Origin: a bacterium
Lineage (GTDB): Bacteria; ARS69
NCBI GenBank assembly: GCA_025774805.1
Contig: JALGZR010000044.1
Span: 1 to 28,843 of the forward strand
Direction of reading: 5' to 3'
DNA length: 28,843 nt
The position numbers were made by a program, and so were the translations under genes. Below are positions 1 to 28,843 of this stretch, piece by piece; positions within the stretch are counted from its first letter, which is position 1; every line of letters starts with the position of its first letter. Under the pieces are notes generated by a model that made no database searches, was not told where the DNA came from, and saw only the letters and a list, made by a program, of their open reading frames with translations.

Positions 1-624
1 GATCACGGCGTCGATCGTTCGTACGCCGTTCACGAGACCGAGAAGAGTGCCGACGTCCCCGACCGTAACCTCGGGCGATCGCCCGGCCGGCGTCAGGACC
101 AGGACCCCGTCCTCCGGTCCGAGGGCGTTTCGCATCTCCGCGACCTCGTCCGCCTTGCGCGCGCCCTCCATCAAGATCGGGCCGATTTCGGCTGCGAGCG
201 CACCCTCCGGCAGGGGTCCGGAGCGACGGTCCTCGGTCTCGAACTCGTAGGTCCCCGATCGGATGGACATCAGCTCGAAGATGTCCTGCTCGATCATGGA
301 CTCGAAGATCTCGTGGACGTCCTCCTCGGAGAGCAATCCCTCCTTGATCAGGATGTCCTGCACGTCCATTCCGGACTTGCGCCGCATCGCCGCGACACGG
401 TCGGCCTGATCTTCCGTGAGAAGGCCGCGGCGCTCGATGTACTCCTCGAAGGGATCGGTCTCGTCGGCCGGGTTCCGGGTCGAGGTGATCTTCCCGTCCC
501 GGAAGAACACGAAGTGGCACTTGCCTTTCGAGATCACCTTGAGCCAGCCCGCCTTCTGCTGGGAGGCGATCAGCTGGAGGATGTCCGGAAGCTCGAACTC
601 GCGAAGCTCGCCCCGAAACGACAT
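1..624 (-). CDS. DUF4388 (PATAN-type) domain protein, C-terminus cut by window edge
   Basis: The reading frame starts at ATG 624-622 and is open to the window edge, so at least 208 residues are seen and the 3' end is missing. The start, MSFRGELREFELPDILQLIA, followed by a KAGWLKV turn and a FFRDGKITS strand, is the signature of the DUF4388/PATAN domain, found in bacterial signalling and surface-motility proteins. A second part (about residues 60-130) is helical and acidic, with LLTEDQADRV and LLSEEDVHEIFE repeats resembling the general-secretion/type IV pilus GspE N-terminal-like helices that often accompany DUF4388. The ATG overlaps the TGA of the upstream TPR gene by one base (TGATG), so the two are probably translationally coupled. 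No catalytic residues are visible; an adaptor role is the likely one, but the partner is unknown. Confidence 0.85.
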   Translation of the reverse strand, partial: MSFRGELREFELPDILQLIASQQKAGWLKVISKGKCHFVFFRDGKITSTRNPADETDPFEEYIERRGLLTEDQADRVAAMRRKSGMDVQDILIKEGLLSEEDVHEIFESMIEQDIFELMSIRSGTYEFETEDRRSGPLPEGALAAEIGPILMEGARKADEVAEMRNALGPEDGVLVLTPAGRSPEVTVGDVGTLLGLVNGVRTIDAVI

Positions 625-2480
625 CAGGCACTCCTCGCGCGGGAGGGCGCTCCCGCGTCCTTCTCGGCTTCGCTCTCCAGGGGACGCTGCGCGCTCTTCA
701 GATAGCTCCGGAGGGACACGAGCATCAGCACGGCGTACAGGAATGCGAGGGCCCCCGACCATCGGTCGAATCCGAAGCCACTTCCGGGCGGGCCGGTGCC
801 CGGCCCGATGGACACGACCGTCAGCGCGGAGGCGGCGAGAAGCGCGACGATCCCGAGGGAAAAGACGGCCCGACGGGGATTCCCCCGGAGAATATGACCC
901 GAACCGGGGAGCAGTACCGAAAGTACGATCCCGATCGCCCGGGGGATCCGCCCCACCCGGCGACGTCGCGCCTCGAGGAGCCCGTACCTTTTCAACGGGG
1001 CCTTGACCGACTGCCGAATCCCGAAGCACTCGGCGCAGAGGCTCCGCCGCAGGACGCGGTATTGGCTCTTCCGACTGATGATCTTCCCGCAGGAGGCACA
1101 GGGGAACGTCCGGTGGAGGCGCCGGGCGAAGCTGACCCACCAGAGCGCGAGGTAAAGGGGAATCGCCAGCCCGTAGGGCTTCATGGGGAGCAACAGGAAG
1201 ACGGTCATCCGGGCCGCCCGACCCCAGGGAAGAGAGGCTCCGAATCCCGCACCCTGCAGGAACCGGTACCAGACCGCGCCGGGACCGAGCACGCGGTCGC
1301 GAACGACGATGTTCTCGGGGTCGGCCGCAAGCCCCTTGGGGAACTGATAGCCGAGGCGGCTCGCGATGGCGATGTCCTCATCCGCCTGCCGGAACCGGAG
1401 TTTCTGGACCCACGCCTGCGCGCGGTTCACGTGGACCATCGGCTGGTTCGCCGAAAGCTCGAGAGCCCGATCGTAGGAGGCCAGGGCGGCCTCCGCGCGT
1501 CCCGAGAGCAGATGGACGTTGCCGAGGTTGTTGTGATACTCCCACCGCTCCGGGTCCAGTTCCGTCGCCTTCGACAACCGTTGCTGCGCCCTGCGGTATC
1601 GGCCGGCCCGCCGCTCCGCCAGCGCGAGCGTGGCGTGGTAGTCGGGGTCCTCCTCGGTCCCCCGGGGAGACACGAGCCGCAGATCCTCGCTTCGGGCGGG
1701 GTCCGCTGAAGTCTGGGTCGCCCACAGGCAGCGGAGGTACGACTGCGGAACGGACGTTTCGGCCAGGCGCGTCCAGGCGGCCAGCGCGAACGGGGAGATC
1801 AGAATGGCCACGCCGGCCGCGGCGCAGAGCCTGCGTTCCGAACGGCCCATGACGGCCCAGACCGCCGTGCTTCCGAAGAGAGTCACCCAGAGGAGAGCCG
1901 CCGTGGGAGGAAGCGTCAGGGCCAGAACGAGCGGTGCGCACAGCGTCAGCAGACTCATTCCCGCCCGGATCTCGGGGGGAAGGAAGAGGAGCTTTTCCTC
2001 CAGGCCGTGGTGGATCAGCGGGAGGCTCTTTCCGATCGCCAGCAGGGCGACCAGGACCAGCGCGGTCATCGCGGCCAGCGCGATCACGGTCAGCGTGACG
2101 AAGGCCCCCCACTGTTGGGCGGGAAACGACTTTGCCGCCCGACGGATCAGCGTGACCGTTTCGGCGGCGAACTCGGAGTCCCCGTTCCGGAGGAGGGTGA
2201 CGACGAGCTCACTCCGCGCGGCGTGGAGATCGGGGTCGAAGCGAAGAGCCCAGCGAAGGTCCGAGATCCGTGACGCCGGGGTCGGGGCGGTTCGGGATCG
2301 AGCCCAGTACGCGTGCGCCCAGAACGGATCGGCCAGGATCCCGTGATGTCCCATGTCGACCAGATGGGCCGTAGCCTCCCGATCGGTCAGACGCGAGGAG
2401 GCCGTGGCCTCCGATGCGAGTCCACCGCAGACGAGTGACAAGAGGGCCACGGCGGCGCATGGCCCGAGGAGGCGTTCCAT
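624..2480 (-). CDS. TPR membrane protein with internal zinc ribbon
   Basis: 618 residues if started at ATG 2480-2478, which gives a clean signal peptide (MERLLGPCAAVALLSLVCGG) with a GGGAG Shine-Dalgarno 11 bases upstream; the open frame extends 35 codons further but that extension has no signal-like features. Order of parts: signal peptide; a short TPR-like stretch; three or four hydrophobic segments (about residues 115-240); TPRs (about 290-370, with WEYHNNLGNVHLLSGRAEAA); another membrane segment; a zinc-ribbon-like CxxC...CxxC pair (CASCGKII, LCAECF, about residue 455-480); then a C-terminal membrane pair preceded by LLPGSGHILRG, a motif seen in small membrane domains such as TM2/DUF5683. 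Function unknown. Its coupling to the DUF4388 gene suggests a shared membrane complex, which is inference. Confidence 0.8.
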   Translation of the reverse strand: MERLLGPCAAVALLSLVCGGLASEATASSRLTDREATAHLVDMGHHGILADPFWAHAYWARSRTAPTPASRISDLRWALRFDPDLHAARSELVVTLLRNGDSEFAAETVTLIRRAAKSFPAQQWGAFVTLTVIALAAMTALVLVALLAIGKSLPLIHHGLEEKLLFLPPEIRAGMSLLTLCAPLVLALTLPPTAALLWVTLFGSTAVWAVMGRSERRLCAAAGVAILISPFALAAWTRLAETSVPQSYLRCLWATQTSADPARSEDLRLVSPRGTEEDPDYHATLALAERRAGRYRRAQQRLSKATELDPERWEYHNNLGNVHLLSGRAEAALASYDRALELSANQPMVHVNRAQAWVQKLRFRQADEDIAIASRLGYQFPKGLAADPENIVVRDRVLGPGAVWYRFLQGAGFGASLPWGRAARMTVFLLLPMKPYGLAIPLYLALWWVSFARRLHRTFPCASCGKIISRKSQYRVLRRSLCAECFGIRQSVKAPLKRYGLLEARRRRVGRIPRAIGIVLSVLLPGSGHILRGNPRRAVFSLGIVALLAASALTVVSIGPGTGPPGSGFGFDRWSGALAFLYAVLMLVSLRSYLKSAQRPLESEAEKDAGAPSRARSA

Positions 2481-2749
2481 CCGGCCGGACACTCCCGGTG
2501 CGGGGTAGACTTCGGCGCCTTGGATCGAGTATCGGCCGCCGAGGGGAAGGACTTGAGAGCCGGCCGTCGAGGCCGGAATCCACAATTCATTGAAAACAAA
2601 TAAATTGGACCATCCCCCGGGGAGCGAGGACAGAGCGGACTCGGGAGCGGGGGCGGTGCGGTCGGGGCGTCGGCACGGTAGGGGAGATTCGCACGGGCGA
2701 GGCCGGCGGGGCGGCCTCGGTCGTCGCCCGGCCGGGTGTGATCCGCCGG
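2481..2749. other. Intergenic gap between the two halves of the minus-strand cluster
   Basis: No convincing gene on either strand. It holds a conspicuous AT-rich patch at about 2583-2610 in otherwise very GC-rich DNA, which probably carries the promoter of the downstream TPR gene, though I cannot assign -35/-10 boxes with confidence. A 7-bp-arm hairpin at 2698-2719 (CGAGGCC/GGCCTCG, 8-nt loop) lies just after the GDPD stop codon and could act in termination, but no T-tract follows it on the minus strand. Confidence 0.4.
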
Positions 2750-3534
2750 TCAGGCCGTCGAGGAGACGATGCCGCGCAGGACCGCAGGATTGTCCGACAG
2801 AATCCCCTCGACGCCCGCCCTGACGAGCCGGGCGGCGGTCTCCAACTCGTTCACGGTGTAGACGTAGAGCGCCAGGCCGTTGCGGCGGCAGTCGACCACG
2901 AAACGCTCGTCGACCGACTCGTGGCGGGCGCAGATTCCCCAGAGTCCCAGATCACGAAACGCTCGTCGACCGACTCGTGGCGGGCGCAGATTCCCCAGAG
3001 TCCCAGATCGGTCAGCACCGACTCCGAGGGGATCGGCTGATCGATGCCCAGAATCAGAGCCCGGGGAAGCGCCGGCAGATGATCCCGCGCTCCCGCGAGG
3101 ATCTCGGCCTCGAACGACGCGACGACCATCTGGGCGTCGCGATTCGCGTGGTATCGCTCCGCCAGCGAGTGGTACACGGCCTCGGGCATCGGTTCCTTCA
3201 ACTCGAGCACGAGCAGCGTCTTCCCGAAGAACTCGTCGAGGACCTCGTCGAGGAGGGGAATCCGCTCGCCCCGGAATCTCTCGTCGAAGGGCGCACCGGC
3301 GTCGAGGACCCGCAGGGACTCCGCATCGTACTCGGTCAGCGGACCGTGACCGTTCGTCGTGCGGTCCACGGAGTCGTCGTGGAGGATGACGGGAGTCCCG
3401 TCCGGCAGGACTCGCACGTCGATCTCGATGCCGTCGGCGCTCTCGGCCAGAGCTCTCCGAAACGAAGCGAACGTGTTCTCCGGGGTGCTCGCGGGAGCGC
3501 CGCGATGGCCGACGAGCCGGGGAGGGAGAGTCAC
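2750..3534 (-). pseudogene. Glycerophosphodiester phosphodiesterase, frameshifted by a 56-bp tandem duplication
   Basis: GDPD-family TIM-barrel enzyme that hydrolyses glycerophosphodiesters to glycerol-3-phosphate and an alcohol. GTG start at 3534-3532 overlaps the TGA of the upstream gene (GTGA) and has AGGAG five bases before it. The family residues are present: GHRG (H10, R11), PENT, E37 and D39 (IEIDV), and HDD (H52, D53). The frame is clean to about codon 180 (ICARHESVDERF). Then a 56-bp direct duplication (2897-3009) shifts the frame, and the protein would end in unrelated residues at 2851. In the shifted-back frame the expected C-terminal barrel resumes (LALYVYTVNELETAARLV, GVEGILSDNPAVL) and stops at TGA 2752-2750. 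Removing one 56-bp copy restores a full-length enzyme of about 242 residues. Either a recent inactivating duplication or an assembly error. Confidence 0.85.
2897..3009. repeat. Perfect tandem duplication, period 56 bp
   Basis: Positions 2897-2953 match 2953-3009 exactly at an offset of 56 bases (57 matching bases because one flanking C is shared). The repeat lies wholly inside the GDPD gene. Because 56 is not a multiple of three it breaks the frame. Absence of any mismatch between copies implies that the event is very recent, or is an artefact. Confidence 0.97.
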
Positions 3535-6500
3535 GACGTCTCCTGTAGAGTCGGCGCAGGACGCTCGGACGCCGCTTCCGCCGGCAAATCGCGAATCAGA
3601 CGCGGTGCCGGGCGCGTGTTCCACTCGCTCCGGTAGGCACGGTGGGGCTCGTCTTCCGGATAGGACTCTTCGCTCCCGTAAGGATATCCGCTCATGGCCC
3701 GAAAGGGGAGAGGATCCACGCGATCGGAGAAGGCGGTGTTCAGGTCTCCGTCCTTCGCCCACCCCTCGAACGCGATGAAATACGTGCGTCGCTGATCCGC
3801 AGCCAGCGGGGGCAGCCGGTCGAATCGCCAGCGCAATGTGCACTCGTCGCCGGACGCCATCACCACGAATCGATCCTCCGCCGTCTGGAGAAGCGGGGAA
3901 ACGTCCCCGTACCTCGTGTACAGGCCCGCGGGCGGGTCCCAAGGGATCTCGGTGGTCCGGAGTCGGTTGTAGTCGTACCGCTCGGGAATCTCCCCGGTGA
4001 CCGACGGAATCGGCTGGGAATGGCCCCGGAAGTGGAGATGCGCCTCGTCCGGAAGGAGCATCGTGATCGCGGGCTCCTCGGCCGGCTCACCGATCTGGAG
4101 CACCGCCCGGTCCCAGTAGATGCGGAGCGTGGTGGACAACCGGATCACGGCCCGCCCGCCGGGGAAGACGCCCGTCACGTCGACGGGGATCGACCTCGTC
4201 ATGCCTCCGGGAAAGCCGACCTGGATCGGAAGGTCGACCCAGGGTCCTCCGGGTCCCTCCGGTCCGGGCACCTGCAGTCGAGGAGGGACGAACGCGTGAC
4301 GGGAATCCTGATGGACGGCGAGATGCACCGACGCGCTCGTCCAGTGGAGCCACCCCGAGAGGTGGAGGGTGAGAGACGCCCCGTCCGGGACGTCGCCGAA
4401 GTCGACTTCGAGGGTGTGCATCTCGGTGATGCCCGCATGCTGCGTGAGGGAAAGGTCTCCGACCACGATTCCGTCGGTGTGCTGCAGGACCTCGGTGACG
4501 TCCCTTCCCCGATGATCCCGGGCGCTCACCGGACGCCGGGGGTCGTCGAGCACGTGGACTCCGAACTCCGGGAAGGGCGGAAACGAGAACTTCTCGTTCG
4601 GCTGAACCTCCATGCCTTCCGCATGATCGATCGCGTAGAGTCGGACCTGGTCGAGGTACGTCACCTCTCGTAGCTCTTCGGTGACCTGAGCGACGAGGAA
4701 ACCGTCCGCGTCCGGTTGCATTCGCTCGGCGGGAACGCGAACGACCTCGTCGTGATCGGGAGGCAGGAAGATGCCGGGCTGCACGGGAAGTCCCAGCGGG
4801 CACGCGGTCAGGACGTCGGTGTTGAACTCGAACCGCTGTCCGTTCCAGGTATAGAGAAACGGGCACGACCCGACGGGCCGGTCGGTCTCCTCGACCGAGA
4901 TCGTCGCGCCGGGCCGGGGAGCGGGAATCGCCTGGCGGACGCCGTCGGGCCAGCGGACGCGCAGCGCATCGACGGCTTCGGAGGCGCCGAGACCGAGATG
5001 GATCGGGCGGCCCGCCCCGTCGGCCCGCACGTAGCGTGATCCCGCGAGGAGCTCCACGACGACGCCTACACCGTCCCGATTGCTCTTCGTCCCACGCGGT
5101 TCGACCACCAGTGCGGATCCGAGGATCCCGACGTTTCGCGCGATTCCCGAAGTGGATCGCGACGTCACGAGGTCGATGCGACGATCCCGGTCGATCAGGA
5201 GCGCGGCCACCGGATAAGTCCCCGCATCGGCCAGGGGGCGCAGGGGCGCGGTCGTCTCCCGGAACCGAAACTCGCCCTCGTTGATCGCCAGGGACGCTCC
5301 CACCTCGCGGGCGGCGAGCAGATCGACGCGGCCGTCGTTGTCGAAGTCCCGCGCCCACATCGACTCGTTTCCCAGCGAGGTCCAGCGGAGCGGTCCCGCA
5401 ATCGCGGGACGGCCGGCGACGGTCTGAAACCTCAGCTCTCCCCGGTTCTCGAGGACGACGACTCCGCCCGAGGCGGAGACCGCCAGGTCGAGGTCGCCGT
5501 CGGCGTCGAAGTCGGCGGCGACGATTCCGAACGCGCCCCGGAGCGAGACGTCCTCGAGAGAGCGCGGCTCGAATCGTCCTCCGCGGAGATTCGAGGCGAT
5601 CACGGTTCGTGCGTCCCGAGTGACGAACACGAGGTCGGGGTCGAAGTCGTCGTCGACGTCTCCGACGGTCAGTCCCACCACGGGGCCGATTCGATCGAGA
5701 CCGCTCTCGCCCGTCACGTCGGAGAACGTCCAGTCGCCGTGGTTGCGGAGCAGAACGGGCCCGGACCGGCCGATGGCGACGATGTCGAGGTCGCCCTCGT
5801 GGTCGAAGTCGACAGCGGCGAAGCGGACTGCCGGATCGCGGCAGATCGCGACCGGCGGCTCCCACGCGCCCTCGAGCCCCGGATGAACGAGGACCCCCTG
5901 ACCGCCGGAGCGCACCAGGTCGGGGCGACCGTCGCGGTCGAGATCGAGCACCCGAGCCATCGTGATTCCGAGGAGGCCGGCGAGGCCGCGACTCGCGGTG
6001 ACGTCGACCCAACCCTCCTCCGTCCAACGCAGGTCATGCATCCGCTGTCCGTCGCCGAGCAGGAGGTCACGGTCGCCGTCGCCGTCGACGTCCGCGATCT
6101 CGGCCCACCGGACTCCTCCCACGTCGGGCAGCGCACGAAGAGCGAATGCCGGGACGCGCCGTGCGTCACCGCGGTCGCGCGGACGGGGGAACGAGGTCAG
6201 CTCGAACAGCTCGCCGATCTCCAGCTCCTCCTCCCCGCGCTCGCGCGGGGCGTCGTCGGGACCGCGGCTCATCCGAGCTCGAGAACGGTCCAGCGCCTGC
6301 TCGCTTTCGTCCCGGAGTCCGCTGCGCAGGAGGGCCTGCCCGTAGCGACGGAGCGCGGAGGCGTAGTGGCGTGGGGCGCGATCGGGGCCGGCGCGGACGA
6401 CCGATCCGAGCTCGCGGGTCGCCGTCTCCGGATCATCGAGGCGGATCGCCACCAGTCCGAGGTTGTAGTCCAGCTCGGGGCCACGGCCGCCGAGCTCCCG

Positions 6501-6890
6501 GCAGCGCAGGAGCGCCGCCCGCGCCTCCTCGAGTCGGGCCCGTCGCTTGGCGAGAATCCCGAGGCAATACCAGGTTCGGGGGGAATCGGCCTCGATCTCG
6601 AGGGCCCGCTGCAGTAAGGCCGCCGCCGACTCCAGATCTCCCGCCCGAAGGGCCGCCACGCCCGCATTCCGTAGGTCTGCGGGGCTGTCCGGGGCTCCTC
6701 GGGCCGCCAGAGCGAGCTCGATGGCCGCCTGCCCGACCTCACCGCTCTCCAGGTAGGCCGATCCGAGGTCCCGATGAATCCAGAGAGACCCCTCCCCGGC
6801 CGCCCCGGGGTCCGAGGCCCGGGCCGGCGTCACGCACAGGCCGGCTGCGAGGGCCGTGAGTCGGACCGCGACCGGGACCGGGCGGATCAA
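3531..6890 (-). CDS. Large exported TPR / FG-GAP (VCBS) / ASPIC-UnbV protein
   Basis: 1119 residues. TTG start at 6890-6888 preceded by GGAGAG; the first 26 residues form a signal peptide (LTALAAGLCVTPARAS). About residues 35-205 are TPRs (for example DYNLGLVAIRLDDPETA). Residues about 255-570 are a seven-bladed set of FG-GAP/VCBS repeats with calcium-binding-type loops (DVDGDGDRDL, DLDRDGRPDL, DFDADGDLDL, DFDNDGRVDL). About 590-660 is an ASPIC/UnbV module (ALRVRWPDG). From about 670 onward is a long region starting CPFLYTWNGQRFEFNTDVL that recurs at the C-terminus of related TPR/CRTAC1-type proteins but has no function I can name. Extracytoplasmic, probably a beta-propeller surface or periplasmic protein. 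Coupled to the GDPD gene by GTGA. Role unknown. Confidence 0.85.
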   Translation of the reverse strand: MIRPVPVAVRLTALAAGLCVTPARASDPGAAGEGSLWIHRDLGSAYLESGEVGQAAIELALAARGAPDSPADLRNAGVAALRAGDLESAAALLQRALEIEADSPRTWYCLGILAKRRARLEEARAALLRCRELGGRGPELDYNLGLVAIRLDDPETATRELGSVVRAGPDRAPRHYASALRRYGQALLRSGLRDESEQALDRSRARMSRGPDDAPRERGEEELEIGELFELTSFPRPRDRGDARRVPAFALRALPDVGGVRWAEIADVDGDGDRDLLLGDGQRMHDLRWTEEGWVDVTASRGLAGLLGITMARVLDLDRDGRPDLVRSGGQGVLVHPGLEGAWEPPVAICRDPAVRFAAVDFDHEGDLDIVAIGRSGPVLLRNHGDWTFSDVTGESGLDRIGPVVGLTVGDVDDDFDPDLVFVTRDARTVIASNLRGGRFEPRSLEDVSLRGAFGIVAADFDADGDLDLAVSASGGVVVLENRGELRFQTVAGRPAIAGPLRWTSLGNESMWARDFDNDGRVDLLAAREVGASLAINEGEFRFRETTAPLRPLADAGTYPVAALLIDRDRRIDLVTSRSTSGIARNVGILGSALVVEPRGTKSNRDGVGVVVELLAGSRYVRADGAGRPIHLGLGASEAVDALRVRWPDGVRQAIPAPRPGATISVEETDRPVGSCPFLYTWNGQRFEFNTDVLTACPLGLPVQPGIFLPPDHDEVVRVPAERMQPDADGFLVAQVTEELREVTYLDQVRLYAIDHAEGMEVQPNEKFSFPPFPEFGVHVLDDPRRPVSARDHRGRDVTEVLQHTDGIVVGDLSLTQHAGITEMHTLEVDFGDVPDGASLTLHLSGWLHWTSASVHLAVHQDSRHAFVPPRLQVPGPEGPGGPWVDLPIQVGFPGGMTRSIPVDVTGVFPGGRAVIRLSTTLRIYWDRAVLQIGEPAEEPAITMLLPDEAHLHFRGHSQPIPSVTGEIPERYDYNRLRTTEIPWDPPAGLYTRYGDVSPLLQTAEDRFVVMASGDECTLRWRFDRLPPLAADQRRTYFIAFEGWAKDGDLNTAFSDRVDPLPFRAMSGYPYGSEESYPEDEPHRAYRSEWNTRPAPRLIRDLPAEAASERPAPTLQETS

Positions 6891-6938
6891 GGCGCTCTCC
6901 GAGGCGAGGGGGCGAAAACCGGCTACGAGCAGCCCGGA

Positions 6939-6967
6939 ATGATAGTCGAGAACGGTTTCCCTGGCCA
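6939..6967 (-). promoter_or_regulatory. Candidate sigma70-type promoter for the 6890->2750 operon
   Basis: On the minus strand TGGCCA (6967-6962), a 17-bp spacer and TATCAT (6944-6939) stand about 50 bases before the TTG start at 6890. The -10 box matches the consensus at five of six positions and the -35 at four of six. It faces away from the promoter of the HTH-cupin gene in the same gap. Confidence 0.45.
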
Positions 6968-7043
6968 GAGAGCCCGCACGGCGCTATGGATGGAGAGCGT
7001 CCCACTCTCTCAGACCGGATCCGGGGCCTCCTCGGAGCTCCGG

Positions 7044-7064
7044 CCTCACGGGGTGAACGTGAGG
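7044..7064. promoter_or_regulatory. Inverted repeat abutting the -35 box; possible operator of the HTH-cupin regulator
   Basis: CCTCACG and CGTGAGG, 7-bp perfect arms with a 7-base centre, end one base before the TTGGCA -35 hexamer at 7065. Position and symmetry fit an autoregulatory site for the dimeric HTH protein encoded just downstream, or for control of both divergent promoters in the 6891-7237 gap. Operator function is inference. Confidence 0.4.
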
Positions 7065-7094
7065 TTGGCAGAGGGTCCGATCCGCGGCTAGAAT
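7065..7094 (+). promoter_or_regulatory. Candidate sigma70-type promoter of the HTH-cupin gene
   Basis: TTGGCA (7065-7070), 18-bp spacer, TAGAAT (7089-7094). Predicted transcription start is about 7101, leaving a leader of about 135 bases before the chosen ATG. The rest of the 347-bp gap (6891-7237) holds two perfect short palindromes (CCGGATCCGG at 7015-7024 and GGAGCTCC at 7034-7041) and no gene. Confidence 0.5.
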
Positions 7095-7237
7095 CTTCTT
7101 ACTGGTTAATGTCGATCGGGAATCGACCATTCACGGGCTGCTGACGGATGCGAAAACGACCGTCCCGGTCCCACCGACTCCCGGCCGCCCGGATGGGCCA
7201 GGCCGCAATCGCCGCTCCCCCACGAGGCGCTGAGACC

Positions 7238-7951
7238 ATGGACGAGTTCGGAAAGAACCTGCGGTACTACCGTAAGCTGAGACGTCTCACCCAGACCGAC
7301 CTCGCGACCCAGGTCGGCGTGGCCCCGGCCTACGTCAGCCAGATCGAGTCCGCGCTGCGGATGCCCAGCCTGAAGGTGGCTCGCAAGTTCGCGGACGTTC
7401 TTCGCGTCAATCTCGCCTCTCTTCTCGGGAATCCCGAGACTCCGAGGACCGGGGATCGAATGACGGACGCGGAGAAGCTGGAGGCCCTGCGCGGTCTGCT
7501 CCGGTCCGTGGAGTTCGATCAGGAGCACCGTCCCGAGCGCCTCGACATCGAGGCCTACCCCGGGGCCCGCGGACTGCGCGTCTCCGAGAACGAGGCCGAT
7601 GCGGTAAGGCTCTACGCGTTCATCGAGATGACTCCGGGAGGCGCTCCGGGACGGCTCTACTCCCATCCCGGTCGCGAGCGGGTGTATTGCGCCGCGGGAG
7701 TGATCTACCTTCGGACCGGCTCGGAGCAGACGACCCTCGAGCCCGGTGACGTGCGCGAGTTCGAGTCCTCGCAACCGCACATCCTCTGGGGAGAGCGGGG
7801 CAGCGTCGCGGTGTCGACGACGTCCCCCGCTGTCACCCCGGATAATCTCCGGGAGCTCGCGGAGGAGGAGGATCGGTCGCTCGGTCCCGCCGCCGACGAG
7901 CCGAAGGGCCCGAGAAATCCCGCCCGCCCGGCGATCGAGCCTCTCGGCTAG
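7238..7951 (+). CDS. HTH (Xre-type) cupin-domain transcriptional regulator
   Basis: 237 residues from ATG 7238. The frame is open 30 codons upstream, but the N-terminal HTH (MDEFGKNLRYYRKLRRLTQ) begins exactly at this ATG, as is usual in the family. Residues about 5-62 are a classic HTH_3 domain (LTQTDLATQVGVAPAYVSQIE, recognition helix near VAPAYVSQIESALR). Residues about 115-200 form a cupin barrel (GRLYSHPGRERVYCAAGVIYL ... LEPGDVREFESSQPH), likely a ligand- or metal-sensing dimer domain. The last 35 residues are polar and low in complexity. Members of this family are local repressors or activators. It sits alone behind its own promoter, with a glycosyltransferase 61 bases downstream; a regulatory link to that gene or to the divergent operon is possible but unproven. 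Confidence 0.85.
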   Translation: MDEFGKNLRYYRKLRRLTQTDLATQVGVAPAYVSQIESALRMPSLKVARKFADVLRVNLASLLGNPETPRTGDRMTDAEKLEALRGLLRSVEFDQEHRPERLDIEAYPGARGLRVSENEADAVRLYAFIEMTPGGAPGRLYSHPGRERVYCAAGVIYLRTGSEQTTLEPGDVREFESSQPHILWGERGSVAVSTTSPAVTPDNLRELAEEEDRSLGPAADEPKGPRNPARPAIEPLG

Positions 7952-7957
7952 AGACCG

Positions 7958-7985
7958 GGCCGGCGCACCGGCCGGATCGGGCCGG
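7958..7985 (+). promoter_or_regulatory. Two mutually exclusive hairpins in the leader of the glycosyltransferase gene
   Basis: Three arms lie in a row: GGCCGG (7958-7963), CCGGCC (7968-7973) and GGCCGG (7980-7985). The middle arm can pair with either neighbour (loops of 4 and 6 bases), giving alternative structures between the HTH-cupin stop and the GTG at 8013. No T-run follows, so intrinsic attenuation is not shown; chance pairing is easy in such GC-rich DNA. Confidence 0.25.
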
Positions 7986-8012
7986 TGACCGGGAGCGGAG
8001 GAGGGGATCGGT

Positions 8013-9812
8013 GTGAGCCGGTGGCGGGGACGTCCTGACCGGGACGCGCTGCTGGTGCTCCTCGGGGCCGTTCTCTTCCGGCTCCTGTTCCTCCTCGAGA
8101 CCCACGGGGATCCCCTCTTCCGCCTTCTCGTCCTGGACGCGCGGGCCTACCACGAGCTGGCGCTCCGTTTCGCCTCGGGGGATTTCTTCTACGGCCGTGA
8201 CCCGCTCTGGTTCGCCCCTCTCTATCCGTCGCTGCTCGGCGGCCTGTTCCGGCTGATCGGCCCGGATCCCTTCGGGGCCCGTCTCGTCCAGCTCGCCCTC
8301 GGGGTGGGCACCGCACTGCTCGGCCTCCGGCTGGGACGGACCTGGTCCCGGCCGGTCGGAGTCGTGGCCGGAGCCGCTCTCGCGCTCTCGCCGATCCTCG
8401 TGTTTTACGAGAACCAACTGCTCTATACCTCTCTCGCTACGTTTCTTACGGCGTCGTTTCTCGGGATGTTCGTCCCCCTCGCGCGGGCCGGGTCGGGGCG
8501 CCGGGCGCTCGGGTCGGGTCTCCTGCTCGGCGCCCTCGGCCTCGTCCGGTCGAACGCGCTGCTCTTCCTTCCGGTGGCGGCCCTGATTCTCGTCCGGAGA
8601 CGGGGGGTCCGTGTCGCGGCCCTCTTCACGACGGCGACTCTGCTGGCGCTCGTTCCCGTGCTGCTCCGAAACGGAGTGGCGTCCGGGAGTTGGACACCTC
8701 TCACGGTGAACGGGGGCATGATCTTCGCGACCGGCTTCGCCGAGGACTCGAGGGGCGGGAGGGCGCTTTTGCGCAAGCCCGACGACTTCGGCCCCCGGGG
8801 CGCCTATCACCGGGAAGCGGAGCGGATCGCGAACCGGAGCATGACCCTTGCGGAGGCAAGCCGATTCCACCGGGATCGCACGGTGGAGCGCATCCTGCGC
8901 CGGCCCCTCGAAACGGTTCGACTGACGGGGAGGAAGCTGGCGCTGCTTCTCAACGCCCGGGAGATCGACGACAACCTGGGGTTTCCCCTGGCGCGGGGTC
9001 GCGCCGCGAGCCTCTCCTGGTGGCCCGCCCCCTGGTCGTTCCTGGTGCTCGGTTCCGCGCTCGGAGTCGTGGCGACGTTTCGCCGGCGGGGCGAGGGTGA
9101 CGTCGAGAGCCGGGTGATCTTCGCCTTCGCGGCGACGTATGCCGTCTCTCTCCTGCTCTTCTTCGTGACCGCGCGGTATCGCGCGCCGCTTACGGTTCCG
9201 GGCGCGGTCCTCGCCGGGATCGGGCTCGAGTGGATCTGGACGACGGTGCGGAACGCGCGCTGGCGCGAGCTCGGATGGATCGCCGGGATCGTCGTCGTCG
9301 CGGGGCTCGTCCTGTTCCGAGATCCCGGCGTGCGCGCCGACCCCGCGCTCGCCCGAATCGCGGTGGCCGCGGCCTTCGAGCGGGACGGGCAGTCCGAGGT
9401 CGCGCTGCGGATGACGGAGGAGGCGCTGGCTCTCGACCCGAGCATCGCGGGCGGCCACCACAACCGAGCGCTCTCTCTTCTCTCCCTCGGACGTACGGAG
9501 GAGGCGATCCTGGCCTCTCGAGAGGCGGTCCGCCTCGATCCCGACCTGTACGAGGCGTGGCTCGGGCTCGGGACGGCGCTCGCCCGCTCGAACCGGGTGG
9601 GTGAAGCGTTGCCGGCGTTCCGGGCCGCGGTGGACCTCGCGCCCCGGCACCCGGACGCGCTCACGAACCTGGCGCAGGCGCTCGCGACGACGGGGAGAAT
9701 GCGGGAGGCGGTCGAGATCGGGCGGCGCGCCGTCGCGTGTGGCGCCGACCGACTCGTCCCCCTCCTGACGCGCTGGGAACGAGAGGCCGACGGGACCCGG
9801 GGCGGGGATTAG
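8013..9812 (+). CDS. GT39/ArnT-like membrane glycosyltransferase with C-terminal TPRs
   Basis: 599 residues from GTG 8013, with AGGAGGGG upstream. The N-terminal two thirds are a polytopic membrane protein. The first external loop carries LLVLDARAYHELALRFASGD and WFAPLYPSLLG, resembling the acidic motif and following region of GT-C glycosyltransferases (ArnT/Pmt/PF13231 class), which transfer sugars from polyprenyl-phosphate donors on the outer face of the inner membrane. Later segments (LGSGLLLGALGLVRSNALLF, RYRAPLTVPGAVLAGIGLEW) also fit the class, the RYR followed by a last membrane pair being typical. Residues about 450-580 are three or four TPRs (GHHNRALSLLSLGRTEEAI, YEAWLGLGTALARSNRVGEA). 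Acceptor unknown. The TPR tail suggests docking to a partner. Confidence 0.8.
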   Translation: MSRWRGRPDRDALLVLLGAVLFRLLFLLETHGDPLFRLLVLDARAYHELALRFASGDFFYGRDPLWFAPLYPSLLGGLFRLIGPDPFGARLVQLALGVGTALLGLRLGRTWSRPVGVVAGAALALSPILVFYENQLLYTSLATFLTASFLGMFVPLARAGSGRRALGSGLLLGALGLVRSNALLFLPVAALILVRRRGVRVAALFTTATLLALVPVLLRNGVASGSWTPLTVNGGMIFATGFAEDSRGGRALLRKPDDFGPRGAYHREAERIANRSMTLAEASRFHRDRTVERILRRPLETVRLTGRKLALLLNAREIDDNLGFPLARGRAASLSWWPAPWSFLVLGSALGVVATFRRRGEGDVESRVIFAFAATYAVSLLLFFVTARYRAPLTVPGAVLAGIGLEWIWTTVRNARWRELGWIAGIVVVAGLVLFRDPGVRADPALARIAVAAAFERDGQSEVALRMTEEALALDPSIAGGHHNRALSLLSLGRTEEAILASREAVRLDPDLYEAWLGLGTALARSNRVGEALPAFRAAVDLAPRHPDALTNLAQALATTGRMREAVEIGRRAVACGADRLVPLLTRWEREADGTRGGD

Positions 9813-9878
9813 ACGGGAGGAAGTGCGGGCCAGACGACCGGCTCGTGGGCGACGCGCGGTCCGGGCCGGAACGACGAC

Positions 9879-9901
9879 GCCCCCCGGCGGGACCGGGGGG
9901 C
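9879..9901. terminator. Strong hairpin between the glycosyltransferase and tRNA-Glu (convergent)
   Basis: GCCCCCCGG, a 5-base loop, then CCGGGGGGC: a 9-bp perfect stem lying between the 3' ends of the plus-strand glycosyltransferase (stop 9812) and the minus-strand tRNA-Glu (9910). Its place between convergent transcripts suggests a bidirectional terminator. On neither side is there a good T-tract, so Rho-independent function is probable rather than shown. Confidence 0.5.
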
Positions 9902-9909
9902 GCGGTGCT

Positions 9910-9984
9910 TGGCAGGGCCACGGGGAATCGAACCCCGGTTTGAAGACTGAGAATCTCCCGTCCTAACCACTAGACGATGGCCCC
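9910..9984 (-). tRNA. tRNA-Glu(CTC)
   Basis: Cloverleaf read on the minus strand: acceptor GGGGCCA/TGGCCCT (first pair G-U), D stem GTCT/GGAC, anticodon stem GGAGA/TCTTC with loop TTCTCAG (anticodon CTC, codon GAG), T stem CGGGG/CCCCG with TTCGATT loop, discriminator G and encoded CCA. 75 bases. Probably cotranscribed with tRNA-Gln 117 bases upstream. Confidence 0.96.
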
Positions 9985-10101
9985 GCGAGAGGGGTCGACG
10001 AGCTCCTGTCCGCAGGTTGCGCGAGGCTCCGCCCGGTCGATGTGCGGTCCGGGGAGCAGGGCCCCCGATGCGCCCTCAGTGGATCGAGCGCCGAGCTGAT
10101 C

Positions 10102-10177
10102 TGGCTGGGGAGGTAGGACTCGAACCTACAGCTTCCTGATCCAGAGTCAGGCGTCTTACCAATTCGACGACTCCCCA
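10102..10177 (-). tRNA. tRNA-Gln(CTG)
   Basis: Minus-strand cloverleaf: acceptor TGGGGAG/CTCCCCA, anticodon stem CCTGA/TCAGG with loop CTCTGGA (anticodon CTG, codon CAG), T arm GTAGG/CCTAC around TTCGAGT, discriminator G and encoded CCA. 76 bases. It lies directly behind a strong promoter and ahead of tRNA-Glu(CTC). Confidence 0.96.
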
Positions 10178-10188
10178 TCGACCGGATC

Positions 10189-10217
10189 AGATTAGGGTTC
10201 GACCCGGGGGGCGTCAA
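10189..10217 (-). promoter_or_regulatory. Promoter of the tRNA-Gln/tRNA-Glu unit
   Basis: Minus strand TTGACG (10217-10212), 17-bp spacer, TAATCT (10194-10189), only 11 bases before the tRNA-Gln 5' end. Spacing and box quality are typical of a housekeeping sigma70-type stable-RNA promoter. Confidence 0.75.
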
Positions 10218-10320
10218 GACGGTAGTGGGCACCCGACGCCCGCGGGTCACCTCCGGCCCGGATCGGCGCGCAGCAGGGTGCACCCCACCGTACCCCGTCG
10301 GACGGGGAGAGCGGGCTCGG

Positions 10321-10349
10321 TTGACAGCATTGGGGCCCGAATCTAGACT
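10321..10349 (+). promoter_or_regulatory. Promoter of the STAS-domain gene
   Basis: TTGACA (10321-10326), 17-bp spacer, TAGACT (10344-10349). The -35 is a perfect consensus. Predicted start is near 10356, about 47 bases before the TTG start codon. Confidence 0.75.
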
Positions 10350-10402
10350 GCCCGAGATGGTTCCTGTCCATCCGGTCGGGATCGGCGCAAAGGGAGTGGC
10401 CA

Positions 10403-10762
10403 TTGAAGATCAAGCGTCATGATGACGACGACGTCGTGATTCTCGAGGTTTCGGGCAAGGTGATGGGCGGCCCGGACTCCGAGAAGTTCAAGAGCGTGAT
10501 CCTGGGGCTGATCGACGAGGGGGCGAAGAAGCTCCTGATCGACCTGAGCAGCGTTCCCTGGATGAACAGCTCGGGGGTGGGCATCCTGATCTCCGGGTAC
10601 ACGAGCATGAAGAACGCCGGCGCCCAGGTGAAGTTCCTGAACATCAACGAGCGGGTGAAGTCGATCCTGATGGTCACGAAGCTCCTCACGGTGTTCGAGA
10701 GTTACTACAACCGTGGCGATGCGCTGGCCAGCTTCCGGGAGCCGGGGTCCGCACGGGGATAG
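10403..10762 (+). CDS. STAS-domain anti-sigma factor antagonist-like protein
   Basis: 119 residues. TTG start at 10403 with AAGGGAG seven bases upstream. A single STAS domain of the SpoIIAA/RsbV type: N-terminal strands (VVILEVSGKVMGGPDSEKF), then LLIDLSSVPWMNSSGVGIL, where the NSSG at residues 55-58 corresponds to the (D)SSG phosphoacceptor loop of anti-anti-sigma factors. Asn replaces the usual Asp before the serines. Such proteins bind an HPK-type anti-sigma kinase and release a sigma factor, or act in other partner switches. No anti-sigma kinase or PP2C phosphatase gene is nearby, and it has its own promoter, so the partner must lie elsewhere. Confidence 0.88.
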   Translation: MKIKRHDDDDVVILEVSGKVMGGPDSEKFKSVILGLIDEGAKKLLIDLSSVPWMNSSGVGILISGYTSMKNAGAQVKFLNINERVKSILMVTKLLTVFESYYNRGDALASFREPGSARG

Positions 10763-10765
10763 CCC

Positions 10766-10835
10766 GCATCTCTCCCCGGCCTCTGCTGCGGCAGCGGCGC
10801 GCCGCGCCCGATGAGACCGGGTGAGAGATGCAGGC
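10766..10835 (+). repeat. Palindromic intergenic element, copy A
   Basis: Between the convergent stops of the STAS and PPIase genes. Outer arms GCATCTCTC (10766-10774) and GAGAGATGC (10823-10831) pair perfectly, followed by CCCGG/CCGGG with one bulged T; the middle includes GCGGCGCGCCGC, itself palindromic. It probably works as a bidirectional terminator. It is clearly related to the sequence at 16894-16954 in reverse orientation: GCTGCGGCAGCGGC is identical in both and the GGGTGAGAnATGCnGGC end differs at only two bases, so this is a dispersed element and not only a local hairpin. Confidence 0.75.
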
Positions 10836-11680
10836 TAGTCCCCCTCGGGTGGGGCGGATTCGGTCCCGCCGCTCTCCACGATCCGGGACGGGGCCACGAC
10901 CGGGGCCCCCTCCCGACGCAGCGTCACTCTCTCGATGCGAACCGGAACGCGGGGGCTCCGATTGCGAAGCGTCGTGACCTGCGAGATGCGGTCGACGGCG
11001 TCCATCCCTTCCACGACCCGACCGATCGCCGTCGCCCTCTCGTCCAGGGCCGGGAGATCGGCCAACGTGACGCACCACTGGCTGCCGGCGGTTCCCTCCC
11101 GGTCCTCTCTCCAGGACATCGACACCGTGCCGCGAATGTGGGTCGTCGGGGTCTTCTCGGCGGGAAGCCGGTAGAATGGGCCGCCCTGGCCGTCATTCCA
11201 GGGGTCGTCGTCGCGGCCGGACGGGTCCCCGGTCTGGATGACGTACCCGGGGATGGCGCGGTGGAACGCGAGGCCGTCGTAGAAGCCCTCGTGGGCGAGA
11301 GTGAGAAAGTGCGCCACGTGATTCGGGGCTTCCGCGCGATAGAATCGAATCGTGAACTCGCCGAAGTCCGGGACGACGACCGTGGCTTCGAGGGGAGGGA
11401 TGTCCTCGGGGCGCGGGAAGGGGGGGACCTCCTCGGGTGCCGTCTCCGGGAGAGGAGGAGGGTCGGCCTCGGCGGGATCAGCCGGTTCGGCCCGGACCGA
11501 GTCCTCCGGCTCGACCCGGACGGAATCTCCCGGCCGAGGCTCGGGCGGCGCCGGCTCGGTCGAAACGGGCCCCGCGGCGAAGGCCGCCGCGAAGAACGGG
11601 GCTGCCGCAAGGAAGAGGATGGCGGCCCGCCACTCCGGGGGCGAGGGAAGGTTGATGGCGGGGAGCGGTCCGAGACGCAC
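10835..11680 (-). CDS. Secreted cyclophilin-type peptidyl-prolyl cis-trans isomerase
   Basis: 281 residues. GTG start at 11680-11678 is set by a near-perfect GGGAGGAG six bases upstream; the open frame continues further upstream only as the antisense of the TPR gene. Residues about 16-37 are a hydrophobic signal or anchor (WRAAILFLAAAPFFAAAFAA), then a Pro/Glu-rich linker (40-97, with DSVRVEPEDSVRAEP repeats), then a cyclophilin domain (100-262): FHRAIPGYVIQTGDP, RGTVSMSW, GSQWCVTLADLPALDERATA and GRVVEGMDAVDRIS. In the FHR motif F and R are intact; the usual SQFFI appears as SQWCV. Likely a periplasmic or surface-tethered foldase. It is convergent with the STAS gene and divergent from the TPR gene (93-bp gap). 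Confidence 0.88.
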   Translation of the reverse strand: MRLGPLPAINLPSPPEWRAAILFLAAAPFFAAAFAAGPVSTEPAPPEPRPGDSVRVEPEDSVRAEPADPAEADPPPLPETAPEEVPPFPRPEDIPPLEATVVVPDFGEFTIRFYRAEAPNHVAHFLTLAHEGFYDGLAFHRAIPGYVIQTGDPSGRDDDPWNDGQGGPFYRLPAEKTPTTHIRGTVSMSWREDREGTAGSQWCVTLADLPALDERATAIGRVVEGMDAVDRISQVTTLRNRSPRVPVRIERVTLRREGAPVVAPSRIVESGGTESAPPEGD

Positions 11681-11773
11681 TACGATCTCCTCCCGACCGA
11701 GGGCCTCGTACCCGGGAGGCCGATCGGCCGCCCAGCGTAACACCGGCCGGGATCCCGTCAAGGGGAGGCGCCT

Positions 11774-12412
11774 GTGACCACCGACCCCCGCCGCAACGTC
11801 GACCCCCGGATCGCTCTGGGGATCGGGATCCTCCTTCTCCTGGCGGGGGGGCTGCTCCTCCGATTGCTGGTCCGCCCCGGCCCGGAGGAGGGGCTGGCCC
11901 TCAACCGCGCGTGGTCCCGCCTCACGCGGGGGGAGAAGGAGGCCGCCTATCGGAACCTCCAGCGCCGTCTCGCGAGGGATCCCGACGACCTGCAGTTCTG
12001 GCTGGAGGCGGGAGATCTGCTCCTCCATCTGGACCGGCCCCTCGAGGCCGCCGTCCACTTCCGCAAGGCGGCCGAGCTCGACACCGCTTCCTTTCATTTG
12101 CACTACTTGCTCGCGCGGGCCTACGACGAGGCCGGTCATCCGGAGCAGGCCGAGCTCGCCGTTCGGGAGCTCCTCTCGCGCACGGGGGATCACGCCGACG
12201 GGCTCTACCTGGCGGCGGCCCTCGCGGCCGCCCGCGGAGAGGTCGAGGTGTCGGTGAGCCATCTGGCCCTCGCACTCTCCCACGGAACCGGCGATCCGGA
12301 GCGGTACCGGAGGGATCCCCACTTCGATCCGATCCGCAACGACCCCCGGTTCGTCCGGGCGGTTCACGCGCTCTTTCTTCCGAACACGTTCGTCGAGGAG
12401 GAGAGCTCGTGA
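11774..12412 (+). CDS. Small membrane-anchored TPR protein
   Basis: 212 residues from GTG 11774, preceded by AGGGGAGG. One N-terminal membrane anchor (ALGIGILLLLAGGLLLRLLV, residues 14-33) followed by TPRs (AAYRNLQRRLARDPDDLQFW, LEAAVHFRKAAELDTASFHL, HYLLARAYDEAGHPEQAELA), so the repeats should face the periplasm or the cytoplasm beside the inner membrane. The C-terminal HFDPIRNDPRFVRAVHALF pattern is common at the end of TPR proteins. Its stop codon overlaps the GTG of the glycosyltransferase (GTGA), implying that the pair works together. Function not recognised. Confidence 0.8.
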   Translation: MTTDPRRNVDPRIALGIGILLLLAGGLLLRLLVRPGPEEGLALNRAWSRLTRGEKEAAYRNLQRRLARDPDDLQFWLEAGDLLLHLDRPLEAAVHFRKAAELDTASFHLHYLLARAYDEAGHPEQAELAVRELLSRTGDHADGLYLAAALAAARGEVEVSVSHLALALSHGTGDPERYRRDPHFDPIRNDPRFVRAVHALFLPNTFVEEESS

Positions 12413-13611
12413 GCCGCGGAAACGTTCTCATGGTCGTCCACAGCTACTGCCCGGCCGATCCCCGCGTTCGGCGGGAGGCGGAGGCTCTGGCCGAGCGCGG
12501 ACACGGGGTCGACGTCCTCTGCCTCCGGGATGAGGGGCAGCCGCTTCGGGAGACCGTTCGGGGCGTGGACTACCTCCGCATTCCACTGCGGCGCAAGCGG
12601 GGGGGCGTTCTTCGTTACGGCTTCGAGTACCTCGGGCTGCTGCTGCTCGGAATGACCGCGACGGTGTTCCTGCACGGGGTCCGCCGCTACCGACTCGTGC
12701 AGGCGCACAACATGCCCGACTTCCTCGTGTTCTGCGGAGTCGTTCCCTGGCTCACCGGAGTTCCCGTTCTACTCGATCTCCACGACCCGGTACCCGAGCT
12801 CTACATGTCGAAGTTCCGCCTGGGAGAGGGCGCGCCTCTCATCCGGGCCCTCCGGATCGTCGAGGGGGCGGCGATCCGCTTCGCGGACCGGGTGCTCGTC
12901 GCGACCGGGGCGTTCCGGAACCGGCTTCTCGAGCGGGGTCGGCCCGCGGAGAAGATCCGCGTGCTCCTGAACTCCCCCGATCCGCGGCTCTTCCATCCCC
13001 GGGCGACGGAGGCGTCGGACGGAGACGTGCCGATCGTTCTCTTCCACGGAACGGTGACGCACCGGAGCGGAGTCGATCACGCGATCCGCGCCGCGGAACG
13101 GGTTCGCGCCGGGGGGCGTGAGCTGCGGCTCTGGATTCTGGGCGACGGCGACTATCTGCCCGAGATCCGTCGGCTCGCGACGGAGAGCGACCGGGCGAGC
13201 TGGGTCGAGGTGCGCGGCTTCGTTCCCCTCGAAGAGATTCCCGCGGTCGTCCTTCGAGCCGACGTCGGCGTGATTCCGAACCGCCCCGGCGACTTCAACG
13301 ATCTCGCCCTCCCGACGCGCCTGTTCGAGTACCTCTCGATGGAACGTCCGGTGATCGTGTCTCGATCACCCGCCCTCCTGATGATGTTCGCCGAGGAAGA
13401 TCTCCTCTTCTTCGAAGCGGGCGACGAGGTGGATCTGGCCCGGGTCCTCGAGCGGGCGCTGACGGATCGCGGGCTCCGGGAGAGGTGTGTGCGCGGTGGA
13501 GGGGCGGTGGCACGCAAACACGGTTGGACCGGAGAGCGGCAGGTCTACCTGGACGTCGTGGGGTCGGTCGTGATGGCACCCGAGGAGGCCGGCGCGGCGA
13601 GGAAGCGGTAG
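12409..13611 (+). CDS. GT4-type (GT-B fold) glycosyltransferase
   Basis: 400 residues from GTG 12409, with GAGGAGGAG directly upstream inside the TPR gene. N-terminal Rossmann half: NVLMVVHSYCPADPRVRREA (the DPRVRREA turn is typical of GT4 enzymes), a hydrophobic segment (YLGLLLLGMTATVFLHGV, about residues 75-95) probably for membrane association, and VQAHNMPDFLVFCGVV, the HAHD-like motif. C-terminal half: IVLFHGTVTHRSGVDHAI, LRLWILGDGDYLPEIRRL, then LPTRLFEYLSMERPVIVS, the nucleotide-sugar binding/E(x7)E-like region. Presumably transfers a hexose from a nucleotide sugar onto a lipid or polysaccharide. The convergent gene overlaps its last 67 bases. Confidence 0.87.
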   Translation: MSRGNVLMVVHSYCPADPRVRREAEALAERGHGVDVLCLRDEGQPLRETVRGVDYLRIPLRRKRGGVLRYGFEYLGLLLLGMTATVFLHGVRRYRLVQAHNMPDFLVFCGVVPWLTGVPVLLDLHDPVPELYMSKFRLGEGAPLIRALRIVEGAAIRFADRVLVATGAFRNRLLERGRPAEKIRVLLNSPDPRLFHPRATEASDGDVPIVLFHGTVTHRSGVDHAIRAAERVRAGGRELRLWILGDGDYLPEIRRLATESDRASWVEVRGFVPLEEIPAVVLRADVGVIPNRPGDFNDLALPTRLFEYLSMERPVIVSRSPALLMMFAEEDLLFFEAGDEVDLARVLERALTDRGLRERCVRGGGAVARKHGWTGERQVYLDVVGSVVMAPEEAGAARKR

Positions 13612-14732
13612 CGGGGGGAACGTGCGCCGGAGCCGGTCCGCTCCAGGTACTCGACGAGCACCCGCCCGTCGCAGGAGCGCGGCACCGCGAGCCCCAGCAC
13701 GTGGAGCGCCGTCGGGGTCACGTCCAGCAGCCCGACCGGGCTTCGCTCGGCTCCGAGATGCACTCCCCTCCCGGTCAGGGCGATTCGGTCCTCATTGCCC
13801 GCTCCCAGGGTGACGTCGATCCAGACCCCTCGCCTTCGCAACTCGCCCGCCGTCGCCGCATCCACCGGCTCCGGGCCCTCCAGGAGACGCAGGTGAAGAG
13901 GCGGATCGTCCGGCGCTGGAGGTCCCCGAAGCACGGGGATCCCGGTCGCCGCCACGATGTCGGCGAGGGTCCCCGCCGGGCGGAGGGAGGAGGGAGGATC
14001 CTCGAGGGGCGCGGGCCAGGGAGCCAGGAGGACCCGAACCAGCCGGCGATCCGGGATCCAGGCGACGCCTCCTCCCCCGGGGAGGAGCCGGGGCCATTCC
14101 CGGCCCATGCGCGTGCGCGACGGGACCCGTCCCGTCCAGAGAGCGGCACGGCGGCCGGGGAGCTCGGACGCGAGGCGACGCAGGGGAAGGTGGAGCGCCG
14201 GAGTATCGGGGTAGGCCGGTCGGGCGTGGACCGAAACCGTCACCGGCCGCGCCCCCGGAAGCGGAATGCCGGGGAGAAGGGGATCGCCGGCGCGGAGCTT
14301 CGGGGGGAGAAGAAACGACCCCTTCGCGAGCAGAGCGGCGGCCACCAACGCGACCGCGATCGGCAACGCTCCGTCGAGCCGAGGGAGGTCGGGGGCCAAG
14401 CGACGTCGGAGGAATCGCAGGGCGAGAAGCGGAACGGCGAGCGGAAGAGCCGCACCCGGCGGGAGCAGAAGGTGGGCGGGGAGGAGCGCGCCGAAGAACA
14501 CGGCTCCGTCGTCGGCCCGAAGCCGGAGGGTCGTGAACGCCCTTCCCGCGAGAACGCCGACCAGCCCCCCCAGCGCCGCCCCGGTACATCCCCACAGGAG
14601 GATGAGAAACGTCGCGGATTGCGGGTTGAGGGTTCGCCGGTTTCCGGCGAGCATCTCGACGGCGGCGGCGACCGCAACGAGTCCACCCGGGGTCGCCGCG
14701 CGGCGAAAGGAATCGATCCATCGTGGGTGCAC
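13545..14732 (-). CDS. Membrane protein with degenerate alkaline-phosphatase-superfamily C-terminus
   Basis: About 395 residues from GTG 14732-14730 (upstream GGAAGAGGGCGG); the frame is open to 14783, but there the start has no Shine-Dalgarno and overlaps pfkB more. The N-terminal 150 residues are hydrophobic (ATFLILLWGCTGAALGGLVG, FFGALLPAHLLLPPGAALPL, LPIAVALVAAALLAKGSFLL). The C-terminus ends with SPVGLLDVTPTALHVLGLAV and CDGRVLVEYL, the typical closing segment of AP-superfamily phosphodiesterases and sulfatases. The N-terminal metal-binding Asp and nucleophile motifs of that family are not visible, and the middle has no HxxH-type zinc ligands I can identify, so catalysis is doubtful. It may be a non-enzymatic descendant, or a truncated one. 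The start position is uncertain. Confidence 0.65.
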   Translation of the reverse strand: MHPRWIDSFRRAATPGGLVAVAAAVEMLAGNRRTLNPQSATFLILLWGCTGAALGGLVGVLAGRAFTTLRLRADDGAVFFGALLPAHLLLPPGAALPLAVPLLALRFLRRRLAPDLPRLDGALPIAVALVAAALLAKGSFLLPPKLRAGDPLLPGIPLPGARPVTVSVHARPAYPDTPALHLPLRRLASELPGRRAALWTGRVPSRTRMGREWPRLLPGGGGVAWIPDRRLVRVLLAPWPAPLEDPPSSLRPAGTLADIVAATGIPVLRGPPAPDDPPLHLRLLEGPEPVDAATAGELRRRGVWIDVTLGAGNEDRIALTGRGVHLGAERSPVGLLDVTPTALHVLGLAVPRSCDGRVLVEYLERTGSGARSPRYRFLAAPASSGAITTDPTTSR

Positions 14733-15667
14733 GCTCTGCCGCCCTCTTCCCGTCGGTGCCGCCGGGGGTTCGCCCGCGCGCACTCTGCGTGGGGCTGGTC
14801 GCGTTCGACTTCCTGCTGGAGACGCCCTTTCCGATCCCCCGGGACGTGAAGGTCAGGGTCGAGGGGTTCGTCCGTCAAGGGGGAGGGCCGGCCGCGAACG
14901 CCGCGGTGGCACTGGCCCGGCTCGGAGTCGAGAGCCGATTCTGCGGGGCCACGGGGGACGACGGCGTCGGGAAGGACCAGGTGCTCGGGCTGGAGCTCGA
15001 GGGCGTGGACGTCTCCGGGGTCCGGACCGTGCCGGGAGCCCCGTCCCTCGTGTCCTTCATCCTGGTGGACTCGGACGACGGGAGCCGCACGATCTTCAGC
15101 TCGCTCGAGAACCGGCCCCGACTGCCGGCGGACTCCGTCCGCTTCCCGAGTCCGGCGCCGCACCTCCTTCTCGTGGATGGTTGGGAGGCCGACGCCCAGA
15201 GAGACGCCGCGCGATGGGCGCGGGAGAACGGCGTCCCCGTTCTGCTCGACGCGGGAAGCTGCCGGGAGGAAATCCTCGATCTGCTTCCCCGGTGCGGAAT
15301 CGTGATTGCGTCCGGGGATTTCGCCGACGGATTCTCCGGTCCCGGACGGGTCGAGGAGACCCTGGAGTCCCTTCTGCGGAGAGGACCGGGGCTCGCCGCG
15401 ATCACCCGGGGTCGTGAGGGGGCGGTGGGTGCCGCCCGCGACTCGGACCGGGTCTTCGAGATTCCGGCGTTTCCCGTGGACGCGGTCGACACCACGGGGG
15501 CGGGGGACGCCTTCCACGGGGGAGCCGCGTGGGGCCTTCTCACGGGAAGGTCCTGGAGGGAGAGCCTCCGGATCGGATCCGCGGTGGCGGCCCTGAAATG
15601 CCGGCGACCGGGCGCCCGGGCCGGGCTGCCCTCCGCGTCCCTCGTGCGTCGCTTCCTGGAAGCTTGA
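14723..15667 (+). CDS. PfkB-family carbohydrate/nucleoside kinase
   Basis: 314 residues from GTG 14723 (AAAGGA 11 bases upstream); GTG 14756 is an alternative that would avoid the divergent overlap. PfkB (ribokinase-like) fold: RALCVGLVAFDFLLETPF at the start, GGGPAANAAVALARLG (signature 1 region, residues about 53-68), FCGATGDDGVGKDQV, and the C-terminal signature DTTGAGDAFHGGAAWGLLTG (about 253-272), where the second D of GAGD is the catalytic base. ATP-dependent phosphorylation of a sugar; the substrate cannot be told from sequence alone. The divergent membrane gene overlaps or abuts its 5' end, and the PorV promoter -35 overlaps its stop codon. Confidence 0.88.
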   Translation: MGARSAALFPSVPPGVRPRALCVGLVAFDFLLETPFPIPRDVKVRVEGFVRQGGGPAANAAVALARLGVESRFCGATGDDGVGKDQVLGLELEGVDVSGVRTVPGAPSLVSFILVDSDDGSRTIFSSLENRPRLPADSVRFPSPAPHLLLVDGWEADAQRDAARWARENGVPVLLDAGSCREEILDLLPRCGIVIASGDFADGFSGPGRVEETLESLLRRGPGLAAITRGREGAVGAARDSDRVFEIPAFPVDAVDTTGAGDAFHGGAAWGLLTGRSWRESLRIGSAVAALKCRRPGARAGLPSASLVRRFLEA

Positions 15668-15692
15668 CAGAGCCGGTCTGGGTTTCTAAACT
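15664..15692 (+). promoter_or_regulatory. Promoter of the PorV-like gene
   Basis: TTGACA (15664-15669), 17-bp spacer, TAAACT (15687-15692). The -35 box contains the pfkB stop codon. The leader to the ATG is about 80 bases. Confidence 0.65.
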
Positions 15693-15700
15693 CAATTGAG
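15691..15700. promoter_or_regulatory. Perfect 10-bp palindrome over -10/+1 of the PorV promoter
   Basis: CTCAATTGAG overlaps the end of the -10 hexamer and covers the expected transcription start (about 15699). A regulator bound here would block initiation. Operator function is inference from position only. Confidence 0.3.
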
Positions 15701-15777
15701 GATTTCAGTTAGCCCCCCTTGCGGCGGGTCGATCCCTCGTTCGAGCCCGCTCGATCCACCCCGGGAGTAGCCTCCGG

Positions 15778-16869
15778 ATGCATCGATTCGTCCGCACCGT
15801 GGTCGGGCTGTGCTTGCTCGCCGGCACTCCGGCCTTCGCCTCGCCGTACGCCCAGGAATTCCTCGCCACCGGGATCGGAGCGCGACCGCTCGGACTGGGG
15901 GGGGCCTTCGTCGCCCTCGTGGACGACGCCACCGCCACCTACTGGAACCCGGCCGCGCTGTCACGCCCGTCCCGTCGCGAGCTCGTCTACATGCACTCCG
16001 AGCGCTTCGGGGATCTCGTGAACTACGACTCCGGGGCACTCGTGCTGCGTTCTCGGGAGAGGTCGAACGGATCGAGGAGCGCGTTCGGCATCGGATTCCT
16101 CATGACCTCCATCCCGGGGATCCAGTTCACCACGACCGATCCGGAGAAGCTCAAGGAGATCGAGAGCGGGAACGACGGCGAGTTCTTCACGAACGATCCG
16201 GACGGAAGCGAGGGGAACGGTGTCCTGGACGGACCCGGCGAACGGCTCGATCTCGATCTCCTGAACGAGTACGCGAAGGAGGTCACCGACCGTCAGCTCG
16301 GCGTCCTTCTCTCCTACGGCCGCTCGCGCGTGTTTCACCCCGACCTCTCGGTCGGAGTGAACGCGAAGTTCGTCCGGAAGTCGGTCGACGACTTCTCCGC
16401 GTGGGGGCTCGGAATCGACCTGGCGGCGCTCTACCAGCTGCGGCCGAACTGGGCGATCGGATTCAATCTCCAGGACGCCACGACGACCTTTCTCGAGTGG
16501 AAGAACACCGCATCGGAGCAACGGGAGTACATCACGCCGACCGTCAAGATCGGTACCGCGTACACCCTGGAGGTCGAGCGGGCGAGGGGGACGTTCTCGC
16601 TGGCGGCGGATTTCGACTTCCGGTTCGAGGACGAGGTCGGGTCCACCTTCTCCATCGGGGACATGACCGGCGACCTCCGGGCGGGCATCGAGTACTGGCA
16701 CCGCAACACCCTGGCGCTTCGTGTCGGGAGCGAGAGGTTGGGCGCCGACGACAACCCGTTCACGGCCGGAGCCGGACTGCGGATCCGCCGGTTCTCCTTC
16801 GACTATGCCTATCGAAATCACTCCGACCTCGATGACGTCCACCGGATCTCCGGGGGCGTGGCGTTCTGA
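15778..16869 (+). CDS. PorV/PorQ-type outer-membrane beta-barrel protein
   Basis: 363 residues, ATG 15778 with CGGGAG upstream. Signal peptide MHRFVRTVVGLCLLAGTPAFA. The mature start carries FLATGIGARPLGLGGAFVAL and DDATATYWNPAAL, the hallmark of the PorV/PorQ (UPF0164/FadL-like) family, in which early glycines and the YWNPA motif form the barrel hatch. Alternating amphipathic strands follow (LGVLLSYGRSRVFHPDLSVG, WAIGFNLQDATTTFLEW, GTFSLAADFDFRFEDEVG, FTAGAGLRIRRFSFDYAYR) and the chain ends with Phe, as outer-membrane barrels do. In Bacteroidetes PorV carries type IX cargo; here no other T9SS gene is present, so only the fold is claimed. Confidence 0.87.
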   Translation: MHRFVRTVVGLCLLAGTPAFASPYAQEFLATGIGARPLGLGGAFVALVDDATATYWNPAALSRPSRRELVYMHSERFGDLVNYDSGALVLRSRERSNGSRSAFGIGFLMTSIPGIQFTTTDPEKLKEIESGNDGEFFTNDPDGSEGNGVLDGPGERLDLDLLNEYAKEVTDRQLGVLLSYGRSRVFHPDLSVGVNAKFVRKSVDDFSAWGLGIDLAALYQLRPNWAIGFNLQDATTTFLEWKNTASEQREYITPTVKIGTAYTLEVERARGTFSLAADFDFRFEDEVGSTFSIGDMTGDLRAGIEYWHRNTLALRVGSERLGADDNPFTAGAGLRIRRFSFDYAYRNHSDLDDVHRISGGVAF

Positions 16870-16893
16870 CCGGAGCCCGATCCCGACGTCCTC

Positions 16894-16954
16894 GCCAGCA
16901 TTTCTCACCCGACGCGGCGAGCCGCTGCCGCAGCCGGGGCCGGTGAGACGTGAA
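16894..16954 (-). repeat. Palindromic intergenic element, copy B (reverse orientation)
   Basis: Lies 24 bases after the PorV stop. Read on the minus strand it aligns over its length with copy A (10766-10835): the GCTGCGGCAGCGGC core (16934-16921) is identical, the adjoining CGCCGCG is kept, and GGGTGAGAAATGCTGGC (16910-16894) differs at two positions; copy A has ten extra bases between these blocks. Its outer arms TCTCACC (16903-16909) and GGTGAGA (16942-16948) still pair. Likely also the terminator of the PorV gene. Confidence 0.7.
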
Positions 16955-16984
16955 GGCCAGTGGATTGCGGTGAGCCATCCGGGC

Positions 16985-16990
16985 TAGAAT
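16985..16990 (+). promoter_or_regulatory. Candidate -10 box of the mtaB operon
   Basis: TAGAAT in the context GGCTAGAATCT, the same context as the -10 of the HTH-cupin promoter at 7089. No good -35 at 16-18 bp (TTGCGG is only 14 bp upstream). It is the only promoter-like element in the 208-bp gap before mtaB. Confidence 0.35.
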
Positions 16991-17077
16991 CTCCGGTTGG
17001 TCCGCCGGCTTTCGGTCTTCAGCCGTTCCGCCCGTGTCTTCTGGTGCGGGCCATTCTCCCATCCGCGGGGCGAGGGA

Positions 17078-18391
17078 TTGAAGAGAATCGCGTTCTGCAC
17101 GTTCGGGTGCCGCCTCAACCAGTACGATTCCGAGGCGATGCGCACCCTCCTCACCGGGCACGGGGAGTGGCGCGCGGTATCGGCGTCGGAGGAGGCCGAC
17201 GTCTATGTCGTGAACACCTGCAGCGTCACCGCGCGGGCCGACGCCCGGGCCCGCAACATGATCCGGCGGATCCACTCCGAGCGACCCGGTGCGCGCATCG
17301 TCGCGGCGGGTTGCTACGCCCAGCGGGCTCCGGAGGAGATCGCGCGGCTCGAGGGAATCTCCCTGATCCTGGGCACCGCGGACCGGGAGCGCGTCGTCGA
17401 GGAGCTCGACCGGACCGTTCCCGGTGAGGTCCGCACGTCGGTCTCCCCCATCTCGGCGGCGAAGGTCTTCCCCGAGATTTCCGTCCGGGAGATGACCGAT
17501 CGCACCCGCGCCTTCGTGAAGGTGCAGGAGGGGTGCAACGAGTCGTGCACCTTCTGCATCATCCCGCGGACGAGAGGAGCCTCCCGCAGCCGGCGTCCGG
17601 AGAACGTGTTGGCGCAGATCGGAGACTTGGTCGAGAGCGGATACACGGAGATCGTTCTCACCGGCGTCCACCTGGGAGACTACGGTCTCGATCTCGAGGA
17701 GGGGGAGCGTCTCCTGGTTTCCCTGATCGAGAGCGTCCTGGCGGTTCCGGGTCTCGATCGGTTTCGACTGAGCTCGATCGAGCCGGGCTCGATCAGCGAG
17801 GGTCTCGTGGATCTCCTGGCCTCCCACGACAAGTTCGCCCGGCACCTCCACATTCCCCTCCAGAGCGGATGCGACGATATCCTCGCGCGCATGCGGCGAT
17901 CCTACACCTTCGGCAGCTTCGCGGATCTCGTCACCCGGATCGCGGATCGGATTCCCGACTGCGGCATCGGAACCGACGTGATCTGCGGGTTTCCCGGAGA
18001 GACCGACGCGCACTTCCGGCGCACGTTCGACCGGATCGCCGAGCTTCCCATCACCTACCTCCACCCGTTCACCTACTCCGTGCGTCCCGGTTCGGAGGCC
18101 GAGCGCTACGGGGATCAGGTGCCGGGTGACCTGAAGAAGCGGAGGACGAGGGCGCTCAAGCGCCTCTCCCGGGACAAGAGTCGCGCGTTTCGGGAGCGAC
18201 ACGTGGGCCGGGTCCTGCCGATCGTCGTCGAGAGCGCCCGCCGGAACGGCGGACCCCGCCTCGGGGGGCTGACCGACAACTACCTCCGCGTCGACCTCGG
18301 ACCGGGAGAGACCGAGGACACGGTGGTCTGGGCCCTTCTGACCGGGGTGACCGACGACGGTCTCACCGGGGAGAGGACCGGTGCCCCGTGA
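17078..18391 (+). CDS. mtaB: tRNA (N6-threonylcarbamoyladenosine(37)-C2)-methylthiotransferase MtaB
   Basis: Radical-SAM methylthiotransferase that converts t6A37 to ms2t6A37 in ANN-decoding tRNAs. 437 residues from TTG 17078, which follows GAGGGA and places the conserved CTFGCRLNQYDSEAM at the usual N-terminal position; the frame is open to 16997, but that start would lie at the predicted transcription start. Cluster ligands: C11, C48 (VVNTCSV) and C79 (AAGCYAQ) for the auxiliary [4Fe-4S], and C153/C157/C160 (GCNESCTFC) for the radical-SAM cluster. The IIPRTRGASRSR motif and HLHIPLQSGCDDILARMRR fit MtaB rather than MiaB or RimO. The C-terminus is the TRAM-like part. First gene of the long operon; its TGA overlaps the GTG of miaB. 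Confidence 0.93.
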   Translation: MKRIAFCTFGCRLNQYDSEAMRTLLTGHGEWRAVSASEEADVYVVNTCSVTARADARARNMIRRIHSERPGARIVAAGCYAQRAPEEIARLEGISLILGTADRERVVEELDRTVPGEVRTSVSPISAAKVFPEISVREMTDRTRAFVKVQEGCNESCTFCIIPRTRGASRSRRPENVLAQIGDLVESGYTEIVLTGVHLGDYGLDLEEGERLLVSLIESVLAVPGLDRFRLSSIEPGSISEGLVDLLASHDKFARHLHIPLQSGCDDILARMRRSYTFGSFADLVTRIADRIPDCGIGTDVICGFPGETDAHFRRTFDRIAELPITYLHPFTYSVRPGSEAERYGDQVPGDLKKRRTRALKRLSRDKSRAFRERHVGRVLPIVVESARRNGGPRLGGLTDNYLRVDLGPGETEDTVVWALLTGVTDDGLTGERTGAP

Positions 18392-19776
18392 GCGCCTCCG
18401 GGAAGCCTCTCGCCGGGCCCGCCCCGGACACCGCGTCGGGAGGGCGGCCGACGTTCTGGATCGAGACGTACGGGTGCGAGATGAACGACTACGACTCGGA
18501 GTTCATCGCGTCCCGGTTTCTCGAAGAGGGCTATGCGCCGGCTCCCGATCCCGATTCGGCCGACGTCCTCCTCTTCAACACCTGCTCGGTTCGACAGGGG
18601 GCGGAGGAGCGCGTGCGCGGCCGACTGGAGAGCGGGGCCGGCCGGAAGGGGGCCCGGCCGGGCCAGGTGCGGGGCGTGGTGGGGTGCATGGCCCAGAGGC
18701 TCGGGGAGGGCTTTCCGGCCTCGAGTGGCGGGATCGATCTCGTCGCGGGCACCGACACGTACCGCTCCCTTCCCACGCTCGTCGAGGAGGCCCGGAACCG
18801 CGAACGCGGTCCTCTCGTGGCCACCCCCGTCGATGCCACGCACACCTATGCGATCGAGCGGCATCCCCGCCCGCGGGAGAATCCCGTCGCGAACCTCACG
18901 ATCATGCAGGGGTGCGACAAGTTCTGCACGTTCTGCATCGTACCGGTCACGCGGGGCCGGGAGCGCTCCAAGCCGTGGCGCGTCGTCGTGGAGGAGGCCG
19001 GTCGGCTCGTCGCCCGGGGCACCCGGGAGATCGTCCTTCTCGGGCAGAACGTGAACTCCTACCGGGACGGGGACGTGGACTTTGCCGGGCTGCTGCGCCG
19101 GGTCTCCCGCGTGGAAGGGCTCGCCCGCCTGCACTTCACCTCCTCGTACCCCCGCGACATGACGACGGACGTGTTCCGGGCCATCGCCGAGTGCGGTCCG
19201 CCGGTCGAGTTCCTCCACTTCCCGGTCCAGTCCGGCTCGGATCGGATCCTCCGCCGGATGAGGCGGCGTCACACCGTCGACTGGTACCTGGAGAAGATCG
19301 ACGAGGCCCGGCGGATCATCCCCGGGGTCCAGTTCTCGACCGATCTGATCGTCGGATTCCCGGGGGAGACGGCGGAGGAGTTCCGCGATACCCTTCGGCT
19401 GGTCGAGCGCGTGCGGTTCGTCGAGGCGTACATGTACAAGTATTCTCCGAGAGAGGGGACGCCCGCCGCGAAGCTGGCCGAGGAGCTGAGCGAAGAGGAG
19501 AAGACGGCGCGACTGCGTGAGCTGATCGATCGACAGCGGGAGATCGGCAAGGAGATTCTCGAGGAGAACCGGGGCCGGCGGGCGGAGGTCCTGATCGAGG
19601 GACCGAGCACGCGGAATCCTGCGGAGCCCTTCGGGCGAACGCGAAACCGGTTCATGGTGGTGATGCCCCCGGGCACGGGGAAGCCCGGGGACCTGGTCGA
19701 GGTGGAGCTCGCCGAGCGGCGCGGTTCCACGTTCCGGGGAATCCCGGTGGGAACGGGGGAATCATGGGCTTCTTGA
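18388..19776 (+). CDS. miaB: tRNA-2-methylthio-N6-dimethylallyladenosine synthase MiaB
   Basis: Radical-SAM enzyme making ms2i6A37 from the i6A37 product of MiaA, whose gene is the last of this operon. 462 residues from GTG 18388, overlapping mtaB by GTGA. Auxiliary cluster ligands C30 (TYGCEMN), C66 (NTCSVRQ) and C100 (VVGCMAQR); radical-SAM motif C176/C180/C183 (GCDKFCTFC) followed by IVPVTRGRERSKP. LLGQNVNSYRDG, HFPVQSGSDRILRRMRR and DLIVGFPGETAEEF are characteristic of MiaB. A TRAM domain closes the protein (AEVLIEGPS ... FRGIPVG). The 3' end overlaps lapA by 13 bases. Confidence 0.96.
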   Translation: MSASGKPLAGPAPDTASGGRPTFWIETYGCEMNDYDSEFIASRFLEEGYAPAPDPDSADVLLFNTCSVRQGAEERVRGRLESGAGRKGARPGQVRGVVGCMAQRLGEGFPASSGGIDLVAGTDTYRSLPTLVEEARNRERGPLVATPVDATHTYAIERHPRPRENPVANLTIMQGCDKFCTFCIVPVTRGRERSKPWRVVVEEAGRLVARGTREIVLLGQNVNSYRDGDVDFAGLLRRVSRVEGLARLHFTSSYPRDMTTDVFRAIAECGPPVEFLHFPVQSGSDRILRRMRRRHTVDWYLEKIDEARRIIPGVQFSTDLIVGFPGETAEEFRDTLRLVERVRFVEAYMYKYSPREGTPAAKLAEELSEEEKTARLRELIDRQREIGKEILEENRGRRAEVLIEGPSTRNPAEPFGRTRNRFMVVMPPGTGKPGDLVEVELAERRGSTFRGIPVGTGESWAS

Positions 19777-20102
19777 AGGTCATTCGAGCGATCGTGCTCA
19801 TCCTGATCGTGCTCGGCGCGATCGGCTTCACCGCGCGCAATCCCGATCAGTCGGTGCGCATCGATCTCTTCTTCGTGCCGCCCTTCACGGGCGTCTCGCT
19901 CACGTGGGCGCTCTTCTGCGCCTTCGGGCTCGGGTTCGTGGGCGGTCTGGCGGTGGCGCTCATCCGAGTCCTGGAGCTGAGAGCCCAGCTCCGGAAGGCG
20001 CGACGCTCCGGTGACCGGCTCCAGGACGAGCTGACGACGCTCCGCAACCTGCCCCTCGAGGAATCGGAGGAGGCCTCGCGATCCCCCGGAGCCCTGTCGT
20101 GA
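19764..20102 (+). CDS. lapA: LapA-type (DUF1049) inner-membrane protein
   Basis: 112 residues, ATG 19764 inside the end of miaB, with GGGGGA just upstream. Two membrane segments (VIRAIVLILIVLGAIGFTA and ALFCAFGLGFVGGLAVALIR) frame a short loop with NPDQSVRIDLFFVPPFTG, the DUF1049 pattern (family consensus N...V.v.f). A cytoplasmic coiled-coil tail follows (LELRAQLRKARRSGDRLQDE). In enterobacteria LapA and LapB act with FtsH to control LpxC and lipopolysaccharide assembly. Here too a TPR membrane protein follows directly (GTGA overlap), supporting the assignment. Confidence 0.85.
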   Translation: MGFLKVIRAIVLILIVLGAIGFTARNPDQSVRIDLFFVPPFTGVSLTWALFCAFGLGFVGGLAVALIRVLELRAQLRKARRSGDRLQDELTTLRNLPLEESEEASRSPGALS

Positions 20103-21217
20103 CCGGGGGGACGCTGGCCGTCGTCGCGATTCTCGTCGCGGCGGCGATCCTCGTCGTCGTCTGGGGAGTGAGATCCCGGCGGGGCCCGCGGGATGCGAGA
20201 CCGCCGTACATCCTCGCGCTGAGTGCGCTGGCCGACGGGGATCCGGCCAGCGCGCTCGAGGAGTTCAAGAACGCGGTGCGGATCGACTCGACGAACGTCG
20301 ACGCCTATCTTCGGCTCGGGGATCTCTTTCGGGACCGGGGGGAGCCGGAGAGGGGGCACCAGATCCACCGGGAGCTGGCCACGCGACACAAGCTGTCGAC
20401 CGGTCTCCGATCGAAGATCCACCTCTCCCTCTGCCGGGACCTGGTGGAGCTCGGCCGTCTCGAGAAGGCGGAGGAGGAGGCCCGGGAGGCGGTCCGCCTC
20501 GCCGAGGACCCGGGCGAGGCACTGGAGGTCCAGCTCTCCGTGCTGGAGAAGCTCGGAGACATCGAGGGCGCCTTCCGGGTGCGCCGGGAGGCGTTGAAGC
20601 GCCGGGGGAACCTCAAGAGCGGGGCCGGGGAGCTCGCGGAGTTCCGGGCCCGGCAGGGTCTCTCGCTTCTCGAGAAGGGGGAGCTCAAACAGGCCGAGAA
20701 GGTCCTGCGGGACGCTCTCAAGCTCGACGAGAAGAACGTGCTCGCCCGCCGGACCCGCGGGGCGCTTCACGAGAAGAAGGGCGACTACCCGGCGACCATC
20801 GAGGACTGGAGCGCCATCCTGCGCGACACGCCCGAGGACACGGCGTCGCTCCTCGCGGAACTCGAGCGGGTTCACTTCCTGAACGGCACGTACAGCGAGA
20901 TGGAGACGATTTACTCCCGGTTGCTGGAGCGTACTTCCGGCCACGAGGAGGCCTCGTTCGGCCTGGCGCGCTTCCTCCGCCGAAAGGGCCGCATCGACGA
21001 GGCGCTCGACATCTGTCGACGGGCTCTGGACACCCGTCCCGAGTCGGAGTCGCTTCGGGTCCTCCGGCTCGCGCTGTTGCTGGATGCCGAGCGGACGGCG
21101 GAGGCGGAGACCGTGCTCAATCAGTGGATCGGCGCGCTTCTCGGCCACGAGCCGACGATTCCCGACGACGCGCCGGCGGACGCGTCGGGTCCGCCTCCCC
21201 TCGAGACGGCCCCGTGA
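20099..21217 (+). CDS. LapB-like membrane-anchored TPR protein lacking the rubredoxin domain
   Basis: 372 residues from GTG 20099, overlapping lapA by four bases. One N-terminal membrane segment (LAVVAILVAAAILVVVWGV), then a run of TPRs over the remaining 320 residues (YILALSALADGDPASALEEF, AYLRLGDLFRDRGEPERGHQ, ARRTRGALHEKKGDYPATI, SFGLARFLRRKGRIDEALD). This matches LapB/YciM in topology, repeat spacing (ATRHKLSTGLRSKIHLSLCRDL) and location next to LapA. The C-terminal CxxC...CxxC rubredoxin-type metal site that E. coli LapB needs is absent: the chain ends in a Pro/Ala-rich tail after the last TPR. Either a lineage variant of LapB or a different TPR scaffold. Confidence 0.75.
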   Translation: MTGGTLAVVAILVAAAILVVVWGVRSRRGPRDARPPYILALSALADGDPASALEEFKNAVRIDSTNVDAYLRLGDLFRDRGEPERGHQIHRELATRHKLSTGLRSKIHLSLCRDLVELGRLEKAEEEAREAVRLAEDPGEALEVQLSVLEKLGDIEGAFRVRREALKRRGNLKSGAGELAEFRARQGLSLLEKGELKQAEKVLRDALKLDEKNVLARRTRGALHEKKGDYPATIEDWSAILRDTPEDTASLLAELERVHFLNGTYSEMETIYSRLLERTSGHEEASFGLARFLRRKGRIDEALDICRRALDTRPESESLRVLRLALLLDAERTAEAETVLNQWIGALLGHEPTIPDDAPADASGPPPLETAP

Positions 21218-22269
21218 TGATCCGCGCCGCCGGAATCCTGCTTCTCCTCGGGAGCGGAGCGTTCGCCCAGACCTCGGCGCCGGAGGCCGAGGCGGCGTGG
21301 CTCGAAGGCGACCTCGAGCGAGCCGGTCGCCTGATTCGCGAGTACGTCCGCGATCACCCCGAGGGGGTTCGATCGCCGCGGGTGGCCGCCCTGCTGGCGC
21401 GGACGGCCGAGGACCCGGCGGAGGCGATCGGACGGTGGGAGGAGGTGATCGCGATGGAGCCCGAGGCGGCCCTGGTCGCCGAGGCACACTGGCACCGGGG
21501 GATCCAGGCCTACTCCGCCGGACTCTACGTGGCGGCGGGTCAGGCGTTCGCGCGCCTGGCCGAGGACTTCACGGACGAGTTCGATCGAGGGCGCGCCTTC
21601 CTCTGGAAGGGTTACGCCGCCCTCGGGGCGGTCCGCGTGGAGCAGGCCTACGAGAGCTTCCGGGAGGCGGAGCGGGAGGCCCGCGATCCGCACGACGTCC
21701 GCTCCGCGAAGCTCGGGATGGCGCACGCGAGCTTCCGGATCGGGACGATCGGCGAGGCCCTGCGTCGCTACGAGCGGTTCGAGCGGGATCATCCCGACGA
21801 CGGACGGGCCAGCGCGGCCGCCCGTCGGGCGGTGGAGTGCCTGCGGCTGCTCGGTCGGGAGTCGCTGGCGGCGCGCGCCGCGGTCCGCATCGAACGCGAG
21901 TACCCCGACTCGCGCGAGGCCACGCTCGCGCGGGCGGAGGTCCGATCTCCGCCGGATCAGGAAGCGCTCGAACCGCGAACCGGGGAAGGAGAGGACGGGG
22001 ACAAAGGGGAGGTCGAGAGGGGGACGCCGCATCTCGTGCAGGTGGCGGCGCTGTCCGATCCGCGCAACGTGGCGACGCTTCGCCGGAGGATCCTCCGGCT
22101 CGGAATCGGACCGATCCGCGTCGAACCGGGCGAGAGCCCGGAAGGCCCGGTGCATCGGATCCTGCTCGGACCCTACGATACGGAAGAGGAGGCCCGCGTC
22201 ATGGCCGACTCCGTCGCGACCCTGGGAGACGTGACCCCGCGCGTGCGTGAGGTGACCGCCCCCCGCTGA
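21217..22269 (+). CDS. Exported TPR-like protein with C-terminal SPOR domain
   Basis: 350 residues, ATG 21217 sharing one base with the previous stop (TGATG). Signal peptide MIRAAGILLLLGSGAFA. The middle is TPR/BamD-like helical repeats (GRLIREYVRDHPEGVRSPRV, AHWHRGIQAYSAGLYVAAGQ, FLWKGYAALGAVRVEQAYES, IGEALRRYERFERDHPDDGR). A charged linker (about 235-265) leads to a SPOR domain (about 268-345: HLVQVAALSDPRNVATLRRR, VHRILLGPYDTEEEARVMAD), which binds denuded septal peptidoglycan. Probably a periplasmic or outer-membrane division/cell-wall factor. Ends 27 bases before mutS. Confidence 0.82.
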   Translation: MIRAAGILLLLGSGAFAQTSAPEAEAAWLEGDLERAGRLIREYVRDHPEGVRSPRVAALLARTAEDPAEAIGRWEEVIAMEPEAALVAEAHWHRGIQAYSAGLYVAAGQAFARLAEDFTDEFDRGRAFLWKGYAALGAVRVEQAYESFREAEREARDPHDVRSAKLGMAHASFRIGTIGEALRRYERFERDHPDDGRASAAARRAVECLRLLGRESLAARAAVRIEREYPDSREATLARAEVRSPPDQEALEPRTGEGEDGDKGEVERGTPHLVQVAALSDPRNVATLRRRILRLGIGPIRVEPGESPEGPVHRILLGPYDTEEEARVMADSVATLGDVTPRVREVTAPR

Positions 22270-22296
22270 CCCCGGATCCCCGTTCCGGAGCTACCG

Positions 22297-25044
22297 TTGT
22301 CTCAGGCCGTCTCCCCGAGCGTGAAGCGTCCCCGGCCGGATGAACCGGGACTCACCCCCCTGATGCGTCAGTACCTGACGATCCGCGCGACGCACGAGGG
22401 GTGCGTCCTTCTCTTCCGGATGGGGGACTTCTGGGAGACGTTCTACGAGGACGCCGAGACGCTGTCCCGCGTCACCGGGCTCACCCTCACGTCTCGCGGC
22501 ACCGAGAAGGGCGAGCGCGTTCCGCTCGCCGGCGCTCCTCTGTCCACGCTCGAGTCGATCGTCGCGAAGCTCGTGGAAGCGGGACATCGCGTCGCGATCT
22601 GCGACCAGGTGGAGGATCCGAAGCAGGCCAAGGGCCTCGTGCGGCGGGAGGTCGTGGAGATCGTCTCGGCGGGCACCGCCTCGTTCCCGGGACTGCTCGA
22701 GGACGGGGTGAGCCGCTATCTCGTCGCGATCTTCCCCGACGCCGCGGCCGGCCGCGTCGGCGTGACGCGTTGCGACATCACGACGGGGGAGTTCCGCGGC
22801 ACGGAAGTGGCCACCGAGACGCTTGCGGACGAGCTCGACCGCACCGCGCCCTCGGAGATCCTCCTGCCCGAAGGACGGCTCCCGGCGGAAGTCGCCCGGG
22901 CGGCGAAGCGGGAGGTCCCCGTGCAGCGGCTTCCGCCGGCCCGCTTCCGATCGGCGGAGGAGGCGCGGAGGCTGCTCGACGAGGGGCCCGGTCTCGCCGC
23001 TCCCCGGGGGCAGGCGCCCCTCTTCCTTCCTCTGGCGATGTCGGCGGCGGGCGCACTCCTCGACTATCTCGGGGAGATGAGCAAGGCGGAGCGCGAGGAG
23101 CTCGCCCCCCTCGAGTTCGACGAGGGGGAGGACGTGCTCGTCCTCGACGAGATCACGCTCCGCAACCTCGAGATCCTCCGTCCGCTCCGGGACGGCTGGA
23201 CCGGATCCACTCTCCTTTCGATCCTCGATCGGACGCACACTCCCATGGGGGCCCGTCGACTCCGGGAGTGGCTGGCGCGACCTCTTCTGTCGCCGGAGCG
23301 GATCGGGGCCCGTCTCGCCGCCGTCGCGGAGCTCGTCGGGGATGCGGAACTGCGCGGGCGGCTCGCCGAGATCCTCGATCGCGTGGGCGACGTCGCCCGC
23401 ATCTCGATGCGTGTCGCCGCGGGGCGGGCGCACGGGCGCGATCTGTCCGGTCTCGCCGATTCGCTCGACGACATGCCGACGCTGCGGGAGCTTCTCGCCT
23501 CCCGGTCGGCGGAGGTGTTTCGCCGACTCGCCTCGGAGATCTCCGACTTCTCTCCCGAGGTGGAGAGCATCCGGGAGGCCCTCGTCGACGAGCCGCCGCT
23601 CGCGATCCGGGAGGGAGGGCTGATCCGGGACGGACACTCGGAGGAGGTGGACCGGCTGCGGTCGCTCACCCGGCACGGCAAGGACTGGATCGCCGACCTC
23701 CAGGCCCGCGAGCGGGAGCGCACCGGGATCGCGAACCTGAAGGTCGGATACAACCGCGTGTTCGGCTACTACCTCGAGATCACGAAGGCGAACCGGGAAC
23801 TGGTCCCGGAGGACTACGAGCGGCGGCAGACCCTCGTCAACGCGGAGCGGTACGTCACTCCGGAGCTGAAGGAGAGGGAGTCGGAGATCCTCGGCGCCGA
23901 GGAGCGGTTGAAGGCGACGGAGCACGATCTCTTCGTGGAGCTGCGCGGACGGCTCGCAGCCTCCTGCCCCCGGTTCCGACGTGCCGCCGAGGCGCTGGGG
24001 GCTCTGGACACGCTCCTGTCGTTCGCGGAGGTCGCGCGGCGGGAGGGGTGGGCCGAGCCGGTCGTGAACGACAGCGATCGGATCCGCATTCAAGGAGGTC
24101 GCCACCCGGTCGTCGAGGCGACGATGGGCGCGCACGAGTTCGTTCCCAACGACACCTCCCTCGAGGGGAGCCGGCGGCAGATCCACCTCATCACCGGACC
24201 GAACATGGCGGGAAAGTCGACCTACCTGAGACAGGTCGCGCTGATCGTCCTGCTCGCGCAGACCGGCTCCTTCGTTCCCGTGGAGTCGGCGGAGATCGGC
24301 GTGGTGGATCGCATCTTCACGCGGGTCGGCGCGTCCGATCACGTCGCGGAGGGCCACTCGACGTTCATGGTGGAGATGGTCGAGGTGGCCCGCATCCTCG
24401 CGGCCGCGTCTCCTCGCAGTCTCGTCCTTCTCGACGAGGTCGGGCGCGGCACGGCGACCTGGGACGGTCTGGCGATCGCGTGGGCCGTCACCGAGTTCCT
24501 GCACGAACGGGAGGAGCGCGCGGCCCGCACGCTGTTCGCGACGCATTTCCACGAGCTGACCGAGCTGGCCGAGAAGCTGCCGCGCGCGGTCAACTTCAGG
24601 ATCACGGTCCACGAGTGGAAGGACGAGGTCGTCTTCCTGCGCAAGGTCGTGGAGGGAGCGGCCGACCGGAGCTTCGGCATCCAGGTCGCCCGGCTCGCGG
24701 GACTTCCCTCCGAGGTGACGCGGCGCGCGAAGCGCATCCTGGCCGGTCTGGAAGACGGGAAGTTCCTCACGGGACGGGAGGACGCGGGGCGGGCCTCGGG
24801 CAGTCAGCTCGATCTCTTCTCCTCGGCCGGGGCGTCCGTGCTGGCGGAGCTGGATGCGCTGAACCCGGATCAGATGACGCCCCTGGAGGCGCTGGCGGTG
24901 CTCGGGGAGTGGAAGCGCCGGACGGGCGAAGCGAGGACCGAGGGGGAGGAAGAGACGGGCGCCGCGGGAGAAGAGGGCGCCGAGAGGGAGGAAGCGACGG
25001 GCGCCGCGGAAGAAGAGGGCGCCGAGGGGGAGGCCCGAGGATGA
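22297..25044 (+). CDS. mutS: DNA mismatch repair protein MutS
   Basis: 915 residues. TTG start at 22297 fixed by CCGGAG six bases upstream; the next Met (residue 23) would cut into the conserved N-terminus. Domain I has the mismatch-reading F-x-E (F45-W46-E47 in MGDFWETFYED). The ATPase domain has Walker A GPNMAGKST (634-642), Walker B LVLLDE (D713, E714), the signature GRGTATWDG (family usually GTSTYDG) and FATHFHELTEL. The C-terminus carries a 42-bp duplicated acidic Glu/Ala/Gly segment after the last family-like helix (LEALAVLGEWKRRTG). Recognises base mismatches and recruits MutL. Overlaps mutL by ATGA. Confidence 0.97.
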   Translation: MSQAVSPSVKRPRPDEPGLTPLMRQYLTIRATHEGCVLLFRMGDFWETFYEDAETLSRVTGLTLTSRGTEKGERVPLAGAPLSTLESIVAKLVEAGHRVAICDQVEDPKQAKGLVRREVVEIVSAGTASFPGLLEDGVSRYLVAIFPDAAAGRVGVTRCDITTGEFRGTEVATETLADELDRTAPSEILLPEGRLPAEVARAAKREVPVQRLPPARFRSAEEARRLLDEGPGLAAPRGQAPLFLPLAMSAAGALLDYLGEMSKAEREELAPLEFDEGEDVLVLDEITLRNLEILRPLRDGWTGSTLLSILDRTHTPMGARRLREWLARPLLSPERIGARLAAVAELVGDAELRGRLAEILDRVGDVARISMRVAAGRAHGRDLSGLADSLDDMPTLRELLASRSAEVFRRLASEISDFSPEVESIREALVDEPPLAIREGGLIRDGHSEEVDRLRSLTRHGKDWIADLQARERERTGIANLKVGYNRVFGYYLEITKANRELVPEDYERRQTLVNAERYVTPELKERESEILGAEERLKATEHDLFVELRGRLAASCPRFRRAAEALGALDTLLSFAEVARREGWAEPVVNDSDRIRIQGGRHPVVEATMGAHEFVPNDTSLEGSRRQIHLITGPNMAGKSTYLRQVALIVLLAQTGSFVPVESAEIGVVDRIFTRVGASDHVAEGHSTFMVEMVEVARILAAASPRSLVLLDEVGRGTATWDGLAIAWAVTEFLHEREERAARTLFATHFHELTELAEKLPRAVNFRITVHEWKDEVVFLRKVVEGAADRSFGIQVARLAGLPSEVTRRAKRILAGLEDGKFLTGREDAGRASGSQLDLFSSAGASVLAELDALNPDQMTPLEALAVLGEWKRRTGEARTEGEEETGAAGEEGAEREEATGAAEEEGAEGEARG
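24944..25029 (+). repeat. Two tandem copies of a 42-bp unit at the 3' end of mutS
   Basis: The unit beginning GGGAGGAAG at 24944 recurs at 24986 with few mismatches and encodes EEETGAAGEEGAER followed by EEATGAAEEEGAEG. The period is a multiple of three, so the frame is preserved. The region encodes an acidic, probably disordered tail. Confidence 0.85.
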
Positions 25045-26897
25045 GCGGAATCCGCCGACTGCCGCCCGAGGTGTCGAACCGGATCGCGGCCGGGGAGGTC
25101 GTGGAACGTCCCGCCTCTCTCGTGAAGGAGCTCGTGGAGAACGCGCTCGACGCGAATGCTACGCGGATCGAGGTGGCGATCGAGGGGGGCGGCCTCGACA
25201 TGATCCGAGTCTCCGACGACGGTCACGGCATCCCGGCCGATGAGGTTTCACTCGCGTTCGAGCGCCACGCGACGAGCAAGCTCTGGGATCCCGCCGATCT
25301 CGTCGCGATCCGAACGCTCGGGTTCCGAGGGGAGGCGCTGGCGTCGATCGCCGCCGTGTCCCGGGTCGAGTTGCGGACCGCGCCGGCCGGCGGCGGGCCG
25401 GGGACCCGGATCCGGATCGAGGGGGGAGAGGTTCTCGAGGAGTCGCGGGCGGCGCGATCGATCGGGACGACGGTCGAGGTCACGGGGCTCTTCTACAATA
25501 CGCCGGCCCGGAGGAAGTTCCTGCGGACCCCCGCGACCGAGGGCCGCGTGCTCGTGCAGATGCTCGGTCAGCTCGCGCTCGGGGCGGAGGGAGTCGGATT
25601 CCGAGTGACGCGGGAGGGAAAACGCGTGCTCGACATCGCACCCGGAGACGACTTCCGGGCCCGGGCCCGTGCGCTTCTGGGAGAGACCACCGTCGCCCGA
25701 ATGGTCGAGGTGCGCGGCGCTCGCGACGGCGTCGAGATTCGCGGGCTGGTCGCGCCGGCCGACTTCGCGCGCCGGCGGGTCGGAAACCAGGTGCTGCTCG
25801 TGAACGGCCGCCCGATCGCCGACCCGTCGCTCGCCCACGCGGTGCGCGCGGGGATCGGAGGCGCCGTGCCGGGCGGGCGGCACCCGATCTACGCTCTGGC
25901 GATACAGGTGGACCCGGGCGACGTCGACGTGAACGTGCACCCGACGAAGCGGGAGGTCCGCTTCCGGAATCGGGATCGTGTCTTCTCGGTGATCCGCGAG
26001 GCGGTGGCCTCCGCCGTGCTCGACGTCGGCTTCGACGCCCTGGGACGCGCCGGCATTCTGCCCTGGAGGAAGTCGGGGTCCCCGGGACCCGCGGCGGCGG
26101 TGCGACCGGCGGGGCGGGGGAGGGGCGCGGGCCGGGTGCGGGAGTCGGGGCCGAGGGCGGACGAAAGAGCGGGCACCGGCGCGAGCGCGACGCAGGGGAT
26201 CCGATCGGCGACTCCCAGGGAGGGGGCCGCACGACCGGTCGAAGCCGGGGTGCCGGTCGAGACGGGGCCGCCGGCGTCCGGTCCGACCGCGGGGGACGAA
26301 TCGACCGCCGGCGCCACGCCTCTCGCCACGCGCCAGCTTCGGATGGTGGGTGAGCTCTGGGGCGCCTACCTTCTCGTCGAGGACACCGATCGTCTCCTCG
26401 TGATCGATCAGCACGCCGCGCACGAGCGCGTTCTCTACGACGAGATCCGGGAGGCCGCGGTTCGCGGGGGGTCGGTGCCCGTGCAGGGGCTTCTCGTCCC
26501 CCTCACGGTCGATCTGGGACCGGGTCAGGATCCGACGCACGTCGCCGAGGTTCTCGCGGCGTCCGGCTTCGACGCCCGCCCGGGAGGGCCTTCCTCCGTC
26601 CTCGTCGACGGCGTGCCGGGCAACCTGTCCCGGTGGGGAGGGGGCGAGTTCCTCCGGGAGCTGTTCGCCTCCGCCGAGGGTGCCACCGCGAGCGCGGAGA
26701 AGCTGCGCGATGCGCTCGCCAAGTCGTATGCGTGCCGGGGTGCGGTGAAGTTCGGGCAGCGACTGCATCCGGAGGAGATCGATCATCTGCTGCGCTCGCT
26801 CGAGCGTACGGACGTCCCCCGCCTCTGTCCTCACGGCCGACCGATTTACCTCGAGGTCCCGCGCGACTCGATCGACGACCGGTTCGAGAGGACGTGA
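25041..26897 (+). CDS. mutL: DNA mismatch repair protein MutL
   Basis: 618 residues, ATG 25041 overlapping the mutS stop (ATGA). GHKL ATPase: E33 and N34 (LVENALDA), DDGHGI (59-64), RHATSK (75-80) and GFRGEALASI (94-103). A disordered Gly/Pro/Arg-rich linker spans about 350-430. The C-terminal dimerisation/endonuclease part has D456-Q-H-A459, E462 and, where the DQHA(X)2E(X)4E motif has its last Glu, Asp467 (followed by Glu468); ACRGAVKFGQ and CPHGRP (596-601) are the other metal-site motifs. It is thus of the nicking, MutH-independent class, with one conservative change. Couples to miaA by GTGA. Confidence 0.96.
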   Translation: MSGIRRLPPEVSNRIAAGEVVERPASLVKELVENALDANATRIEVAIEGGGLDMIRVSDDGHGIPADEVSLAFERHATSKLWDPADLVAIRTLGFRGEALASIAAVSRVELRTAPAGGGPGTRIRIEGGEVLEESRAARSIGTTVEVTGLFYNTPARRKFLRTPATEGRVLVQMLGQLALGAEGVGFRVTREGKRVLDIAPGDDFRARARALLGETTVARMVEVRGARDGVEIRGLVAPADFARRRVGNQVLLVNGRPIADPSLAHAVRAGIGGAVPGGRHPIYALAIQVDPGDVDVNVHPTKREVRFRNRDRVFSVIREAVASAVLDVGFDALGRAGILPWRKSGSPGPAAAVRPAGRGRGAGRVRESGPRADERAGTGASATQGIRSATPREGAARPVEAGVPVETGPPASGPTAGDESTAGATPLATRQLRMVGELWGAYLLVEDTDRLLVIDQHAAHERVLYDEIREAAVRGGSVPVQGLLVPLTVDLGPGQDPTHVAEVLAASGFDARPGGPSSVLVDGVPGNLSRWGGGEFLRELFASAEGATASAEKLRDALAKSYACRGAVKFGQRLHPEEIDHLLRSLERTDVPRLCPHGRPIYLEVPRDSIDDRFERT

Positions 26898-27838
26898 CTG
26901 CGCCGACACTCCCCAGCCTCATCGGAGCGACCGCTTCGGGGAAGACGGCCGTCGCCGTGGAGGTGGCGAAGGGGGTCGATCTCGAGGTCCTCTCGGCCGA
27001 CTCCCGTCAGGTCTATCGCCGTCTCGACGTCGGCACCGCGAAGCCGAGCCCGGCCGAGCGCGCGGCGGTTCCGCACCATCTCCTGGATATCGTCGACCCG
27101 GACCAGAGTTACTCCGCGGCGCGCTTCGGGGAGGACGCCCGTCGGATCGCGGACGAGGTCCGGGAGCGGGGGAGGGTTCCGCTGCTCGTCGGCGGAAGCG
27201 GACTCTACCTTCGGGCCGCCGAGACGGGCCTCTTCGAGGGACCGGTAGCCGATCCTGAATTGCGCGCGCGCTGGGAGAGGGAGGCGGACGCGACGGGAGA
27301 GGAGGCGCTCCACCGCCGGCTGGCGGCCGTCGATCCGGAGACGGCGGCCCGGCTGCATCCGGCGGACCGGGTCCGCGTGATCCGCGCGCTCGAGGTGCAC
27401 GAGCTGACGGGGATTCCGCTCTCGAAGCACCACCGGCGCCACCGGGAGGAGCCCCTCCCGTTCCGCCCGCTCCGTTTCGGCATCGAGTGGTCGTCGGAAG
27501 CGCTCGCCCGACGGATCGAACGGCGCGTGGATCGGATGCTGGAAGCCGGTTGGCTCGAGGAGGTGGAGCGGCTCCTCGAAGAGGGGGTCGCTCCCACGGC
27601 CCCGGCCCTCAGCGCTCTCGGCTATCCGGAGGTACTCGCTCTCGCCCGCGGCGAGATCGGTCGCGGGGAGGCCCGGCAACGCATCGACACCGCCACCCGT
27701 CGGTTCGCGAAACGACAGCGGACCTGGTTTCGGGCCGTCGCCGACGTGACCTGGTTCCGGGTGGGGGAGGAGCGGGAGCTGGCGGAAATCCCGTCGAAGA
27801 TCGCGGAGGTTTTGCGGAAGGCCGGCGAAGAGGGCTGA
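26894..27838 (+). CDS. miaA: tRNA dimethylallyltransferase MiaA
   Basis: Transfers dimethylallyl from DMAPP to A37 of tRNAs reading UNN codons (i6A37), the substrate for MiaB. 314 residues from GTG 26894, overlapping the mutL stop; the frame is open upstream, but the P-loop GATASGKT (11-18) lies where the family has it only with this start. Also DLEVLSADSRQVYRRLDVGT, GTAKPSPAE, LLVGGSGLYLRA and the C-terminal TRRFAKRQRTWFR tRNA-binding motif. mutL-miaA adjacency is widespread in bacteria. No hfq follows; the next feature is tRNA-Gly. Confidence 0.96.
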   Translation: MTAPTLPSLIGATASGKTAVAVEVAKGVDLEVLSADSRQVYRRLDVGTAKPSPAERAAVPHHLLDIVDPDQSYSAARFGEDARRIADEVRERGRVPLLVGGSGLYLRAAETGLFEGPVADPELRARWEREADATGEEALHRRLAAVDPETAARLHPADRVRVIRALEVHELTGIPLSKHHRRHREEPLPFRPLRFGIEWSSEALARRIERRVDRMLEAGWLEEVERLLEEGVAPTAPALSALGYPEVLALARGEIGRGEARQRIDTATRRFAKRQRTWFRAVADVTWFRVGEERELAEIPSKIAEVLRKAGEEG

Positions 27839-27917
27839 TAATCGGAAGGCGGGCGAGGCGGGCTGAGCGTAGGCGCGAGTCGGGCGGGTCCGGCGAGAGG
27901 GCCGCGCCGGGAGTGCC

Positions 27918-27945
27918 TTGACGGGGGCCCGACCTCGTGTATCAT
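27918..27945 (+). promoter_or_regulatory. Promoter of tRNA-Gly
   Basis: TTGACG (27918-27923), 16-bp spacer, TATCAT (27940-27945), ending 17 bases before the tRNA. Box quality and spacing match the tRNA-Gln promoter at 10189-10217. Confidence 0.75.
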
Positions 27946-27962
27946 CACGAAACCCACCGAGA

Positions 27963-28038
27963 GCGGGCATAACTCAGTCGGTAGAGTGTCAGCTTCCCAA
28001 GCTGAAAGTCGCGGGTTCGAATCCCGTTGCCCGCTCCA
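27963..28038 (+). tRNA. tRNA-Gly(CCC); probable attachment site of an integrated element
   Basis: Cloverleaf: acceptor GCGGGCA/TGCCCGC, D stem ACTC/GAGT, anticodon stem TCAGC/GCTGA with loop TTCCCAA (anticodon CCC, codon GGG), T arm GCGGG-TTCGAAT-CCCGT, discriminator T, encoded CCA; 76 bases. The integrase remnant begins 20 bases downstream and reads toward it, the usual layout when a tRNA 3' end serves as attB. A matching second half (attR) is not in the window. Confidence 0.95.
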
Positions 28039-28058
28039 TCTATCCCACTGTCAATCCA

Positions 28059-28739
28059 TCAGTTAGCAATCCGCCTCCCCCGCGTGTCGACCATGTGCCG
28101 ACGAGGTTGCTCTTCTAGGCGCCGAATCCACTCCCGCTCAACCTCCGGATCCAGATGCGTGTAACGGCTTGTCATCGTTCGGTCCGCGTGTCCTGCCCAC
28201 CTGCGTATCGCCGTCTCGGGGATCTCTCGATGCGCGAGTTCCGACACGAACGTGTGGCGCAGCGTGTGAAGCGGCCGGGTCTCGTCGAGATGGGCCCGAC
28301 GAAGGGCCGGTAGGACCCGGACCTTGAGCCACTTGTGAGAGAGTACCTGCTTCCCGTCTCGAAGAACTCGATCCGGACCCACGGGAGCCCGCCGACGATG
28401 ATCGCGCAGAGCCGCTTCGAGACTCGGAGTAAGGGGAACCGATCTCACCTTCCCTGATTTCGTTCCCTTCTCACTCCCTCTCGCGGTGAGGGCTCACCTT
28501 ACTATGATGAATCCCTGCTCGGGGTCCACGTCCTGCCACTTCAAGCCCAGCATCTCTCCGGCCCGAAGACCGGCATGTGCTCCGAGCAGGACAATCAGGA
28601 GCGCCTGGGAGTCAAGGACCCGTGCTGCCTCGATCAGCCGCGACAGCTCCTGAAAAGAGTGAGCCCGAAGCTCGGTGTGTCCCGGCGGCGAGATGGGGAT
28701 CTTTGGGAGTCGGTAGTCTCTCGGGAGGAGGAGGAATTG
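28059..28739 (-). pseudogene. Tyrosine recombinase (phage-type integrase), decayed
   Basis: Minus-strand catalytic domain of a tyrosine recombinase. From LLLPRDYRLPKIPISPPG it reads through SRLIEAARVLDSQALLIVLL, AGLRAGEMLGLKWQDVD (catalytic Arg at 28565-28563) and GFIIVR, then meets TGA at 28496-28494. After it, in the same frame, come ALTARGSEKGTKSGKVRSVP and, further on, the other catalytic motifs: HTLRH, GHADRTMTSRYTH (nucleophile Tyr) and the C-terminus. So all of R...HxxR...H...Y is present, interrupted by one nonsense codon, most simply CGA to TGA. Upstream of 28739 the frame meets another TGA and the N-terminal core-binding domain is not recognisable, so the 5' part is lost or replaced. 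A 129-residue C-terminal piece (from GTG 28448) could still be made. Base composition is less GC-rich than the neighbours. Confidence 0.85.
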
Positions 28740-28767
28740 TCAAGAGTTGTGGATCGGACCCGTATGA

Positions 28768-28842
28768 TCAGGCGGCCTCCTTCCGACCCTTCGCGTTGTC
28801 GCGCTCCTTCTGAACTCCATCGATGAACTTTACTCCGGCACG
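28768..28842 (-). CDS. 3' end of an unidentified gene, cut by window edge
   Basis: A short minus-strand frame enters from the right edge and ends at TGA 28770-28768; the visible 24 residues (RAGVKFIDGVQ, then KERDNAKGRKEAA) look protein-like in composition and codon use. It may be the last part of another gene of the integrated element or a displaced piece of the integrase. No family recognised. Confidence 0.3.
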   Translation of the reverse strand, partial: RAGVKFIDGVQKERDNAKGRKEAA

Positions 28843-28843
28843 A

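Follow-up and report, generated by a model that had tools for sequence, protein, structure and literature searches.

A dispersed CTAG-bounded hairpin element family with IS1380-type ends in an ARS69 bacterial genome

The window, by which we mean the whole stretch of 28,843 nt that was analysed, contains two short palindromic elements of opposite orientation, each lying next to the 3′ end of a gene (Table 1). Copy 1 sits in a convergent gene pair and overlaps both stop codons: the TAG at 10760-10762 in its left TIR terminates the STAS gene, and the CTA at 10835-10837 in its right TIR, read on the minus strand, is the TAG that ends the cyclophilin gene. Copy 2 begins 21 bp past the TGA of its upstream gene, in a gap between two genes of the same orientation; the product of that upstream gene reads like an outer-membrane beta-barrel protein. 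The initial annotation described the two as homologous elements in opposite orientation that differ by a 10-base indel, and both the sequence and an alignment to the family consensus bear this out: the common layout is TIR + GCTGCGGCAGCGGC + TIR, the lengths differ by 10 bp, and the consensus right end (CTCTGCTGCGGCAGCGGC in the 182-bp consensus) stands on the left of copy 1. The limits proposed at that time (10766-10835 and 16894-16954) were right as to place, and the true borders are slightly wider. A third, degenerate half-site directly after copy 2 was absent from that annotation. The terminal 4-mers are ATAG and CTAG in copy 1 and CTCG and CCAG in copy 2. The DNA fold of copy 2 has a z of -0.6 against shuffles (Table 1 gives that of copy 1), and its hairpin is decayed. 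At the far side of the window, a minus-strand frame resembling the C-terminal part of a tyrosine recombinase (28059-28448) adjoins a plus-strand tRNA (27963-28035), a layout like that found where an integrated element borders its host.

Table 1. Positions of the two elements, their ends and the adjoining genes in the window.
Feature	Position	Strand	Basis
STAS-domain protein gene, flanks copy 1; TAG stop from the flanking 4-mer	10403..10762	+	Pfam PF01740, E 2.4e-14
MITE copy 1, 80-bp internally deleted derivative	10759..10838	-	TIR pair and alignment to 182-bp consensus; DNA fold z -4.9 against shuffles
Left TIR of copy 1 (ATAGCCCGCATCTCTCCCC)	10759..10777	+	Sequence, ORF list, gene calls
Right TIR of copy 1 (GGTGAGAGATGCAGGCTAG)	10820..10838	+	Sequence, ORF list, gene calls
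Cyclophilin-type peptidyl-prolyl isomerase gene, convergent; TAG stop from the flanking CTAG of copy 1	10835..12367	-	Pfam PF00160, E 9.2e-37
Gene upstream of copy 2, 363 aa	15778..16869	+	ORF list; no Pfam family
MITE copy 2, 70-bp derivative, orientation opposite to copy 1	16891..16960	+	TIR pair and alignment to consensus
Degenerate solo right-end half-site (GGTGAGCCATCCGGGCTAG), directly after copy 2	16969..16987	+	End-motif scan of the window
Radical-SAM protein gene with UPF0004 domain (methylthiotransferase type), downstream of copy 2	17078..18391	+	Pfam PF00919, PF04055

Throughout the 5.1-Mb genome, the sequence GGTGAGANATGCNGGC is matched 423 times (196 + 227) with at most one mismatch, compared with 2 matches for the reversed control, and the half-site CTAGCCNGCATNTCTCACC is matched 424 times (223 + 201) with at most two mismatches, compared with 0 for its control. 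In each of four further genomes from this family, CTAGCCNGCATNTCTCACC is matched 0-3 times; therefore, the expansion is specific to the lineage of the window organism. The search of the genome and its relatives that the initial annotation had proposed was thus carried out by pattern counts and by a profile search, and its prediction of a dispersed family with further copies was correct.

The anatomy of the elements, and the CTAG and gene-context counts given below, were determined in approximately 1.67 Mb of this genome, a sample in which contigs with matches were favoured. The full-length element is 182 bp, is bounded by CTAG, has 15-bp TIRs and forms a single end-to-end hairpin; its consensus starts with CTAGCCTGCATTTCTCACCAGGCTCGTCGCGAGGC and ends with CGCGGCTTTGCCGCTGCCGCAGCAGAGGCTGGTGAGATATGCAGGCTAG. 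The sample contains 39 copies of 181-183 bp with a mean pairwise identity of 0.89, and the profile search recovered 182 full or partial copies. In one full-length copy, the DNA folds into a single hairpin of -72.5 kcal/mol (z -8.9) and the RNA fold reaches -137.9 (z -10.8). The elements are therefore short and non-coding, carry TIRs and occur in many dispersed copies, which are the marks of a MITE, and 182 bp leaves no space for a transposase gene. No Rfam match was obtained for this full-length class (one copy from the window's genome) or for 12 loci of other genomes. Shorter copies have kept both ends and lost the middle, and several have common breakpoints: 30+25 in eight copies of 55 bp, 29+41 in six copies of 70 bp (copy 2 of the window and five others, beside one further 70-bp copy with other breakpoints), 19+52 in four copies of 71 bp, and 28+50 in five copies of 78 bp. 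These common breakpoints indicate that the short forms have multiplied themselves or that the same deletion recurs. Copy 1 of the window fits breakpoints of 39+41 poorly and is old; both window copies are decayed, internally deleted members of the dispersed family. On contig C124 (14635-17184, locus L083), two separate elements lie 2.55 kb apart around an M28-peptidase-like gene, and this unit could in principle act as a composite; as a candidate autonomous element the 2.55-kb TIR pair was rejected, since what it encloses are ordinary genes, including the M28-peptidase-like one.

The borders of the family are sharp. In the window's genome, 92 paired elements have a conserved CTAG on both sides and random bases beyond, and elements placed end to end in tandem have a single CTAG in common, which indicates that the CTAG belongs to the target and not to the element. 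In the Bryobacterales genome RHO3_bin_12 (G011), the flanks follow YTAR (CTAG, TTAG, CTAA and TTAA). One empty site was found by comparing two related Bryobacterales genomes: the occupied locus L288 reads CAACT-CTAG-element-CTAG-GCTCTTG and the empty locus L310 reads CAACT-CCAG-GCTCTTG, and the left flank can be aligned over 1 kb with 91% identity. The insertion therefore adds the element and four bases. Because CTAG is palindromic, the empty site alone fits either a 4-bp duplication or a duplication of TA within CTAG. An insertion sequence with CTAA at both sides, described below, favours the 4-bp duplication; against it, otherwise clean copies in G011 often have unequal flanks (TTAG/CTAG), and the flanks alone leave both possibilities standing. 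The same palindromy, together with the near fixation of CTAG on both sides, makes a direct-repeat test by flanks uninformative in the window's genome; in the stretches scanned from other genomes, the flanks were biased by the CTAG that formed part of the search pattern.

A source of transposase for these ends was sought by screening 20 genomes that carry them for PF13701, the IS1380 transposase domain. Intact IS1380 copies were found among these genomes, and 8 of the 20 contained no PF13701 match. RHO3_bin_12 carries two copies (L263 and L274) whose identity over 1.73 kb is 97% and whose similarity stops exactly at the TIRs CTA(A/G)CC(C/T)GCATTTCTCACCAG and CTAGCCCGGATATCTCACCAG; the 4-bp flanking repeats are CTAG/CTAG in one copy and CTAA/CTAA in the other. 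A further copy, in Eisenbacteria, encodes a protein 61% identical to the Bryobacterales one and has the same right end approximately 235 bp past the gene (approximately 240 bp in L274), and its left side looks as if broken by an IS3-type element. Both proteins match the NCBIfam equivalog NF033539 (E 1e-115). IS1380 elements with the ends of the window family thus exist in another phylum, with a transposase of 476-492 aa in 1.7 kb and 4-bp YTAR flanks that resemble the TTAA of piggyBac. IS1380 is related to piggyBac. The use of IS1380 as an outgroup in piggyBac papers is consistent with this relationship (PMC10813416), and for IS1247 of Paracoccus, which belongs to the IS1380 family, the listing gives 5-bp direct repeats (PMC3281130).

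The window elements differ from IS1380 in being non-coding. The MITE interiors are unlike deletion products of the IS1380 copies found and have nothing in common with them beyond the TIR and a few bases. An autonomous IS1380 with these ends resides in the same genome as the elements in RHO3_bin_12 and not in the window's genome, where the sole IS1380 match is a 131-aa remnant without these ends and the Eisenbacteria transposase, used as a query, found no match. The putative partner is accordingly recognised through the ends that it carries in other hosts and not in this one. With no intact partner in the assembly, the local population seems to be old and no longer active; alternatively, its insertion sequence has been lost or was left unassembled. 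We consider the elements to be non-autonomous MITEs whose ends match IS1380-family insertion sequences (probability of roughly 0.87): they form a real, mobile family of foldback MITEs that targets CTAG, and IS1380 is very likely its partner. An IS1380-type DDE transposase would bind the TIRs in trans, cut the element and paste it into CTAG with duplication of these bases, in much the way that piggyBac uses TTAA. Shorter forms of 55-98 bp, such as those in the window, would arise by deletions inside the hairpin, and an insertion that duplicates CTAG would leave TAG stop codons intact.

The position of the elements relative to genes, as delineated by a simple codon-usage gene caller, agrees with such a target. 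CTAG is approximately 11-fold under-represented in the 1.67-Mb sample (436 sites compared with 4,920 expected from base composition), and 148 of these sites are element ends. Genes contain 154 of the other 288 sites, and 92 of the 288 coincide with a TAG stop codon; such overlap accounts for most of the sites outside genes. Inside genes we find only 2 of 89 elements, compared with the 154 of 288 other CTAGs (Fisher p 1e-21). The TAG stop of a neighbouring gene falls exactly in the flanking 4-mer of 37 of 92 elements, four elements, including copy 1 of the window, contain the stops of both neighbours in this way, and approximately 40% of the adjoining 3′ ends fall precisely on the flanking CTAG. 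Elements are more frequent than expected in convergent gaps (22 compared with 11-13 expected) and less frequent in divergent ones, with p 2e-4 if gaps are weighted by intergenic length and p 0.02 if they are simply counted. Because CTAG is rare, because outside genes it lies mostly on TAG stops, and because its duplication keeps the stop, many copies come to lie exactly at gene ends. Stop-adjacent copies are therefore expected from insertion into tolerated CTAG sites, and we claim no additional targeting of stops. At 11 of approximately 78 genes leading away from elements in the window's genome (loci L031-L050, L064-L083 and L087-L146), the called start is an ATG inside the TIR GGTGAGAAATGCAGGCTAG, with an overlap of 11 nt; this ATG is preceded by GGTGAG, which resembles a ribosome-binding site, and the caller may have over-extended these starts.

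Other explanations must be weighed against a MITE origin. At first glance, the window by itself could be read as two unrelated GC-rich hairpins that arose by chance, because its end motif is barely above expectation there (6 matches with at most three mismatches, 3.7 expected). The hundreds of genome-wide matches over nearly empty controls and the alignable 182-bp copies refute this reading, to which we assign a negligible probability. Another view is that the host encodes these hairpins as bidirectional terminators or stabilisers of mRNA 3′ ends, which were spread by ordinary duplication and not by transposition. The strength of the hairpins, the preference for convergent over divergent gaps and the frequent coincidence with 3′ ends speak for this view; however, neither window copy has the stem-loop with a T-run of an intrinsic terminator, the sharp CTAG borders, the empty site and the identical ends on insertion sequences are evidence of mobility, and the elements are nearly absent from related genomes. 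We therefore regard a host-encoded function of this type as very unlikely. That the mobile copies might double as terminators, as the initial annotation suggested, is an unproven possibility: no terminator-like site with a T-run coincides with either window copy, despite the clustering of the family near 3′ ends of genes.

The initial annotation spoke of a REP/MITE-like family, and the MITE half of this description has stood while the REP half has not. According to the latter, the elements would be REP/BIME units or TIRtrons moved through single-stranded DNA by a Y1 HUH transposase (RAYT, IS200/IS605-like), and the conserved foldback would be its substrate. The elements are indeed palindromic, intergenic and numerous, with a conserved hairpin; like REPs, they are short palindromes at gene ends that occur in hundreds of copies as solo and paired units, and Y1 genes exist in some of the genomes that carry the ends. 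Y1 elements, however, insert without target duplication, whereas the empty site displays one. The RAYT transposase that was to be looked for (Y1_Tnp, PF01797) is absent from the window's genome and from the two Bryobacterales genomes examined, G010 and RHO3_bin_12, despite the 236 exact ends in the latter, and 25 Y1 loci (73 kb) contained four loose end matches, none of which framed a Y1 gene. REP families are defined by a one-sided GTAG or CGTC tag on a palindrome of 20-40 bp, with RAYT partners for GTAG (PMC3733652), whereas the present elements of 55-182 bp have a symmetrical CTAG at both ends. Mobilization by a Y1 transposase thus appears highly improbable to us.

The MITE family has closer parallels among the long-hairpin elements of bacteria. 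ERIC and Correia/NEMIS are imperfect whole-element palindromes of approximately 100-200 bp that have TIRs, lie between genes in high copy number and include internally deleted forms, and the window family has these traits in common with them; it differs in targeting CTAG instead of TA, in its TIR and partner family, and in spanning many phyla with a conserved shape. The open full-text literature yielded no description of the end sequence or of IS1380-related MITEs. The family is known in kind, as a MITE, and new, as far as could be checked, in its IS1380 link, its CTAG target and the retention of its hairpin shape across phyla. A repeat that clutters and interrupts the assemblies of many metagenome bacteria can now be named and provided with a likely motor, and IS1380 becomes tied to a MITE family whose shape persists across phyla. 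The family also offers a testable bacterial parallel to piggyBac, with CTAG substituting for TTAA, in which insertions can leave a TAG stop in place.

When GTDB was scanned with one genome for each species, the ends turned up in at least 115 stretches; the groups concerned include Gammaproteobacteria, Deltaproteobacteria, Acidobacteria, Gemmatimonadetes, Planctomycetes, Verrucomicrobia and others. For the most part the ends form pairs that bound non-coding elements of 134-300 bp (modal lengths 184 and 248), and no end pair of IS length with a transposase was seen among these stretches. Of 149 genomes from the phylum of RHO3_bin_12, only 6 contain an exact end, and RHO3_bin_12 by itself accounts for 236 such ends. 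A mobile element that passes horizontally between hosts would be expected to show this patchiness with local bursts. To the shape of the element we can speak from 14 elements of 182-186 bp that were aligned over their length; they come from Delta- and Gammaproteobacteria, Gemmatimonadetes, Holophagae, Thermoanaerobaculales, an Actinomycetota MAG and the window's genome, with taxon names as in the records and MAG binning taken as given. Compensatory changes on both sides occur in 36 of the 59 consensus pairs, 92.1% of the alignment cells are paired (35-45% with slid partners), and the covariation score is 0.44 (0.18 in shuffles). The compensatory changes and the pairing indicate that the interior of this size class is conserved as a structure, whereas its sequence is not retained across phyla. 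This may reflect selection on the fold, or else mutual correction of the arms by template switching or gene conversion within the hairpin. The folded form, be it a cruciform or a single strand during transposition or an RNA hairpin, probably matters for the spread. Selection on the structure of a MITE, beyond its ends, thereby becomes testable. A bolder proposal, which we put forward tentatively and consider somewhat unlikely, is that a long-lived mobile hairpin of approximately 184 nt lives as an independent parasite of IS1380-type transposases and is not the deletion product of one insertion sequence; it would have passed from phylum to phylum with its shape selected as a transposition substrate or as RNA, and its stop-sparing CTAG target would make its insertions nearly silent.

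Viral contigs contained only three matches, two of them from one sample whose contigs end inside an element. Many metagenome contigs likewise stop inside an element (L085, L086, L182, L216 and others), and the repeat appears to break assemblies. Elements of approximately 248 bp (L168, L204, L224, L251 and L184; 246-251 bp) from Gammaproteobacteria, Acidobacteria and Ca. Versatilivorator form a second common size class, with the same ends and a different interior.
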